64,000 bases of DNA, from positions 1-64,000 of the forward strand of contig NZ_DS264344.1 of NCBI RefSeq assembly GCF_000153925.1, read 5' to 3'. Under the pieces are notes generated by a model. The model was not told the DNA's origin. It made no database searches and saw only the letters and a list, made by a program, of their open reading frames with translations. Origin of the DNA: [Ruminococcus] torques ATCC 27756 (lineage in GTDB: Bacteria; Bacillota; Clostridia; Lachnospirales; Lachnospiraceae). The number at the start of each line of letters is the position of its first letter. Position 1 is the stretch's first letter. Made by a program: the position numbers and the translations under genes. Positions 1-64,000 of this stretch are shown one piece after another.

Positions 1-127
1 GCCTGAATCCCGTGGTTGAAGTATCTTTTGAGATATGATAAACTAAATTGGTATGTCCGGAAGATGTTCCGGGAAAAATAAAAGAACGAACAGATGCATT
101 TTATAAGCATTAGGAGAAAAGAAACAT

Positions 128-1720
128 ATGTCAGAGATAACGAATGAAATAAAAAAGAGAAGAACATTTGCCATCATTTCTCATCCCGATGCGGGAAAGA
201 CAACGCTGACGGAAAAATTTCTATTATATGGAGGGGTGATCAATCAGGCAGGTTCTGTCAAGGGAAAAGCGACATCCAAACATGCAGTTTCAGACTGGAT
301 GGAAATAGAAAAAGAAAGAGGTATTTCGGTTACTTCTTCTGTATTGCAGTTTAATTACGATGGATACTGTATTAATATCCTTGATACGCCGGGGCATCAG
401 GATTTCTCGGAAGATACTTACAGAACACTGATGGCGGCAGATTCGGCGGTTATGGTGATTGATGCGTCGAAGGGTGTGGAGGCTCAGACGCGAAAACTGT
501 TTAAAGTATGTGCGATGCGTCATATTCCGATTTTTACCTTTATCAATAAGATGGATCGTGACGCAAAAGATACGTTCGATCTTTTGGATGATATCGAAAA
601 GGAGCTCGGCATTCCGACTTGTCCGGTAAACTGGCCGATCGGCTCGGGAAAAGCATTTAAAGGCGTGTATGACAGACAGAAAAAGGAAGTAGAGCTTTTC
701 TCGGATACGAGGAAAGGAACAGCGACAGGTGAAGTGAAAGTTGTAGCTATGAACAATCCGGAGATTGACTGGCTGATCGGAGATGAAGCAAAGACAACTC
801 TGATGGAAGAAATCGAACTTTTGGACGGCGCTTCGGCAGAATTTGACAGAGAGCTTGTCGATAAAGGCGAGCTCTCTCCGGTGTTCTTCGGTTCTGCACT
901 TACTAACTTCGGAGTGGAAACGTTTTTAAGACATTTTCTTTCCATGACGACGTCCCCTTTGCCGAGGATGTCAGATCATGGTGCGATCGATCCGATGAAA
1001 GAAAAAGAATTTTCGGCCTTTGTTTTTAAAATTCAGGCAAATATGAATAAAGCTCATAGGGACAGAATTGCGTTTATGCGTATTTGTTCGGGTGAGTTTG
1101 ATGCCGGGATGAACGTATATCATGTTCAGGGGAAAAAAGACGTAAGGCTTTCCCAGCCGCAGCAAATGATTGCCAGTGAAAGGAAAATTATAGACAAAGC
1201 ATATGGGGGAGATATTATCGGTGTATTTGATCCGGGAATTTTTTCGATAGGCGATACACTGACAACGTCAAAAGAAAAATTTGCTTATGAAGGAATTCCG
1301 ACATTTGCGCCTGAGCATTTTGCAAGAGTGCGTCAGGTTGACACGATGAAAAGGAAACAGTTTGTAAAAGGAATCAATCAAATTGCACAGGAAGGAGCAA
1401 TTCAGATCTTTCAGGAATATAACACAGGAATGGAAGAAATCATTGTCGGCGTTGTCGGCGTTTTGCAGTTTGATGTATTGAAATACCGTTTGAAAAATGA
1501 ATATAATGTAGAGATCCTCCTCGAAAACCTTCCGTACGAATATATCCGATGGATCGAGAGTGCGGATACGGATCTTGACCGTATAAGCGGAACGTCGGAT
1601 ATGAAGAAAATAAAAGATTTGAAAGACCGGCCGTTACTTTTGTTCATCCATGAGTGGAGCATTAGAATGACGTTGGAAAGAAATGACGGACTTGTTCTTT
1701 CGGAGTTTGGAAGATCTTAA
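128..1720 (+). CDS. prfC: Peptide chain release factor 3 (RF3)
   Basis: A translational GTPase of 530 residues, the usual RF3 length. In the family it recycles RF1/RF2 from the ribosome after peptide release in the cytoplasm. The G1 motif (SHPDAGKTTLTEK) is near residue 19, G3 (DTPGHQDFSED) near residue 88 and G4 (NKMDRD) near residue 139. The C-terminal part matches RF3 rather than EF-G. The ATG at 128 follows TAGGAGAAAA at 111-120. The 127 bases upstream show no confident promoter. It stands alone, with its own spacing from the next gene. Confidence 0.95.
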   Translation: MSEITNEIKKRRTFAIISHPDAGKTTLTEKFLLYGGVINQAGSVKGKATSKHAVSDWMEIEKERGISVTSSVLQFNYDGYCINILDTPGHQDFSEDTYRTLMAADSAVMVIDASKGVEAQTRKLFKVCAMRHIPIFTFINKMDRDAKDTFDLLDDIEKELGIPTCPVNWPIGSGKAFKGVYDRQKKEVELFSDTRKGTATGEVKVVAMNNPEIDWLIGDEAKTTLMEEIELLDGASAEFDRELVDKGELSPVFFGSALTNFGVETFLRHFLSMTTSPLPRMSDHGAIDPMKEKEFSAFVFKIQANMNKAHRDRIAFMRICSGEFDAGMNVYHVQGKKDVRLSQPQQMIASERKIIDKAYGGDIIGVFDPGIFSIGDTLTTSKEKFAYEGIPTFAPEHFARVRQVDTMKRKQFVKGINQIAQEGAIQIFQEYNTGMEEIIVGVVGVLQFDVLKYRLKNEYNVEILLENLPYEYIRWIESADTDLDRISGTSDMKKIKDLKDRPLLLFIHEWSIRMTLERNDGLVLSEFGRS

Positions 1721-1829
1721 AAATCGGATTCAAATACAGAGTTCTCTTGGCGGTGAACTTTTTCTTTGCAAACGGATGGAGATTTGTTATAATAAGAAAA
1801 GAGATGATACAAAACGGGAGGTTTTGAAT

Positions 1830-2213
1830 ATGGCTAAGGACGAAAGAAATGCTTATACAATACAAAATGATGCGAGTCTCGGCGAAGTTAAGATCGCGGA
1901 TGAAGTTGTAGCGATCATTGCGGCTCTGGCTGCTACGGAAGTGGATGGCGTTGCTTCCATGGCCGGAAATATTACGAATGAAGTGATTGGAAAGCTTGGA
2001 ATCAAGAACCTGTCAAAAGGCGTAAAGGTAGATGTATTAGAGGGTGTCGTTACAGTATCTCTGGCATTAAACCTGAAATATGATTACAGTATTATGGAAG
2101 TTACGAAAAAAGTTCAGGAAAAGGTGAAAAATGCGGTTGAGAATATGACGGGGCTTGAGGTTGCGGATGTCAATATTAAGGTTGCCGGAGTAGAGATGGA
2201 GAAACAGAACTGA
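1830..2213 (+). CDS. Asp23/Gls24 family envelope stress protein
   Basis: A protein of 127 residues whose central part (GEVKIADEVVAIIAALAATE, then a VSLALNLKYDYSI strand) is the Asp23/Gls24 (DUF322) fold. Members are small acidic cytoplasmic or membrane-tethered proteins linked to envelope stress; their exact role is unsettled. The frame is open from 1683, but the ATG at 1830 has GGGAGG at 1816-1821 and gives the normal family start (MAKDERNAYTIQN). It lies just upstream of nusB, as commonly seen in clostridia, and a terminator follows it. Confidence 0.88.
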   Translation: MAKDERNAYTIQNDASLGEVKIADEVVAIIAALAATEVDGVASMAGNITNEVIGKLGIKNLSKGVKVDVLEGVVTVSLALNLKYDYSIMEVTKKVQEKVKNAVENMTGLEVADVNIKVAGVEMEKQN

Positions 2214-2270
2214 TCTGCTTTCGTATTGCAATATGTGACAAGGCGATCCGCCCCTGACATTGATACTAAG

Positions 2271-2293
2271 GGATGTCGCAAGACATCCTTTTT
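2271..2293 (+). terminator. Rho-independent terminator after the Asp23 gene
   Basis: Perfect stem GGATGTC / GACATCC (2271-2277, 2282-2288) with a GCAA tetraloop and five T residues. The remaining bases up to nusB (2294-2400) hold nothing recognisable except the ribosome site AGAGAGG. Confidence 0.85.
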
Positions 2294-2400
2294 CAATATT
2301 GCGCGGCAATAAGATACAAGCGGGTACGAGCAGGACAGGAAGATGGCAAAAGGCCGTGTGCGCCGACAGAAGATGATTATGACAATAGAGAGGAATTACT

Positions 2401-2808
2401 ATGGTAAGAACGGAACTTCGGGAACATATATTTAAAATGCTTTTTCAGATCGAGTTTAATGATTCTGTTGATATGCCGGAGAATTTGAACTACTATTTTG
2501 AGACGCTTGAAGATGCAAAAGAAAAAGACAAACAGTATATACAAAATAAATATGAAGCGATTTTATCACACATAGAAGAAATCGACGGACTTTTAAATGA
2601 GAACGCGACAGGCTGGAAAACGACAAGAATGAACAAAGTCGATCTGTCAATTTTACGGTTGGCGCTTTACGAGATAAAATGGGATGAGGACGTTCCGGCA
2701 AAAGTTGCGATCAACGAGGCTGTTGAGCTTGCGAAACGTTTCGGAGGAGATAATAGCTCGTCGTTTGTAAATGGTGTGCTTGCTAAATTTGCAAAACAGG
2801 AGTTATAA
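2401..2808 (+). CDS. nusB: Transcription antitermination factor NusB
   Basis: A protein of 135 residues, normal for NusB. It opens with the typical basic N-terminus (MVRTELREHIFKMLFQIEF) and ends with the conserved INEAVELAKRFGGDNSSSFVNG block that holds the all-helical fold together. NusB binds boxA RNA with NusE (S10) in rRNA antitermination. The ATG at 2401 follows AGAGAGG. It leads a tight run in which the xseA start lies one base past the nusB stop, suggesting one transcript with the nuclease genes. Confidence 0.95.
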   Translation: MVRTELREHIFKMLFQIEFNDSVDMPENLNYYFETLEDAKEKDKQYIQNKYEAILSHIEEIDGLLNENATGWKTTRMNKVDLSILRLALYEIKWDEDVPAKVAINEAVELAKRFGGDNSSSFVNGVLAKFAKQEL

Positions 2809-2809
2809 A

Positions 2810-4018
2810 ATGAACGGCATTTATACAGTGAAGCAGGTTAATTCTTATATAAAAAATATGTTTACACAGGATTTCATGCTGAACCGTATCTATGTAAAGG
2901 GAGAAATTTCCAACTGTAAATATCACCCATCAGGACATATTTATTTTTCTTTGAAAGATGAGTCCGGCACGATTGCCTGTGTTATGTTTGCAGGCTCAAG
3001 GGCGGGGCTTTCTTTTACATTGAAAAACGGCCAGCGGGTCATCGCATTCGGTTCAGTAAGCGTATATGAAAGAGATGGCAAATATCAGCTTTATGCAAGA
3101 GAAATCAAGCTGGACGGAGCAGGAGAACTCTATGAAAAGTTCGAGGCGCTTAAGCGGGAACTTTGTGAAATGGGGATGTTTTCAGACGAATATAAGCAGC
3201 GAATTCCTGCCTATGTAAAAACAGTTGGGATTGTGACGGCGCAAAACGGAGCGGCGGTAAGAGATATAATCAATGTTGCAAAACGTAGAAATCCATATGT
3301 TCAGCTCATTCTTTATCCGGCCCTTGTTCAGGGTGAAGGAGCGGTGAAGAGCATTATAAGAGGAATACGGATGCTAGAACAACAAGGTGTGGATGTCATG
3401 ATCGTTGGCAGAGGCGGCGGAAGTATTGAGGAGTTGTGGGCGTTTAACGAAGAAGAGGTTGCACGTGCAATTTTTGAATGTTCCGTTCCGGTCATATCTG
3501 CGGTAGGTCATGAAACAGATGTTACAATCGCAGATTTTGTTGCGGATTTACGAGCTCCGACTCCCTCAGCAGCCGCCGAATTGGCAGTGTACGAGATCCG
3601 CGAATGTAAAAAAACGATGTCTGCGTATGAAGACAGAATTGTTCGGGCTGCCTTGTCACAGATCGGTCTTTTCAGGACGAAAGCGGAGCGTTTCTCAATG
3701 AGGCTGAAACTGCTTCATCCACGGCACAAATTATATGAGCACAGGCAATTTACGGCAGAGATGGAAAACAGGATTCGCGATATTATGGAACGAAGACTGA
3801 CGCAGGAAAAACATCGTCTGGCCTTGAATGCCGAACGAATGAAAAGAGTGTCTCCTCTTTTAAAACTGAGCAGCGGATACTCGTATATAAGATCCGAAGA
3901 AGGAAAAAATATACGATCGACAGCTCAGGTGAAACGGGGAGAAAAATTGGAAATCTTTGTAAGCGACGGAAAGATCGAAGCGGAGGTTCATAATACGGAA
4001 ACAATGATTCACGGATAA
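2810..4018 (+). CDS. xseA: Exodeoxyribonuclease VII large subunit
   Basis: A protein of 402 residues. The N-terminal OB-fold domain (about residues 5-100; GEISNCKYHPSGHIYFSLKD) is followed by the catalytic core with VMIVGRGGGSIEELWAFN and SAVGHETDVTIADFVADLRA, and a helical C-terminal arm. The enzyme trims single-stranded DNA in repair together with XseB. The ORF is open from 2771, but the ATG at 2810 is preferred: it has CAGGAG at 2797-2802 and starts just after the nusB stop. Its partner xseB follows after 22 bases. Confidence 0.95.
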   Translation: MNGIYTVKQVNSYIKNMFTQDFMLNRIYVKGEISNCKYHPSGHIYFSLKDESGTIACVMFAGSRAGLSFTLKNGQRVIAFGSVSVYERDGKYQLYAREIKLDGAGELYEKFEALKRELCEMGMFSDEYKQRIPAYVKTVGIVTAQNGAAVRDIINVAKRRNPYVQLILYPALVQGEGAVKSIIRGIRMLEQQGVDVMIVGRGGGSIEELWAFNEEEVARAIFECSVPVISAVGHETDVTIADFVADLRAPTPSAAAELAVYEIRECKKTMSAYEDRIVRAALSQIGLFRTKAERFSMRLKLLHPRHKLYEHRQFTAEMENRIRDIMERRLTQEKHRLALNAERMKRVSPLLKLSSGYSYIRSEEGKNIRSTAQVKRGEKLEIFVSDGKIEAEVHNTETMIHG

Positions 4019-4040
4019 AAACGGATCGGCGGAGGTTAAA

Positions 4041-4253
4041 GTGTCAGAGAAAAAGAAAGAAAATCTTGAGGAGATGTTCAAAGATTTGGAAGAACTGATC
4101 GGAAAGATGGAAAATGAAGAAATCACGTTAGAACAAACATTTGATCTATATAATAACGGAATGGAACTTCTTAAAAAATGTAACTTATCCATAGACGAGG
4201 TAGAAAAAAAGGTTCTCGTTCTTGATGAAAATGGAGAGACAGATGAATTTTAA
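4041..4253 (+). CDS. xseB: Exodeoxyribonuclease VII small subunit
   Basis: A protein of 70 residues with a GTG start and GGAGG at 4031-4035. It is the two-helix coiled protein typical of XseB (FKDLEELIGKMENEEITLEQ, then a hydrophobic second helix LYNNGMELLKKC). Several copies bind each XseA. Its last codons overlap the preferred start of ispA (ATG at 4243), so the two are probably translationally coupled. Confidence 0.93.
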   Translation: MSEKKKENLEEMFKDLEELIGKMENEEITLEQTFDLYNNGMELLKKCNLSIDEVEKKVLVLDENGETDEF

Positions 4254-5133
4254 AGAAGACTGTAGAAAACGAACAGAAAAAATAGAAGAGATTTTACGAA
4301 AATACCTGCCTGATCAGACAGGACATCAGCAGATCATAGAAGAAGCGATGGAATATAGTCTGATGGCAGGTGGAAAACGCCTTCGTCCGATGCTCATGAA
4401 AGAGACGTTTGACTTGTTTGGCGGAAAAGGCGGGGTCATCGAGCCGTTTATGGCCGCTATCGAGATGATCCATACATATTCTCTTGTTCATGATGACCTT
4501 CCGGCCATGGATAATGATGATTATCGAAGAGGACGGAAGACGACTCATGTCGTATACGGAGAAGATATGGGAATTTTGACAGGGGACGCACTTTTGAATT
4601 ACGCATTTGAGACTGCATGCAGCGCCTTTGAAACAGATCCTCAAAACAGCATCCTGATCGGAAGAGCTCTGAAAATTCTTGCAGGCAAAGCCGGAATTTA
4701 CGGAATGATCGGAGGTCAGGTGGTCGATGTAAGATCTGCAGGATGCAAAATATCAGGAGAACTTCTTGCGTTTATTTATAGATTGAAAACAGGAGCGCTT
4801 ATTGAGGCGTCTGTAATGATCGGAGCTGTTCTTGCAGGGGCAAAAGAAGAGGAAATCGGAAAAATGGAAGAAATCGCCGGGAAAATAGGACTGGCATTCC
4901 AAATACAAGACGATATTCTTGATGTGACGAGTACGACAGAAATACTCGGAAAGCCGGTGCACAGCGATGAAAAAAACGAAAAAACGACTTACGTTACTTG
5001 GAAGGGGCTTGAAAAGGCAAAAGAAGAGGCTGCTCGTCTGACGGAAGAGGCGGTAGAAGAACTTCGTTCTATCGGAAAAGAGTGCGGATTTATGGAGGAA
5101 CTGCTCCGAAGACTTGTATACAGAGAAAAATAG
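4243..5133 (+). CDS. ispA: Polyprenyl (farnesyl) diphosphate synthase
   Basis: A protein of 296 residues from the ATG at 4243, which has GGAGAG about six bases upstream; other in-frame starts at 4222 and 4231 lie inside xseB. It is a trans-prenyltransferase with first Asp-rich motif DDLPAMDNDD and second motif DDILD, which bind Mg-diphosphate. It condenses IPP with allylic diphosphates to make FPP (possibly GGPP). It sits directly ahead of dxs, so isoprenoid precursor supply and chain elongation are co-transcribed. Confidence 0.9.
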   Translation: MNFKEDCRKRTEKIEEILRKYLPDQTGHQQIIEEAMEYSLMAGGKRLRPMLMKETFDLFGGKGGVIEPFMAAIEMIHTYSLVHDDLPAMDNDDYRRGRKTTHVVYGEDMGILTGDALLNYAFETACSAFETDPQNSILIGRALKILAGKAGIYGMIGGQVVDVRSAGCKISGELLAFIYRLKTGALIEASVMIGAVLAGAKEEEIGKMEEIAGKIGLAFQIQDDILDVTSTTEILGKPVHSDEKNEKTTYVTWKGLEKAKEEAARLTEEAVEELRSIGKECGFMEELLRRLVYREK

Positions 5134-5150
5134 AACTAGGAGGATCAATC

Positions 5151-7010
5151 ATGATAATTGAAATGATCCAGAAAGAGAACGATATAAAAAAACTTGATCA
5201 TACACAGCTAAAAGAACTTGCAGAAGAGATCCGGGGATTTCTTCTTGATAAGATCAGTTGTACAGGAGGACATCTGGCTTCAAATCTGGGTGTTGTAGAA
5301 TTGACGATGGCGCTTCATCTTACACTGGATTTTCCGCAGGATAAATTGATCTGGGATGTAGGTCATCAATCTTATACGCATAAACTTCTTACAGGAAGAA
5401 AAGATGGTTTTGACGATCTGCGTAAATATGGCGGCATGAGTGGATTTCCGAAACGAAAAGAAAGTGAATGTGATGCTTTTGATACAGGGCATAGTTCTAC
5501 ATCTATTTCGGCAGGTCTGGGGTATGTTGCGGCAAGAGAACTGAAAGGGGAAAAATACAATGTCGTTTCAGTGATCGGAGACGGAGCAATGACCGGGGGA
5601 ATGGCATTTGAGGCATTGAATAATGCTTCCCGTTTGAAAAGTAATTTTATTATCGTGCTGAATGATAATAATATGTCAATTTCTGAAAATGTCGGCGGAG
5701 TATCGAAATATTTGGGATGCCTGCGGACAGCACAGGCGTATACTGATCTGAAAAAGGGTGTTGAAGATACTTTAAAAAAAATACCGGGGACAGGCGATCG
5801 GATCGTCAGCAGGCTGAAAAAGACAAAAAGTGGGATTAAACAGTTATTTGTTCCGGGAATGTTTTTTGAAGATATGGATATTACATATTTAGGACCTGTG
5901 GACGGACATGATGTTAAAGAGATGGTGCGTGTGTTCAATGAGGCAAAAAGGGTGGATCATGCCGTTTTAGTACATGTACTTACGAAAAAAGGAAAAGGGT
6001 ATCTTCCGGCAGAGGAAAATCCGGCAAAATTTCATGGGACAGGTCCGTTCCATCTTGAGACCGGAGATGCGAAAGAATCAAAAGGGGCGGATACTTATAC
6101 GGAAGTATTTTCTAAAGTGCTGCTTGATATTGCAAAAAAAGACGAGCGTATCGTTGCGATTACGGCTGCGATGGCGGACGGAACAGGTCTTACTCCGTTT
6201 GCAAAGCATTTCCCAAATCGTTTTTTTGATGTGGGGATCGCGGAAGAACATGCGATGACATTTGCGGCAGGTCTTGCGGCGGGGGGAATGAAACCGATAT
6301 TTGCAGTATATTCTTCGTTTTTGCAAAGAGCGTATGACCAGACGCTTCATGATGTCTGTCTGCAAAATCTTCCGGTTGTGATCGCGGTAGACAGGGCAGG
6401 ACTTGTCGGAAGTGACGGTGAAACACATCAGGGGGTGTTTGATTTGTCATTTTTATCAATGATCCCGAATATGACGATCATTTCTCCGAAAAACAGATGG
6501 GAAATGGCAGATATGATACGGTTTGCGGCAGATTTTCCATATCCGATCGCAGTGCGGTATCCAAGAGGCGAGGCATATGAAGGAATGAAACAATTCCGCA
6601 GTCCGATCTGTTACGGGAAAAGTGAACTGCTGTATGAAGAAGAAAAGATTGTGATCATATTTGTAGGTCATATGGCAGAACTTGCAGATCAGGTGAGAAA
6701 AGGCCTGAAAGAAAAAGGATATTGCTGTTCTCTTGTAAATGCAAGGTTTGTAAAACCTCTTGATACAGAATTGCTGGAAAGATTAGCGGAGAATCACGAT
6801 CTGTATGTAACGATTGAAGAAAACATGCTGACAGGCGGATTCGGGGAACAGGTTCTTGATTATATTTCAGGAGCAGGTATTAATGTACGCGTGAAAAATT
6901 TCGGGATAGCCGATGACTATGTAGAACATGGAAATGTAGATCTGCTCCGCAGGGAAGTAGGTCTTGATAAAGATACGATCGTAAAGCAGATAATTGATGA
7001 ATATGTGTAA
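5151..7010 (+). CDS. dxs: 1-deoxy-D-xylulose-5-phosphate synthase
   Basis: A protein of 619 residues, full family length. It condenses pyruvate with glyceraldehyde 3-phosphate, the first step of the MEP pathway, using thiamine diphosphate. Visible motifs: HQSYTHKLLTGR, GHSSTSISAG, the TPP site GDGAMTGG...NDNN, the transketolase Glu in GIAEEHAMTFAAG, and the substrate-phosphate side motifs DRAGLVGSDGETHQG and YPRGE. The start is the ATG at 5151 behind AGGAGG; a longer reading from 5082 lies inside ispA. Compare the divergent paralogue at 61,757, which lacks the last two motifs. Confidence 0.96.
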   Translation: MIIEMIQKENDIKKLDHTQLKELAEEIRGFLLDKISCTGGHLASNLGVVELTMALHLTLDFPQDKLIWDVGHQSYTHKLLTGRKDGFDDLRKYGGMSGFPKRKESECDAFDTGHSSTSISAGLGYVAARELKGEKYNVVSVIGDGAMTGGMAFEALNNASRLKSNFIIVLNDNNMSISENVGGVSKYLGCLRTAQAYTDLKKGVEDTLKKIPGTGDRIVSRLKKTKSGIKQLFVPGMFFEDMDITYLGPVDGHDVKEMVRVFNEAKRVDHAVLVHVLTKKGKGYLPAEENPAKFHGTGPFHLETGDAKESKGADTYTEVFSKVLLDIAKKDERIVAITAAMADGTGLTPFAKHFPNRFFDVGIAEEHAMTFAAGLAAGGMKPIFAVYSSFLQRAYDQTLHDVCLQNLPVVIAVDRAGLVGSDGETHQGVFDLSFLSMIPNMTIISPKNRWEMADMIRFAADFPYPIAVRYPRGEAYEGMKQFRSPICYGKSELLYEEEKIVIIFVGHMAELADQVRKGLKEKGYCCSLVNARFVKPLDTELLERLAENHDLYVTIEENMLTGGFGEQVLDYISGAGINVRVKNFGIADDYVEHGNVDLLRREVGLDKDTIVKQIIDEYV

Positions 7011-7026
7011 CTGAAAGGAAAAAAAT

Positions 7027-7845
7027 ATGAAAGAACGCTTGGATGTATTACTTGTAAAAAGAAATCTGGCGGAGTCAAGGGAAAAGGCAAAAGCGATCAT
7101 TATGTCCGGAAATGTTTTTGTGGAGGGACAAAGAGAAGATAAAGCGGGAAGCACGTTCCCGGAAGAAGTCAGTATCGAAGTTCGGGGGCATACACTTCCG
7201 TATGTAAGCAGAGGCGGCTTGAAATTAGAAAAAGCGATCGCAAATTTTGATGTCAGCGTAAAAGATAAAGTCTGTACGGATGTCGGTTCTTCAACGGGCG
7301 GTTTTACAGATTGCATGCTTCAAAACGGTGCAAAAAAGGTGTTTGCGATCGATGTGGGACGAGGACAGCTTGATTGGAAACTGAGAAACGACCCGAGAGT
7401 TATCTGCATGGAAAAGACGAATATTCGATATGTGACACCTGAAGATTTGGGAGAAGAAATTGATTTTTCTTCTATTGATGTCTCATTTATTTCGCTTACG
7501 AAAGTATTGGAGCCGATTCGTAATTATTTGGCAAAAGACGGTGAGATCGTAGCTCTTATTAAACCGCAGTTTGAGGCAGGACGGGAAAAAGTAGGAAAAA
7601 AAGGTGTCGTAAGAGAAAAGAGCACACACCGGGAAGTGATTCAGAAAATTATGGATTATGCTATGTCGATCGGTTTCGATCTGTGTGCTCTTGATTTTTC
7701 TCCGATCAAAGGACCGGAAGGAAATATAGAGTATTTGATTCATTTAAAAAAGAGTGAAAATGAGGCCGGTGAAAATCTCGGCGGACTTGATCCTGTTATT
7801 GTTTCAGACAGAGCATTTGAGACGCTGGCAAAGCAGCACGCTTAA
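7027..7845 (+). CDS. tlyA: TlyA family rRNA (cytidine-2'-O)-methyltransferase
   Basis: A protein of 272 residues. The N-terminal S4 RNA-binding domain (KERLDVLLVKRNLAESREKA, about residues 2-60) is joined to an FtsJ/Rossmann methyltransferase domain with SAM motif DVGSSTGGFTDC near residue 88. TlyA proteins methylate cytidines of 16S and/or 23S rRNA; which ones cannot be read from sequence. The older label 'haemolysin A' is misleading. The ATG at 7027 lies 16 bases after the dxs stop with GAAAGG upstream; its place in the dxs-tlyA-nadK-argR-recN run is conserved in Firmicutes. Confidence 0.93.
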   Translation: MKERLDVLLVKRNLAESREKAKAIIMSGNVFVEGQREDKAGSTFPEEVSIEVRGHTLPYVSRGGLKLEKAIANFDVSVKDKVCTDVGSSTGGFTDCMLQNGAKKVFAIDVGRGQLDWKLRNDPRVICMEKTNIRYVTPEDLGEEIDFSSIDVSFISLTKVLEPIRNYLAKDGEIVALIKPQFEAGREKVGKKGVVREKSTHREVIQKIMDYAMSIGFDLCALDFSPIKGPEGNIEYLIHLKKSENEAGENLGGLDPVIVSDRAFETLAKQHA

Positions 7846-7889
7846 GTAATGTATGCGATGCAGTATTTTGTAAAAACAAGAGGACTAAA

Positions 7890-8723
7890 ATGGATTGCTT
7901 TTATATTATTACAAATAAATTAAAAGATAAAGATTATGCGATCACGAGTCAGATTGAACAATATATTCAATCTTCCGGTAAAAAATGTTTTTTGTCGGAA
8001 AAAGACAGTGAGGGCCATATTATTCCGGGAACTGTTCCTAAGGAAGCAGAATGCGGATTGGTACTAGGTGGTGACGGAACTTTAATCCGTGCGGTCAGAG
8101 ATCTTGGAGAGCGAAGCCTTCCGCTGCTTGGGATCAATCTTGGAACGCTCGGATATCTTACAGATGTGGATCTGGAAGATTTTGAAAGTGCATTGGATCA
8201 TTTGTTTTCAGAGACTCCGGTTATTGAAGAACGGATGATGCTGGAAGGAAGCTTTCGTAATTCTCGGAAAGATATGGCGATGAACGATATTGTCATTGCA
8301 AGAGAAGGAAAGGTTCGTATCGTAAGTTTTCATATTTATGTCAACGGGGCGCTTCTGAATACTTATCACGCAGATGGAGTGATCATATCGACTCCAACCG
8401 GAAGTACAGGTTATAATCTGTCGGCGGGAGGCCCGATCGTTGAACCGACAGCACAGATGATCGTGATCACTCCGATTTGTTCACACGCGCTTAATACAAG
8501 CAGTATTGTTCTGTCAGCCGATGATTTGATTGAGGTAGAAGTGTGCGAAGGACGTTATGGAAGGCAGGAACAGGTTTCTCTTTGCTTTGACGGTGCAGAA
8601 CAGACAACTCTTGTCACGGGAGAAAGAGTTTGTATTAAGCGGTCGTCTCATACGGCAAAACTGATCAAATTAAGCAAAGAAAGCTTTATGAAAACAATGC
8701 GTAAAAAAATGAAAGGAAATTGA
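7890..8723 (+). CDS. nadK: NAD kinase
   Basis: A protein of 277 residues that phosphorylates NAD to NADP. The phosphate-binding motif GGDGTLIRAVRD (around residue 60) and the TPTGSTGYNLSAGGPI motif (around residue 172) are both intact. The ATG at 7890 follows AGAGGA. It lies between tlyA and argR with small gaps, which fits a single operon. Confidence 0.95.
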   Translation: MDCFYIITNKLKDKDYAITSQIEQYIQSSGKKCFLSEKDSEGHIIPGTVPKEAECGLVLGGDGTLIRAVRDLGERSLPLLGINLGTLGYLTDVDLEDFESALDHLFSETPVIEERMMLEGSFRNSRKDMAMNDIVIAREGKVRIVSFHIYVNGALLNTYHADGVIISTPTGSTGYNLSAGGPIVEPTAQMIVITPICSHALNTSSIVLSADDLIEVEVCEGRYGRQEQVSLCFDGAEQTTLVTGERVCIKRSSHTAKLIKLSKESFMKTMRKKMKGN

Positions 8724-8727
8724 ACAT

Positions 8728-9186
8728 ATGAAAGTCAGCCGTCATGCAAAAATTATTGAACTTATCAGTCAGTATGATATTGAAACACAGGAAGAACTGG
8801 CAGAATATCTGAATAATGCGGGGTTTAAAGTGACGCAGGCTACTGTGTCGAGAGATATACGTGATCTGAAGTTGTCAAAAGTATCTACAGGAAGCGGACA
8901 TCAGAAATATATTCTTCACAGGATCGAAGAACCCGGAATGAGTGAAAAATATATACGTGTCTTAAAAGATGGGTATGTGGCGATGGATATGGCGCAGAAT
9001 ATTCTAGTGATCAAGACTGTTTCCGGTATGGCAATGGCTGTGGCTGCCGCTGTAGACGCAATGAAATGGCATGAGGTCGTAGGCTGTATTGCAGGAGACG
9101 ATACGATCATGTGTGCAATCAGAACTGTAGAAGATACAGCGGCCGTAATGGATAAGATAAGAAAGATCGTTTCAAGAGAAGTATAG
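8728..9186 (+). CDS. argR: Arginine repressor ArgR/AhrC
   Basis: A protein of 152 residues. The winged-helix N-terminal domain carries TQATVSRDIRDLKLSKV. The C-terminal hexamerisation and arginine-binding domain ends with VGCIAGDDTIMCAIRT, where the GDD loop contacts arginine. It controls arginine biosynthesis and catabolism genes, none of which are in this window. The ATG at 8728 has AAAGGA upstream, four bases after nadK stops. Confidence 0.95.
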   Translation: MKVSRHAKIIELISQYDIETQEELAEYLNNAGFKVTQATVSRDIRDLKLSKVSTGSGHQKYILHRIEEPGMSEKYIRVLKDGYVAMDMAQNILVIKTVSGMAMAVAAAVDAMKWHEVVGCIAGDDTIMCAIRTVEDTAAVMDKIRKIVSREV

Positions 9187-9195
9187 GTGAATGGT

Positions 9196-10872
9196 ATGCT
9201 ACAAAATCTACATGTGAAAAATATTGCTTTGATCGATGAGACAGAAGTAGATTTCGGACAAGGATTGAATATATTGACAGGAGAAACCGGGGCGGGAAAG
9301 TCTATCTTGCTCGGCTCTGTCGGACTGGCTCTTGGAGGAAAGTATAGTTCTGATCTTTTGAGAAACGGGGCGGAAAATGGTCTGGTAGAGCTGACTTTTT
9401 CGGTTGACGACGGACAGATCAGACAAAAACTGGAAGAGATGGATATTATTCCGGATGACGGTATGGTTACTTTAACAAGAAAGTTTACAGGAAGCAGAAG
9501 CATAAGCCGCATTAATGGAGAGACAGTGAATACAGGAAAGTTGAAAGAAGCGGCAGAGCTTTTGATTGACATTCATGGTCAGCATGATAATAAAACCTTA
9601 CTTCAAAGGAAGAATCATTTGGTGCTTCTGGATCTTTTTGGGAGAAAAGAGATTGCTCCGATCAAATCAGAAATGTCAAAATGTTATAAAGAATATCGGG
9701 CGATCTGTAAAAAGGAGGAAGAAACTTCTTTAAATGATGAAGAAAGGCGAAGAGAACTTTCTCTTTATGAATTTGAAGTACACGAGATCGAAGAGGCTGC
9801 TCTTCGGGAAAATGAGGATGAAGAATTAGAGGAAACATACCGAAGGATGACGGAGAGCAGAAAAATCACGGATGCAGTTGCGCAGACTTATCGCTATACA
9901 TGCGAGGACAGTTCGGCAAATGCAGGTGATTGTCTTACTCGGGCGATACGTGCGTTTCGGGAGGCGGCGGAATTTGATGAAGAGGGAGACCGTCTGTGCG
10001 CTCTGCTTATGGATGTGGACAGCCTTCTGAATGATTTTAACAGAGAACTGTCCGAATATGCCTCAAAATTTGAATTTTCAGAAGAAGAGTTCAAAGAGAC
10101 AGAGGAACGGTTGAATCTGATCAATCATTTAAAAGCAAAATATGGAAGTTCTGTAAGTGATGTCCTTGCATATTGCGAATCAAAACGCCATAGAATAGAA
10201 CAGCTTAATGATTATGATGCATATATAAAACAAATTGAAGAAGAGAAAGAAAAAGCGTTAAAAAAAGTAGAACGTGTAACGAAAAAACTTCATGATGTAA
10301 GAAATCGATATAAAACAGTTTTTGCTGACGAAATCTGTATTCATCTGAAGGAATTAAATTTTCTCGATACAAGGTTTGAGATACATTTAAAAGATGCAGG
10401 ACAGTTTAGCGCGAACGGAAAAGACGAAGCGGAATTTTATCTTGCGCTTAATCCCGGCGAGCCTGTAAAGCCGCTTGAGAATATTGCATCAGGCGGAGAA
10501 CTTTCCCGTATTATGCTTGCGATAAAAACGGTTCTGGCAGATGCGGAAGATACGCCGACTTTGATTTTTGACGAGATTGATGCCGGAATATCGGGAGTTA
10601 CGGCAGCAAAAGTCGGAGAAAAACTAAAGCTGATAGGTAAAAGCAGGCAGGTGATTTGCATTACTCATCTTTCACAGATAGCAGCAGTGGCAGACAGTCA
10701 TTTTCTGATTGAAAAATCTGCGGAAAACGAAAGCGTAAAAACAAGGATTCGTCTATTGAACGAAGAAGATTCGGTAAAAGAACTGGCGCGTATTCTGGGT
10801 GGAGATAAGATTACATCCAGTATTATGGAAAGTGCCCGTGAAATGAAAGAAATGGCAAAGAGTGAAATATAA
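9196..10872 (+). CDS. recN: DNA repair protein RecN
   Basis: A protein of 558 residues, an SMC-like ATPase of double-strand break repair. Walker A is GETGAGKSILLGS near residue 31; a long central coiled coil follows (about residues 150-370); the signature is ENIASGGELSRIMLAIK and Walker B is PTLIFDEIDAGISG. A GTG at 9187 directly follows the argR stop, but the ATG at 9196 has AGGTGA about six bases upstream and gives the usual family start (MLQNLHVKNIALIDE). Strong terminator downstream. Confidence 0.95.
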   Translation: MLQNLHVKNIALIDETEVDFGQGLNILTGETGAGKSILLGSVGLALGGKYSSDLLRNGAENGLVELTFSVDDGQIRQKLEEMDIIPDDGMVTLTRKFTGSRSISRINGETVNTGKLKEAAELLIDIHGQHDNKTLLQRKNHLVLLDLFGRKEIAPIKSEMSKCYKEYRAICKKEEETSLNDEERRRELSLYEFEVHEIEEAALRENEDEELEETYRRMTESRKITDAVAQTYRYTCEDSSANAGDCLTRAIRAFREAAEFDEEGDRLCALLMDVDSLLNDFNRELSEYASKFEFSEEEFKETEERLNLINHLKAKYGSSVSDVLAYCESKRHRIEQLNDYDAYIKQIEEEKEKALKKVERVTKKLHDVRNRYKTVFADEICIHLKELNFLDTRFEIHLKDAGQFSANGKDEAEFYLALNPGEPVKPLENIASGGELSRIMLAIKTVLADAEDTPTLIFDEIDAGISGVTAAKVGEKLKLIGKSRQVICITHLSQIAAVADSHFLIEKSAENESVKTRIRLLNEEDSVKELARILGGDKITSSIMESAREMKEMAKSEI

Positions 10873-10907
10873 TACTAGTGTGGAAAAAGAAGAAACCACA
10901 TATACTA

Positions 10908-10940
10908 GAAACGGATACAGAGAAGTATCCGTTTCTTTTT
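10908..10940 (+). terminator. Terminator after recN
   Basis: An 11-bp perfect stem GAAACGGATAC / GTATCCGTTTC (10908-10918, 10925-10935) with a six-base loop and a run of five T. It ends the nusB-to-recN transcription unit ahead of spoIVB. Confidence 0.88.
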
Positions 10941-11004
10941 ATATAGGAAAGAAGGAGCGGATGCGGATAAAAAATTATCGAGATATCAGAGAAAGGGTGT
11001 GGAT

Positions 11005-12096
11005 ATGTTGAAAAAACAAAAGTATGTGACCGCTGTATTCTGTCTATTCCTCTCCTTCTTCTTTGCGGCTATGGGTATTTTGCAGTATCAAATGATTCGT
11101 GGAAAGAAACCGGTTTCGACAGATGCGGGAATAGAAGCGATGAATAATGATACGGTGCTTGTCGGAGGAATGCCGATTGGTATTTATATGGAAACGGACG
11201 GAGTGATGGTTCTTAATACAGAGCAGATTGCCGGAGCGGATGGAAAGGAGCATGAACCAGCAAAAGGAATTGTTAAAGCAGGCGATTATATTATGGCAGT
11301 AGATCATTGTGAAATTACGGGAAAAAAAGAGCTTTTGGAGGCTGTCGGAAATCTAACCGGAACGTTCGTGGTGTTGACGGTCAGACGAAATGGGGAGACG
11401 ATAGATTTGAAAATAAAGCCGGTTGAATATGAAACGGGAGAATATCGGCTTGGTATATGGGTTCGCGATAATGTACAAGGCTTGGGAACAGTTACTTTTT
11501 TAACGGATCAAAGTCGGTTTGGCGCGCTTGGGCATGGGATTCATGACGTGGATACAAGTGTTCTTATGTCGATTGCGGAAGGAAATGTATACCGCACGAG
11601 TATCAGAGATATCACAAAAGGACAGAGCGGATCTCCGGGAAGTATGGAGGGTATGATCATTTATAACAATTATAATATTCTCGGTACAATCGATAAAAAT
11701 ACAGAGGCTGGGATTTATGGGAAAATCGACAAAATTGATGAACTTTTCACAGAACAGACGGCAATCAGGACTGCAAAAAAAGAAGAAATTATAACAGGAC
11801 CTGCTACAATCCGATGTTTTGTAGATAATGAAGTTAGAGAATTTGATATTGAAGTGACTCAAGTCGACATGATGTCTCAGGAGATCAATAAAGGACTTGT
11901 GATTAAGGTGACGGACGAAGAACTTCTTGAAAAAACAGGAGGGATTATTCAGGGGATGAGCGGAAGTCCGATCATACAAAACGGGAAATTGATCGGAGCA
12001 GTAACCCACGTTTTCGTACAAGACTCGACAAAAGGTTACGGAATATTCATAGAAAATATGTTAAAACAGGTGAATTTACCGGAAATGTGTGGATAA
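11005..12096 (+). CDS. spoIVB: SpoIVB signalling peptidase (family S55)
   Basis: A protein of 363 residues. A membrane anchor (about residues 8-28) is followed by a PDZ domain (about 55-135) and the S55 serine peptidase. GHGIHDVDT holds the likely catalytic His and GMSGSPIIQNGK the catalytic Ser. In sporulation SpoIVB is secreted from the forespore and triggers pro-sigmaK processing. A GTG lies at 10999, but the ATG at 11005 has better spacing from GAAAGGG (10991-10997). It immediately precedes spo0A, the conserved order. Confidence 0.93.
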   Translation: MLKKQKYVTAVFCLFLSFFFAAMGILQYQMIRGKKPVSTDAGIEAMNNDTVLVGGMPIGIYMETDGVMVLNTEQIAGADGKEHEPAKGIVKAGDYIMAVDHCEITGKKELLEAVGNLTGTFVVLTVRRNGETIDLKIKPVEYETGEYRLGIWVRDNVQGLGTVTFLTDQSRFGALGHGIHDVDTSVLMSIAEGNVYRTSIRDITKGQSGSPGSMEGMIIYNNYNILGTIDKNTEAGIYGKIDKIDELFTEQTAIRTAKKEEIITGPATIRCFVDNEVREFDIEVTQVDMMSQEINKGLVIKVTDEELLEKTGGIIQGMSGSPIIQNGKLIGAVTHVFVQDSTKGYGIFIENMLKQVNLPEMCG

Positions 12097-12098
12097 AT

Positions 12099-12152
12099 GT
12101 CGAATTGTTACTACAAGATTCGCTTGATTATGCAAAATGGCATAGATATAAT
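12099..12152 (+). promoter_or_regulatory. spo0A promoter with upstream 0A box
   Basis: TGTCGAA at 12099-12105 is an exact 0A box core (the Spo0A~P binding site). Downstream lies TTGATT (12124-12129), 17 bases, TATAAT (12147-12152). This would give spo0A its own transcript, with a box placed for autoregulation. Confidence 0.65.
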
Positions 12153-12203
12153 AAGCGAGTGGCGTTTTAAAGGGATGGTCTCAAAACTAAAGGAGAGACG
12201 AGA

Positions 12204-12995
12204 ATGGAGCATTTGAGTGTGGCGATCGCTGACGACAACCAGAGAATTCTAGATATGCTTGACGACATCATACAAACGGACAAGGAACTGGATCTCGTCG
12301 GAAAAGCGAAAAATGGAGAAGAGATGTGTCAGATCATAAAGGACAGACAGCCGGATGTTGTCCTGCTTGATCTGATCATGCCGAAAATGGATGGATTGAC
12401 AGTAATGGAGCAAGTAAACAAGCAGGAGTTTGTCGACAAAAGACCGTATTTTATAGTGCTTACTGCTGTCGGACAGGAAAAAATTACAGAAGATGCATTT
12501 AATAAAGGTGCAAATTACTATATTATGAAACCGTTTAATCATACGATTTTATTGGATCGGATCAAATCGATCCGAAAAAAGCCGGCGGTTTTTGAAAAGA
12601 AAAATGAAGAGAGTATACAGGAAGTTTCATCAAGACGGGAAAATCTGGAAAGCAGAGTGACGAATATGCTTCATGAGATTGGAATACCGGCGCATATCAA
12701 AGGGTATCATTATCTGCGGGATGCGATCATGATGGCAGTAAACGACATGGATGTGTTGAATGCAATTACAAAAATATTGTATCCTACAGTTGCAAAAAAA
12801 TACCGGACAACGTCAAGCCGCGTCGAACGGGCAATTCGACATGCGATCGAGGTGGCATGGAGCCGCGGAAAATTGGATACGCTTGATGAGCTTTTTGGAT
12901 ATACTGTGAGTACAGGAAAGGGGAAACCGACCAATTCAGAGTTTATTGCGCTGATTGCCGATACAATTCAGCTTGAATACAGGCATAAAAACTAG
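12204..12995 (+). CDS. spo0A: Sporulation master regulator Spo0A
   Basis: A protein of 263 residues. The receiver domain has the acidic pair D10-D11, phospho-acceptor D56 ([13 protein letters not shown]) and a TA/K pair (LTAVGQ, YYIMKPF). A linker leads to the C-terminal sigma-factor-like DNA-binding domain with the near-invariant [20 protein letters not shown] and [14 protein letters not shown]. It governs entry into sporulation and therefore marks the organism as a spore-former lineage. ATG at 12204 with AAAGGAGAG upstream; the spoIVB-spo0A pair is the normal clostridial arrangement. Confidence 0.97.
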
Positions 12996-13087
12996 GAAAG
13001 TCCTTTTCATTGCGCAGAGAATAGGGTATAATAACAATTAACAGAATTCTTTCCGGGAATTTATGTGAAGAATGGGAGGATCAGGAT

Positions 13088-14536
13088 ATGAAAAATATTT
13101 TGTTTGCTGCATCGGAGTGTGTACCGTTTATCAAAACCGGAGGTCTGGCAGATGTTGTCGGTTCGCTTCCGAAAGATTTCGACAAAGAAAAATATGATGT
13201 TCGTGTTGTTATTCCGAATTACATGTGCATGAAACAGGAGTGGAAAGAGAAGTTAGAGTATGTTGCCCATTTTTATATGGACATTGCAGGTCAGGACAGG
13301 TATGTCGGAGTACTGAAGATTGAATTGAACGGTATTATTTTCTATTTTATCGATAATGAATATTATTTCAGTGGATTTGCTCCGTATGATGGGGATCCGA
13401 AGTGGAATATAGAAAAGTTTGCCTTCTTTTCAAAAGCAGTGCTGAGCATACTTCCGGTGATCGGATTTCGTCCGGAACTGATTCATTGTCATGACTGGCA
13501 GACGGGACTGATACCGGTTTATCTTGATAATTTCAGATATCTGGGAGAATACTATCGCGGAATTAAAACTGTGATGACAATCCACAATCTGAAATTCCAG
13601 GGGGTATGGGATACGAAATCTGTTCGCGAAATTACCGGACTTCCGGAATACTATTTCGTTCCGGATAAGATGGAGGCATATAAAGATGCAAACTTGCTTA
13701 AAGGCGGTATCGTATATGCCGATAAAGTGACAACGGTAAGTAACAGTTATGCAGAAGAGATCAAAACACCGTTTTACGGTGAAGGTCTTGACGGATTAAT
13801 GTCGGCAAGGGCAAATGATCTTTGCGGTATTGTCAACGGCTTGGATTATACAGACTGGGATCCGGCTTCAGATCCTAGAATTGCAAAAACCTTTTCGGTT
13901 GAAGATTTCAGGAAGAATAAAGTTCTTAATAAGAAAGCGCTGCAGGAAGAACTCGGTTTAGAGAAAGATACAAAAACGATGATGATCGGAATGATCTCAC
14001 GGCTTACAGATCAAAAAGGATTTGATCTTGTCGATTACGTTATGGATGAACTTTGTCAGGATGCGGTTCAGATCGTTGTGCTTGGAACAGGTGATGTGAA
14101 ATATGAGAATATGTTCCGTCATTTTGCATGGAAGTACTCCGGAAAAGTATCCGCAAACATCTTTTATTCGGATGAACTTTCACATAAGATTTATGCTTCC
14201 TGCGATGCATTTCTTATGCCATCACTGTTTGAACCGTGCGGATTAAGTCAGCTGATGAGCCTGCGTTATGGAACGATTCCGATTGTGCGTGAGACAGGCG
14301 GACTTAGAGATACGGTTGAAGCGTATAATGAATTTGACAAGACAGGAACAGGATTTAGCTTTACTAATTATAATGCACATGAGATGCTTAATACAGTTCG
14401 TTATGCGGAAAGAATTTATTATGACAGAAAACGTGACTGGAATAAGATCGTAGAACGTGCGATGAGCAAAGATTTTTCATGGAAGAATTCTGCCGGACAA
14501 TATCAGGAATTATACAAGAGCTTGATCGGGGAATAA
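13088..14536 (+). CDS. glgA: Glycogen synthase (ADP-glucose type)
   Basis: A protein of 482 residues, GT5 family, which extends alpha-1,4-glucan from ADP-glucose. The ADP-glucose-binding KTGGLADVVGSLPK lies at residues 15-28 and the C-terminal acceptor motif FLMPSLFEPCGLSQLMSLRY is intact. The ATG at 13088 follows GGGAGG. A TATAAT at 13027-13032 may be its -10 box, although the -35 is poor. No other glg genes are adjacent, so it is an orphan here. Confidence 0.94.
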   Translation: MKNILFAASECVPFIKTGGLADVVGSLPKDFDKEKYDVRVVIPNYMCMKQEWKEKLEYVAHFYMDIAGQDRYVGVLKIELNGIIFYFIDNEYYFSGFAPYDGDPKWNIEKFAFFSKAVLSILPVIGFRPELIHCHDWQTGLIPVYLDNFRYLGEYYRGIKTVMTIHNLKFQGVWDTKSVREITGLPEYYFVPDKMEAYKDANLLKGGIVYADKVTTVSNSYAEEIKTPFYGEGLDGLMSARANDLCGIVNGLDYTDWDPASDPRIAKTFSVEDFRKNKVLNKKALQEELGLEKDTKTMMIGMISRLTDQKGFDLVDYVMDELCQDAVQIVVLGTGDVKYENMFRHFAWKYSGKVSANIFYSDELSHKIYASCDAFLMPSLFEPCGLSQLMSLRYGTIPIVRETGGLRDTVEAYNEFDKTGTGFSFTNYNAHEMLNTVRYAERIYYDRKRDWNKIVERAMSKDFSWKNSAGQYQELYKSLIGE

Positions 14537-14557
14537 GACATAGTAAGAGGTACATAT

Positions 14558-14597
14558 AAAAACACAAGACGGACATTCGTTTCGTCTTGTGTTTTTT
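14558..14597 (+). terminator. Terminator after glgA
   Basis: An 11-bp perfect stem AACACAAGACG / CGTCTTGTGTT (14561-14571, 14583-14593) followed by T residues. The A-rich upstream flank suggests it could also work in reverse. Confidence 0.88.
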
Positions 14598-14701
14598 TGC
14601 AGCAGCGCCGAACAGGGGGTTAAATTTATCTAAGTTCTTGCCACTCGTTTGCAAATCCAAAATGTGCTTTTGGTATTTTCGGTCGTTTGAAGAAACAATA
14701 C

Positions 14702-14750
14702 TTGACAGAAAAAGCGTTTTAGAGGATAATTTTACCTAAAAAATGTCGAA
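14702..14750 (+). promoter_or_regulatory. metF-operon promoter with 0A-box-like site
   Basis: TTGACA (14702-14707), 17 bases, GATAAT (14725-14730). TGTCGAA, an exact 0A core, follows at 14744-14750 where the transcript would begin, so Spo0A binding there could repress. The leader is only about 70 bases and holds no SAM riboswitch. Confidence 0.6.
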
Positions 14751-14808
14751 GGAAATGGATTTCTAATACTTAGCCGTACGACAGAGAAAAACAGTCAGGA
14801 GAGTAAAG

Positions 14809-15678
14809 ATGAAAATTATAGACAGATTAAAAGAAGACAAAATACATATTTCATTTGAAGTGTTTCCGCCGAAGACCGATGCGGGATTTGAAAAAGTGAT
14901 CGCGGCAACTGATGCTATGGCGAAGTTAAATCCGGCGTTTATCAGCGTGACATATGGTGCGGGCGGCGGTACGAGTAAGAATACGGCAAAGATCGCATCT
15001 CATATAAAGGATGATCTCGGAGTGGTTAGTCTTGCACACTTGACATGTGCTTCTTCAACGATAGAGGAAGTAAGAGATGTGATTGAAAATCTGAAAGAAA
15101 ACGGGATTGAAAACATTCTTGCGCTTCGGGGAGATATCCCGGAAGGGATGCCGTTCCCGAACGGAAATCGTTTTAGATATGCATATGAGTTGATAGAGGA
15201 GATTCGTAAGCATGGCGATTTTTGTATCGGAGCTGCATGTTATCCGGAAGGTCATGTAGAAAACGAACATAAGGCAGAAGATATCAGGTATTTAAAACAA
15301 AAAGTAGATAGCGGCGTTGATTTTCTTACGACACAGATGTTTTTTGATAACGATATCCATTATAATTTTTTATACAGGATCAGGGAAGCAGGGATCAATG
15401 TTCCGGTACTCCCGGGAATTATGCCGATGACGAGTGAGAAACAGATGAAAAGAAGTCAGGAATTGTCAGGGACAGTGTTTCCGAGAAGATTTTTAGCTCT
15501 CCTTGATCGGTTCGGCAGCTCGGCGGCGGCGATGGAACAGGCGGGAATCGCATATGCGACCGATCAGATCATTGATCTTCTTTCTAACGGTGTGAACAAT
15601 ATTCATATTTATACAATGAATAAACCGCATGTTGCAGCTGCAATTATGAACAATTTGTCGGAGATTATAAAGGCGTAG
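14809..15678 (+). CDS. metF: Methylenetetrahydrofolate reductase
   Basis: A protein of 289 residues. It reduces 5,10-methylene-THF to 5-methyl-THF, the methyl donor for the methionine synthase encoded downstream. The TIM-barrel hallmarks are visible: ISFEVFPPKTDAGFEK at the start, VTYGAGGGTSKNT, ILALRGD and DFLTTQMFFDN. The ATG at 14809 follows AGGAGAG. The next gene starts nine bases after its stop, so metF, the activation-domain protein and metH form one operon. Confidence 0.95.
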   Translation: MKIIDRLKEDKIHISFEVFPPKTDAGFEKVIAATDAMAKLNPAFISVTYGAGGGTSKNTAKIASHIKDDLGVVSLAHLTCASSTIEEVRDVIENLKENGIENILALRGDIPEGMPFPNGNRFRYAYELIEEIRKHGDFCIGAACYPEGHVENEHKAEDIRYLKQKVDSGVDFLTTQMFFDNDIHYNFLYRIREAGINVPVLPGIMPMTSEKQMKRSQELSGTVFPRRFLALLDRFGSSAAAMEQAGIAYATDQIIDLLSNGVNNIHIYTMNKPHVAAAIMNNLSEIIKA

Positions 15679-15686
15679 GTGATAGA

Positions 15687-16328
15687 ATGGAAAAATGTTT
15701 TCAGGAAGCTGTCCGCTATTTGGGGTATGGGAAAAATCCGGTAGATGAGGCAACAAGCCGTCTTGTTGAAAAAGGTTTTTTGGAGCTGGAAAAAGTATCG
15801 GCGCTTCGCTCGGTGTTTCGTATTTTTGAAATGAATCGGATAGATGAAGAAAAAGTTGCGATCGGAACATTACAGATTAGCAGCAAAAGCCTTGCAAGAA
15901 ACTTAAATCACTGTGAAAAGGCTGTTTTGTTCGGTGCGACATTAGGGACAGGAGTGGATCGTCTGATAGCAAGAACATCTCTGACAGATATGGCAAACGC
16001 TGTTGTGCTTCAGGCATGTGCAGCGGCAATGCTGGAAGAATTTTGTGATGAGAAACAATTTGAAATCGGCGAGGAACTTGAAAAGGAAGGTCTTTATCTG
16101 CGCCCGAGGTTCAGTCCGGGATACGGCGATTTTGATATCGGTTTTCAGAAATCATTTATGCAGATGCTGGATTGTGCAAAGGCAATCGGACTTACGATGA
16201 CGGAAAGTTTTATGATGACACCGACGAAATCTGTTACCGCAGTGATCGGGGCAAGTCGAATAAAAGAGAGATGCCCGATTGCAGGCTGCGAAGTCTGCGA
16301 TAAGAAAGAGTGTATTTACAGACGCTGA
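15687..16328 (+). CDS. Stand-alone cobalamin methionine synthase activation-domain protein
   Basis: A protein of 213 residues resembling the C-terminal AdoMet-binding reactivation domain of MetH. RPRFSPGYGDF matches the RxxxGY AdoMet motif of that domain, and the tail carries MMTPTKSVTAVIG plus a Cys-rich end (CPIAGCEVCDKKEC). In full-length MetH this domain re-methylates oxidised cobalamin. Here it is a separate gene placed between metF and a metH that lacks the domain, so the two probably work in trans. The ATG at 15687 follows GGTGATAG. Confidence 0.85.
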   Translation: MEKCFQEAVRYLGYGKNPVDEATSRLVEKGFLELEKVSALRSVFRIFEMNRIDEEKVAIGTLQISSKSLARNLNHCEKAVLFGATLGTGVDRLIARTSLTDMANAVVLQACAAAMLEEFCDEKQFEIGEELEKEGLYLRPRFSPGYGDFDIGFQKSFMQMLDCAKAIGLTMTESFMMTPTKSVTAVIGASRIKERCPIAGCEVCDKKECIYRR

Positions 16329-16388
16329 CAGTTAGATGTATGAGACAAATATGTAGAGAAGGAAAACGACGAAAAAAAGGAGAAAGAG

Positions 16389-18869
16389 ATGATCAGACAA
16401 CGACTTGGAAAAGACCTCCTCTTTTTTGATGGGGGAATGGGAACTCTGCTTCAGGAAAAAGGGCTCGCGCCGGGAGAATTACCGGAGACGTGGAATCTGA
16501 CACATTCGGAAGAAATATACAAGATACACAGGCAATATATAGAAGCCGGAAGCGATATCATTTTGACGAATACATTTGGTGCAAATGCGCTGAAGTTTCA
16601 TGATGATTCCTGCTCTTTAGAAGAGATTATAAAGGCGGCGGTCAGCCATGTGAAAAAAGCAGAGCGGGAGGCGCTCTTACAAACAGGAGACGAGCGTAAA
16701 ATCTATACGGCTCTTGATGTCGGACCTACGGGGAAATTGCTGAAACCTATGGGAGATCTGGAATTTGAGACGGCATATGAAGCTTTTAAGGAAGTAGTGA
16801 TCTTAGGAGAGCAGGCGGGAGCAGATTTAATCCATATAGAGACAATGAGCGATACATACGAATTAAAAGCAGCTGTTTTAGCGGCGAAAGAAAACACGTC
16901 TCTTCCGGTATTTGCTACCGTAATATTTGACGAGAGGAAAAAACTTTTGACAGGAGCGGATGTTTCATCTGTTGTTGCGCTTTTAGAAGGTTTAGGCGTC
17001 GATGCTCTCGGGATAAACTGCGCAATGGGACCAAAAGAGATGCTTCCGGTGTTGGAAGAACTGATCAAATATTCGTCTGTTCCGATTATTGTAAAGCCAA
17101 ATGCAGGACTTCCGAAACAGAGAGACGGGAAAACATATTATGATGTGACAGAAGATGAATTTGCGGCATATATGGAGCAAATCGTCCGGATGGGGGCATG
17201 TGTGATCGGAGGCTGCTGTGGAACGACGCCGGAACATATCCGTGCCATGCGTAAAAGATGTGAAAACGCAGAACTTGTTCCGGTGACAGAAAAAGAGTTT
17301 ACGGTTGTTTCCTCTTACGGGCAAAGCGTTATTTTGGGTGAGGGTTCAAAAATTATCGGAGAGCGGATAAATCCCACCGGTAAAAAACGGTTTAAACAAG
17401 CGCTGAAAGAACACGATCTTGACTATATTTTAAGAGAAGGGATTACACAGCAGGATCAGGGAGCTCACATTCTTGATGTGAATGTCGGACTGCCGGATAT
17501 TGACGAGCCGGCGCTTATGGAAGAGGTAGTTCAGGAACTGCAAAGCGTCGTTAATATTCCGCTGCAGATAGATACGGTTGATGAAAAAGCGATGGAAAAA
17601 GCGCTTCGTATTTACAACGGAAAGGCAATGGTTAATTCCGTAAGCGGAAAGAAAGAGTCAATGGAAAAAGTGTTTCCTCTTGTAAAAAAATACGGCGGAG
17701 TTGTTATCGGTCTGACTTTGGATGAAGACGGAATTCCGGCGGATGCGGACGGCCGTGTGAGGATTGCGGAAAAAATCATAAAAACAGCTGAAAAATTCGG
17801 GATTAAAAAGAAAGATATCGTAATCGACGCACTCGCAATGACGATCAGTTCTGAGCCGGAAGGAGCAAAAGTGACATTGGAGACGCTTCGCAGACTTCGA
17901 GATGAGATCGGAGTCAATACAGTTCTCGGAGTTTCTAATATATCCTTTGGACTTCCATGCCGCCCGATCGTAAACGCAGCCTTTTATACAATGGCAATGC
18001 TAAACGGTCTGAGTGCCGGAATTATAAATCCATCATCGGAAGACATGATGAAATCGTGGTATGCATACCATGCTCTTATGAATCTGGATAATAATTGTGA
18101 ACAATATATTCAAAAATATGCCAATTCGGTAGTGAGCACAAATATAATGAAAACATCTGAACTTTCCGAAACGAAATTAAAGGGGGAAAATGACAGAAGC
18201 AGAAAAAGCAGCTCAAAAATGACGCTTCAAGAGGCAATCGAAAAAGGGCTGCGGGATGACGCGGGGAAAATTACAACAGATATGATTGCGACAGAAGCTC
18301 CGCTCGATATTATCAACGAAGAATTGATTCCTGCATTAAATCATGTCGGCGACGGCTTTGAAAAAGGAACTGTTTTTCTGCCTCAGCTTCTGATGAGTGC
18401 GGAAGCTGCAAAATCCGCATTTTCTGTTCTGAAGGAAAAGATGGAAAAAAGCGGTGAGATCAGAGAAAAAAAGGGACGAGTCATTTTGGCGACCGTGAAA
18501 GGAGATATTCATGATATCGGAAAAAATATCGTGAAAGTGCTTTTAGAAAATTACAGTTTTGATGTGATCGATCTTGGAAAAGACGTATCGCCTGAAAAAA
18601 TTGTAGAAACGGCATGTGAAAAGCAAGTTCCGCTTGTCGGATTAAGCGCTCTTATGACAACAACGGTAGTCAGTATGGAAGAGACGATAAAGATGCTTCG
18701 GGAAAAGAAACCGGACTGTAAAGTGATGGTCGGGGGAGCTGTGCTCAACCAAGAGTATGCAGATATGATCGGTGCGGATTTTTATGGGAAAGATGCGATG
18801 CAGTCCGTACATTACGCCGAAAAGATTTTTAAAGATGCGCTGCAAAAAAGTGCCGATAAAAAAGAATAA
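16389..18869 (+). CDS. metH: Cobalamin-dependent methionine synthase, lacking the activation domain
   Basis: A protein of 826 residues against roughly 1,200 for full-length MetH. The homocysteine domain comes first (FDGGMGTLLQEKG; zinc-ligand GGCCGTTPEHI near residue 275), then the pterin domain (GERINPTGKKRFKQAL near residue 322; DVNVG), then the cobalamin cap and Rossmann domain (GDIHDIGKNIV near residue 706, whose His ligates cobalt). The protein ends after the B12 domain; the preceding gene supplies the missing domain. The ATG at 16389 follows AAAGGAGAAAG. Confidence 0.94.
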   Translation: MIRQRLGKDLLFFDGGMGTLLQEKGLAPGELPETWNLTHSEEIYKIHRQYIEAGSDIILTNTFGANALKFHDDSCSLEEIIKAAVSHVKKAEREALLQTGDERKIYTALDVGPTGKLLKPMGDLEFETAYEAFKEVVILGEQAGADLIHIETMSDTYELKAAVLAAKENTSLPVFATVIFDERKKLLTGADVSSVVALLEGLGVDALGINCAMGPKEMLPVLEELIKYSSVPIIVKPNAGLPKQRDGKTYYDVTEDEFAAYMEQIVRMGACVIGGCCGTTPEHIRAMRKRCENAELVPVTEKEFTVVSSYGQSVILGEGSKIIGERINPTGKKRFKQALKEHDLDYILREGITQQDQGAHILDVNVGLPDIDEPALMEEVVQELQSVVNIPLQIDTVDEKAMEKALRIYNGKAMVNSVSGKKESMEKVFPLVKKYGGVVIGLTLDEDGIPADADGRVRIAEKIIKTAEKFGIKKKDIVIDALAMTISSEPEGAKVTLETLRRLRDEIGVNTVLGVSNISFGLPCRPIVNAAFYTMAMLNGLSAGIINPSSEDMMKSWYAYHALMNLDNNCEQYIQKYANSVVSTNIMKTSELSETKLKGENDRSRKSSSKMTLQEAIEKGLRDDAGKITTDMIATEAPLDIINEELIPALNHVGDGFEKGTVFLPQLLMSAEAAKSAFSVLKEKMEKSGEIREKKGRVILATVKGDIHDIGKNIVKVLLENYSFDVIDLGKDVSPEKIVETACEKQVPLVGLSALMTTTVVSMEETIKMLREKKPDCKVMVGGAVLNQEYADMIGADFYGKDAMQSVHYAEKIFKDALQKSADKKE

Positions 18870-18898
18870 ATACTTGTCAGAGAAAGAATATTCGGTTG

Positions 18899-18927
18899 TT
18901 GACAATGATTTTGTAAACAGATATATT
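18899..18927 (+). promoter_or_regulatory. Hydrogenase gene promoter
   Basis: TTGACA (18899-18904), 17 bases, TATATT (18922-18927), ahead of a leader of about 55 bases with AGGAGG at 18974-18979. The sequence is close to consensus and separates the hydrogenase from the methionine operon. Confidence 0.7.
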
Positions 18928-18988
18928 TAAAGAAATAGGAACAGATGTGCTCGTCGTTTCAATTTAGTATATCAGGAGGTAAGTGCAG

Positions 18989-20500
18989 ATGATGAGAGGA
19001 TTACATACTCCGGTACGGGCAATCCGGAGAAGAGTGTTTAAGGAAGTGGCGCAGCTTGGATTTAAGGCAGATGAGGATACGCTTCTTGCGGATATGGAAG
19101 CCATTCCGTATGCGATCGTAAATGAAGATTCAGAGAAATACAGAGAAAGCGTTTACCGCGCACGGGCGATCGTAAGGGAACGGCTGCGTTTGGCGATGGG
19201 ACTTTCCCTGCGTCCGGAAAATAAGCCGGTTCATTTAACTGCGGGCGTGGAAGCAAGCAATATCTCTGAAAAATATTATGAGCCTCCGCTGATGCAGGTT
19301 ATTCCGTCCGCATGTGAAAGCTGCGAAGAGAATAAATACGAGGTAAGTAATATCTGTAAAGGCTGTCTTGCGCACCCGTGTCAGGAAGTCTGTCCGAAAG
19401 ACGCTATTTCCATGGTGAACGGGCGGTCGTATATCGATCAGGAAAAATGTATCAAATGCGGAAAATGCAAATCAGTCTGTCCGTACGATGCGATCGCGAA
19501 AAAGGAGCGTCCATGTCAGAAAGCCTGCGGTGTGAATGCGATTAAATCCGACAAAATGGGAAGAGCATATATTGATAATGAAAAATGTGTTTCATGCGGT
19601 ATGTGTATGGTAAGTTGTCCGTTTGGCGCGATTTCGGATAAGTCTCAGATATTCCAGCTTGCACGGGCGTTATCAGAAGGTGAAAATGTAATTGCGGAGA
19701 TCGCTCCGGCATTTGTAGGACAGTTCGGTGATAATATTACACCGAGAAATATTAAAGCCGCTCTTCGTGAACTCGGATTTTCGGAAGTGTATGAAGTTGC
19801 GCTTGGAGCAGACATCGGCGCGATTGCAGAGGCGCATCACTATGTGGATAAAGTTGTGACGGGTGAACTGCCGTTTCTTTTGACATCCTGTTGTCCTTCA
19901 TGGTCTGTCATGGCAAAAAAATTTTTCCCGGATCTGATCGACCAGATCTCCCAGGAACTTACTCCTATGGTGGCGACGGCAAGGACAATTAAGCAGAAAC
20001 ACCCTGAAGCAAAAGTAGTCTTTATCGGACCATGTGCCGCGAAGAAACTGGAAGCGTCAAGAAGAAGCGTGCGAAGTGACGTTGATTTTGTTGTTACTTT
20101 TGAGGAATTGCAGGCAATGTTTGATGCAAAAGAGATCGATCTGACAGAGTATGAAGCAGAGTCTTCCTTCCATGATGCAACCGGAGCTGGCAGGGGATAC
20201 GGATGTGCAGGCGGAGTTGCCGAGGCAATAGAAAAATGTATTAACGAATATTATCCTGATGTACAGGTGAATATTGAGCACGCAGAAGGATTGAAGGAAT
20301 GTAAAAAGATATTAACTCTGGCAAAGGCAGGCAAGATGAACGGTTGTCTGATCGAAGGAATGGGATGTCCGGGAGGATGTATTGCCGGAGCGGGAACGAA
20401 TATTCCTCTTCCGAAGGCGAAGAAAGATCTTGCGGCTTTCGTGAAAAACTCAAGTAAGTCAATTCCGCCGAAAGAATTAGAAGAGATCGAACTTGATTAA
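18989..20500 (+). CDS. [FeFe] hydrogenase, group B-like
   Basis: About 503 residues. The order is a helical N-terminal region, a Cys-rich ferredoxin part with two 4Fe-4S motifs (CIKCGKCKSVCP and CVSCGMCMVSCP), and the H-cluster domain. Its three motifs are TSCCPSW (around residue 298), IGPCAAKKLEA and EGMGCPGGCIAGAG. The last two differ from the classic MPCxxKxxE and GGGxxEA forms and match what I recall of group B enzymes, whose physiological direction is unclear. AGGAGG at 18974-18979 favours the ATG at 18989 over the GTG at 18983. Confidence 0.85.
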   Translation: MMRGLHTPVRAIRRRVFKEVAQLGFKADEDTLLADMEAIPYAIVNEDSEKYRESVYRARAIVRERLRLAMGLSLRPENKPVHLTAGVEASNISEKYYEPPLMQVIPSACESCEENKYEVSNICKGCLAHPCQEVCPKDAISMVNGRSYIDQEKCIKCGKCKSVCPYDAIAKKERPCQKACGVNAIKSDKMGRAYIDNEKCVSCGMCMVSCPFGAISDKSQIFQLARALSEGENVIAEIAPAFVGQFGDNITPRNIKAALRELGFSEVYEVALGADIGAIAEAHHYVDKVVTGELPFLLTSCCPSWSVMAKKFFPDLIDQISQELTPMVATARTIKQKHPEAKVVFIGPCAAKKLEASRRSVRSDVDFVVTFEELQAMFDAKEIDLTEYEAESSFHDATGAGRGYGCAGGVAEAIEKCINEYYPDVQVNIEHAEGLKECKKILTLAKAGKMNGCLIEGMGCPGGCIAGAGTNIPLPKAKKDLAAFVKNSSKSIPPKELEEIELD

Positions 20501-20592
20501 AATAAATACAAATTTGACAGCCGGACTGCAAGAAAAGAAAGCGAAAATGCCGTAAACGGAAAATTGCAGATAAAATATGGGATAAGATAAGT

Positions 20593-20621
20593 AAGCGGGC
20601 GCCTTTTTTTGGCGTCCGCTT
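20593..20621 (+). terminator. GC-rich hairpin between hydrogenase gene and alaS
   Basis: Stem AAGCGGGCGCC / GGCGTCCGCTT (one G-U pair) around a loop of seven T. There is no T tail after the stem, so it may be a terminator of unusual form. A transposed RNA-stability element is also possible. Confidence 0.45.
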
Positions 20622-20648
20622 TACAAATATAACCCTCTATGATATATT
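20620..20648 (+). promoter_or_regulatory. alaS promoter
   Basis: TTTACA (20620-20625), 17 bases, TATATT (20643-20648). The leader is about 35 bases with GAGGAGG near the ATG. No T-box leader is present, so no tRNA-sensing control of this alaS is visible. Confidence 0.6.
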
Positions 20649-20687
20649 ATAAAACAGGCTTTTGGAGCGAAAGAGGAGGAAAATGCA

Positions 20688-23330
20688 ATGAAGGCATATG
20701 GAGTAAATGAACTTAGAAAAATGTTTTTAGAGTTCTTTGAGAGTAAAGGACATCTTGCGATGAAGAGTTTTTCATTGGTGCCGCACAATGATAAGAGCCT
20801 TCTGCTTATCAATTCGGGTATGGCGCCGTTAAAACCATATTTTACAGGACAGGAGATTCCGCCGAGAAAGCGAGTGACTACCTGCCAGAAATGTATCCGT
20901 ACGGGAGATATTGAAAATGTCGGAAAGACAGCGCGTCACGGTACATTTTTTGAAATGCTCGGAAATTTTTCGTTTGGAGATTACTTTAAAGAAGAAGCGA
21001 TTCAGTGGACATGGGAATTTCTGACAGAAGTAGTCGGCCTTGACCCGAATAGACTGTACCCGTCCGTATATGAGGACGATGCGGAAGCATTTGAAATATG
21101 GAATAAGAAGATGGGGATTCCGGCAGAACGTATCTTTAAATTCGGAAAAGAAGATAATTTCTGGGAGCATGGTTCCGGTCCGTGCGGACCCTGTTCAGAA
21201 GTGTATTATGACAGGGGAGAAAAATACGGCTGTGGAAGTCCTGATTGTACAGTAGGCTGCGAGTGCGACCGTTACATGGAAATTTGGAATAATGTATTTA
21301 CACAGTTTGACAATGACGGAAACGGCAATTACAGTGAGCTGGAGCAGAAGAATATTGATACGGGAATGGGATTGGAACGTCTGGCGTCTGTTGTGCAGGA
21401 TGTAGATTCTATTTTTGATGTTGATACGATTAAAGCGCTTCGTGATCACGTATGCCGCCTTGCGGAAAAAGAATACGGGGAAGAGTACAACAATGATGTC
21501 TCGATCCGCGTCATTACAGATCATGTCCGTTCTGTGACTTTTATGATCTCAGATGGAATTATGCCGTCTAATGAAGGCCGCGGTTATGTTCTTCGCCGTC
21601 TGCTTAGAAGAGCCTGCCGTCATGGAAGACTTCTCGGCATTCACAAAGGATTCCTGCCGGAGCTTGCAGAAACTGTCATTGCGGGATCAAAAGACGGGTA
21701 TCCGGAGCTGGAGGAGAAGAAAGAATTTATTTTGAACGTGATTTCCAAAGAGGAAGAGCAGTTCAATAAAACAATAGATCAGGGACTTGGAATTTTGGCA
21801 GAGATGATCTCTGATATGGAGAAAAAAGAAGAAAAGATATTAAACGGCGAAGATGCTTTCCGCCTGTATGACACATATGGATTCCCTCTCGATCTGACAA
21901 AAGAAATTTTGGAAGAAAAAGGACTCTGTGTGGATGAAGATGGATTTAAAGCCTCCATGGAAGTTCAGAGAAAAAAAGCCCGTGACGCCCGTGAAGTGAC
22001 GAATTATATGGGAGCTGATGTAACAGTATATGAGTCTATCGATCCGAATGTGACAAGTGAATTTGTCGGATATGAACATCTTACATGGGAATCAGACGTG
22101 ACTGTTCTTACAACGGAAACGGAGATTGCGGACGCATTATCTGAAGGAGAGCACGGTACGGTCTTTGTTCAGGAGACCCCGTTTTATGCGACAAGCGGAG
22201 GTCAGGAGGCGGATACAGGATATATCCGTACTGCAGAAGGTGAATTTAAAGTAGAAGATACAGTGAAATTGCTCGGCGGAAAAGTCGGTCATGTCGGAGT
22301 TATGACAAAGGGAATGATCAGATCCGGAGATAAAGTAGTGCTGGAAGTGGATGCGAAAAAGCGTGCTCTTTCAGCAAGGAATCATAGCGCAACTCATCTT
22401 CTTCAAAAAGCACTTCGTACAGTGTTGGGAAGTCATGTAGAACAGGCAGGATCAAGCGTAAATGAAGACAGACTTCGCTTTGATTTTACACATTTTTCGG
22501 CGATGACAGAAGATGAGATCACACAGGTTGAGAAACTTGTCAATGAAAGTATTGCAAAAGCATACGATGTAGATATTAAAAATATGCCGATCGAAGAGGC
22601 AAAAAAGACAGGAGCGCAGGCTCTGTTCGGAGAAAAATACGGTGATATAGTCCGTGTCGTGAATATGGGAGATTATTCTATTGAATTTTGCGGCGGAACT
22701 CATGTGAATAACACATCGGAGATTATGGCTCTGAAAATTGTTTCAGAGACAGGTGTGGCGGCAGGAGTTCGCAGAATTGAGGCTTTGACTTCAGAAGGGC
22801 TGATGAAATATTATGCGCAGACAGAAGAAAAATTGAAAAATGCGGCAGCGCTTTTAAAAGCAACGCCTGACAATTTATCAGATAAGATTCATCATATGAT
22901 TGCTGAAAACAAAACATTACACAGCGAAGTGGAAAGTCTGAAAAGTAAGATCGCTCAAAGTGCGGCAGGAGACGTACTGGATCAGGTGAAAGAAGTAAAA
23001 GGAATAAAACTTTTGGCAGCGCAGATCGAGGGCGTTGACATGAACGGACTTAGAGAACTTGGCGATCAGTTGAAAGAAAAATTAGGAGACGGAGTTGTCG
23101 TCCTTGCATCAGGAAGCGATAGTAAAGTCAGTCTGATGGCTACTGCGACAGACGGAGCGATGAAAAAAGGCGCTCACGCCGGAAATCTTGTGAAAGCGAT
23201 CGCAGGATGTGTCGGAGGCGGCGGCGGTGGTCGTCCGAATATGGCGCAGGCGGGAGGAAAGAATCCGTCAGGAATCCAGGATGCATTGAAAAAAGCGGAA
23301 GAAGTTCTTGCAGAACAGATCAAAGAATAG
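20688..23330 (+). CDS. alaS: Alanyl-tRNA synthetase
   Basis: A protein of 880 residues, full length. The class II catalytic core opens with ELRKMFLEFFESKGHLAMKS. The editing domain has the zinc motif HSATHLL and CGGTHVNNTSEI, which clears mischarged Ser and Gly. A C-terminal coiled region and the C-Ala domain with its GCVGGGGGGRPNMAQAGGK stretch complete it. The ATG at 20688 lies behind GAGGAGG. It stands alone with its own promoter. Confidence 0.97.
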   Translation: MKAYGVNELRKMFLEFFESKGHLAMKSFSLVPHNDKSLLLINSGMAPLKPYFTGQEIPPRKRVTTCQKCIRTGDIENVGKTARHGTFFEMLGNFSFGDYFKEEAIQWTWEFLTEVVGLDPNRLYPSVYEDDAEAFEIWNKKMGIPAERIFKFGKEDNFWEHGSGPCGPCSEVYYDRGEKYGCGSPDCTVGCECDRYMEIWNNVFTQFDNDGNGNYSELEQKNIDTGMGLERLASVVQDVDSIFDVDTIKALRDHVCRLAEKEYGEEYNNDVSIRVITDHVRSVTFMISDGIMPSNEGRGYVLRRLLRRACRHGRLLGIHKGFLPELAETVIAGSKDGYPELEEKKEFILNVISKEEEQFNKTIDQGLGILAEMISDMEKKEEKILNGEDAFRLYDTYGFPLDLTKEILEEKGLCVDEDGFKASMEVQRKKARDAREVTNYMGADVTVYESIDPNVTSEFVGYEHLTWESDVTVLTTETEIADALSEGEHGTVFVQETPFYATSGGQEADTGYIRTAEGEFKVEDTVKLLGGKVGHVGVMTKGMIRSGDKVVLEVDAKKRALSARNHSATHLLQKALRTVLGSHVEQAGSSVNEDRLRFDFTHFSAMTEDEITQVEKLVNESIAKAYDVDIKNMPIEEAKKTGAQALFGEKYGDIVRVVNMGDYSIEFCGGTHVNNTSEIMALKIVSETGVAAGVRRIEALTSEGLMKYYAQTEEKLKNAAALLKATPDNLSDKIHHMIAENKTLHSEVESLKSKIAQSAAGDVLDQVKEVKGIKLLAAQIEGVDMNGLRELGDQLKEKLGDGVVVLASGSDSKVSLMATATDGAMKKGAHAGNLVKAIAGCVGGGGGGRPNMAQAGGKNPSGIQDALKKAEEVLAEQIKE

Positions 23331-23399
23331 TTTTATTTTGTAAAAATATAGAAAAATGCATTTTTTATAAGATTTTATGAAGTTTTTGCTCGGAAATAG

Positions 23400-23427
23400 T
23401 TGACGGGAGAAAAAAATATGTTATAAT
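23400..23427 (+). promoter_or_regulatory. rpsU promoter
   Basis: TTGACG (23400-23405), 16 bases, TATAAT (23422-23427), followed by a leader of about 70 bases and GGAGGGGAGG (23483-23492). Confidence 0.7.
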
Positions 23428-23506
23428 CTTTATTAGTGCAATAAAAATACCCGAACAGTCGTATTATGCACAATACAAGGCTGGAGGGGAGGTTAGGTGT
23501 GAGACT

Positions 23507-23683
23507 ATGTCAAATGTAATCGTTAAAGAAAACGAGACGTTAGATAGCGCTTTACGCAGATTCAAAAGAAACTGTGCTAAAGCTGGTATTCAGCAGGAGA
23601 TCCGCAAAAGGGAGCACTATGAAAAACCAAGCGTAAGACGTAAGAAAAAATCTGAAGCTGCTAGAAAACGTAAATATAATTAA
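23507..23683 (+). CDS. rpsU: 30S ribosomal protein S21
   Basis: A 58-residue basic protein, easily missed because it is so short. It starts [20 protein letters not shown] and ends in a run rich in Arg and Lys ([15 protein letters not shown]), as S21 does. It binds the 16S rRNA platform of the small subunit and aids initiation. ATG at 23507 and TAA at 23681-23683. It is a single-gene unit with its own promoter and terminator. Confidence 0.95.
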
Positions 23684-23695
23684 TAAGTGCACTTA

Positions 23696-23723
23696 AACAG
23701 GATGCCGACGGCATCCTGTTTTT
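23696..23723 (+). terminator. Terminator after rpsU
   Basis: An 11-bp perfect stem AACAGGATGCC / GGCATCCTGTT (23696-23706, 23710-23720) with a three-base loop, then T residues. Confidence 0.88.
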
Positions 23724-23842
23724 CGTTATGGAAGAAAGAATCTGATTAAATTATATAGCGCCCAAAATGAATAAAACAAGATGTTTTTCTTTCAAAATAG
23801 GATATATTATATGTAATAAAGGCAAAAAATTGAAATTTTACG

Positions 23843-23871
23843 TTGACAATCTTTCATTTTCCTTTTAAAAT
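23843..23871 (+). promoter_or_regulatory. gdhA promoter
   Basis: TTGACA (23843-23848), 17 bases, TAAAAT (23866-23871), with a leader of about 60 bases ending in AGGAGG before the gdhA ATG. Confidence 0.7.
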
Positions 23872-23928
23872 GTACGAGTAGAAAAAATTCTATGTCGGAT
23901 ATGATCCGTAAATTCATTCAGGAGGTAA

Positions 23929-25269
<1,341 letters not shown>

Positions 25270-25377
25270 TATAGGAAATAAGATATTTTCATTTTTTATT
25301 CGTTTAGAACATGCTGCCAGGAAAGTAAAAGCTTTGATCGATAGTTTGTGAAAAAACTGTTAATTTAAGAAAAGGCG

Positions 25378-25406
25378 TTGACACATACTTTTATTTCAGA
25401 TATATT
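25378..25406 (+). promoter_or_regulatory. Promoter of the riboswitch-controlled P-type ATPase
   Basis: TTGACA (25378-25383), 17 bases, TATATT (25401-25406). Transcription would begin around 25413, just before the riboswitch. Bases 25270-25377 hold nothing I recognise. Confidence 0.75.
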
Positions 25407-25414
25407 ACTGTTTA

Positions 25415-25549
25415 GTAAAAGGGAGTAACTGGCGCTTGTTAAAAGCGTTTGCGATGTCGTCAGTACGATGCATATGCATCCGTATCGTGATTAAACAGTG
25501 AGACTTTTATTGCATTACATAATTAGTGTGCAATAGGAGTCTCTTTTTT
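25415..25549 (+). promoter_or_regulatory. yybP-ykoY (manganese) riboswitch with terminator
   Basis: The leader has the two conserved pieces of the yybP-ykoY aptamer: AAAAGGGAGTAACTGGCGC (25417-25435) and GATGTCGTCAGTACGATG (25453-25470). It ends in GTGAGAC, which starts a 15-bp hairpin (arms 25500-25514 and 25529-25543) followed by six T (25544-25549). In the family, Mn2+ binding opens expression of exporters; here an intrinsic terminator would be the off switch. The gene served is the P-type ATPase at 25,633. Confidence 0.82.
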
Positions 25550-25632
25550 ATTGTATGAGAAATATTACTTCTTATAGGATGAAAAAGCTCCGTGCATAAT
25601 GCACACTCATATAATCTTAAGGAGGAAAACAG

Positions 25633-28254
25633 ATGAAAACATTTTATCAAATGTCCGGAGAGGATACGATGAAGCAGTTAAACGGCTCTGCCGAACCGCT
25701 TACTGAATCGCAGGTGAAAGAGCATCAGGAAAAATACGGTCGGAATGAGCTTGTGGAGGGCAAGAAAAAGACGGTGCTTCAGATCTTTCTTGAACAGTAC
25801 AAGGACTTTCTTGTTATCATCCTGATCATTGCGGCTATTGCATCGGGATTTATGGGAGATGTGGAAAGTACGGCGGTTATTTTAATCGTAATCACAATGA
25901 ATGCAATACTGGGAACAGTTCAGACTGTGAAAGCAGAACAATCTCTTGCCAGCCTGAAAAAACTTTCCGGTCCGGAAGCAAAAGTGCTGAGAAACGGAAC
26001 AGTTATCCCGATTCCGTCTTCGGAAGTAACAGTCGGTGATATTGTAATGTTGGATGCAGGAGATTACATTCCTGCCGACGGACGTCTTTTGGAAAGCGCC
26101 AGCCTGAAAGTTGATGAGAGCGCTTTGACAGGAGAAAGTCTTGGAGTAGAAAAGTCTGTAGATATTATAAATGAAGAAGAGGTTCCGCTTGGCGATAGAT
26201 TGAATATGGTTTATTCAGGAAGCTTTGTCACATATGGAAGGGGATCTTTTGTTGTAACCGGAATCGGGATGGAGACAGAAGTCGGAAAAATCGCAAGTCT
26301 GTTAAAGACAACTTCCGAGAAAAAGACGCCGCTTCAGATCAATCTGGATCAGTTTGGTCAAAAGTTGTCGATCTTGATCCTTGTATTCTGTGGTATTTTA
26401 TTCGGAATCAATATTTTGCGAGGCGATAAGATCGGTGATGCCTTTCTTTTTGCAGTAGCCCTTGCAGTGGCGGCAATTCCGGAAGCGCTTAGTTCTATTG
26501 TTACAATCGTACTTTCTTTTGGTACGCAGAAGATGGCGAAAGAACATGCGATCATGCGTAAACTTCAGGCAGTGGAAGGACTCGGAAGCGTATCGATCAT
26601 TTGTTCTGATAAAACAGGAACGCTGACACAGAACAAAATGACAGTAGAAGATTATTATGTTGATGAGCTTTGCATTAAAGCAGAAGATATAGATTTGAAT
26701 GACCCTTCCCAGAGCAGGCTGTTGATCGGAAGTATGTTATGCAACGATTCTAAAAATACAGACGGCGTAGAAATCGGAGATCCGACAGAAACAGCTTTGA
26801 TCAATCTTGGAAGTAAGCTTGGACTTGATCCGGAAGAAATAAGAACGAAATATCCTCGTGAGAGTGAAAATCCTTTTGACAGCGATCGTAAGTTAATGTC
26901 AACAAAGCATACGATTGAAAATGTTCCTACGATGATCGTAAAAGGTGCGGTCGATGTGTTGCTGACTCGTATGGATCAGATACAGATCGGTTCTGAAGTG
27001 CGTCCGATGACGGAGCAGGACAGAAAAAATATCGAAGAACAAAATCAGGCATTTTCAAGACAGGGACTCCGTGTTCTTGCTTTTGCATATAAAACAGTGT
27101 CAGACGAGTTGGAATTGACTTTGGAAGACGAATATAATCTTACGTTTATCGGCTTGATCGCAATGATGGATCCTCCGCGTGAAGAATCCAAAGCTGCTGT
27201 AGCGGAATGTAAGAAGGCGGGTATTCGTCCGATTATGATCACGGGAGATCATAAAGTGACGGCTGCGGCGATTGCGAAAAGAATCGGTATTTTGGAAGAT
27301 GAGTCTGAAGCATGTGAAGGTGCGGAGATTGATAAACTTTCCGATGAAGAATTGAAAGATTTTGTAGAGGGAATTTCCGTATATGCCCGTGTTTCTCCGG
27401 AACATAAAATCCGTATTGTACGTGCATGGCAGGAAAAGGGAAATATTGTATCTATGACAGGTGACGGAGTAAACGATGCGCCGGCGCTGAAACAGGCGGA
27501 TATTGGTGTTGCAATGGGAATCACCGGAAGTGAAGTATCGAAAGATGCAGCGGCGATGGTATTGACAGATGATAACTTTGCAACGATCGTAAAAGCGGTA
27601 GAAAACGGAAGAAATATTTACCGGAACATTAAAAACTCCATCCAGTTTTTGCTTTCGGGAAACTTTGGCGCGATTCTCGCTGTGCTCTACGCTTCTATCG
27701 CAGGTCTTCCGGTTCCGTTCGCACCTGTGCATTTGTTGTTTATTAACTTGTTGACAGACAGCCTTCCGGCAATAGCACTCGGACTTGAACCTCACTCTAA
27801 AGAAGTGATGGAAGAAAAACCAAGACCGATGAACGAGTCGATCCTTACAAAAGATTTTATGCTGAAAATCGGAACAGAAGGACTGTCAATCGGAATCACA
27901 ACAATGATCGCATTTTTGATCGGATATAAAGGCGGTAATGCATTGCTTGGAAGTACAATGGCATTTGCGACACTGTGCTCTGCAAGATTGTTCCATGGAT
28001 TTAACTGCAAATCAGACAGACCTGTTGTATTTACAAGCAAGCTTTTAAATAATATTTATTTGATAGGTGCATTTGTTGTAGGTCTGGCATTAGTGACAAT
28101 GGTTGTTATGATTCCGGGACTTCACAGTATTTTTAAAGTACAGACGTTGAATTTGACGCAGCTTTTGATCGTATACGGCCTTGCGGCAGTGAATATTCCG
28201 ATCATCCAGATTTTGAAAGCAATCCGTCTGGCGCTGAAGAAAAAAGAAAAATAA
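25633..28254 (+). CDS. Cation-exporting P-type ATPase (Ca2+/Mn2+ type)
   Basis: A protein of 873 residues of the P2A (SERCA/PMCA-like) layout. An N-terminal cation-ATPase domain and two TM helices come first, then the actuator motif TGES, the M4 metal-site helix AAIPEALSSIVTI, the phosphorylation motif DKTGTLT (Asp near residue 326), the hinge GDGVNDAPALK and a six-helix C-terminal bundle. Annotation by similarity would say calcium-transporting; the Mn2+-type riboswitch upstream makes manganese export at least as likely. The ATG at 25633 follows AAGGAGG. Confidence 0.88.
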   Translation: MKTFYQMSGEDTMKQLNGSAEPLTESQVKEHQEKYGRNELVEGKKKTVLQIFLEQYKDFLVIILIIAAIASGFMGDVESTAVILIVITMNAILGTVQTVKAEQSLASLKKLSGPEAKVLRNGTVIPIPSSEVTVGDIVMLDAGDYIPADGRLLESASLKVDESALTGESLGVEKSVDIINEEEVPLGDRLNMVYSGSFVTYGRGSFVVTGIGMETEVGKIASLLKTTSEKKTPLQINLDQFGQKLSILILVFCGILFGINILRGDKIGDAFLFAVALAVAAIPEALSSIVTIVLSFGTQKMAKEHAIMRKLQAVEGLGSVSIICSDKTGTLTQNKMTVEDYYVDELCIKAEDIDLNDPSQSRLLIGSMLCNDSKNTDGVEIGDPTETALINLGSKLGLDPEEIRTKYPRESENPFDSDRKLMSTKHTIENVPTMIVKGAVDVLLTRMDQIQIGSEVRPMTEQDRKNIEEQNQAFSRQGLRVLAFAYKTVSDELELTLEDEYNLTFIGLIAMMDPPREESKAAVAECKKAGIRPIMITGDHKVTAAAIAKRIGILEDESEACEGAEIDKLSDEELKDFVEGISVYARVSPEHKIRIVRAWQEKGNIVSMTGDGVNDAPALKQADIGVAMGITGSEVSKDAAAMVLTDDNFATIVKAVENGRNIYRNIKNSIQFLLSGNFGAILAVLYASIAGLPVPFAPVHLLFINLLTDSLPAIALGLEPHSKEVMEEKPRPMNESILTKDFMLKIGTEGLSIGITTMIAFLIGYKGGNALLGSTMAFATLCSARLFHGFNCKSDRPVVFTSKLLNNIYLIGAFVVGLALVTMVVMIPGLHSIFKVQTLNLTQLLIVYGLAAVNIPIIQILKAIRLALKKKEK

Positions 28255-28317
28255 AGCTCTCTTTAAAAGATTGGTTTAACAGAAGAGAAGCAGAGGGATA
28301 CAGAAAGGAGGACTTTT

Positions 28318-30255
28318 ATGAAACAAGTACAAAAACCAAGAAAGCCATTGATCGTATATTATCTGATAGCGATTGCGGTGCTGATCCTTTTTAACTCCTT
28401 TGTATTCCCTGCCATTGTAGGGGGAAATGTTGAGGAAGTTGATTACGGCACGTTCCTTACGATGGTAGAAAACAAAGAAGTATCGAAAGTACAGCTCGAA
28501 GGCGAAAGCATTTATTTTACAGATAAAAGTGAAGATTCCAGACAGTATGAAACTACGAGGTTTGATGACCCGGATCTTGTAAACCGTTTGGAAAAAGCAG
28601 GATGTAAGTTCGGAAGAGTTGCGGATCGACAGATGAGTCCGTTTTTAAGTATGCTCTTATCAATCGTGATTCCGATGATCATTTTCATTCTCCTCGGACA
28701 GTTTTTGTCACGTCAACTCATGAAAAAGATGGGCGGAGCGGCAGGCGGAAACCAGTTTATGCAGTTTGGAAAGAGCAATGCAAAAGTATATGTGCAGTCT
28801 ACGACGGGTATTACGTTTAACGATGTGGCAGGTGAAGATGAAGCAAAAGAACTTTTGACAGAGATTGTTGATTTCCTTCATAATCCTCAGAAATATCAGG
28901 AAATCGGCGCCGTATGTCCGAAAGGCGCCCTCCTTGTGGGGCCTCCGGGAACAGGAAAGACGCTTCTTGCAAAAGCCGTTGCAGGGGAAGCGGGAGTTCC
29001 GTTTTTCTCTATTTCGGGTTCGGAATTTGTAGAAATGTTTGTCGGCATGGGAGCTTCAAAAGTGCGTGATCTGTTTAAACAGGCAAATGAGAAAGCCCCT
29101 TGTATTGTATTTATCGATGAGATCGATACGATCGGCAAGAAACGTGACAGCCACGGAATGGCAGGAAATGATGAACGGGAGCAAACATTGAATCAGCTCC
29201 TTACAGAAATGGACGGTTTTGATGCGTCGAAAGGTGTTGTAATACTTGCGGCAACAAACCGACCGGACACATTGGATCCGGCGCTTTTGCGCCCGGGACG
29301 TTTTGACCGGAGAATCCCTGTAGAACTTCCCGATCTTAAAGGGCGTGAAGAAATACTGAAAGTGCATGCACGAAAAATAAAACTCGGGGATAATGTGGAT
29401 TTTAATGCGATTGCAAGAGCAGCTTCGGGAGCATCAGGAGCGGAGTTGGCAAATATGGTGAATGAGGCGGCTCTTCGGGCTGTCCGTGAAAACAGAAAAT
29501 TTGTTGTGCAGTCGGATCTAGAGGAAAGTATTGAAGTTGTGATCGCGGGATACCAAAAGAAAAACCGTGTTCTTTCGACGAAAGAGAAACTGATCGTCGC
29601 ATATCATGAGATCGGTCATGCTTTGGTGGCGGCATTACAGACACATTCGGCTCCGGTGACAAAAATTACGATCATTCCCAGAACTTCGGGTGCGCTCGGA
29701 TATACGATGCAGGTAGAAGAAGAGGAACGTAATCTGATGACTGAAGAAGAACTTAAAAATAAAATTGCGACATTGACAGGAGGAAGATGCGCGGAGGAGC
29801 TTGTATTCGGCTCAGTGACAACAGGAGCGTCAAATGATATTGAACAGGCGACGAAGCTTTCCAGGGCAATGATCACCAGATATGGTATGAGCAGCCGATT
29901 TGGAATGGTTGCTCTTGAGACGCAGTCAAATCCGTACCTCGGAGGCGACAGCAGTTTAAGTTGTTCTCCTGAGACAGCGGCAACTATTGACGATATGGTT
30001 GTAGATATGGTAAAACAGTCTTATGAGAAGGCGCGAAAGCTGTTGAAAGATAATCAGGGGAAATTGCATGAACTTGCCAAATATTTGTATGAGAAAGAAA
30101 CAATCACAGGGGACGAATTTATGCGGATCTTGTCACAGAAAGAACTTTCTTCAGATGGAGAGACTGCATCAGGCGCAGAGTTTGCGGCAGATGGCAGACA
30201 GATTTTAGAGGAAGAAAAAGCATCAGACAAAGAAGTGCATATTTCTGAGGAATAA
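28318..30255 (+). CDS. ftsH: ATP-dependent zinc metalloprotease FtsH
   Basis: A protein of 645 residues. Two TM helices (about residues 13-33 and 105-127) flank an outside domain. The AAA+ module has Walker [14 protein letters not shown], Walker [10 protein letters not shown] and the second region of homology [20 protein letters not shown]. The M41 protease has zinc site [11 protein letters not shown]; the family form is HEAGH and the Ile variant keeps the ligands. It degrades unassembled membrane proteins. It lies between two P-type ATPases; AAAGGAGG precedes the ATG. Confidence 0.95.
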
Positions 30256-30289
30256 AGATTATCTGTTAAAATTAAAAAATTGCAGGCGA

Positions 30290-30338
30290 TAGCGTCGCTG
30301 TACAGAAAGAACCGTTTACGGTCTGTACATCGACGCTA
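30290..30338 (+). repeat. Long hairpin between ftsH and the second P-type ATPase
   Basis: TAGCGTCG-C-TGTACAGA (30290-30306) pairs with TCTGTACA-T-CGACGCTA (30322-30338), one mismatch in 17. Inside is a smaller ACCG/CGGT stem. There is no T tract, so it is not a standard terminator. It may be a transcript-end stabiliser or a protein-binding palindrome. Confidence 0.6.
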
Positions 30339-30424
30339 CCCTTGTACAACGGTATGAATAGAAAATAAAAAAGAACAGCAATAAGAAGTTAGACACAAAA
30401 GAAGAGACAGAGGTGAAAAGCTGT

Positions 30425-32860
30425 ATGGCAAGAAGAAAAAAATTGCAGGTAGAAGAAAAAAAGGAACGACGGCTCCCGACAACAAGATATAATCCCGAAT
30501 ATAAAAAGGGACTGACAAGTCAGCAAGTTCAGGAACACCGGCTGCACGGTTGGACGAACAAGGCGGTTGAACCTCCGTCAAAGACGACGAAAGAGATTGT
30601 TCATGAAAATGTATTTACTTATTTCAACTTAATCTTTGTCGTGCTTGCAGTATTGCTCTGTCTTGTGGGATCTTTCAGAGATTTGACATTTCTTCCGGTT
30701 ATTATTGCAAATACATTGATTGGAATTATTCAGGAGATTAGAGCAAAACAAGTACTGGATAAGCTGACTATGTTGAATGCGCCCCGCGCCTCTGTTGTCC
30801 GAGACGGAAAAAGAACGGTGATCAATGCCGAAGATCTTGTCGTAGATGATATCGTAATTTTTAAAGCCGGCGATCAGGTGTGTGCCGATGCGGAAGTATC
30901 TGCCGGAGAAGTTCAGGTGAATGAATCGCTTTTGACAGGTGAAGCCGATGAGATTACAAAACGTAAAGGCGATAAACTGATGTCAGGCAGCTTTATTGTT
31001 TCCGGACAATGTCACGCGCGGCTTGATAAAGTAGGAGAGGATTCATATATATCGAAATTGACATTGCAGGCAAAAGCGATGCAGTCAAAAGAACAGTCGG
31101 AAATGATTCGTTCGCTTGATAAGCTTGTTAAATGTGTAGGAGTAGCTATTATCCCGATCGGAATCGTTCTTTTTTCACAGGCATTTTTCATTCAACATGA
31201 TGGATTTAGAGAAAGCGTGACATCTATGATCGCGGCGGTGATCGGAATGATTCCGGAAGGATTGTATCTTCTTGCAAGTGTGGCGCTTGCGGTGAGTTCA
31301 ATTCGTCTTGCACAGAAAAAAGTGCTTTTGCATGATATGAAATGTATTGAAACGCTTGCCCGTGTAGACGTGCTTTGTGTGGATAAGACAGGAACGATTA
31401 CGGAAAATACAATGAAAGTCCAAAAGCTGATCAAGACGGATGAGTACGATGAAAAAGAAAAGGGCGGGTTATCTTTGCTTGTCGGAGATTTTGCGGCAGC
31501 TATGACAAATGATAATATTACGATGGCTGCCCTAAAAGAATATTTTACAAAAGCATCAGGAAAGAAGGTTTTGTCAAAAACAGGATTTTCTTCCGCAACA
31601 AAATACAGCAGCGTTACATTTGAAGACGGAGCTTATGTGCTCGGAGCGCCGGAATTTGTTTTAAAAGAAAAGTATGACGATTATGCGGAAGAGATCACAG
31701 AATATGCATCTACAGGATCCAGAGTTCTTGCTTTTGGAATTTATGACGGAGAGGTTGACGGAAAACCTCTGACACATGGCATTCTTCCGTTTGGCTTTGT
31801 TTTACTTGCCAATCCTATACGAGAAGCTGCAAAAGAGACGTTTGAGTATTTCGCAGAACAAGGCGTAGAAGTAAAGGTTATCTCAGGGGATAATCCGGTT
31901 ACTGTTTCCAATGTTGCAAAGCAGGCCGGAATTAAAAATGCAGACAGATATGTAGATGCGTCAGAGTTTGAAGATGAACAGTCCATGAGGAAAGCGCTTC
32001 TGAATAATACGGTTTTCGGTCGGGTTACGCCGAGTCAGAAACGGAAGTTTGTCCGTATTTTAAAAGAGGCAGGACATACGGTAGCAATGACGGGAGACGG
32101 GGTTAATGATGTGCTTGCCTTGAAAGATGCCGACTGCAGTATTGCCATGGCATCGGGAAGCGACGCTGCGGCACAGGCATCTCAGCTTGTTTTGCTGGAG
32201 TCAGATTTTTCATGTATGCCGGAAGTTGTGTTGGAAGGAAGGCGGGTTGTAAATAATATTCAGAGATCGGCAAGTTTATTTCTTGTGAAGAATATTTTCT
32301 CATTTTTGCTAAGCGTTGCGTCTGTCGTGTTTATGTTTACTTATCCGTTGGAGCCGTCTCAAGTATCATTGATCAGTATGTTTACAATCGGTGTTCCTGC
32401 ATTCTTCCTTGCTCTGGAACCGAATAAAAATATGATCAAAGGACATTTCCTTACAAATGTGCTATTAAAAGCGCTTCCTGCTGCGTTGACAGATGCTCTT
32501 GCAGTTGCGGCTCTTGTCATATTTGGAAGAACATTTGACGTAAGCTCTACGGATATATCAACGGCGGCAACGATGCTTTTGGCGATCGTAGGATTTATGA
32601 TCTTATATAAGATCAGCGCGCCGATGAATAAAATACGGTTTAGTATTGTAAGCGGATGTATTGCAGGATTATTGTTCTGCAGCATCTTCCTAAAAGATCT
32701 GTTCGCTATTACAAGTATGACAAAAGAATGTATTATGCTCTTTGTAGTATTTGCGATTGCTACAGAACCGGTGCTTCGTTATTTGACAACACTTGTCGAA
32801 AAAGTGAAATATTACTATCTGAAGCTGCGAGGCAAAAATCTGTCTTCAGATGATACATAA
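30425..32860 (+). CDS. Cation-translocating P-type ATPase, CtpE-like
   Basis: A protein of 811 residues. Actuator TGEAD, M4 helix MIPEGLYLLASVALAV, phosphorylation motif CVDKTGTIT (Asp near residue 320), hinge TGDGVNDVLALKDADC, and C-terminal helices. The PEGL(Y/V)LL helix followed by the MKCIETLARVDVLCVDKTG segment resembles mycobacterial CtpE, reported as a Ca2+ uptake pump, more than SERCA-type exporters. The substrate is not settled by sequence. A GTG at 30413 is in frame, but AGAGGTGA (30409-30416) suits the ATG at 30425. Confidence 0.85.
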   Translation: MARRKKLQVEEKKERRLPTTRYNPEYKKGLTSQQVQEHRLHGWTNKAVEPPSKTTKEIVHENVFTYFNLIFVVLAVLLCLVGSFRDLTFLPVIIANTLIGIIQEIRAKQVLDKLTMLNAPRASVVRDGKRTVINAEDLVVDDIVIFKAGDQVCADAEVSAGEVQVNESLLTGEADEITKRKGDKLMSGSFIVSGQCHARLDKVGEDSYISKLTLQAKAMQSKEQSEMIRSLDKLVKCVGVAIIPIGIVLFSQAFFIQHDGFRESVTSMIAAVIGMIPEGLYLLASVALAVSSIRLAQKKVLLHDMKCIETLARVDVLCVDKTGTITENTMKVQKLIKTDEYDEKEKGGLSLLVGDFAAAMTNDNITMAALKEYFTKASGKKVLSKTGFSSATKYSSVTFEDGAYVLGAPEFVLKEKYDDYAEEITEYASTGSRVLAFGIYDGEVDGKPLTHGILPFGFVLLANPIREAAKETFEYFAEQGVEVKVISGDNPVTVSNVAKQAGIKNADRYVDASEFEDEQSMRKALLNNTVFGRVTPSQKRKFVRILKEAGHTVAMTGDGVNDVLALKDADCSIAMASGSDAAAQASQLVLLESDFSCMPEVVLEGRRVVNNIQRSASLFLVKNIFSFLLSVASVVFMFTYPLEPSQVSLISMFTIGVPAFFLALEPNKNMIKGHFLTNVLLKALPAALTDALAVAALVIFGRTFDVSSTDISTAATMLLAIVGFMILYKISAPMNKIRFSIVSGCIAGLLFCSIFLKDLFAITSMTKECIMLFVVFAIATEPVLRYLTTLVEKVKYYYLKLRGKNLSSDDT

Positions 32861-33062
32861 TATTTTCAAGAATAAGAAAGATACGGAAAATGAATGGATA
32901 TTAGGAGCAAAGCAGCTTAAAAATGAATGATGCCGATTAAGGAGGAATAGAAATATACAACCGGAAAATAGAATAGAGATAGAGTAAGAGATATAGTAAA
33001 AAATATAGTAAAAAGTATAAGCAGAAAAACAAAGAGAGATGAAATGAAAAGGAGAAGGGGAA

Positions 33063-33695
33063 ATGGCAGAAAAATTGAAAGTATTGATTTTGAACGGAAG
33101 TCCTAGAACAGAGGGCAACACGACGATCGCGATCCACGAGATGGAACATGTTTTTGAAGAAAACGGCGTGGAATATGAGACGATCCAAGTTGGGAAAATG
33201 GATATCAGAGGATGTGCGGCATGCGGAACATGTTATAAAAACGGAAAGTGTATGTTTGATGATATCGTGAATGAGCTTGCACCGAAATTCGAGGCTGCAG
33301 ACGGTATGGTTATTGCAAGTCCTGTCTTTTATGCATCTGCAAATGCGACGCTGATCGCCTGTCTTGACCGGTTATTTTACAGTACTAAATTCGATAAGAC
33401 GATGAAAGTCGGAGCAAGTGTCGTATGTGCAAGAAGAGGCGGATGTTCTGCAACATTTGATGAGTTAAATAAATATTTTACAATTTCAGATATGCCGATC
33501 GCATCGGGACAATACTGGAACTGTATTCATGGAAGAAAGGTCGGAGAGGCGGCGCTTGATGAAGAAGGGAAACAGACAATGCGCGGTGTTGCGAGAAATA
33601 TGGTCTTTCTAATGAAGAGTATCGCGCTTGGAAAGGAAGCGTTCGGTCTTCCTGAAAAAGAGAAAAAGGTTTATACGAGTTTTATTAATCCGTGA
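33063..33695 (+). CDS. Flavodoxin-fold NAD(P)H-dependent oxidoreductase / iron-sulfur flavoprotein
   Basis: A protein of 210 residues with the FMN phosphate loop LILNGSPRTEGNT at the N-terminus. A Cys cluster CAACGTCYKNGKC (around residues 50-62) follows, which in iron-sulfur flavoproteins binds a 4Fe-4S cluster, then a SPVFYASANATL flavin-contact segment. It likely moves electrons between flavin and a small partner; the substrate is unknown. The 200 bases before it (32,861-33,062) are A-rich with no gene. ATG at 33063 follows AAAAGGAGAAGGGG. Confidence 0.82.
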   Translation: MAEKLKVLILNGSPRTEGNTTIAIHEMEHVFEENGVEYETIQVGKMDIRGCAACGTCYKNGKCMFDDIVNELAPKFEAADGMVIASPVFYASANATLIACLDRLFYSTKFDKTMKVGASVVCARRGGCSATFDELNKYFTISDMPIASGQYWNCIHGRKVGEAALDEEGKQTMRGVARNMVFLMKSIALGKEAFGLPEKEKKVYTSFINP

Positions 33696-33760
33696 GTTTT
33701 CAAGACTTGGATCAATACAAAAAGTGTTGCGAATCTTTAATTCAGAGAAACAGGTTACAG

Positions 33761-33795
33761 AGAAACTGCTGTCAAAATGACGGCAGTTTCTTTTT
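33761..33795 (+). terminator. Terminator after the flavoprotein gene
   Basis: Stem AGAAACTGCTGTC / GACGGCAGTTTCT (33761-33773, 33779-33791; one G-U pair) and a T run. This marks the right edge of the core chromosomal block. Confidence 0.85.
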
Positions 33796-33864
33796 GTATC
33801 AAGAAAACCACGCGATAGTCGCGTGGTTCCGTGAAAGCTTTAGCGGTGTATTCAGAAATAAAAA

Positions 33865-33925
33865 CTCCTAATGTGTATAATAAAAACGTGACCTGCCAGT
33901 TACGTAAATAAAAACACATTAGGAG
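33865..33925 (+). promoter_or_regulatory. Ribosome-site-sequestering hairpin of IS200 tnpA
   Basis: CTCCTAATGTG (33865-33875) is the exact complement of CACATTAGGAG (33915-33925), and the right arm contains the tnpA Shine-Dalgarno. A stem of this kind is known to keep IS200 transposase translation low. Confidence 0.75.
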
Positions 33926-33934
33926 GACCGTATA

Positions 33935-34405
33935 ATGTCAGAACAAAATACAGACGTAAAAAGCTTAGCACATACAAAATGGAATTGCAAATATCATGTA
34001 GTGTTTGCACCTAAATATCGAAGGAAAGTATTTTATAACGAAAAGAAAGAAGCAATTCGTGAAATAATCCGAACACTGTGCCAATGGAAAGGTGTTGAAA
34101 TCATCGAAGGAGAAGTATGTCCGGATCATATTCATTTACTTCTGAGTATCCCGCCCAAAATGAGCGTTTCGGGATTCATGGGATACTTAAAAGGAAAGAG
34201 TAGCCTAATGATATTTCAGAGATTCGGAAATATGAAATTTGCATACCGAAACCGCGAGTTTTGGTGTAAGGGATACTATGTTGATACAGTAGGGAAGAAC
34301 ACGGCAGCAATAAAAAGTTACATAGCCAACCAGCTAAAACAAGATAAGGAAATGGATCAGATTAGTCTATTCGATCCGCGAGACTCGTTTACGGGTAGCA
34401 AGTAA
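33935..34405 (+). CDS. tnpA: IS200 Y1 transposase TnpA
   Basis: A protein of 156 residues. The HUH motif is in CPDHIHLLLSIPP (around residue 66) and the likely catalytic tyrosine in the C-terminal helix region GYYVDTVGKNTAAIKSYI. The protein cuts and joins single-stranded DNA as a dimer and recognises the flanking hairpins. The reading frame is intact, so the copy may be active. ATG at 33935 follows AGGAGG, which is buried in the leader hairpin. Confidence 0.93.
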   Translation: MSEQNTDVKSLAHTKWNCKYHVVFAPKYRRKVFYNEKKEAIREIIRTLCQWKGVEIIEGEVCPDHIHLLLSIPPKMSVSGFMGYLKGKSSLMIFQRFGNMKFAYRNREFWCKGYYVDTVGKNTAAIKSYIANQLKQDKEMDQISLFDPRDSFTGSK

Positions 34406-34556
34406 TCCTGCGCGTGGCTGGCAGGCCAATAAAAGACGCACTTGTGCGTGGCTAGTAATATTAGGGCTATGCCCGAAAATGAAAAACCACCCGCTAGGCG
34501 GGTGGATGTTTATTTGCACAGCGACGAGCTAAAGTCCGGGTGTGAAAATTTTATGA

Positions 34557-34922
34557 ATCGATGATATATTTCCGCTGGCAGACAAAACGGAATATATCAA
34601 TGCATTGGCTTCATATCAGCTTTTGATTATTGATGATCTTGGTGTGGAACGAAATTCAGAATATGCGTTAGGAATTATTTTTAGCGTCATAGATCGCAGG
34701 ATCCGTTCGGGACGACCTTTAATCATCACAACGAATCTTCCGCTGAAAGAAATAAAAAGCGAGACCATGTTGGATAAAAGGCGTATCTATGACCGTATTT
34801 TAGAAATGTGTACACCTATGTATGTTGGAGGCACAAGCAAACGAGAAGTGATTGCAAGTATGAAAATGGAGAAAGCGAAAACGCTGTTGAATACAAACAG
34901 AGGGGAGGAGGAATGCGAATGA
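34557..34922 (+). pseudogene. DnaC-like ATPase, 5'-truncated
   Basis: The open frame begins right after a TGA at 34554-34556 and reads DDIFPLADKTEYINALASYQ, then Walker B LLIIDDLGVERNSEYA and a sensor-like LIITTNLPLKEIK. Walker A and the N-terminal half are missing, presumably lost when IS200 or a deletion removed the left side. Intact relatives are helicase-loader-like ATPases common in Tn916/Tn1549-type elements. A TTG at 34605 could in principle start a 105-residue product, but that would have no nucleotide site. Its stop overlaps xis. Confidence 0.75.
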
Positions 34923-35128
34923 ATCATACAGAAAAAACAATACCTGTTTGGAAGAAATATTCTTTAAATGTTTCCGAAGCAGCAGAATATTACGGAATTG
35001 GAGAAAAGAGATTGAGACAAATCGCAGGTGAAAATGAAGGAGCAGATTTTATTTTGGAAGTTGGTTCGCATATCCGGTTCAAAAGAAAATTATTTGAAGA
35101 TTATCTGGACACAGCCAGTACAGTTTAA
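34919..35128 (+). CDS. xis: Excisionase, Tn916-Xis-like
   Basis: A protein of 69 residues starting MNHTEKTIPVWKKYSLN. It has a winged-helix/MerR-like DNA-binding fold (SEAAEYYGIGEKRLRQIA), then GSHIRFKRKLFEDYLD, both typical of Tn916-family excisionases. The ATG at 34919 is eight bases from GGGGAGGAGG; an upstream ATG at 34913 is too close to it. It overlaps the dnaC-like stop by four bases and precedes the integrase by 135 bases, the usual end-of-element order. Confidence 0.88.
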   Translation: MNHTEKTIPVWKKYSLNVSEAAEYYGIGEKRLRQIAGENEGADFILEVGSHIRFKRKLFEDYLDTASTV

Positions 35129-35263
35129 GTGACAGAATAGAAGAAATAGTAATGAAAATAATGTTCATTTTATCTTAGCGAAGAGAAGGTCTTGTGGTAT
35201 AATGAATAAACCGAGACGGTCTTCCAAGTTAAATGAACATTTGATGAAGGAGACTAAAATATT

Positions 35264-36454
35264 ATGAGTGAAAAAAGGAGAGATCATAGAGGACGTATAT
35301 TACACAATGGAGAAATACAGTTATCTGATGGCAGATATCGATTTAAGTATGTAGATGAGATGGGAAAGGAGCGCTGCGTATACAGCTGGCGCTTAGACCA
35401 TAACGATGCAACTCCGAAAGGAAAGCGCCGTACTTTGTCGCTTCGAGAGATGGAGAAGAAAATCCAGGCGGACCATTTCGAGCAGATTGCAACAAATGGC
35501 GGAAATATGACGGTACTGGAACTGGTTGAAAAATATACATCAACCAAAACCGGTGTCAGACCTACTACAGTTGCAGGATACGGAACAGTTATCAATTTAC
35601 TGAAGAAGGATCCATTTGGAAAAAGAAGAATTGATACGATTCGGATTTCGGATGCAAAATGTTGGCTGATACATCTTCAGCAGATAGAAAAGAAAAGCTA
35701 TAGTTCCATCCATTCGATCCGAGGAGTTCTTCGTCCGGCATTTCAGTTGGCGGTGGATGATGACCTGGTCAGGAAAAATCCATTTCAGTTTCAGCTAATG
35801 GAAGTGGTCGTGAATGACAGTGTGACAAGAGAGGCAATCAGCAGAGCAGAGGAACGTAAGTTTCTACGATTTGTGAAGGAAGATCCTCATTTTTGCGGGT
35901 ATTATGAGGGAATCTACATTTTATTTAAAACCGGTCTTCGCATCTCGGAATTTTGTGGTTTAACGATTTCTGATATTGATTTCAAGGAGCATACAATCAA
36001 CATCGATCATCAATTGCAGAAGAAATCAAAAATCGGATATTATATTCAAGAGACTAAAACAACTAGCGGAACGAGAAAGATACCTATGACTGCAGATGTA
36101 GAGGAATGCTTTCGGAAAATAATAGAAAAACGAAACCCGCCCAAAGCAGAGCCTATGGTAGATGGAAAAAGTGGATTCTTATACTTTGATAAAAACGGAA
36201 GTATTTGTTATTCTCTGCACTGGGAGCATTACTTTCAACATATCATTCAGAAATATAATAATACTTACAAAGCGCAGATGACTGTTATCACACCACATGT
36301 ATGTCGGCACACCTATTGCTCAAACATGGCAAAATCCGGAATGAATCCAAAAGCATTGCAATATTTGATGGGCCACTCAGATATCAGCGTAACGCTGAAT
36401 ACATATACGCATGTAAATCTTGAGGATGCTAGGGAAGAAGTTGCCCGGATTTAG
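35264..36454 (+). CDS. int: Tyrosine integrase, Tn916 family
   Basis: A protein of 396 residues. The N-terminal arm-binding domain (RRDHRGRILHNGEIQLSDGR) and SAM-like core-binding domain precede the catalytic domain. Its catalytic set is R (KTGLRISEFCG), K (TTSGTRKIP region), H-x-x-R (HVCRHTYCSNMAKSG), H (LMGHSDISVTLNTY) and the nucleophile Tyr in that last motif. The frame is intact. It marks one end of an otherwise missing conjugative transposon. The ATG at 35264 follows GAAGGAG. Confidence 0.93.
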   Translation: MSEKRRDHRGRILHNGEIQLSDGRYRFKYVDEMGKERCVYSWRLDHNDATPKGKRRTLSLREMEKKIQADHFEQIATNGGNMTVLELVEKYTSTKTGVRPTTVAGYGTVINLLKKDPFGKRRIDTIRISDAKCWLIHLQQIEKKSYSSIHSIRGVLRPAFQLAVDDDLVRKNPFQFQLMEVVVNDSVTREAISRAEERKFLRFVKEDPHFCGYYEGIYILFKTGLRISEFCGLTISDIDFKEHTINIDHQLQKKSKIGYYIQETKTTSGTRKIPMTADVEECFRKIIEKRNPPKAEPMVDGKSGFLYFDKNGSICYSLHWEHYFQHIIQKYNNTYKAQMTVITPHVCRHTYCSNMAKSGMNPKALQYLMGHSDISVTLNTYTHVNLEDAREEVARI

Positions 36455-36487
36455 GTTGTGTAATTACGATTTTTAATTGAAAATAGC

Positions 36488-36528
36488 AAGGTGTAAAATG
36501 GAAAAACATACACCTTATTTTACACCTT
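36488..36528 (+). terminator. Terminator-like hairpin after the integrase
   Basis: AAGGTGTAAAAT (36488-36499) is exactly complementary to ATTTTACACCTT (36517-36528), followed by TTT. It may end int transcription and could overlap the element's end. Confidence 0.6.
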
Positions 36529-36821
36529 TTGCTGACGATATTATGCGAAAATAAACCAGGTTATGCCAGAAAGCAATTTTTTACAAGGGCTTACAAAGCC
36601 CGAAATACCAAGAAAAACAAGGAAATGCGAGGTTATGCAACAATGATAAAAGTGCTCTTCATCTGTCACGGCACTCTTTGAAGAACTCCTTAAAAAGTCA
36701 GTAAAATCAATACTTGGAAGGTATTTGTGTGGAAGAAATAACCCGAAAATAACCCATAGATTTTTGTGTGAGTGTTACAAGATAAATAATTATAATTTAG
36801 GGATGTGACATGATGAGAATG

Positions 36822-36863
36822 AAAGCTGTAAGAATTCTAATAGTGGAATCTTACAGCTTTTTT
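36822..36863 (+). terminator. Hairpin with T tract in the inter-element gap
   Basis: AAAGCTGTAAGA (36822-36833) pairs with TCTTACAGCTTT (36849-36860), followed by TTT. No gene precedes it within 360 bases. In the gap 36,455-37,579 only hairpins and short repeats are visible, and no convincing coding frame. Confidence 0.65.
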
Positions 36864-36879
36864 ATAAATAAATTTGAAA

Positions 36880-37024
36880 GTAAAATCTTTACAATTTGGT
36901 ATAGCGTGTTTTAAATGTAAAAAAGCAGATAGTTCTTTACATATAGATGTAACAAAAGAGGCGTTTTTGTGAAGGTTGTTTATGAGGTGAGGTAAGAGTC
37001 TTTAGTGGGGGTAAAATCTTTACA
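36880..37024 (+). repeat. Repeated palindromic box GTAAAATCTTTACA
   Basis: The 14-base sequence occurs exactly at 36880-36893 and again at 37011-37024, with a looser version (GTAAGAGTCTTTAG) at about 36992. The ends GTAAA/TTTAC are self-complementary. They lie between two integrase genes, where arm-type integrase sites would be expected; a regulator site is the alternative. Confidence 0.5.
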
Positions 37025-37124
37025 TGTAATATCCTGTGTTCAAAAGGTAGGATTTAAGCGAAAAAAGCATCGTGACCATGAGGAAATATAAAAGTAAAAA
37101 GTATTCTATGATAAAGTATAAAGG

Positions 37125-37156
37125 CTTAGAGGAGAATGTCTCTTCTAAGTTTTTTT
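37125..37156 (+). terminator. Terminator in the inter-element gap
   Basis: CTTAGAGGAGA (37125-37135) pairs with TCTCTTCTAAG (37139-37149; one G-U), followed by seven T. Sequence upstream from about 36,900 could encode a short non-coding transcript ending here. Confidence 0.7.
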
Positions 37157-37523
37157 AATAAGAAAGCAGTTTGGGCGTTTGCTTTTGAAGTTATAATAAG
37201 TGTAGTAAAACTTACACCAGATGGAACAGGATACCGTACTAAGATGATATTTGTTAAAGAGAAACTATTGATGGATAGAAAGTCGGATATTCAGTTACGA
37301 TTTTTCAATATAGGGTGAGAAAGTTTTTTTGATGAAGTGTAATAATATGTGGTTATATGCTTTGTAGAAAAATCCGTAGGAATTAAAATTTTTTGTTTTG
37401 TGGAAAGATTATAATTATGATATACTGAAAGAAAATGATAAATCGGGATTTGTGGAGAGATTTCCTGAGTTTTCCTTATTTTACAGGCTTTTTAGCCCCT
37501 TAGATAGTGAAATGATATGTATT

Positions 37524-37571
37524 TTCCCTTATTTTTACCCTTGTGAGGAATCCGCAAGGGAAATAAGGGAA
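37524..37571. repeat. Long inverted repeat beside the second integrase
   Basis: TTCCCTTATTT (37524-37534) pairs with AAATAAGGGAA (37561-37571), and inside it CCCTTG (37538-37543) pairs with CAAGGG (37555-37560). It lies within ten bases of the integrase stop on the minus strand, a position where attachment sites and integrase-gene terminators are found. Confidence 0.55.
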
Positions 37572-37579
37572 ATTTTTAT

Positions 37580-38875
37580 TTAAGCGTTGCTCGCTACTTT
37601 ATCAAGAAGTCTTGCGGAATCCCGCTTTGCTTTTCTTGTTGAGTGAGCGTAAATGTTCATTGTGGTACTGACATCGGAATGTCCTAACAGTTCCTGTACA
37701 TCTTTCGGAGCAGCTCCATTCGAGAGCAGGTTGCTGGTGTAGGTATGTCGTAACTGGTGAAAGTGAAAATCTTCAAATCCTTCCAGCTTTTTTGATACTG
37801 ACCTGCAAGCAATGCCGAGTGTACTCGGCAGTTCCAGACTGCCATCCGGTCTGAGGCAGACAAAGGATATTTCTTTATAATCTGCCGGGACTTCCTGTGT
37901 TCCGTCAAGGTGATAGTATTCATAATACACCCTGTTTTTCACATGCACCTCTTTGTAGTAGTTGCGGTGGTAAAGTTCCCCGTACTGCATCCGGCTTTTC
38001 AGTTGTTCCCGTCTTGCTGCTTTCAATATTTCAGTCAGCGTATCTCCAAAATCAACAATCCTTACTTTCTTTCGCTTGGTCGTTCCAATCACATTTTTAT
38101 GCTTTGCACCGTCGTAACGGATACTTCTTTTAATGGTCAGGCATTGATCTTCAAGGTTGATGTCCTGCCATGTAAGACCACAGGTTTCACCGATGCGAAG
38201 TCCTGCATAATATGCAATCTGAATCGGCAGGATCGCAGGTGGATTTTTCTTTTCCAGATACTTGATAAGTCGCTCATAATCCTCATGTGAAATCGGCTGT
38301 GTGCCATCTTCGACTTCATCATCGGAAAAGAGGTCAACTTCCTCTGCCTGTTTTTTCAGCTTAATATACTGCATCGGATTGAAACTGATTAACTGTTTTG
38401 GAAATACTGCAAAACGGAATGACTGCTGCAACACTGCGGAAAAAGAATGGATATAATCTTTACTGTATCCTTTTCTCACTTTTCCGTCTGGAAATTCGCC
38501 ACCGAATGTAAGCAGATCAAGAAATGCCTGTAAATGTTCGGCAGTAACTGTTTTCAGTTTACGGTCTGCAATCGGGTGTTTCTTAGTGCAACGGATTGCA
38601 CTGAGATAATTTTCCACTGTGCCATTACTGAGTGTTCCGGTTTTCAGTTCTTCTTCTGCCCACATGTCCAGAAGTTCACCTACGGTAAGGTTATCTGCTT
38701 TTGCAACAAATTTCTTATCTTCGTAATCTTCCAGTGCCTTGCGGAGAAGTTTTTCTGTCTCACTTTTGCTTTCGGTTCCGGCATATTCTTTCTGAACCAT
38801 TTTGCCGCTTGCGTCCTCTACATAGAAGCGGTAGTACCATTTCTTTCCTTTCTTTCTAACAGATCCTTTTGCCAT
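37580..38875 (-). CDS. int: Tyrosine integrase of a mobilizable element
   Basis: A protein of 431 residues, minus strand. The N-terminal AP2-like arm-binding segment (MAKGSVRKKGKKWYYRFYVE) is followed by the core-binding domain and the catalytic domain: R in YYAGLRIGETCGLTW, HxxR in FHFHQLRHTYTSNLL, and H/Y in LLGHSDVSTTMNIYAHS. Intact. The start at 38875 is preceded (minus strand) by AAGGAG; the frame is open ten codons further. It belongs with the divergent repressor/excisionase/relaxase set at 38,962-41,481, and differs clearly from the integrase at 35,264. Confidence 0.93.
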   Translation of the reverse strand: MAKGSVRKKGKKWYYRFYVEDASGKMVQKEYAGTESKSETEKLLRKALEDYEDKKFVAKADNLTVGELLDMWAEEELKTGTLSNGTVENYLSAIRCTKKHPIADRKLKTVTAEHLQAFLDLLTFGGEFPDGKVRKGYSKDYIHSFSAVLQQSFRFAVFPKQLISFNPMQYIKLKKQAEEVDLFSDDEVEDGTQPISHEDYERLIKYLEKKNPPAILPIQIAYYAGLRIGETCGLTWQDINLEDQCLTIKRSIRYDGAKHKNVIGTTKRKKVRIVDFGDTLTEILKAARREQLKSRMQYGELYHRNYYKEVHVKNRVYYEYYHLDGTQEVPADYKEISFVCLRPDGSLELPSTLGIACRSVSKKLEGFEDFHFHQLRHTYTSNLLSNGAAPKDVQELLGHSDVSTTMNIYAHSTRKAKRDSARLLDKVASNA

Positions 38876-38961
38876 AATCGTATGTCTCCTTTCGATATCA
38901 GACAATCGGAACTGCTGAAATGCTTCTTGCGTGTAAGTATATCATAACTCCGATTATCTTA

Positions 38962-39591
38962 CTATACCGATTCAGAATCCTCGTACATAACTTCGGATAA
39001 AAGATTTGCAAGCCGTTGTTCTGCTGTTTCCGGTTTCTTGGAATAGAGCCTTACAATATCTGCCATGTCATTCAATGCGTTGACAGTATGGGTGATCTCC
39101 CTGAGAAACATGATCTCGTTATATTCATCATTCGATTCAAACCCCATTACTTTTGCAATGTCCGCTTCTTTGGTATTGCCTTTGTAATTCTTGCAGGCGA
39201 ACTGGAACGAATCCAAAAACAGTTCATATTGTTTCAACATTAACAGCAGTAGGTCTTTGGAAAAAGCATCTTCTGTTTTCGTAAGGTCAAGAGGTAACTG
39301 TTTGAGAATATCCGTCATGGCATCACGAATCTGTAATTCTCTTTTATCCGTAATGTCGGTTTCATATTCGTCCGTTTCCCCTCTGAGCCATTCCACAGAT
39401 ACATGGAGAGCTTCTGAAAGACCTTCCAGCACCATTTTCTTTGTATTGTCAATCGTTCCGGCTTCATATCTCTGAATCGTAGATGCAGTCACACCCATCT
39501 TTTCAGCGATATAAGGCTGTGTCAGATTCAATTCTGTACGGCGCTGTTTTGCCCTGCTACCGATCAGCTTGCGTAATTCTTTATCTTTCAT
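38962..39591 (-). CDS. XRE-family repressor of the mobilizable element
   Basis: A protein of 209 residues. The Cro/CI-type helix-turn-helix lies at residues about 8-62 (SRAKQRRTELNLTQPYIAEK, then GVTASTIQRYEAG). The remaining 140 residues look helical and match no family I can name. The start is placed at 39591 by AAGGAGG on the minus strand; the longer open frame lies upstream of that site. It faces the excisionase gene across a 175-base control region holding two matching palindromes, probably its operators. Confidence 0.87.
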   Translation of the reverse strand: MKDKELRKLIGSRAKQRRTELNLTQPYIAEKMGVTASTIQRYEAGTIDNTKKMVLEGLSEALHVSVEWLRGETDEYETDITDKRELQIRDAMTDILKQLPLDLTKTEDAFSKDLLLLMLKQYELFLDSFQFACKNYKGNTKEADIAKVMGFESNDEYNEIMFLREITHTVNALNDMADIVRLYSKKPETAEQRLANLLSEVMYEDSESV

Positions 39592-39644
39592 GCTGATGTG
39601 CCTCCTTTTTCGGTATGTCATTACTATACCACATAACAAACAAT

Positions 39645-39748
39645 ATTGCAATATGCAATTAAACAATAAACAATATGATTTCGTAATGCTTGACAAGATG
39701 ATATAAACACGCTATACTGACAGCACAAAAGAAATTGCATAATGCAAT
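39645..39748. promoter_or_regulatory. Twin operators ATTGCA-N3-TGCAAT
   Basis: ATTGCAATATGCAAT at 39645-39659 and ATTGCATAATGCAAT at 39734-39748 share both half-sites and a three-base spacer. One lies near each of the divergent starts, as expected for a repressor that controls itself and the excisionase/mobilisation genes. Confidence 0.72.
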
Positions 39749-39766
39749 TTATAAGGAGGTGGTCAC

Positions 39767-39997
39767 ATGACGCAAAGAAAGATTGCCTTATCTATTGAGG
39801 AAGCTGCGGATTATACGGGAATCGGCAGGAACACCCTGAGAAAACTGGTGGAGTGGAAGAAACTTCCGGTATTAAAGGTCGGGAGGAAAGTCCTGATTAA
39901 AACGGATATGCTGGAACTTTTCATGGAAGCCAATGAGGGCAGGGACTTAAGGGATAAAGGAAATGTGAAAGCCGTCACAAGAAACGGTTCCACTTAA
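39767..39997 (+). CDS. Excisionase / MerR-like DNA-binding protein
   Basis: A protein of 76 residues with a helix-turn-helix of the excisionase (HTH_17) type: LSIEEAADYTGIGRNTLRKL, then LPVLKVGRKVLIKTDMLELF. Such proteins bend DNA for excision or act as small regulators. The ATG at 39767 follows AAGGAGGTGG. It is divergent from the XRE repressor and heads the mobilisation genes. A hairpin GGCGGTT / AACCGCC (40001-40022) lies just past its stop. Confidence 0.85.
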   Translation: MTQRKIALSIEEAADYTGIGRNTLRKLVEWKKLPVLKVGRKVLIKTDMLELFMEANEGRDLRDKGNVKAVTRNGST

Positions 39998-40143
39998 AAA
40001 GGCGGTTCCCGAAGAAACCGCCAAAGGTTTTATCAGACCGAAGCCATGATATACCTACACGCAAGCAGATTATACCATGTACTTCGTCTGACAGACAACA
40101 GGAAACTTATGTTTGGTAGAAAAAAGAAAGGACGATGATATTT

Positions 40144-40458
40144 ATGGCAAGATCAACAAAGAGTTATGAGGAGCGTCTGCTCCAGTTGGAAAAAAGAGAA
40201 CAGGAAAGCCTTGAAAAAGCGAAACAGTACGCAGCACAGAAACGGGAACTGAAGAAACGTCAGAAAGATGTGGAAACAAAAAAACGAACCCACAGGCTCT
40301 GTCAGATTGGCGGTGCGGTGGAATCAGTGATTGGTTCTGCGATTGAGGAAGAAGATATTCCGAAGCTGGTCGGCTTCTTAAAAAGGCAGGAAGCAAATGG
40401 GAAATTCTTCTCAAAGGCAATGCAAAAAGAGCCAGTTGCGAATACGGAGGAAGTGTAA
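40144..40458 (+). CDS. Small coiled-coil mobilisation-region protein (DUF3847-like)
   Basis: A protein of 104 residues. A long charged helix rich in Lys, Glu and Arg (SYEERLLQLEKREQESLEKA) comes first, followed by HRLCQIGGAVESVIGS and a short C-terminal helix region. The layout resembles the DUF3847/MobC-like proteins that commonly sit before MobA/MobL relaxases; the role is probably as a relaxase accessory. The start could also be 40135 (two codons and one Phe earlier); neither has ideal spacing from AAAGGA. Confidence 0.65.
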   Translation: MARSTKSYEERLLQLEKREQESLEKAKQYAAQKRELKKRQKDVETKKRTHRLCQIGGAVESVIGSAIEEEDIPKLVGFLKRQEANGKFFSKAMQKEPVANTEEV

Positions 40459-40504
40459 TGCCGGAGGGAGTGGAGTTTCCATTCCCTTCATTGCTTTTTT
40501 ATGA

Positions 40505-40560
40505 AGGGCGCACTTATGGACAACCAGAGGTCGTCCGTATAAGTTTGCCACAGGTGGCAA
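40505..40560 (-). other. Candidate oriT (MOBQ type)
   Basis: On the minus strand an imperfect 8-bp inverted repeat GGACGACC-TCT-GGTTGTCC is followed directly by ATAAGTGCGCCCT (40517 down to 40505). TAAGTGCGCCCT is the nick-region core I recall from RSF1010/R1162-class oriT sites. The repeat extends outward (CTTAT/ATAAG). A second perfect repeat TTGCCAC-AG-GTGGCAA lies at 40545-40560. The relaxase of the matching family starts 230 bases downstream. Confidence 0.68.
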
Positions 40561-40787
40561 CCGGTCTGCGCTAACGCTTGCCGGGCTCGTTCCGTCGGCG
40601 GGCATTTCATGCAGACCTGCTCATGTCGCAGGAGGCACTCTTCGCCAGAGGGGCGCATTCCATGCAGGCTGTTATGCACAGAGCACTCTTACGCAGAGGG
40701 CGTTCCGGCAGATACCATTCTCTTTTACAGGAAATGTTAACTGCCGGAAATCAATGCCGGGTACGGCAGAAAGGGGGGAAACGGATC

Positions 40788-41481
40788 ATGGCGATCTTTC
40801 ATTATACGGTAAAGATTGTCGGACGCAGCAAAGGGAAATCCATCATATCAGCGTCTGCCTATCTCAATGGTGATGTAATGAAAAATGAAGAAACAGGCAG
40901 GATCAGTTACTACACTTCCAAAAGAGAAGTTGTTTATACCAGTTTGATGATGTGTGAAAATGCACCGCAGGAATGGCAGAATGTACCTGCCGAAAATATC
41001 AAACGGTTTCAGAAATCTGTCCGGTATAAAAGGGCAGACAACAAAGAAGTTGTACTGGAGAAATTCAAACTTACTTTTCAGAAACAGTGCTTATGGAATG
41101 AAGTTTTGAAGATTGAGAAAAGTTCAGACGCACAGCTTGGCAGATCGTTTGAGTTCTCACTTCCAAAAGAATGGAATCGACAGGAACAAATTGAATATAC
41201 AACAGATTATATTCAGAAAAACTTTGTGGACAAAGGCATGTGTGCAGATTGGAGCATTCACGATAAGGGCGACGGAAACCCGCATGTGCATTTACTTGTA
41301 ACCATGCGTCCCTTTAATCCCGACCACTCATGGGGAAACAAAGAAGTCAAAGACTGGGAGTTTGTCAGAGATACTGACGGAAATATTGTGGTTGATGAAT
41401 CCCACCCGGACTGGTGGCAGGATAAAAAGAATCCTGACCGTCATGGAATCCGAATTCCGGTATTGGACGAAAACGGTAGAA
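40788..41481 (+). pseudogene. mobA: MobA/MobL relaxase, 3'-truncated
   Basis: The reading frame starts MAIFHYTVKIVGRSKGKS with the ATG at 40788 behind AAGGGGGG. It holds the MobA/MobL nickase domain, including the HUH histidine motif GNPHVHLLVTMRPF. About 231 residues of relaxase remain (VLDENGRT is the last convincing part), after which the frame runs through an IS256-type fragment in the opposite direction and stops at 41549. A full relaxase would have several hundred more residues and often a primase or helper domain. It is probably non-functional. Confidence 0.85.
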
Positions 41482-41741
41482 CCATAACGACTATTCACTC
41501 TTTTTCGCTTATAACCATTGCGATAATCACCGCTATCAGAACGTTGTGATTTTTCATATCCCAAGTGGTCATCCATTTCCGCTTCCATCATCTCTTTGAT
41601 GGTTCCACCAAGAAGATCTTTCAGCGCATCCTGGATATCTTCTGCTGATTGGATATCGTATTCTTTCAAGAGCTGGTGAATGATGTTACGTTTTCCTTCT
41701 GTCATTTGTACTTTGTGTACAGGTTTCTTTTCTCTTGCCAT
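41482..41741 (-). pseudogene. IS256-family transposase, N-terminal fragment
   Basis: Minus strand, from an ATG at 41741 (MAREKKPVHKVQMTEGKRN). It continues through DALKDLLGGTIKEMMEAEMD, then DHLGYEKSQRSDSGDYRNGY and KRKRVNSRYG, the highly conserved N-terminal region of mutator/IS256 transposases. It ends at about 41482, where the relaxase begins on the other strand, so the catalytic DDE core is missing. Bases 41742 to about 41820 are probably the remaining IS end. Confidence 0.88.
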
Positions 41742-41821
41742 AATAAAAGGCCTCCTTATGATAAAATATTTTACCATAGAAGACCTTCTAAAACATTATT
41801 TACAGAAAAAGTTTCACATTC

Positions 41822-42235
41822 TCAAGAAAGTTCTCCTGTCGGGTATGGAATATTAAAGTAGCTGTATTAATTCCATCAGTTTTATTTGGATTAGTACATA
41901 TTATAGGAATGGATTTTTCCATTATAAGTAGCCTGTTGGTTCTTATTGCTGGAACAATGGTGGGAATAATGTTCTCAATGGTTGCTATTGAAAGTGGTTC
42001 TGTTTGGAACAGCGGAATTGTCCATTCACTTTGGAATATTTTAATTATTGGCGGCGGTTTATCAATAAGCGAAAAGGCAGATGAATATTCGGTTATGACA
42101 TATGTACTTGATTCAAAAGACTTTGTTTTCACTGGTGGAGAATTTGGAATTGAATCATCAATTATTGCACTATTAGGTTATGTTATAGTTACTTTAGCAG
42201 CAATATGTATGATTAAGAAAAAAGCAAAAGTGTAA
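41822..42235 (+). pseudogene. CPBP-family intramembrane protease, C-terminal fragment
   Basis: The frame is open across the IS256 end and reads NIKVAVLIPSVLFGLVHIIG and VWNSGIVHSLWNILIIGGG, the second and third metal-site helices of CPBP (CAAX-like/Abi) proteases. The first motif (EExxxR) is lost at the junction near 41,820. The fragment ends normally (TAA 42233-42235) after a last TM helix. An ATG at 41909 is available but would give a product without the active site. Confidence 0.75.
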
Positions 42236-42256
42236 TAAGTATCAAAAAACAAAATC

Positions 42257-42283
42257 CAGTTTGGAGAATTGAAAAAAACGGAA
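42257..42283 (+). repeat. Cassette-joint repeat, copy 0 (degenerate)
   Basis: CAGTTTGGAGAATTGAAAAA and the next few bases match copy 2 at 46,884 with several changes. It lies between the CPBP remnant and the MarR promoter. Confidence 0.45.
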
Positions 42284-42308
42284 TTTACCTATTAAGACAT
42301 ATAAACTC

Positions 42309-42363
42309 TTGACAATAAAGCTCCTATATAGTATGTTTTGAATAAACTACTATATAGGAGCTT
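42309..42363 (+). promoter_or_regulatory. Promoter and 16-bp palindromic operator of the MarR/radical SAM unit
   Basis: TTGACA (42309-42314), 17 bases, TATGTT (42332-42337). AAGCTCCTATATAGTA (42318-42333) is exactly repeated inverted as TACTATATAGGAGCTT (42348-42363). The palindrome spans the region between -35 and -10, the probable start, and the TAGGAG ribosome site, so it could act on DNA (MarR operator) and as an RNA hairpin hiding the ribosome site. Confidence 0.78.
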
Positions 42364-42367
42364 TTGT

Positions 42368-42805
42368 ATGGAAATGAATGGAGGATTTCTTGTCACCAAA
42401 ATAAAACAGCTTGGAGACCGGATTTTCGAGAAGATTCTCAGTGAAAAGAATATTGATGCGTTTAATGGAGCCCAGGGGCGTATTCTTTATGTGCTGTGGC
42501 AGAAGGATGGTATTTCAATCAGGTCACTCTCGACTAAATGTGGATTAGCGATAACATCTCTTACTACGATGCTGGAAAGAATGGAAAATCAAGGGCTGAT
42601 AAGCCGTGTTCAGTCTGAAACGGACAAAAGGAAAACGCTCCTGTTTCTGACTGAGAAAGCACATGCCTTAAAGGGCGAGTACGATTCTGTATCTGATGAG
42701 ATGGGCAGTATTTACTACAAAGGTTTTTCAGAGGAAGAAATTACCCGGTTTGAGGAATGCCTCGACCGCATCAGAAAGAATCTTGAGGAGTGGCAGAAGT
42801 CATGA
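42368..42805 (+). CDS. MarR-family regulator of the radical SAM pair
   Basis: A protein of 145 residues. The winged helix-turn-helix (NGAQGRILYVLWQKDGISIR, then STKCGLAITSLTTMLERMEN) and a DKRKTLLFLT wing are clear. An in-frame start at 42338 lies inside the palindrome; the ATG at 42368 follows TAGGAG. Its stop overlaps the start of the first radical SAM gene (ATGA at 42802-42805), so it is co-translated with the genes it probably represses. The ligand is unknown. Confidence 0.88.
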   Translation: MEMNGGFLVTKIKQLGDRIFEKILSEKNIDAFNGAQGRILYVLWQKDGISIRSLSTKCGLAITSLTTMLERMENQGLISRVQSETDKRKTLLFLTEKAHALKGEYDSVSDEMGSIYYKGFSEEEITRFEECLDRIRKNLEEWQKS

Positions 42806-43491
42806 GTATTTGTATCAAAGATCAGATTCAGAACATGAATATCGTCATTGGCTGCACAGTGGGGTGTACATATTGCTATGCCCGCAACAACGTGAAACGC
42901 TGGCATATGATTGATAATTTCGCTGACCCTGAATTCTTTCCGGGTAAGCTCAAGATGATGGAAAAGAAACGTCCGCAGAACTTTCTTCTTACCGGCATGA
43001 GCGATCTCTCTGGATGGAAGCCGGAATGGAGAGACGAGGTATTTGCAAAGATCCGTGAAAATCCACAGCATCAGTTCCTGTTCCTTACTAAGCGACCTGA
43101 TTTGCTGGATTTTGATACCGATCTGGAAAACGCATGGTTTGGCGTTACGGTGACGAGGAAAGCAGAACGGTGGCGTATCGACGCCCTTCGGAAAAACGTT
43201 AGAGCAAAACATTACCATGTTACCTTTGAGCCGTTATTCGATGATCCCGGCACAGTTGACCTTTCCGGAATCAATTGGATCGTTGTCGGCACCATGACCG
43301 GAGCTCAGAGCAGGAAGATTCATACGGAGCCGGAATGGGCATGGTCTCTGACGGACCAGGCACATAAGCTCGGCATTCCGGTGTTTATGAAGGAAGACCT
43401 TGTCCCTATCATAGGGGATGAAAATATGATTCAGGAAATGCCGGAAGAATTTAATAAAGTGTTAGAGGTACAGAAATCATGGAAGAAGTAA
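42802..43491 (+). CDS. Radical SAM mobile pair protein A
   Basis: A protein of 229 residues. The cluster motif CTVGCTYCYARN (CxxxCxxC, around residues 18-25) would bind a 4Fe-4S cluster and SAM. Downstream motifs (FLLTGMSDLSGWKPEW, FLFLTKRPDLLDF, WFGVTVTRKAER, IVVGTMTGAQSRKIH) resemble the phage Gp37/Gp68 (DUF5131) group of radical SAM proteins. It is coupled to the MarR gene ahead and overlaps the second radical SAM gene by 13 bases. The pair with its MarR recurs on mobile elements; its substrate is not known to me. Confidence 0.85.
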   Translation: MSICIKDQIQNMNIVIGCTVGCTYCYARNNVKRWHMIDNFADPEFFPGKLKMMEKKRPQNFLLTGMSDLSGWKPEWRDEVFAKIRENPQHQFLFLTKRPDLLDFDTDLENAWFGVTVTRKAERWRIDALRKNVRAKHYHVTFEPLFDDPGTVDLSGINWIVVGTMTGAQSRKIHTEPEWAWSLTDQAHKLGIPVFMKEDLVPIIGDENMIQEMPEEFNKVLEVQKSWKK

Positions 43492-44387
43492 TAAATGGAA
43501 TCCTCATTCGTGAGGTGGAAGCAAAGAACATCATGACTAAGTCTAGTCTGCCGGTAGGCGGTTACTCGGTCAATCCCTATGTGGGCTGTACACATGCCTG
43601 CAAGTATTGCTATGCTTCTTTTATGAAGCGCTTTACCGGGCACAAGGAGGAATGGGGCACTTTCCTTGATGTGAAGCATTGGCCGGAAATTAAAAATCCG
43701 AAGAAATATGCCGGACAGCGGGTGGTCATTGGTTCTGTGACAGATGGCTACAATCCACAGGAGGAGCAATTTGGGAATACCAGAAAACTTCTGGAGCAGC
43801 TGATCGGCAGTGACGCAGATATTCTGATCTGCACAAAGTCGGATCTTGTGGTACGGGATATTGATCTGTTGAAGAAGCTTGGACGTGTAACCGTTTCATG
43901 GTCGATCAACACACTAGATGAAAATTTCAAGAACGATATGGATTCTGCTTCGAGCATTGAGCACCGTATCGCTGCTATGAAGCAGGTATATAAGGCAGGT
44001 ATCCGTACAGTCTGTTTCGTATCCCCGGTATTCCCCGGTATCACGGATTTTGAAGCAATCTTTGAGCGGGTAAAGGATCAGTGCGATCTGTTCTGGCTCG
44101 AAAATCTCAATCTTCGAGGCGGTTTCAAAAAGACAATTATGGATTATATCGCCGGAAAATATCCTGATCTTGTACCACTTTACGACGAGATCTATAACAA
44201 GCATAACCGCAGCTACTTTGAAGCACTTGAAGTAAAAGCTGAGAAAATGGCTAAGAAGTATGATTGTGCCTTTGTGGATAATGAAATGCCTTATGGCAGA
44301 GTCCCGCAGGGGCATCCGGTGATCGTAGATTATTTCTATCATGAGGAAATCCGTGGGACAGAGAATACCGGAAAAAGAAATCGCTAA
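43479..44387 (+). CDS. Radical SAM mobile pair protein B
   Basis: A protein of 302 residues. The cluster motif is CTHACKYCYASFMKRF (CxxxCxxC, around residues 36-43). The barrel shows VVIGSVTDGYNPQEEQF, DILICTKSDLVVRDID and TVSWSINTLDENF, a SPL/DUF-like SPASM-less radical SAM layout related to Rv2578c-type proteins. The ATG at 43479 has GAGG upstream inside gene A, and the overlap implies fixed stoichiometry. No peptide substrate or maturation partner gene is adjacent, which leaves small molecule, RNA or DNA as candidates. Confidence 0.85.
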   Translation: MEEVINGILIREVEAKNIMTKSSLPVGGYSVNPYVGCTHACKYCYASFMKRFTGHKEEWGTFLDVKHWPEIKNPKKYAGQRVVIGSVTDGYNPQEEQFGNTRKLLEQLIGSDADILICTKSDLVVRDIDLLKKLGRVTVSWSINTLDENFKNDMDSASSIEHRIAAMKQVYKAGIRTVCFVSPVFPGITDFEAIFERVKDQCDLFWLENLNLRGGFKKTIMDYIAGKYPDLVPLYDEIYNKHNRSYFEALEVKAEKMAKKYDCAFVDNEMPYGRVPQGHPVIVDYFYHEEIRGTENTGKRNR

Positions 44388-44411
44388 CTTCAAGTTTGTA
44401 GAATTAAAAAT
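44385..44411 (+). repeat. Cassette-joint repeat, copy 1
   Basis: Starts with the TAA stop of the second radical SAM gene and contains AGTTTGTAGAATTAAAAAT. It differs from copy 3 (47,646) at one base in 27. Confidence 0.65.
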
Positions 44412-44433
44412 GAAATAAAGTTCCAGTAATCAT

Positions 44434-44466
44434 AGAGTGTATGGATTCAATTCCATATGCTCTTTT
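44434..44466 (+). terminator. Terminator after the radical SAM pair
   Basis: AGAGTGTATGGA (44434-44445) pairs with TCCATATGCTCT (44452-44463; two G-U pairs), then T residues. Confidence 0.7.
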
Positions 44467-44487
44467 TCTTTACTGAAAAATCTAATG

Positions 44488-44538
44488 TTACGAGTTTCTT
44501 ACGAGTGGTATTTAAAAAACTCGCAAGAAGACTCGTAA
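44488..44538. repeat. Inverted repeat at the 3' end of the AAA ATPase gene
   Basis: Left arm 44488-44506 (TTACGAGTTTCTTACGAGT) and right arm 44519-44538 (ACTCGCAAGAAGACTCGTAA) pair almost fully. It lies 18 bases beyond the stop of the minus-strand ATPase gene and could act as its terminator. Confidence 0.55.
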
Positions 44539-44555
44539 GAGATATTTCGCACTTC

Positions 44556-45752
44556 TTATTCTTGTAGTAACCAATCGGCTATATCGTGAATTTCGATTCC
44601 TTCATAGCTATATAAGGGATGTTTGGTTCTGGCAATAATCATTTTCGGATAAGCATCTCGAATCTGAAGCAGAGGAGAGTATTCTCTCTCAAATGTTTCC
44701 TGCCCGGAAATGTTGTCGCTGACCTGAATATAAATCTTCTCGCTGCCTCTCTGAGCGACAAAGTCGATCTCCTTTTGATAGAGCTTGCCGACATAGACAT
44801 CGTATCCACGGCGAAGAAGCTCGATGCAAACAATGTTTTCATATACTCTGCCATAATCCATATTTCTGCTTCCCAGTATTGCATATCGAATACCGCTGTC
44901 ACACAAATAGAACTTTTCAGAGCTTTCAAGGTATTTCTTACCTCGGATGTCGTATCTCTTAATATCATAAAATACAAAAGCATTGCACAAATACTTAATG
45001 TACTTTCCAACGGTTACATGATTGGTTGGAGTCTCATTTGCTGTCAGTAGCTGACTAACCTTATTCGGAGAAGTCAGGTTGCTGATATTATCCATCAAGA
45101 ACTCGCTCAGACGCTGCAAAACCAAAGTGTCCGGCAGAGCATATTTCTGTACCAAGTCCCTTGTAACAATGGTTTCGTAGACTTCTTTTATATAGTTTGT
45201 TCTGTCTTTTTCGGTTCGATAGGCATAGGAACCTGCTAAACCGCCTTTGATAGCGTACTCATCAAAGAGCTTATCTTTGTCGCTAATATCATCATAAAAT
45301 TGGCAATATTCCTGGAAACTGAAAGGAAACACATGAATTTCAATATAGCGTCCGGTAAACAGAGTTGCCAGATCCGCACTCAACAGGAAAGCATTAGAGC
45401 CTGTTACATAGATGTCGTATTTTCCCTTAGAGTACAGGCTGTTGATTGCCAGCTCAAACTTGGGACACATTTGAACCTCGTCTACAAACAGGTAGTTCGT
45501 TTTGCCTTCTTGATAATGTTCTTCCACATAGGCGTGTAAGGCATGGTATTCCTTGATTTCTTCATACGCTAAATCCATGAAGTCAATGAAGATAATATTG
45601 ATGTTTTCAAAGTTGCTTTTCAGATACGCAATATACGCCTGCATCAGTTTGGACTTACCAGATCGACGAATACCTGTGATGATCTTGATGTCAGGAGTGC
45701 CATTCAGTTCAATGATTCTATCGAGATATTTTGCTCTCGTGATTGTTTTCAT
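44556..45752 (-). CDS. Orphan AAA ATPase with DUF4143 domain
   Basis: A protein of 398 residues, minus strand. Walker A is GIRRSGKSKLM (about residues 27-37), Walker B NYLFVDEVQMCPKFE; a winged-helix middle part precedes a C-terminal DUF4143 nuclease-like region (YENIVCIELLRRGYDVYVGK, EIDFVAQRG). The DVYVGKLYQKEIDFVA part carries the ExD-like residues of a PD-(D/E)xK fold. Such ATPases are common orphans in bacterial genomes with unclear roles. The start at 45752 has GGGGGACT upstream on the minus strand; the longer frame to 45842 is not needed. Confidence 0.85.
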   Translation of the reverse strand: MKTITRAKYLDRIIELNGTPDIKIITGIRRSGKSKLMQAYIAYLKSNFENINIIFIDFMDLAYEEIKEYHALHAYVEEHYQEGKTNYLFVDEVQMCPKFELAINSLYSKGKYDIYVTGSNAFLLSADLATLFTGRYIEIHVFPFSFQEYCQFYDDISDKDKLFDEYAIKGGLAGSYAYRTEKDRTNYIKEVYETIVTRDLVQKYALPDTLVLQRLSEFLMDNISNLTSPNKVSQLLTANETPTNHVTVGKYIKYLCNAFVFYDIKRYDIRGKKYLESSEKFYLCDSGIRYAILGSRNMDYGRVYENIVCIELLRRGYDVYVGKLYQKEIDFVAQRGSEKIYIQVSDNISGQETFEREYSPLLQIRDAYPKMIIARTKHPLYSYEGIEIHDIADWLLQE

Positions 45753-46044
45753 ATAGTCCCCCACTTTCAAAAATTGAAGTTTTTTCATTTTCCGAAACCG
45801 CTTCGTTGTACTTAGTATACTGTCTGCTAAAAGTATATGCAAGATGTCGCTTTCAAAAACACAAATTTTTTTATTTTTTGAAAGCGGAAACTATGTACAG
45901 GCAACCCGATTCTTTACTGAATTTCAAGTAAAATGCAGAAATTTTCGAAAGATTGCTTTTGACCACTGTAAAACATGCTCTGAGCGTTTCGTTATATGAA
46001 GGGATAATTTTTCTTTCATATTTCAAAGAAAAGAGGATAAAGAA

Positions 46045-46342
46045 ATGTCAGAGAAAAGACGTAGAGGAATCTGTTGATAAGATAATCGCCAATCGTATGA
46101 GCAAAGCATATTCTGAATGGAAATCAAATCAAGATACACAGTCATTTAATGAAAATATCGAGAAGGAATACCAGAAGCTTTTGGAAACACTGTCTCCGGA
46201 ACAAGAGAAAGTGCTTACGAAGTATTGTGATGAAATATTTGCCAGCGGAGCAGAAACAGAAGAGTTTTTCTATCGCCTGGGTATAAAGGATGGACTGAGA
46301 TTAAAAAGTACGGTAAAATCTGTATTAGAAATGATGTCGTGA
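46045..46342 (+). pseudogene. Small DUF6809-like protein with a frameshift near its start
   Basis: The frame ending at 46342 reads VEESVDKIIANRMSKAYSEW, later KLLETLSPEQEKVLTKYCDE, and YRLGIKDGLRL near the end, similar to DUF6809-type small proteins. The best start, ATG at 46045 behind AGAGGA (MSEK...), is in another frame and hits a stop; removing one A from AAAA at 46054-46057 joins it to the long frame. The alternative is a poorly supported start at 45953. I read it as a recent one-base insertion, though slippage at the A run could rescue some product. Confidence 0.55.
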
Positions 46343-46367
46343 AATTGGTATTTGAGGAGATAGACTA

Positions 46368-46886
46368 GTGAGAACATACGAGAACAAAGATGAACTTAAG
46401 AACGAGATAAATAAAAGTTTTGCAAAGTACATTTCAGAATTTGATATTATTCCGGAATCATTAAAAGATAAGAGAGTTGAGGAAGTTGACAGAACTCCAG
46501 CAGAAAATCTTGCTTACCAGGTTGGCTGGACAACTCTTGTTCTTAAATGGGAATCAGACGAAAGAAATGGTCTTCATGTCAAGACTCCTTCGGATGATTT
46601 TAAGTGGAATCAGCTTGGCGAATTATATCAATGGTTTACAGATACATATGCTTATCTGTCGTTGCAGGAGTTGAAAGATATGCTGAAAGAGAATATTAAT
46701 TCGATTTATGAAATGATTGACTCATTAAGCGACGAAGAGTTATTCGAGCCCCATATGAGAAAGTGGGCCGATGAAGCAACCAAAACAGCGGTCTGGGAAG
46801 TATACAAGTTTATACATGTTAACACGGTTGCTCCGTTCGGAACATTTAGAACTAAGATTAGAAAATGGAAAAAGATAGCACTATAA
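46368..46886 (+). CDS. ClbS/DfsB family four-helix bundle protein
   Basis: A protein of 172 residues with a GTG start and GAGGAGA upstream. The sequence (DRTPAENLAYQVGWTTLVLK, GLHVKTPSDDFKWNQLGELY, FIHVNTVAPFGTFRTKIRKW) matches the DUF1706/ClbS-DfsB family. The founding member ClbS protects against colibactin by opening its cyclopropane; most homologues have unknown substrates. It follows the frameshifted small gene by 25 bases, and its TAA stop is the first triplet of repeat copy 2. Confidence 0.82.
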   Translation: MRTYENKDELKNEINKSFAKYISEFDIIPESLKDKRVEEVDRTPAENLAYQVGWTTLVLKWESDERNGLHVKTPSDDFKWNQLGELYQWFTDTYAYLSLQELKDMLKENINSIYEMIDSLSDEELFEPHMRKWADEATKTAVWEVYKFIHVNTVAPFGTFRTKIRKWKKIAL

Positions 46887-46912
46887 CTTTCAGTTTGTAG
46901 AATTAAGAAAAT
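46884..46912 (+). repeat. Cassette-joint repeat, copy 2
   Basis: Starts with the TAA stop of the ClbS-like gene and contains CAGTTTGTAGAATTAAGAAA, matching copies 1 and 3 with a few changes. Confidence 0.6.
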
Positions 46913-47019
46913 CGAAACTTACACAATTCTTGAACTCAACACAAACTGCCGTCAGTGTTGTTCCGTTACTCGTTCTTTGCTGGTATCATAGAACCATCAA
47001 ATGAAGGAGGCAACAAGCC

Positions 47020-47373
47020 ATGAATACAGATAAAATCTATGCAGAACAACTCGCAAACGAATATGCACCCAAGGACACCTCCAAGGTGGTCGCTCTTCGC
47101 AAGCTGGATGCAAAAGCCAAGCTTCCCGCAAACGTTTTTACCTACACCTTCGGTATTATCACAGCGTTGGTAGCCGGTGTCGGGATGTGCCTTTCCATGA
47201 AGGTTATCGGCAACGGTAGTACTGCTATGTTTGTTCTCGGCGTGATTGTCGGCATTATCGGGCTGCTGGGTATGGGCGTTAATTACCCCATCTACAAAAA
47301 ATTGCTGGCTCAGGGCAAGCAGAAATACGCTTTTGAAATCATGGAACTGGCAAAAGAAATCAGTGAGAAGTAA
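47020..47373 (+). CDS. Small membrane protein, function unknown
   Basis: A protein of 117 residues with ATG at 47020 and GAAGGAGG upstream. A charged N-terminal segment (about residues 1-35) precedes two TM helices (VFTYTFGIITALVAGVGMCL and FVLGVIVGIIGLLGMGVNYP), and a short cytoplasmic tail (KLLAQGKQKYAFEIMELAKE) follows. Similar proteins have been labelled dihydropteridine reductase without clear basis; I would not use that name. It is followed after 28 bases by a TetR-like fragment, perhaps its former regulator. Confidence 0.7.
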   Translation: MNTDKIYAEQLANEYAPKDTSKVVALRKLDAKAKLPANVFTYTFGIITALVAGVGMCLSMKVIGNGSTAMFVLGVIVGIIGLLGMGVNYPIYKKLLAQGKQKYAFEIMELAKEISEK

Positions 47374-47401
47374 ACAAAAACACGAAAGAAGGTGGGAATG
47401 A

Positions 47402-47668
47402 TTGAATAGATCAGAAAGCAGATATTTTGCTACTGCAGCCAGAATGGACGAAGCCTTTCTGACACTTCTGGCAAAAAAAGATTTTGAGTATATTACAGTC
47501 AAAGAAATCTGTGAAGTAGCAGAGGTCAATCGTTCCACCTTATATCTTCACTATGAAACGATGTCAGACTTCCATTACATATGTTACAGGTGTGATTCAG
47601 CAGTGTGTAAAAATGCCACAAAGCGAAACAATGAACGCTGTTTGATAACTTCAAGTTTGTTGAATTAA
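47402..47668 (+). pseudogene. TetR-family regulator, N-terminal fragment
   Basis: From a TTG at 47402 behind GGTGGGA the frame encodes a TetR helix-turn-helix (ARMDEAFLTLLAKKDFEYIT, VKEICEVAEVNRSTLYLHYE). The match stops at about 47577. The next 30 residues are unrelated and run into repeat copy 3, so the ligand-binding domain is gone. Confidence 0.75.
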
Positions 47669-47672
47669 AAAT
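47646..47672 (+). repeat. Cassette-joint repeat, copy 3
   Basis: TAACTTCAAGTTTGTTGAAT and following bases, one change from copy 1. It follows the TetR fragment and precedes another regulator fragment. Confidence 0.62.
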
Positions 47673-47719
47673 CAGAAGAAAGTCCTTACAAACGGCGTCC
47701 AACACAAAAGAGGACCTGG

Positions 47720-48028
47720 ATGACAGTGCCGGAAATGGGAAAGCTGCTGGGATTAAAAAAGACAGATCGATACTGGCTGGTGCATAAAAATGTTTTTGAA
47801 TCAAAAGAGATTGCCGGAAAGATACGAATCAATATTGCCAGCTTTGAAAAATGGTACGCCAATCAGATTAAATATCATAAAGTTACCGGAGAAGAATCAG
47901 GGAAAGAATTAAAATCCTGGTCCTATTCCGTTAAGGAAGTCGCAGATCTGCTGGGGGTTGATGATTATCTTGTTTATGAATTACTCAAGAAAAATCAAAT
48001 AGAACAGGTACATATCTGGATACCGTAG
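47720..48028 (+). pseudogene. Helix-turn-helix protein fragment of a conjugative element
   Basis: A frame of 102 residues with two excisionase-like DNA-binding segments (TVPEMGKLLGLKKTDRYWLV; WSYSVKEVADLLGVDDYLVY). The end (HIWIP) looks like an abrupt junction rather than a natural C-terminus, and a different regulator tail starts there. I take it as a remnant, although expression cannot be excluded. Confidence 0.6.
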
Positions 48029-48264
48029 CAGCATCCACAGATCAGGCAGAACTGAAAACAGTACAGGACTTTCTGGATCGTATTGAGAATCAGGAATTGT
48101 ATCATGTGCTGATCACCGTGGACAGGCTTACCCTTCAGATCGTTCTGATGAAGATCCAGGGGTATAGCACTCATGAAATAGCCAGGTATCTGAAGATTAC
48201 CGAAAAGGCGGTTTACAGGCATATGGACAGGCTGAAAGAAAAAGTGAAGAAGATCTTCGAGTAG
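48008..48264 (+). pseudogene. Sigma-70 region 4-like regulator, C-terminal fragment
   Basis: The frame reads TVQDFLDRIENQELYHVLIT, then LTLQIVLMKIQGYSTHEIAR and YLKITEKAVYRHMDRLKEKV before a TAG at 48262-48264. The last part is a sigma region 4 type helix-turn-helix as found in small sigma-like regulators on Tn916/Tn1549-type elements. There is no start codon or ribosome site, so only the C-terminal part remains. Confidence 0.65.
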
Positions 48265-48280
48265 TTCATGATAATCACAA

Positions 48281-48316
48281 AGCAGGGTGTGAGAACAAAC
48301 TCCACCCTGCTTATCA
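48281..48316 (+). terminator. Hairpin upstream of the exporter cluster
   Basis: AGCAGGGTGTGAG (48281-48293) pairs with CTCCACCCTGCT (48300-48311), leaving one bulged base. The T tail is weak (TATCATTT). Confidence 0.5.
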
Positions 48317-48429
48317 TTTATTAGAAAAAATGAAACTTTTGTCAAAACCAGTATTTGAAAATTTTATCAGTAATAAAGTGCAGAATGCTGTTTGGATTGC
48401 TATTTTTATGCAACTATTTCTTGTTGCTC

Positions 48430-48486
48430 TTGACAAAATAATTTTTAGAGATTAAACTTATAACAGTGTTATATATCACTGTTATA
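48430..48486 (+). promoter_or_regulatory. Promoter and palindromic operator of the TetR/ABC cluster
   Basis: TTGACA (48430-48435), 17 bases, TAAACT (48453-48458). TATAACAGTG (48459-48468) and CACTGTTATA (48477-48486) are exact inverted repeats with an eight-base spacer, just at the transcription start. This is a likely operator for the TetR protein that follows. Confidence 0.72.
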
Positions 48487-48492
48487 TAGGAG

Positions 48493-49116
48493 GTGTGCAA
48501 AATAAACGGAAATGGAACGACTTTAGAAAATATCCACCGGGCAGCGAAAGCAGAATTTTTAGAAAAAGGATATAAAGACGCTTCTCTGCGGAATATTGTG
48601 AAATCCGTGGGAATGACTACCGGAGCCTTTTACGGATATTATAAAAGTAAAGAAGAACTTTTTGAAGCCATCGTTGGTGAGCATTACGAATATATTCTCA
48701 AACGTTTTATAAAGGCACAGCAGGAGTTTGCCGAACTACCAGCTGCCCAGCAGCCGGAAGTCATGAGTGACATTTCGGGGCTTTGTATGTACGATATGCT
48801 CCATTATGCGTACGAACATTTAGAGGAATGTAAACTGATCCTCTGCTGTTCGGAAGGAACAAAATTTGCCAGGCTAATTGATGAAATGGTGGAGATTGAA
48901 GTGGAAGGGACTCATGCCTATCAGGAGGTTTTAAGGAAGCTTGGAAGGCCCTCTCCGCATATCGATCCTTCGCTGGAGCATATTCTGATCACCGGAATGT
49001 TTCATACCTTTTTTGAATTGATCATCCACGAAATGCCGCTCAAAGATGCCGAAAACTACGTCAGAGAAATGCGCGCCTTTTATACAGCGGGATGGATGAA
49101 AATTATGGGGCAGTAA
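48493..49116 (+). CDS. TetR/AcrR-family regulator
   Basis: A protein of 207 residues. The N-terminal helix-turn-helix is clear (AAKAEFLEKGYKDASLRNIV, then GMTTGAFYGYYKSKEELFEA); the rest is the helical ligand-binding domain, with a His/Cys-containing centre. The start is doubtful: the GTG at 48493 overlaps the AGGAGG ribosome site, and no in-frame ATG lies nearby, so the true start may be an unusual codon a few triplets on. It precedes the ABC genes by 110 bases and probably represses them through the palindrome upstream. Confidence 0.85.
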   Translation: MCKINGNGTTLENIHRAAKAEFLEKGYKDASLRNIVKSVGMTTGAFYGYYKSKEELFEAIVGEHYEYILKRFIKAQQEFAELPAAQQPEVMSDISGLCMYDMLHYAYEHLEECKLILCCSEGTKFARLIDEMVEIEVEGTHAYQEVLRKLGRPSPHIDPSLEHILITGMFHTFFELIIHEMPLKDAENYVREMRAFYTAGWMKIMGQ

Positions 49117-49226
49117 TGCCTTATAATTTTTGCTTGGTAGTTAGCTAAAACTAATCTAAATTCGGATATTGTAAGAACATAGACGTGTTCTCTTTATCAT
49201 AAATACAAAGAAAAGGAGGAATTTTT

Positions 49227-50999
49227 TTGAAAAAGCAATCCAATTTATCACGCCTGCTGGAAACTGCAGGCAGCCATAAGTACCTGACCTATACTTCCTG
49301 GGTGCTTTCTGCGATCAGTGCCCTGATTGCTCTGGTACCATTCTATTACATCTGGAAAATGATCAAGGAAGTATTGGAGGTGGCACCGAATTTTGACCAG
49401 GCACAGAACCTGACCGGTAATGGCTGGATGGCAGTATTGTTTGCGGTTATAGCGGTGCTTGTCTACATAGCAGGGCTGATGTGTTCCCATTTGGGAGCAT
49501 TTCGTATTGCCACAAACCTGCGTATCCAGACCATGGAGCATATTGTTAAGTTGCCTCTTGGGTTTGCCGAGAGTTTTGGCAGCGGAAAACTGCGCAAGAT
49601 TGTCAACGAATCCAGCGCAGCCACCGAAACCTATCTCGCCCATCAGCTTCCCGACAGAGCCAATGCCATTGCAACCCCCTGCGGTCTTTTGGTGCTGTTG
49701 TTCGTGTTTGACTGGAGACTGGGACTATTGAGTCTTGTTCCGGTTGTGCTGGGGTTTCTGATCATGATGGCAATGACCGGAAAGCAGATGCAGGAAAAGA
49801 TGAAAGAATACCAGAATGCGCTGGATGATATGTCTAATGAAGCGGTAGAGTATGTCCGTGGGATTCCGGTGGTAAAAACCTTTGGCCAGACGATCTTTTC
49901 CTTTAAGAAGTTTAAAGACTCCATTGACCGGTATAAAGTATGGGTGATTGCTTATACCAGGCAGCTTCGGACACCGATGATGTTCTATACAGCTGCGATC
50001 AACGGCGTTTTTGCCACACTGATTGCCGGAGGACTGTTGCTTACGCAAGACGGTGTGACTTCCGGTTTCTTACTGGATCTTATTTTCTATATCATCATTA
50101 CACCGGTTATTTCTGTCACACTGACACGCATTATGTTCCAAAGTGAAAACGCCATGATCGTAGACGACGCTTTACAGAGAATTGACAGCGTTTTGCATTT
50201 GAAGCCTCTGGAGGAAACGAAACATTCAAAGCATCCTCAAAACGCTTCCGTGGAGCTGAAATCGGTTCATTTCAGCTATGATGGAGAAAAAGAAGTATTA
50301 AAAGATATTTCACTGACCATTCCTGCAGGACAGACGGTAGCTTTTGTAGGTCCATCCGGCGGTGGAAAAACAACCCTTGCCAACCTGATTTCCCGATTCT
50401 TTGATCCCCAGAGCGGAATGGTAAAAATCGGTGGTGTTAATGTGAAAGACATCCCGAAAGAGGAACTCATGAACACGGTGTCTTTCGTATTTCAGAACAG
50501 CCGTCTGATCAAGGCATCCATTCTGGAAAATGTGCGTATGGGAAAACCGGAAGCTGCCCGTGAGGAAGTTCTGACTGCCCTTCATCACGCGCAATGCGAT
50601 GATATTCTGGAAAAACTCCCACAGGGTGTGGATACGGTCATCGGTACAAAGGGTGTCTATCTTTCCGGCGGCGAGCAGCAACGAATTGCCATTGCCCGTG
50701 TGATGCTGAAAAATGCTCCGATTATCATTCTGGATGAAGCCACTGCCTTTGCTGACCCGGATAACGAAAGCCGCGTACAGGCTGCTTTCTCAAGACTTTC
50801 CGAGGGTAAGACCGTGATTATGATTGCCCACAGGCTTTCTACCGTAACAAATGTGGATCAGATTTTTGTCATTTGCGACGGACGGGTTGCCGAGTGCGGA
50901 AACAGTCGCGAATTGCTTGCAAAAGACGGTATATTCAGCCGTATGTGGAAAAATTACCAGACTTCCGTGCAATGGAAGGTAACAAAGGAGGTGCAGTGA
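49227..50999 (+). CDS. ABC exporter subunit 1 (fused permease-ATPase)
   Basis: A protein of 590 residues with a TTG start behind AAGGAGGA. Six TM helices (about residues 18-310) precede the ATPase domain: Walker A GPSGGGKTTLAN, signature LSGGEQQRIAIARV, Walker B IIILDEATAFADPDNE. The ATAFADP form after Walker B, in place of the common ATSALD, recalls the YbtPQ/IrtAB siderophore-linked group. The stop is one base ahead of the next ABC gene, so the two form a heterodimer. Confidence 0.88.
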   Translation: MKKQSNLSRLLETAGSHKYLTYTSWVLSAISALIALVPFYYIWKMIKEVLEVAPNFDQAQNLTGNGWMAVLFAVIAVLVYIAGLMCSHLGAFRIATNLRIQTMEHIVKLPLGFAESFGSGKLRKIVNESSAATETYLAHQLPDRANAIATPCGLLVLLFVFDWRLGLLSLVPVVLGFLIMMAMTGKQMQEKMKEYQNALDDMSNEAVEYVRGIPVVKTFGQTIFSFKKFKDSIDRYKVWVIAYTRQLRTPMMFYTAAINGVFATLIAGGLLLTQDGVTSGFLLDLIFYIIITPVISVTLTRIMFQSENAMIVDDALQRIDSVLHLKPLEETKHSKHPQNASVELKSVHFSYDGEKEVLKDISLTIPAGQTVAFVGPSGGGKTTLANLISRFFDPQSGMVKIGGVNVKDIPKEELMNTVSFVFQNSRLIKASILENVRMGKPEAAREEVLTALHHAQCDDILEKLPQGVDTVIGTKGVYLSGGEQQRIAIARVMLKNAPIIILDEATAFADPDNESRVQAAFSRLSEGKTVIMIAHRLSTVTNVDQIFVICDGRVAECGNSRELLAKDGIFSRMWKNYQTSVQWKVTKEVQ

Positions 51000-51000
51000 T

Positions 51001-52734
51001 ATGATCAAAAAACTGCAGAAAAAATATGCCCTGTCTGAACAGGGAGCAAAAGACCTGATCAAAGGCTGCCTGGCCTGTGTCCTTCAGAATCTGTCTTTTA
51101 TGTTTCCGGTGGGACTTTTATATTACCTGGTCAGCGATCTGATGAACGGGGGTGTTCCCGGTGGGAAAATTCCATTTTATGTGGCAGGCTGCGTGGTGTG
51201 TATCGGCTTGATTCTGCTGACCACTTTCTTTCAATACAATGCGACCTATTTTGCCACTTACAAAGAAAGCGGTATCCGCCGCATTACCCTGGCAGAGCAT
51301 CTGCGCAAAATCCCCCTTTCCTTTTTCGGGAAAAAGGATTTAGCCGATCTTACCAGTACCATTATGGCGGATTGCACCTTCCTGGAGCAGAGTTTTTCGC
51401 ATTTTATCCCTGAGCTTGCGGGTTCGATCATTTCTACAGTTCTGATTTCCATTGGTCTGCTCTTTACGGACTGGAGAATGGCACTGGCTGCCTTATGGGT
51501 TCTGCCGGTTGCCTTTGCGATTGTGGGATTTTCCGCAAAGATTCAGGAAAATCTGAATCAGAAAGCCATGGATGTAAAGATGGCCTGCGCAGACGGGATA
51601 CAGGAGTGCATTGAAACGGTTCGTGACCTGAAAGCGAACAATGCGGAACAGGCATATTTAAAAGGTCTGGAAAAGAAGATCCGTGCCGTGGAGCATCGTT
51701 CCATCCTCAATGAATTCGGCCTTGCTGTTTTTGTGGTTTCCGCATCGCTGGTGCTGAAGCTTGGTATTGCAACGGTTGCGCTGGTGGGAGCTGTTTTGCT
51801 CATGCAAGGAAGCCTCTCCGTGCTTACATTCTTTATGTTCCTTCTGGTAGTATCCCGTTTATATGACCCTCTGCAGGGCGCACTCCAGAATCTTGCGGCA
51901 GTCATCAGTACACGAACCAACATTGCCCGTATGAATGAAATTCTCGATCATCCGATCCAGCAGGGCAGCGACAGGCTTTCCAATCAGGGGTATGATATTG
52001 TCTTTGACCATGTTGGGTTTGCCTACAATACCGGAGAAACCGTATTGAAAGATGTTTCCTTTACGGCAAAACAGGGAGAGGTTACGGCTTTGGTCGGCCC
52101 ATCTGGCGGCGGAAAAACAACCGTATCCCGGCTGGCAGCAAGGTTCTGGGATATTAACAGAGGAAAGATTACCGTGGGAGGCATGGATGTATCCCGAATT
52201 GACCCGGAAACACTGCTTTCTCTGTATTCCATCGTATTCCAGGATGTTACACTGTTTGACAATACGATTCTGGAAAATATCCGAATCGGAAACAAAGACG
52301 CCACAGATGAACAAGTCATTGCTGCTGCGAAACTTGCCAATGTGGATGAATTTGCGGAAAAACTGCCGGATGGATGGCATACCAATATCGGGGAAAATGG
52401 CTGTGAACTTTCCGGCGGAGAGCGCCAGCGTATCTCTATTGCCCGTGCATTTCTGAAAAATGCGCCGATCATTCTTTTAGATGAAGCTACTGCTTCCCTG
52501 GATGTGGAGAATGAAACTCTGATACAGACAGCCCTTTCCCGTCTGATCGCAGATAAAACGGTTCTGGTCATCGCCCACAGGATGCGTACCGTAGCAGGAG
52601 CAGATAAAATTGTTGTCCTTTCTGATGGCACCGTGGCAGAAGAAGGATCACCAAAGGATCTGGAAGAAAAGAATGGTGTATATGCCCATATGGTAAAACT
52701 GCAGACAGAAAGCCAGAATTGGAAACTTGCATAA
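51001..52734 (+). CDS. ABC exporter subunit 2 (fused permease-ATPase)
   Basis: A protein of 577 residues. The TM domain spans about residues 25-310; the ATPase has Walker A GPSGGGKTTVSRL, signature LSGGERQRISIARA and Walker B IILLDEATASLDVENE. Its ATASLD form is the standard one and differs from subunit 1, as expected for an asymmetric pair. The ATG at 51001 follows AAAGGAGGTG inside the upstream gene's end. It is followed 19 bases later by the methyltransferase gene. Confidence 0.88.
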   Translation: MIKKLQKKYALSEQGAKDLIKGCLACVLQNLSFMFPVGLLYYLVSDLMNGGVPGGKIPFYVAGCVVCIGLILLTTFFQYNATYFATYKESGIRRITLAEHLRKIPLSFFGKKDLADLTSTIMADCTFLEQSFSHFIPELAGSIISTVLISIGLLFTDWRMALAALWVLPVAFAIVGFSAKIQENLNQKAMDVKMACADGIQECIETVRDLKANNAEQAYLKGLEKKIRAVEHRSILNEFGLAVFVVSASLVLKLGIATVALVGAVLLMQGSLSVLTFFMFLLVVSRLYDPLQGALQNLAAVISTRTNIARMNEILDHPIQQGSDRLSNQGYDIVFDHVGFAYNTGETVLKDVSFTAKQGEVTALVGPSGGGKTTVSRLAARFWDINRGKITVGGMDVSRIDPETLLSLYSIVFQDVTLFDNTILENIRIGNKDATDEQVIAAAKLANVDEFAEKLPDGWHTNIGENGCELSGGERQRISIARAFLKNAPIILLDEATASLDVENETLIQTALSRLIADKTVLVIAHRMRTVAGADKIVVLSDGTVAEEGSPKDLEEKNGVYAHMVKLQTESQNWKLA

Positions 52735-52753
52735 AGAAAAAGGAGGGCTGGTT

Positions 52754-53560
52754 ATGCAAACATTAGGCGTTGTGGAGGATACCCTGTTTGTCCCTATGCT
52801 GGGCAGAATCTATGCCAGTGAGCATTACCCGCAAATTTTATATGATAAAAAAGCATTGGAATTGAAAAAGAAGCTACCTTCAGACTTGATTAAACAGAAT
52901 ATGCAGAGCCAGTATACCCTTTTGGCCTCTGCTTCCCGGTCTGCTAATATGGATCGGATTATTCGGACTTTTCTGGAACGCAGACCGGACGGTGTGATTG
53001 TCCAGTTGGGCTGTGGTCTGGAGACAACCTATCACCGATGTGATAACGGAAAGACACACTGGTATGCCATGGATCTGCCTCATGTAATCGAATACCGGCG
53101 GGGACTTCTTCCCGAACCAGAGAGGGAATTATATATTTCCGGGGATGCCTTTGCAAAGGATTGGATCAAAAAAGTTCGCAATGATGTACTTGATGCTCCT
53201 ATTCTCGTTACTGCAGGCGGGTTATTTCATTATTTTGAGGAACATAAGGTCATTGCCCTTCTGCGTATGATTGGGCAATTTGGAAATATGGAAGTTGTTT
53301 TTGATACGGTGAACAAAAGAGGAATGACCATGATGAAGAAAAAATATATGAAACAGGTCGGCCATGCCGATGCACAAATGTTTTTTTATGTGGATTCAGC
53401 GGAAGAACTGGCAGCAAAGATCGGGGGTAATGTGAAGGTGATTGCGGAGGAACCATACTATCGTTACATCCCTAAAAATGGCTTAAAGCTATCCACAAAG
53501 GTCAGTATGACAGTTTCTGATCAATTCAAGATGGTAAAGATGATACATCTAAAACTATAG
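52754..53560 (+). CDS. Class I SAM methyltransferase, LCM-like
   Basis: A protein of 268 residues with motif I VIVQLGCGLETTYHR, followed by WYAMDLPHVIEYRR and LVTAGGLFHYFEE. This pattern is that of the leucine carboxyl methyltransferase-like family, which makes methyl esters or O-methyl groups on small molecules. The frame opens at 52727, inside the ABC gene, but the ATG at 52754 has AGGAGGG. Co-transcription with the exporter suggests it modifies the exported molecule or a toxic substrate; this is inference. Confidence 0.82.
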   Translation: MQTLGVVEDTLFVPMLGRIYASEHYPQILYDKKALELKKKLPSDLIKQNMQSQYTLLASASRSANMDRIIRTFLERRPDGVIVQLGCGLETTYHRCDNGKTHWYAMDLPHVIEYRRGLLPEPERELYISGDAFAKDWIKKVRNDVLDAPILVTAGGLFHYFEEHKVIALLRMIGQFGNMEVVFDTVNKRGMTMMKKKYMKQVGHADAQMFFYVDSAEELAAKIGGNVKVIAEEPYYRYIPKNGLKLSTKVSMTVSDQFKMVKMIHLKL

Positions 53561-53581
53561 TGGATATACAATATCAGAGAG

Positions 53582-53854
53582 ATAGAACTTTATCATTTTT
53601 TCGGACGCACTGATGAAACACCATCAAAAGCCGCCTTCTATCACCAGCGTGCAAAATTAAAAGATAATGCACTATGGGAACTTTTGCAAATCTTTAACCA
53701 GAAGCTTCAACCAACTCTATACAGAAACCGTTATCGTTTGGTTGCTTGTGACGGTTCTGTTGCTGATGAAGTTGATCCGGAACTTCTGGCAAAAGTATTG
53801 GCTAATCCAGAGATGTGGGCATTGCTCAATTCACTGGCGAAAACGATGAAGTAA
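53582..53854 (+). pseudogene. Chimeric remnant: IS4-type transposase joined to integrase C-terminus
   Basis: One frame follows directly from the methyltransferase stop. Its first part (ELYHFFGRTDETPSKAAFYH, QRAKLKDNALWELLQIFNQK, RYRLVACDGS) is the N-terminal region of an IS4-family transposase. Its last part (VADEVDPELLAKVLANPEMW, ALLNSLAKTMK) is a tyrosine-recombinase tail, the same as that at 59,144. The junction is near 53,760. Neither piece has a catalytic centre. Confidence 0.72.
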
Positions 53855-53968
53855 TGAAAAATAGTGAAAAAATAGTGTGATTTTAGTGAAAAAACAATTC
53901 ATAAAACGATATAATATATGGATAAAATGAGGATATTTATTGTGTATATGGATATTCTATCTCCATCA
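53818..53968 (+). repeat. Direct repeat A flanking the riboflavin operon
   Basis: 151 bases nearly identical to 59108-59259. It starts in the recombinase tail (ALLNSLAKTMK, stop), then runs through A/T-rich sequence (AATAGTGAAAAAATAGTG) to TCTATCTCCATCA. Confidence 0.88.
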
Positions 53969-53995
53969 GTAAACTAAGTAAAATAAAAATTCTGC

Positions 53996-54024
53996 TTTAC
54001 AAATAACAGATAAAGTATTAAAAT
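53996..54024 (+). promoter_or_regulatory. Riboflavin operon promoter
   Basis: TTTACA (53996-54001), 17 bases, TAAAAT (54019-54024); start expected near 54031, at the edge of the FMN aptamer. Confidence 0.65.
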
Positions 54025-54034
54025 AAACAAAAAG

Positions 54035-54150
54035 ATATCTTCAGGGCAGGGTGAGATTCCCTACCGGCGGTAAAGCCCGCGAGCCGAGAGGCATGATCCG
54101 GTGAGATTCCGGGGCCGACAGTACAGTCTGGATGGAAGAAGATGATAGTA
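54035..54150 (+). promoter_or_regulatory. FMN riboswitch (RFN element)
   Basis: The canonical conserved blocks are present in order: CTTCAGGGCAGGGTGAGATT, CCCTACCGGCGG, GCCCGCGAGCCG, GATCCGGTGAGATTCCGGGG, CCGACAGTACAGTCTGGATG and the closing GAAGAAGAT. FMN binding would favour the downstream terminators and lower expression of the rib genes. Confidence 0.96.
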
Positions 54151-54185
54151 CAGTTGATTTTTTGTATGAATGAATGTAGTATCAG

Positions 54186-54219
54186 AGCTCTGAGATGGTG
54201 ATCCATTTCAGAGCTTTTT
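54186..54219 (+). terminator. Riboswitch expression-platform terminator
   Basis: AGCTCTGAGATGG (54186-54198) pairs with CCATTTCAGAGCT (54203-54215, one G-U) and five T. It is placed for FMN-dependent termination. Confidence 0.82.
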
Positions 54220-54273
54220 ATATAGGAAAATCAGACATTCATTTATCAATCATATGTAACAGATCAATTCCAC

Positions 54274-54301
54274 CCTGCAGATATTTCTGCAGGCTTTTTT
54301 T
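54274..54301 (+). terminator. Second terminator between riboswitch and ribD
   Basis: CCTGCAG / CTGCAGG (54274-54280, 54287-54293) followed by C and seven T. It adds a second stop before ribD. Confidence 0.75.
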
Positions 54302-54423
54302 GTATCTGGTACATCGTTTTCGAAATAACTATACCATTCACTTGTCTGTGAATCCGATTGCACATGTTTAAAAGCCTCGGCGTAGCCCAGGCAAAGAACA
54401 GGAATAAGAAAGAAGGAATAGAA

Positions 54424-55551
54424 ATGACGGATCAGGAATATATGCTTCGGGCTATTCAACTGGCCAAAAAAGGAGAAGGCTGGACGAATCCCAATCCTAT
54501 GGTAGGGGCAGTGATCGTAAAAGACGGAAAGATCATCGGGGAAGGCTATCATAAAAAGTATGGAGAACTTCACGCGGAACGTAATGCAATTGCTTCTCTT
54601 ACAGAATCAGCAGAAGGTGCGGTGATTTATGTCACGTTGGAGCCTTGCTGTCATCATGGTAAAACACCTCCATGTACGGAAGCGATCATTGAACAGAAGA
54701 TCAGAAAAGTGGTGATCGGTTCCAGAGATCCGAATCCGAAAGTGGCAGGAAAAGGTGTACAGATGTTAAGGGAAGCCGGTGTAACAGTAGTTGAAGATTT
54801 TATGAGAGAAGAATGTGATCAGCTGAACCCGGTGTTTTTCCATTATATTACTACGAAGACTCCTTATGTGGTAATGAAGTATGCCATGACACTGGATGGG
54901 AAGATCGCAACGAAAACAGGAGCATCAAAATGGATCACCGGAGAATCTGCACGAAAAGAAGTACAGCATATGCGGCATCAGTACATGGGAATCATGGCTG
55001 GTATTGGAACTGTGCTTGCAGATGATCCGATGTTAAACGTCCGGGTAGAAGGCTGGAAAAGTCCTGTCAGGATTGTGTGTGACAGTAAGCTCAGGATCCC
55101 GCCGGGCAGTCAGATTGTAAAAAGTGCGGAAAAGTACCGGACGATCGTGGCTTATGCAGAACAGAAAAATGCAAAAGAGAAAATAAAAATATTACATACC
55201 ATGGGAGTTGAAACCATTTACTGTCCCGACGAAAAGAATCAGATAGACCTTAAGAAGCTGATGGCAGATCTTGGAAACAGAGGCATTGACAGCATCCTCC
55301 TGGAGGGAGGAGGTACGTTAAATGACAGTGCACTGCGAGTTGGAATTGTAAAGGAAGTACAGGCTTTTGTGGCACCAAAGCTGTTTGGCGGTGTGGCTGG
55401 GAAGACACCGGTAGAGGGTATTGGAGTTGAACTGCCGTCTGAAGCAGTGGAACTGAAATATACAGATATCTGCCAGATCGGTGAGGATATCCGGATAAAA
55501 TGTCAGGTGTGTGATAAAAAACAGGAGGAATCATGTTTACAGGAATCGTAG
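54424..55551 (+). CDS. ribD: Bifunctional riboflavin deaminase/reductase RibD
   Basis: A protein of 375 residues. The N-terminal deaminase has zinc motif HAERNAI and EPCCHHGKTPPCTEA; the C-terminal reductase (about residues 148-360) carries KYAMTLDGKIATKTGASKWI and LLEGGGTLNDSAL. It performs two consecutive steps on the pyrimidine intermediate. An in-frame start at 54358 exists, but the ATG at 54424 with GAAGGAATAG matches the family start (MTDQEYMLRAIQLAKKG). Its 3' end overlaps ribE by 19 bases. Confidence 0.95.
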   Translation: MTDQEYMLRAIQLAKKGEGWTNPNPMVGAVIVKDGKIIGEGYHKKYGELHAERNAIASLTESAEGAVIYVTLEPCCHHGKTPPCTEAIIEQKIRKVVIGSRDPNPKVAGKGVQMLREAGVTVVEDFMREECDQLNPVFFHYITTKTPYVVMKYAMTLDGKIATKTGASKWITGESARKEVQHMRHQYMGIMAGIGTVLADDPMLNVRVEGWKSPVRIVCDSKLRIPPGSQIVKSAEKYRTIVAYAEQKNAKEKIKILHTMGVETIYCPDEKNQIDLKKLMADLGNRGIDSILLEGGGTLNDSALRVGIVKEVQAFVAPKLFGGVAGKTPVEGIGVELPSEAVELKYTDICQIGEDIRIKCQVCDKKQEESCLQES

Positions 55552-56186
55552 AAGAGAAAGGAAAAGTCCGTTATATACAGCTGACAGGGGAATCAGGGAT
55601 CCTGGCAGTGAAAGCCCGGAAAGTCCTGGAAGGGACAAGGATCGGTGACAGTATCGCTGTGAATGGTGTGTGTCTGACAGTTACGTCGATTCAGCCGGAC
55701 GGATTTACTGCCGATGTGATGGCAGAGACGATCAGAAGAAGCAGTCTTGGCAGCTGCAAGGCCGGAAGCCAGGTAAACCTGGAACGTGCAATGGCTGCAG
55801 ACGGCAGGTTCGGGGGACACATAGTAAGCGGCCATATTGATGGGACTGGCGTGATACGTTCCATGCTCCGGGAAGAAAATGCCATCTGGGTATCAATTGA
55901 GACATCGCCACAGATTTTGCATCTGATTGTGGAAAAAGGATCCGTCTGTATTGATGGGATCAGCCTGACAGTTGCAAGGGTTGATGAAGCTGGTTTTCAG
56001 GTGTCGGTCATTCCACATACAGGAGAAGAAACCACTCTTTTGGAAAAGGTGCCGGGGGATCTGGTTAATCTGGAAAATGATGTGATCGGAAAATACGTAG
56101 AAAAACTGCTTGGCATCAGAAAAAACGAAGAAGAGAAAAAAGAATCCGGAATTACGATGGAGTTTCTTGAAGAATTCGGGTTTTAG
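55533..56186 (+). CDS. ribE: Riboflavin synthase, alpha subunit
   Basis: A protein of 217 residues with the duplicated lumazine-binding fold: MFTGIVEEKGKVRYI with VNGVCLTV in the first barrel, GHIVSGHIDGTG with IDGISLTVARVD in the second. It dismutates two lumazines into riboflavin. The ATG at 55533 has CAGGAGG inside ribD. The C-terminus has a short charged extension (NEEEKKESGITMEFLEEFGF). It is followed by ribBA after 18 bases. Confidence 0.95.
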   Translation: MFTGIVEEKGKVRYIQLTGESGILAVKARKVLEGTRIGDSIAVNGVCLTVTSIQPDGFTADVMAETIRRSSLGSCKAGSQVNLERAMAADGRFGGHIVSGHIDGTGVIRSMLREENAIWVSIETSPQILHLIVEKGSVCIDGISLTVARVDEAGFQVSVIPHTGEETTLLEKVPGDLVNLENDVIGKYVEKLLGIRKNEEEKKESGITMEFLEEFGF

Positions 56187-56204
56187 AACAGGAGGATATA
56201 CACT

Positions 56205-57422
56205 ATGTCACAAAATTATCAGTACAACACAATTGAAGAAGCACTTAGGGATCTTAAGGAAGGAAAAATAGTTCTGGTCACAGATGATCCGGACAGAGAA
56301 AATGAGGGAGATCTGATATGTGCGGCAGAGTTTGCGACCAGAGAAAATATTAATTTCATGGCGACCTATGCAAAGGGTCTTATCTGTACACCGATGAGTG
56401 CAGAAATTGCGGTGAGATTGAACTTTCCGCCGATGGTTGCGGAGAATACGGACAATCACAGTACAGCATTTACCGTGGCAGTAGATCACGCAGATACAAC
56501 CACAGGTATCTCTGCGGAAGAGCGCTCCTATACTATCATGAAGTGTGTGGATGATCAGTCAAAACCGGAGGATTTCAGAAGACCGGGACATGTGTTTCCG
56601 CTTATTTCCAGAAAAGGCGGGGTTTTGGTACGAAATGGCCATACAGAGGCAACAACAGATCTTATGAGACTTGCCGGACTGAAAGAATGCGGCGTGTGCT
56701 GTGAAGTTATGAAAGAAGATGGAACTATGATGCGTACATCACAGCTATGGGAAATGGCAAAAGAGCATAACCTTACATTTATTACGATCCGTGATCTGCA
56801 GGATTATATAAGAATACATGAAAAGCATGTAAAGGAGGAAGCCGTTGCAAACCTCCCAACGCAGTACGGTGATTTTAAAATGTATGGTTATATCAATGAT
56901 ATTACAGGAGAGCATCATCTGGCACTGGTAAAAGGTGATCTGGGAGATGGTGAGGATGTGCTTTGCCGGGTACATTCGGAGTGTCTGACAGGGGATGCAT
57001 TCGGATCGCTCAGATGTGACTGTGGCCTGCAGCTGCAGACAGCGATGCGCCAGGTAGAAGCAGAAGGCCGAGGAATCATTCTGTATATGAGACAAGAAGG
57101 CCGAGGAATCGGACTGATCAATAAGATCAAAGCATATGCGCTTCAGGAGCAGGGATACGATACTGTGGAGGCTAATGTGAAGTTAGGGTTTGCACCGGAT
57201 CTCAGAGAGTACTGGGTCGGGGCACAGATACTGTCAGACCTTGGTGTGAAATCATTAAGATTACTGACAAATAATCCGGATAAAGTCTATGGACTTGGCG
57301 AATTCGGACTGAAGATCAATGAGAGAGTACCTCTGGAGATTCCGGCACAAAAGTATGACCGGAAGTATATGAAGACGAAGCAGGAAAAGATGGGTCATAT
57401 TTTTAAAGAAATAAATTTATAA
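56205..57422 (+). CDS. ribBA: Bifunctional DHBP synthase / GTP cyclohydrolase II
   Basis: A protein of 405 residues. The N-terminal 3,4-dihydroxy-2-butanone 4-phosphate synthase has [19 protein letters not shown] and RPGHVFPL; the C-terminal GTP cyclohydrolase II has zinc ligands in [20 protein letters not shown] and the [20 protein letters not shown] motif. It supplies both branches of riboflavin synthesis. ATG at 56205 follows CAGGAGG. Confidence 0.96.
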
Positions 57423-57451
57423 AAAACAGCAAATATCAGGAGGAAGAAAAA

Positions 57452-57925
57452 ATGAGACAGATCAATTTAGTAGAAGGAAAAGTAGTAGCACCGGAGGGAA
57501 TGAAGGTTGGTATCGTGGCAGCGAGATTCAATGAAATTATTGTGAATAAATTATTGGGAGGGGCAGTCGACGGACTGGTAAGACATGGAGTAGAAGAAGA
57601 GAACATTACTGCAGCATGGGTACCGGGAGCATTTGAGATTCCGATTACAGCACAGAAGATGGCACAGTCAGGAAAATATGATGCAATTATCTGCGTTGGA
57701 GCTGTCATCCGTGGAGATACTTCACATTATGATCTGGTGTGTAATGAATCTGCCAAGGGAATCGCACAGGTTGAACTTGCAACAGGAATCCCGGTTTTAT
57801 TCGGAGTGATCACGACTGAAAATATCGAGCAGGCTATTGCGCGTGCAGGAAGCAAAGCGGGAAATAAAGGCTATGATTGTGCATTATCTGCGATTGAGAT
57901 GGTCAATCTGATGAAGCAGCTCTAA
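57452..57925 (+). CDS. ribH: 6,7-dimethyl-8-ribityllumazine synthase
   Basis: A protein of 157 residues. It shows [49 protein letters not shown] and [11 protein letters not shown], the standard lumazine synthase blocks including the active-site His. It forms an icosahedral or pentameric assembly. ATG at 57452 follows CAGGAGG. It completes the pathway with ribD, ribE and ribBA, missing only the phosphatase step. Confidence 0.96.
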
Positions 57926-57940
57926 AAGACAGGAAAATAA

Positions 57941-58591
57941 ATGATGACAAAAACGATCATATTCGATTATGATGGAACGATCCATCATACCCTTGGAATC
58001 TATGAACCGGCATTTCGTGAAACCTATCAGTGGCTGACAGAACAGAAGGTTACCGAAGAACGGGAGATAGGCTCGGTGGAAATTGCCGGCTGGCTGGGAC
58101 TTAACAGTAAGGAGATGTGGAATACATTTTTGCCGGAACTGGATCAGAGCTATAAAGAGCAGGCAAGCAGGATGGTAGGAGATCTGATGGTAAGACAGAT
58201 CAGGAAACATAAGGCAGTGTGGTATCCGGGAGCAGAGGAGATGCTAACAGCTTTGAAGAACCGGGGATATCACCTTGTGATCTTAAGTAACTGTAAAGCT
58301 TCATATCGTGAGGCACACTGGAAGGAATTTGGGATGGAACGATGGTTTGATCGTTTTTATGACTGTGAATCATACAGATTCCGTCCAAAGACAGAAATTG
58401 TGCAGGAAATCATCCGGGAATATAGTGGCCCTTATCTGGTAGTCGGAGACAGGAGACAGGATCTGGAATGTGCCAGGTCCTGCAAAAGCCCTTTTATAGG
58501 ATGCCTGTATGGATATGGTGAGAAAGGGGAACTGAATGGGGCTGATTATTATGCAGAACATATAGAGGATATACTGCAGATGGTGATATGA
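57941..58591 (+). CDS. HAD-family phosphatase in the rib operon
   Basis: A protein of 216 residues with all HAD motifs: I IIFDYDGTIHHT (nucleophile Asp10-Asp12 pair), II LVILSNCK, III Lys in RFRPKTE and IV VVGDRRQDLECA. A cap of about 80 residues sits between motifs I and II. It begins 15 bases after ribH. The riboflavin pathway needs a phosphatase for the 5-amino-6-ribitylamino-uracil phosphate intermediate, so this is the obvious candidate. A general phosphoglycolate-type phosphatase is the alternative. Confidence 0.82.
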   Translation: MMTKTIIFDYDGTIHHTLGIYEPAFRETYQWLTEQKVTEEREIGSVEIAGWLGLNSKEMWNTFLPELDQSYKEQASRMVGDLMVRQIRKHKAVWYPGAEEMLTALKNRGYHLVILSNCKASYREAHWKEFGMERWFDRFYDCESYRFRPKTEIVQEIIREYSGPYLVVGDRRQDLECARSCKSPFIGCLYGYGEKGELNGADYYAEHIEDILQMVI

Positions 58592-58662
58592 TTTTTGCAA
58601 TATAAAAATCTGAAGGAAAAAAGTTAAAAATAAGTACTTCTGTAAAATAAAAGGATATAGAA

Positions 58663-58687
58663 AATTTGCAACAATTTGTTGCAAATT
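58663..58687. repeat. Perfect palindrome after the HAD gene
   Basis: AATTTGCAACA-ATT-TGTTGCAAATT, 11 bp arms. No T tail follows, so it is a hairpin or binding site of unknown use. Confidence 0.5.
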
Positions 58688-58699
58688 CTGAGGCGGGGA

Positions 58700-58890
58700 T
58701 GATTTTAGGATAGTCATAGTGATAGAGGTAATCCACTTTCCTAACCCCATCTGTACAGTAAAGTTCTCAAGTCCAGTTGTACAAAGCGCTACTGCACGAG
58801 GAACCAGATGGAATGCATCTCCACTTCCTAAAAGAACTGCCATAATTCCAAACATGGTAAACTGTCGGTTTCCTTTGCCTTTGCGGATTA
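58700..58890 (-). pseudogene. Conserved membrane protein, internal fragment
   Basis: On the minus strand the frame reads IRKGKGNRQFTMFGIMAVLL, then GSGDAFHLVPRAVALCTTGL and GLGKWITSITMT, resembling an N-terminal stretch of a conserved clostridial multi-TM protein of unknown function. It is cut at both ends: a stop lies just upstream (near 58,896) and the match ends at about 58,706. Confidence 0.6.
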
Positions 58891-58960
58891 TTTATAGATT
58901 TTACTGTGGAAGATTTTGCATAAAGTGTTTTCCGTGCTTGTGTGTACCATTATCTGATAT

Positions 58961-59144
58961 CAAAGCAGTACAGGGTGATTCCGGCCATGCACAGGTCAAT
59001 ATGATTACGGATGCGTACTCTCATATTCCGGATGATGACCAAAGGAAAAATGCAGAGCTTTTTAAAGAAGCATTTTATGAGAAAAAGAATCTGAATCCAG
59101 AGAGGCGGGCGTTGCTCAATTCGTTGGCGAAAACGATGAAGTAA
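58961..59144 (+). pseudogene. Tyrosine recombinase, C-terminal fragment
   Basis: The frame reads IKAVQGDSGHAQVNMITDAY, then SHIPDDDQRKNAELFKEAFY and ALLNSLAKTMK to TAA at 59142-59144. GHAQVNMITDAYSH is the last catalytic box (H and nucleophile Tyr) of a phage-type integrase. Everything before it is missing, and the join is near 58,960. Its tail is the start of direct repeat B. Confidence 0.82.
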
Positions 59145-59259
59145 TGAAAAATAGTGAAAAAATAGTGTAATTTTAGTGAAAAAAACAATTCGTAAAACGA
59201 TATAATATATGGATGAAATGAGGATATTTATTGTGTATACGGATATTCTATCTCCATCA
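59108..59259 (+). repeat. Direct repeat B flanking the riboflavin operon
   Basis: 152 bases matching 53818-53968 with about half a dozen differences. It contains the recombinase tail, the TAATGAAAAATAGTG spacer, a TATAATATATGG block, and ends TCTATCTCCATCA. Confidence 0.88.
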
Positions 59260-59270
59260 AATCTATCGAG

Positions 59271-59303
59271 ATCTCCATCATTTGATGATAGAATGATGGA
59301 GAT
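59271..59303. promoter_or_regulatory. Palindromic operator candidate upstream of the Fic gene
   Basis: ATCTCCATCAT (59271-59281) and ATGATGGAGAT (59293-59303) are exact inverted repeats with an eleven-base spacer. Another half-site TATCTCCATCA lies at 59249-59259, inside repeat B. They sit 25 bases before the Fic start. Confidence 0.6.
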
Positions 59304-59327
59304 AAATCTGAAATGAAGGAGATTCCT

Positions 59328-60374
59328 ATGAGAGACTTTGATTTTATTGTAAGTCCTGCAAAGTTGTTAACACCTGAAATTGTTCAGATGGTTAGCAGCA
59401 TCCATGAACATAAAGGCAAACAGGAATTATTTCTCGAAGCCAATGTAGATGAATTGAAAACACTCTTAGAAGTTGCATTGATTCAGAGTACGGGAGCATC
59501 CAACCGAATCGAAGGTATATTTACAAGCGATAAGCGTTTGGAAGAATTGGTAAGTCAAAAAGCAGAACCCCGCAACCGATCTGAGCAGGAAATTGCTGGT
59601 TATCGTGAAGTACTTTCCACAATTTACGAAGGTTATGAATATATCAACCCAAGACCGAACATTATTTTGCAGTTACATTGAGATCTGTACTCCTATTCAC
59701 AGGGGGCTGCTGGTGGAAGTTATAAGAATTCCGATAATGTAATTGCAGAAACAGATGCCGAGGGTCATCAGAAGGCACGTTTTATTCCAGTTCCCGCATT
59801 TCAGACTGATGAAGCAATGGAAGAACTTTGCGCTCGCTTCCTTGAAGCATGGGAAGCTGACCGCATTGATAAACTGGTTTTGATTCCCATGTTCATTCTG
59901 GACTTTCTGTGTATCCATCCTTTCAATGACGGAAATGGTAGGATGAGCCGTTTGCTCACTTTATTGCTTTTTTATAAGGCGGGATACATCGTTGGAAAAT
60001 ATATCAGTATGGAAATGTTGATTGAAAAGACAAAGGAAACATATTATGAAGCCCTTCAAGCAAGTTCTACTGGCTGGCATGAGGGAGAAAACAGCTATGA
60101 GCCTTTTGTTAAATATTATCTGGGTATCATGTTGAAAGCATACAATGAATTCGAAAGCCGTGTAGAGCATTTGAAGCATCGGAGTCTTTCTAAGCCTGAT
60201 AGAATTAAAGCGGTTATTGATAACAAGGTTGGCAAAATTACAAAGAAAGAAATCATGGAGCTTTGTCCTGATATAAGCAAAATTACCGTGGAAAGGACTT
60301 TGACGAATCTGGTTAAGAGTGGGTATATCGCAAAAGTTGGTGCAGGTCCATCTACTGGTTATGTCCGTGTTTAA
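59328..60374 (+). pseudogene. Fic/DOC family protein interrupted by one in-frame TGA
   Basis: One frame runs from the ATG at 59328 (AAGGAG six bases upstream) to 60374, broken only by TGA at 59679-59681 (codon 118). The sequence around it, LQLH-stop-DLYSYSQGAAGGSY, normally has Arg there, so CGA to TGA is a one-base change. An inhibitory-type motif SNRIEG lies near residue 58, the Fic active-site loop HPFNDGNGRMSR near residue 196, and a C-terminal winged helix (KKEIMELCPDISKITVERTL). Intact members AMPylate proteins. The downstream part from 59817 could be translated alone. Confidence 0.82.
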
Positions 60375-60473
60375 AAATATGAAAGCAGCTTATAAATTTA
60401 AAGTGTCCTTGACAAAGGGTACACTTTACAGGTGAAATCTAAATCGAAGTTTGTCTTGCTGTGTTCAAATCAC

Positions 60474-60520
60474 AAAAAGGTCATCGTTTCACGATTATGG
60501 TAAAACGATGATCTTTTTTA
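60474..60520. terminator. Bidirectional terminator between the Fic gene and the LysR gene
   Basis: AAAAAGGTCATCGTTT (60474-60489) pairs with AAACGATGATCTTTTT (60503-60518), one G-U. It has A and T tracts on both sides, so it serves both converging genes. It overlaps the end of the LysR gene. Confidence 0.75.
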
Positions 60521-61376
60521 TTTCTTCCAATAACAGATTAGCAACAGGAGTGAATATTTGATATTTTTTCCATATAACATACATTTTTGTGTGGAGAGGT
60601 GGTGTGATCGGACGGAAGCATAAATCACTTTCTGCATTTGTTTCTACTAACTTTTCAAAGGTAAGCTCAACCCCCAGCCCTTCACGGACAAAAACGGCAC
60701 CGTTATTGCAGAGATTAAATGTCGCTAATATATTAAGTCGGTCAAGGTTATCGGAACACCAACGGGGTAAATCCATTTTAGCAGACTGTTCCGAACAAAA
60801 AATAGGAATATCCAATAAATCATCAAAGGCAATAGCCTCTTTTGCGGCTAATGGATTGTCCTTTCTCATCAGAACACCCCATGTATCGTATTCAGGCACT
60901 TCAAGATAATTGTATTTTGATAAATCGGGCGGTTCTACTATAAATGCCATATCCAGAAGTCCACGGTCTAATCGTTCTGTTACCTGTTCGGTATCACCGC
61001 TGGTAACATGATAATGGATATTGGGATAAATGCTGCTTAACTTTTTTACAGCACGGGCAAGATATTTTACAAGATAGGATTCTGCACAGCCAATATAAAT
61101 ATCACCTCCTGTGATATCATCCATTGCCTGAAATTCGTTTGTGATTTTGTCAGCCATGGCCAGTAAATCTTCTGCTCTTTTTCGCAGAAGCATACCCTCA
61201 TCAGTAAGACTGACGCTTGTGCTGCCACGCTTAAATAGTTTTTTGCCAAGCTCTTGTTCCAGATCTTTCATCTGTTTAGACAGCGTTGGCTGTGTAACAT
61301 GAAGTCTTTCAGCAGCCCTTGACATATTTCCTTCACGTGCAATTTCAAGAAAATAACGAAGTACACGAATTTCCAT
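60495..61376 (-). CDS. LysR-family transcriptional regulator
   Basis: A protein of 293 residues, minus strand. The winged helix-turn-helix (RYFLEIAREGNMSRAAERLH, VTQPTLSKQMKDLEQELGKK) is followed by the two-lobe effector-binding domain (TGGDIYIGCAESYLVKYLAR). It resembles the CynR/CysB-like group in general form; the effector is unknown. It is divergent from the small protein/DXS-like operon, which LysR regulators of this layout usually control. The ATG at 61376 has GGAGGTG upstream on the minus strand. Confidence 0.92.
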   Translation of the reverse strand: MEIRVLRYFLEIAREGNMSRAAERLHVTQPTLSKQMKDLEQELGKKLFKRGSTSVSLTDEGMLLRKRAEDLLAMADKITNEFQAMDDITGGDIYIGCAESYLVKYLARAVKKLSSIYPNIHYHVTSGDTEQVTERLDRGLLDMAFIVEPPDLSKYNYLEVPEYDTWGVLMRKDNPLAAKEAIAFDDLLDIPIFCSEQSAKMDLPRWCSDNLDRLNILATFNLCNNGAVFVREGLGVELTFEKLVETNAESDLCFRPITPPLHTKMYVIWKKYQIFTPVANLLLEEIKKIIVLP

Positions 61377-61415
61377 AGTACACCTCCAACCTTTTTTATT
61401 ATCCTATACTCAAAT

Positions 61416-61436
61416 GATATTCCTGTCAAGAATATC
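61416..61436. promoter_or_regulatory. Candidate LysR-binding palindrome
   Basis: GATATTC-N7-GAATATC, containing the T-N11-A form of LysR sites, midway between the divergent LysR gene and the small-protein/DXS-like operon. Confidence 0.5.
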
Positions 61437-61505
61437 GTGATATGAATTATAAGTATTAGATATATCGTTTGAAGCATGTATAATTTAAGCAGGAGGTGCA
61501 GACAG

Positions 61506-61745
61506 ATGGCAGAAGCAAATGACAAATATGGAATAATTTATCAGAATCTTGTGGACGCAGGCTGTAATCAGAAAACAATCCAGTGTTGCATGAAACTGGC
61601 ACAAGAAAACAATGTAGAAGCGCTGTTATCACAGTTATGTATGTATAGAAAACATTTAATGGAACAGACACATATTTATCAGGATAACATAGATTGCCTG
61701 GATTATTTGATCTACTCGTTAAAGAAATCTAATGAAAATAGATAA
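61506..61745 (+). CDS. Small conserved protein of unknown function
   Basis: A protein of 79 residues with ATG at 61506 and AGGAGGTG at 61492-61499. The sequence (DKYGIIYQNLVDAGCNQKTI, then HLMEQTHIYQDNIDCLDYLI) looks all-helical with two cysteine-containing turns. Similar small proteins occur next to regulators and oxidoreductases in gut clostridia, as far as I recall, but no function is known to me. It ends 11 bases before the DXS-like gene, so the two are co-transcribed. Confidence 0.75.
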   Translation: MAEANDKYGIIYQNLVDAGCNQKTIQCCMKLAQENNVEALLSQLCMYRKHLMEQTHIYQDNIDCLDYLIYSLKKSNENR

Positions 61746-61756
61746 GGAGAATGTAA

Positions 61757-63526
61757 ATGACAGATTATAAAATTATTCAAACAATTAACGGACCGGAAGA
61801 TGTAAAAAAATTGTCTATGGAGCAGCTGGAGGAACTTGCTTCGGAAATCAGAGAGGCATTGTTTAACCGGCTGACTAAAATCGGCGGTCACTTTGGTCCA
61901 AATTTCGGTATGGTGGAGGCAGAGATTGCCATGCATTATGTTTTCTCTTCGCCTAAGGATAAGTTTATATTTGATGTATCTCATCAGAGCTATCCTCATA
62001 AGATTTTGACCGGAAGAAAGAATGGATATATTTCCGATGAGCACTTTTCAGAGGATTCCGGTTATACAAATCCGGAAGAAAGTGAACATGACTTCTTCAA
62101 TGTAGGTCACACTTCGACCTCAGTTTCTTTAGCTACGGGTCTGGCTAAGGCGAGAGATATAAAAGGAGATAAAGAAAATATTATTGCAATTATTGGTGAT
62201 GGCTCCCTCTCAGGCGGTGAAGCACTAGAGGGATTGAATGTAGCTGGATCAGAGATTAACTCCAATTTAATTATTATAGTAAATGATAATGAGCAGTCGA
62301 TTGCCGAAGTACATGGCGGAATGTATAAAAATCTTGCCGAATTAAGAGAGACAGGCGGAACTGCTTCCAATAATCTCTTCAAAGCGTTTGGATTAGATTA
62401 TATATATGAGGAAAACGGCAATGACATAGCATCACTGATTTCCTTATTCCGCAAGGTGAAAGATACGGATCATCCAATCGTAGTCCATATCCATACACAA
62501 AAAGGAAAGGGATATGAGATTGCTGAAAAAGACAAAGAGGGATGGCATTGGTGTATGCCATTTGACCGTGAAACAGGCAAACCAACAATCTCTTTTGGCG
62601 ATGGAGAAGATTATACATCTATCACTGCTGAGTATATTATGCGAAAAGCAAAAAGTGATTCTGAGCTTCTTGTGATTACTCCTGCTATGCCGGGCAGTGC
62701 AGGCTTAAATCAGGAACAGCGAAAGGAGCTTGGATTGCAGTATGTGGATGTAGGGATTGCGGAAGAACAGGCGGTTGCCATGGCATCTGGTGCTGCAAAA
62801 AACGGTGCGAAGCCGCTTGTGGTTACAAACACAACCTTTATTCAAAGAGCGTATGACCAGATTTCCCATGATGTATGTATTAACAATAGTTCTGTCACGA
62901 TTCTCTTAAACTACAATTCTTTTGATAGTTTGACAGATGTTACGCATCTTGGAATTTTTGGACTGGCGGCATACACGAATGTTCCGAATCTGGTAGTGCT
63001 TGCACCTACCTCAAAAGATGAATACCTTTCTATGCTTGATTGGTCAGTTGATCAAAGGGAACATCCTGTTATGATTCTCATCCCCGGAAATCAGGTAACC
63101 TATCGTGAAGCAGATAAGGATTTTGACAGACTGAATCATTTTAAAGTGGAAGAAGCTGGTGAAAAGGTTGCAATTCTGGCACTTGGTGATTTTTATCAGC
63201 GTGGTGAACAGCTCAGTGCAAAAATAAAAGCAGAACTTGGCTTTACGCCGACATTGATCAATCCTCGTTTTGCTTCTGGTATTGACAAAGAATTACTGGA
63301 AAGTCTTTCCGAAAGACATCAGATGGTAATAACCATGGAAGACGGTATTTTAAGCGGCGGTTTTGGCGAGAAAATAGCTTCCTTCTATGGTAGTTCTGAT
63401 ATGAAAGTGAAAAATTACGGACTTGATAAGAAATTTTATGACCGATATGACCCAAATGAATTACTGAAAGAGGTTGGTATGACACCGGTTCAGATTATTG
63501 CGGATATTTGCAATCAGATAAAATAG
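61757..63526 (+). CDS. DXS-like thiamine-diphosphate transketolase, divergent
   Basis: A protein of 589 residues, about 30 shorter than true DXS. TPP-binding features are intact: HQSYPHKILTGR, GHTSTSVSLATG, GDGSLSGGEALEG, NDNEQSIAEVHGG and the catalytic Glu in GIAEEQAVAMASG. The substrate side differs: DRAGLVG is replaced by NYNSFDSLTD and YPRGE by LIPGNQ, losing the two Arg that hold the glyceraldehyde-phosphate group in DXS. The window already has a normal dxs at 5,151, so this copy likely uses another acceptor. ATG at 61757 follows AAGGAGAA. Confidence 0.85.
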   Translation: MTDYKIIQTINGPEDVKKLSMEQLEELASEIREALFNRLTKIGGHFGPNFGMVEAEIAMHYVFSSPKDKFIFDVSHQSYPHKILTGRKNGYISDEHFSEDSGYTNPEESEHDFFNVGHTSTSVSLATGLAKARDIKGDKENIIAIIGDGSLSGGEALEGLNVAGSEINSNLIIIVNDNEQSIAEVHGGMYKNLAELRETGGTASNNLFKAFGLDYIYEENGNDIASLISLFRKVKDTDHPIVVHIHTQKGKGYEIAEKDKEGWHWCMPFDRETGKPTISFGDGEDYTSITAEYIMRKAKSDSELLVITPAMPGSAGLNQEQRKELGLQYVDVGIAEEQAVAMASGAAKNGAKPLVVTNTTFIQRAYDQISHDVCINNSSVTILLNYNSFDSLTDVTHLGIFGLAAYTNVPNLVVLAPTSKDEYLSMLDWSVDQREHPVMILIPGNQVTYREADKDFDRLNHFKVEEAGEKVAILALGDFYQRGEQLSAKIKAELGFTPTLINPRFASGIDKELLESLSERHQMVITMEDGILSGGFGEKIASFYGSSDMKVKNYGLDKKFYDRYDPNELLKEVGMTPVQIIADICNQIK

Positions 63527-63545
63527 AAATTGGGAGGCTGGAAGT

Positions 63546-63689
63546 AGTGACACCAGAATTGTAATTCCGGGTTCAAGCAATACTGATCACATCATGGAGA
63601 ACACGCAGTTGTATGATTTTGAATTAACTGACGAAGAGATGGAGCAGATTGAGGCTTTGGAAAAAAATGAGAAGCATGACTGGTACTAA
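63546..63689 (+). pseudogene. Aldo/keto reductase, C-terminal fragment
   Basis: The frame reads RIVIPGSSNTDHIMENTQLY, then FELTDEEMEQIEALEKNEKH and DWY before TAA at 63687-63689. It is the well-known C-terminal end of aldo/keto reductases (IPGS, then ELTxEEMxxI). No start codon or catalytic part remains; it begins about 20 bases after the DXS-like stop. Confidence 0.8.
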
Positions 63690-63720
63690 GATTGAAGAAT
63701 AAAAAGATAAGGTGATGGAA

Positions 63721-64000
63721 ATGAAGATATTAGTATTAAATGGAAGTCCACATCCACAGGGAAGTACAAAAGATATGGTTAATGCATTTAAGAAAGGAGC
63801 TGAGAGTGCAGGATATATCGTTGATGTGGTGGATGTATGCAAAAAGAAGATAGGTGGGTGTTTGGCATGTGAATACTGTCATAGCAAAGGACACGGTGAG
63901 TGTATTCAGAAGGATGATATGCAGGAAGTATATAATCTTTTGAAAGAAGCAGAAATGCTTGTTATTGCATCGCCCATTTATTATCACGGCATATCCGGTC
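63721..64000 (+). CDS. Flavodoxin-fold NAD(P)H oxidoreductase, cut by window end
   Basis: The N-terminal 93 residues are visible and the frame is open at the last base. The FMN phosphate loop MKILVLNGSPHPQGSTKDMV is at the very start, a Cys group (GCLACEYCHSKGHGEC) around residues 48-63, and a flavin-contact segment VIASPIYYHGISG. It is of the same class as the protein at 33,063 but not a close copy. The ATG at 63721 follows AAGGTGATGG. It lies 31 bases after the aldo/keto reductase remnant. Confidence 0.82.
   Translation, partial: MKILVLNGSPHPQGSTKDMVNAFKKGAESAGYIVDVVDVCKKKIGGCLACEYCHSKGHGECIQKDDMQEVYNLLKEAEMLVIASPIYYHGISG

Follow-up and report, generated by a model that had tools for sequence, protein, structure and literature searches.

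The radical SAM mobile pair of [Ruminococcus] torques as a probable site-specific gene cassette with a possible role in DNA repair

An operon of [Ruminococcus] torques ATCC 27756 that codes for a MarR-type regulator and two radical SAM proteins, A and B, very probably moves among unrelated gut bacteria in the form of a site-specific gene cassette, as judged by sequence comparison. The operon lies in a stretch of 64,000 nucleotides (contig NZ_DS264344.1), referred to here as the window (Table 1). Its proteins are the "radical SAM mobile pair" of NCBIfam (TIGR04472, TIGR04471 and TIGR04470), a family that is already catalogued. Apparently new are the basis of its mobility, which consists of fixed ends and a short core site, and the function that we propose, namely that of an inducible DNA-lesion repair cassette. 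The complete reading of a repressor-controlled two-enzyme DNA-lesion repair module spreading as a site-specific gene cassette seems to us about equally likely to be right or wrong.

Results

Table 1. Features of the cassette and its surroundings in the window.
Feature	Position	Strand	Remarks
Tyrosine integrase	37580-38905	-	
Mutator/IS256-type N-terminal fragment	41331-41777	-	
Whole mobile cassette, MarR-A-B with own promoter	42251-44397	+	From left core site to within right core
Left core recombination site (putative)	42251-42272	+	AAAATCCAGTTTGGAGAATTGA
Sigma-70-like promoter	42309-42337	+	TTGACA-17-TATGTT; consensus match; kept upstream of MarR elsewhere
Probable MarR operator	42317-42364	+	AAAGCTCCTATATAGTA - 14 bases - TACTATATAGGAGCTTT; inverted repeat across the -10
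MarR gene	42368-42805	+	TIGR04472, 293.5 bits (cut-off 240); ATG start
Radical SAM protein A gene	42802-43491	+	TIGR04471, 427.3 bits (cut-off 355)
Radical SAM protein B gene	43479-44387	+	TIGR04470, 603.6 bits (cut-off 410)
Right core site	44386-44407	+	AACTTCAAGTTTGTAGAATTAA; at stop codon of B
Neighbouring cassette gene DUF1706 (PF08020)	46368-46886	+	
Third core site	46885-46906	+	At stop of DUF1706 gene
Fourth core site	47647-47668	+	End of short TetR-like ORF
Excisionase-like gene	47720-48028		

The MarR gene overlaps that of A by 4 bases (42802-42805) and the latter overlaps the gene of B by 13 bases (43479-43491), in agreement with the first-pass annotation, which had described a MarR gene and two genes for CxxxCxxC radical SAM proteins overlapping in this way under one promoter. 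An alternative, longer form of MarR would begin with a TTG at 42338, a start that falls inside the palindrome described below. Both radical SAM proteins carry the motif CxxxCxYCY, formed by C22, C26 and C29 in A (numbering of the 233-residue form) and by C37, C41 and C44 in B. The annotation had also named the radical SAM mobile pair, and indeed the three adjoining proteins each surpass the curated NCBIfam cut-off, by 53 (MarR), 72 (A) and 194 bits (B). The three-gene unit was found again in many genera, and carriers of the cassette include Roseburia inulinivorans DSM 16841 and Lachnospira eligens ATCC 27750. The names of the NCBIfam models, however, mention neither a cassette nature nor a link to the DNA glycosylase Fpg. 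No paper in the literature searched, which left most subscription journals outside, contains the phrase 'radical SAM mobile pair' or describes the reaction, as had been supposed, and by titles and abstract openings there was nothing on the function of the pair or on such a cassette system.

A scan for promoters returned 6 promoter-like sites as compared to 8.9 in shuffled sequences, i.e. no excess, and the promoter call therefore rests on position and on conservation across loci. The inverted repeat, which the first-pass annotation had not mentioned, has 17-base arms (42317-42333 and 42348-42364), both of which are present in 72 of 81 MarR loci in 29 distinct versions. At 5 of 18 positions, complementary substitutions occur on both sides. 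MarR is thus likely to autoregulate its own operon through this palindrome. An Rfam scan of the window returned an FMN riboswitch alone, and four other loci gave no Rfam match.

The ends of the cassette were mapped by blastn of window positions 38001-48500 against the fetched loci, 55 of which aligned at 91% identity or more. In 54 of them the left boundary falls at 42245-42303, the exception being L050, which starts at 42611. The right boundary falls at 44381-44409 in 51 loci and is constant in all loci whose contig goes on (51/51), the remaining four stopping at contig ends. The unit delimited in this way is approx. 2.1 kb long. By a strict count it meets 28 distinct left flanks, which have GAYAAATTCCAGTTT in common (29 rows, one of which, from L062, is another cassette and was removed), and 30 distinct right flanks, which have CTTCCAGTTTG in common; outside the core, left and right flanks share little sequence. 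A broader count gives 29 right partners for the 3′ end and 27 left partners for the 5′ end of the cassette (31 copies), but is less strict, as some of the 152 candidate sites behind it are weak pattern matches. Four more left clusters and four more right clusters likewise swap partners at the core. Near-constant ends combined with so many distinct flanks bear out the earlier idea of a self-contained mobile unit, and the IS and integrase surroundings were also found as described, with the IS256-type fragment, the tyrosine integrase and the excisionase-like gene all nearby. The cassette does not possess the terminator of its own that had been ascribed to it. Conservation of the unit ends on the right at ~44397, whereas the terminator-like hairpin is situated further on, at 44434-44463, and hence belongs to the right-hand neighbour.

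The core at which the cassette meets its flanks is AAYTTCMAGTTTG. The 2.74 Mb genome from which the window originates holds four core sites, all on the + strand and all within the window, and no site of the reversed pattern. A close form of the core occurs at 25 sites in 21 of the 299 Lachnospiraceae genomes searched, again with no reversed site. A stop codon on the same strand precedes 20 of 26 core sites compared to 53 of 600 random places; leaving out two places that were seen twice, the count is 18 of 24. Exchange extends to the neighbouring DUF1706 gene, since a near-identical copy in a second genome is joined on its right to a different gene (L240). A plasmid of E. eligens was considered as a further array and rejected; it carries a long run of genes on one strand, yet just one core site at up to two mismatches.

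Association of A and B differs between the two proteins. Where the contig extends far enough for a decision, B adjoins A in 112 of 115 copies (78/78, 12/13, 4/4, 17/19 and 1/1 in partly overlapping groups). Conversely, B surpasses the cut-off in 28 Lachnospiraceae genomes, 11 of which gave no match to A at an E value of 1e-50; these are seven solo-B lineages, three cassettes that have lost part of A and one contig that ends before A. The first-pass annotation would have abandoned its reading if A and B usually occurred apart, which is the case in part for B and hardly ever for A. As TIGR04470 passes its cut-off in solo-B loci devoid of A, too, 'pair' describes the occurrence of B too narrowly.

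The MarR gene accompanies A and B in many genera but is replaced in other loci, where HxlR, Rrf2, AraC or TetR genes are paired with A-B. Rrf2 comes with a cupin (Rrf2-cupin-A-B, L100 group), HxlR with a flavin reductase (HxlR-flavin reductase-A-B in L003 and, with part of A lost, in L268) or a SnoaL protein (HxlR-SnoaL-B-A, L192), and AraC with an MBL hydrolase (AraC-MBL-A-B in L112 and L126, the MBL being split into two ORFs in L126; AraC-MBL-cupin-A-B in L194). A flavin reductase gene is also located directly upstream of MarR in L119. The statement that no other enzyme gene lies beside the pair is therefore true of this cassette but not of the family.

Fifteen loci contain a relative of B and lack A. 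In six of these 15, the Fpg glycosylase or its remains lies 3′ of B, behind a MarR gene. The order is MarR-B-Fpg in L263 and L264, MarR-DUF1848-B-Fpg-HhH-GPD in L262 and MarR-DUF1848-nitroreductase-B-Fpg in L259; Fpg is decayed in L261 and B is shifted in L283. The B proteins of these loci are 58-62% identical to that of the window (49 and 70% for the two pieces in L283), and in the tree the B of the pair branches next to them. In L280 (B 48% identical), the gene of an alkyltransferase-like DNA-binding protein (PF01035) begins with the base that directly follows the stop codon of B. The MarR-B-Fpg operons of Lachnospiraceae resemble the cassette in that a MarR gene precedes the gene of the B-like protein. 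The place of A is taken in 3 of the 15 loci by DUF1848, another CxxxCxYCYA protein. The operons differ from it by Fpg or HhH-GPD where the cassette has A. SplB-like radical SAM genes are known in other repair operons (PMC3765255).

The predicted structure of B has a fold like that of spore photoproduct lyase (SPL), which is the closest match in one of two rankings, that of VIA. C37, C41, C44 and Y45 are invariant in B from 20 loci. In SPL, the tyrosine following the third cysteine is a radical relay (PMC3742179), and the CxxxCxYCY motifs of both A and B provide this tyrosine position. Despite these similarities B is not an SPL in the strict sense. It reaches 21 bits with the SplB model (TIGR04070), whose cut-off is 400, whereas SPLs above the cut-off in relatives score 438-529 bits. 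S23 of B aligns opposite the cysteine of 'SCKPSA' and V87 near the 'ATSD' stretch of clostridial SPLs, positions that we take to be the hydrogen-donor sites, so that both hydrogen-donor cysteines of SPL are absent from B. Moreover, B is accompanied by a second radical SAM protein. A sequence search of the PDB gave nothing convincing for either protein (best E values 0.018 for A and 0.031 for B).

Protein A is a member of the DUF5131 proteins (phage Gp37/Gp68), with 109.6 bits against Pfam PF07505 (gathering cut-off 28.9), and differs from them as a separate family, TIGR04471, that is almost always found beside B. Foldseek returned no match for A at an E value of up to 0.001. A second look with VIA suggested generic radical SAM and TIM-barrel folds for the model of A, with tied values for SuiB (9.0), SPL (8.7) and viperin (8.7).

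Discussion

At least two questions are raised by the mobile pair, i.e. how it moves and what it does. The array of cassettes might be an integron remnant (CALIN) moved in trans by an integron integrase, which we consider rather improbable. As in integrons, arrays run on one strand, genes end at the sites, mostly with their stop codons, and neighbours are exchanged promiscuously; same-strand arrays ending at sites were seen in the window and in L032, L043, L062 and L069. The core can be read as an AAC..GTT layout like that of an integron simple site, and T. socranskii, a carrier of the cassette, has an integron integrase. On the other hand, upstream flanks paired with the core no better than shuffled sequences (38 distinct flanks, mean z ~0), and the repeats in the intI region of T. 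parvum, read as classical attC, are longer than the core and differ from it. For these two reasons the claim of integron membership was dropped, and cassette ends as attC hairpins were rejected on the same grounds. An integron integrase above the cut-off was present in one of 23 genomes or records and absent from the other 22. Weaker tyrosine-recombinase matches occurred in most of those 22 and in 14 of 14 controls; in the genome of the window there were 12, at no more than ~60 bits among the matches listed (cut-off 265). Unlike integron cassettes, the unit described here thus has a short core without an attC-type stem and a host without an integrase over the cut-off, and it brings its own promoter and repressor. 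IntegronFinder 2.0 reported one complete integron and a few CALIN in Firmicutes (PMC9024848).

Three queries gave no integrase common to the cassette loci. At 70% identity or more, the integrase of the window recurs close to the cassette in just two loci, L046 and L078, while L064 has a fragment of it. A Treponema intI beside the cassette was also considered and rejected, as the cassette lies far from intI in both T. socranskii and T. parvum. A recombinase supplied from elsewhere, perhaps of the tyrosine type, would excise the cassette as a circle, which would insert at core sites, in most cases immediately 3′ of the stop codon of a co-oriented gene.

Relatives of B share operons with DNA-repair genes, so that the pair may serve to mend DNA damage, and the link to Fpg together with the SPL-like fold leads us to predict a DNA lesion as substrate. 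The first-pass annotation had envisaged action on a host molecule such as DNA, RNA or a cofactor. DNA is favoured by the Fpg neighbours and the likeness to SPL, while no recurring gene recognised among the operon variants inspected speaks for RNA or a cofactor. That DNA is the substrate of B is an evenly balanced proposition; that its chemistry is direct reversal of the lesion is a tentative one. MarR bound to the palindrome would block the promoter until an inducer frees it; this inducer is probably either an electrophile of high reactivity or a compound that damages DNA. B would then bind damaged DNA, where the 5′-deoxyadenosyl radical might reverse or rearrange the base lesion, and A, the smaller of the two radical SAM proteins, might act as a partner by which the reaction is completed or its range extended.

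Regulators of the MarR, HxlR, Rrf2 and AraC families are often electrophile sensors. Alternatively, A and B might detoxify small molecules, turning over an electrophile, quinone or xenobiotic sensed by these regulators, together with helper proteins. Genes for cupin, MBL, SnoaL-like and flavin-reductase helpers in A-B operons are consistent with this. However, the helpers vary by lineage while A-B is constant, as expected from a shared stress rather than a shared substrate, and the presence of Fpg next to solo-B relatives, joined in one case by an HhH-GPD glycosylase, argues against it. Taken together, detoxification appears improbable, though clearly less so than the two explanations that follow. 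Alteration of tRNA, rRNA or a cofactor by A and B, for example in an antibiotic response, is very unlikely, since among the operon variants inspected we recognised no RNA-modification or cofactor gene that repeatedly accompanies A-B, and the repair glycosylases beside solo B indicate DNA. A role in phage defence or counter-defence, suggested by DUF5131 proteins as candidate defence genes, by matches of A to the PADLOC candidates PDC-M30B and PDC-M41B (~1e-29 in a scan covering A, B and MarR) and by units adjoining genes that read, from their translations, as phage tail genes in L115-L118, has equally little to recommend it, as those PADLOC models, to judge from the match, stand for other members of DUF5131, and a MarR-repressed operon with Fpg-linked relatives would be unusual for defence.

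In summary, the observation made on the window from its sequence is confirmed overall, and its interpretation is supported in part. The DNA-lesion repair cassette that we favour can be extended to a bolder scheme, which we regard as possible yet rather doubtful as a whole. Gut Lachnospiraceae and their neighbours would exchange cassettes outside the integron system, by means of a double-stranded core of ~13-22 bases and a trans-acting recombinase, and at least one cassette would bring its own promoter. This cassette, among the most travelled of the system, would be a MarR-induced, SPL-related enzyme pair directly reversing a lesion that is otherwise handled by glycosylases such as Fpg. The literature searched had named the pair 'mobile' without giving a mechanism or a reaction. 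The core and the link to Fpg make both testable, and circles as well as empty sites are to be expected from the core. If true, common gut anaerobes exchange genes by way of cassettes that escape surveys for integrons, and DNA repair by radical SAM chemistry is found outside spores, too.

The three genes and their regulation

The MarR, A and B genes overlap end to end, MarR and A by 4 bases and A and B by 13 bases, behind a single promoter-like site, which confirms the arrangement and coordinates reported in the first-pass annotation. Its identification of a radical SAM mobile pair held as well, as all three proteins score above their NCBIfam cut-offs, and the protein families are already known by name. 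The genome is that of a Lachnospiraceae: genomes in the family sample around it match, in place and score, those in the sample around [Ruminococcus] faecis. What had been called the unit's own terminator is a terminator-like hairpin that sits beyond the end of the unit. Family profile comparison revealed a weak likeness of B to spore photoproduct lyase (SPL); of two rankings of its fold, one places SPL closest and the other, by Foldseek, does not favour SPL.

Coordinates of features in the window
Feature	Position	Strand	Remark
Promoter-like site	42309-42337		ahead of MarR-A-B
MarR	42368-42805	+	TIGR04472
A	42802-43491	+	TIGR04471; DUF5131 protein
B	43479-44387	+	TIGR04470; Radical_SAM protein
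Cores	42251, 44386, 46885, 47647	+	four sites
Terminator-like hairpin	44434
DUF1706 (PF08020) gene	46368-46886		just ahead of the third core
Short TetR-like ORF	47402-47668		ends at core 47647
FMN riboswitch	54033-54147	+	116 bits

An operator-like palindrome over the -10 element, absent from the earlier annotation, consists of CTCCTATATAGTAG and CTACTATATAGGAG separated by 7 to 13 bases. Of 81 MarR loci, 72 have both arms; these come in 29 versions, with pair-keeping changes on both arms at 5 of 18 positions; mismatched pairs also occur, chiefly at the innermost position. The nine MarR loci without both arms (L050, L088, L090, L096-L099, L107, L119) include some that are cut or diverged. MarR is present in 70 of the 80 named-genome loci. 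Elsewhere its place is taken by Rrf2 next to a cupin (the L100 group, L117, L118), by HxlR together with either a flavin-reductase-like (L003, L268) or a SnoaL-like protein (L192), by AraC accompanied by an MBL hydrolase (L112, L126) or by MBL and cupin (L194), or by TetR (L093, L094); no regulator was recognised in place of MarR at locus L080.

Cassette boundaries

Among named genomes, 271 relatives of A were confirmed by search, and the best 80 loci were kept; these come from Lachnospiraceae, other Clostridia, Erysipelotrichaceae, Treponema, Collinsella and others. When 10.5 kb of the window was aligned to the fetched loci, 55 were at least 91% identical to the unit (51 from the set of 80, three from viral contigs and one from a plasmid record, excluding two self-copies). 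For 54 of them the similar stretch begins within 42245-42303, with 30 beginning at 42245-42259 and 24 further in, without the first bases; the exception, locus L050, is similar from 42611. The right edge falls at 44381-44409 in 51 loci, and the remaining four reach the contig end. The core TTCMAGTTTG is common to both ends. In an alignment anchored on it, 28 distinct left flanks (from 29 rows, one row, in L062, belonging to another cassette) have GAYAAATTCCAGTTT in common, and in 30 distinct right flanks the shared stretch is CTTCCAGTTTG, with a weak GAAYTGA after it; outside these stretches the flanks carry little information. When 152 candidate sites, weak ones among them, were all compared with one another, the unit's 3′ end had 29 right partners and its 5′ end, in 31 copies, 27 left partners. 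Other genes also switch partners at the core (four more left and four more right clusters with more than one partner). By its sequence, the MarR-A-B unit is a gene cassette.

In the whole 2.74 Mb genome, the window's four cores are the only ones at up to 3 mismatches, and the reversed pattern is absent. The close core form (up to 1 mismatch) occurs 25 times in 21 of 299 Lachnospiraceae genomes, where the reversed pattern gave no match; 15 other genomes or records hold 19 cores in 8 at up to 2 mismatches and one reversed match. The core lies at the stop of a same-strand ORF at 20 of 26 sites (stretches L226-L249), or 18 of 24 when two twice-seen places are counted once, versus 53 of 600 random places.

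At locus L069 the order is ORF-site-GyrI-like-site-DUF3784-like-site-MarR-A-B (by Pfam, DUF3784 being under its cut-off), and locus L246 carries the same two genes in changed order with a third ORF in between. A near-identical copy of the window's DUF1706 gene, in stretch L240, ends at the same core next to a different right neighbour. We read these changes of order and neighbour as cassette shuffling; the DUF1706 gene is itself a mobile cassette gene. The short TetR-like ORF looks as if truncated by cassette insertion or exchange.

Some settings deserve mention. One right flank past the core is common to three genera (L065 7597, L066 5105, L070 7650) and contains two stretches that resemble hairpins, one of them CCCTTTAGGAACTAAAGGG; no Rfam match was found. 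On pSRC6 (L113), a mobilizable plasmid of Selenomonas ruminantium, an annotated chloramphenicol acetyltransferase gene (9973-10623) follows MarR-A-B. At L115-L118, L100 and L103 the unit, in its MarR or Rrf2-cupin form, adjoins genes whose translations we read as phage-tail-like, a setting like that of a moron.

Pairing of A and B

Among copies with enough contig, B adjoins A in 78/78, 12/13, 4/4, 17/19 and 1/1 cases, the five groups overlapping in part. A without an intact adjoining B was seen at L120 (B present, 5′ end broken), L213 and L216. Across 20 loci the distances of A and of B are correlated (r = 0.913; none of 2000 permutations as high). A is over cut-off in 9 of 100 genomes of a smaller Lachnospiraceae draw and in 2 of 398 of a phylum sample, own genome counted. 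Of the 299 Lachnospiraceae genomes, 28 have a B over cut-off and 18 an A. The first-pass annotation would have yielded to A and B usually occurring apart: A is nearly always beside B, and B also stands without any A match in 11 of the 28 genomes. These 11 comprise three cassettes with a partial A deletion (L265, L266, L268), one ended by the contig (L267) and seven solo-B lineages (L258-L264); eight further loci with weaker B (L276-L283) were read. B does not need A. The deletion is joined in frame in two of the three cassettes, and because B is kept in all three while part of A is lost, A is suggested to be dispensable or costly.

Relation to integrons

A plain integron was rejected, as an integron integrase over cut-off occurs in only 1 of 23 genomes or records (T. 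socranskii), core and flank do not pair (38 distinct upstream flanks, no better than shuffles, mean z about 0) and three queries found no integrase common to cassette neighbourhoods. The exact core occurs in six viral stretches, five of which are unlike this site type and were excluded from the pairing test. Integrase matches at E ≤1e-5 occur in 20 of the 23 and in 14 of 14 controls, mostly as weak tyrosine-recombinase matches; T. parvum and T. porcinum hold broken integron integrase pieces. In Firmicutes, IntegronFinder 2.0 detected a single complete integron and a few CALIN (PMC9024848).

The T. parvum intI region carries longer repeats that we read as classical attC. A GyrI-like gene there (L150 13159-13830) is by eye closely similar to that at L069 4392-5024, a cassette of the core type in Lachnospiraceae. 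Owing to this likeness, gene content may cross between the integron and core-cassette systems.

Proposed function

In Lachnospiraceae loci L259, L261, L262, L263, L264 and L283, relatives of B stand in operons of the order MarR - (DUF1848) - B-like radical SAM - Fpg, the last a DNA glycosylase. DUF1848 has a CxxxCxYCYA motif at its end and could itself belong to the SPL-like radical SAM proteins. Literature searches turned up no paper describing the unit as a cassette, its core site, a link to Fpg or a reaction.

We commit to MarR-A-B being an inducible DNA-lesion repair cassette, on the basis of the unit, its ends and partners, the operator symmetry, the operon partners of relatives and the fold likeness. 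A separate recombinase would move the cassette, MarR would repress it, and DNA would be the substrate of a radical chemistry in which A would act as partner. Detoxification is a rival that stays alive because cupin, MBL, SnoaL and flavin-reductase genes lie beside A-B in other lineages; such helpers fit a common chemical stress. As for the array around the cassette, ClbS-type colibactin protection proteins are members of the DUF1706 family, and hence the array may gather DNA-protection genes.
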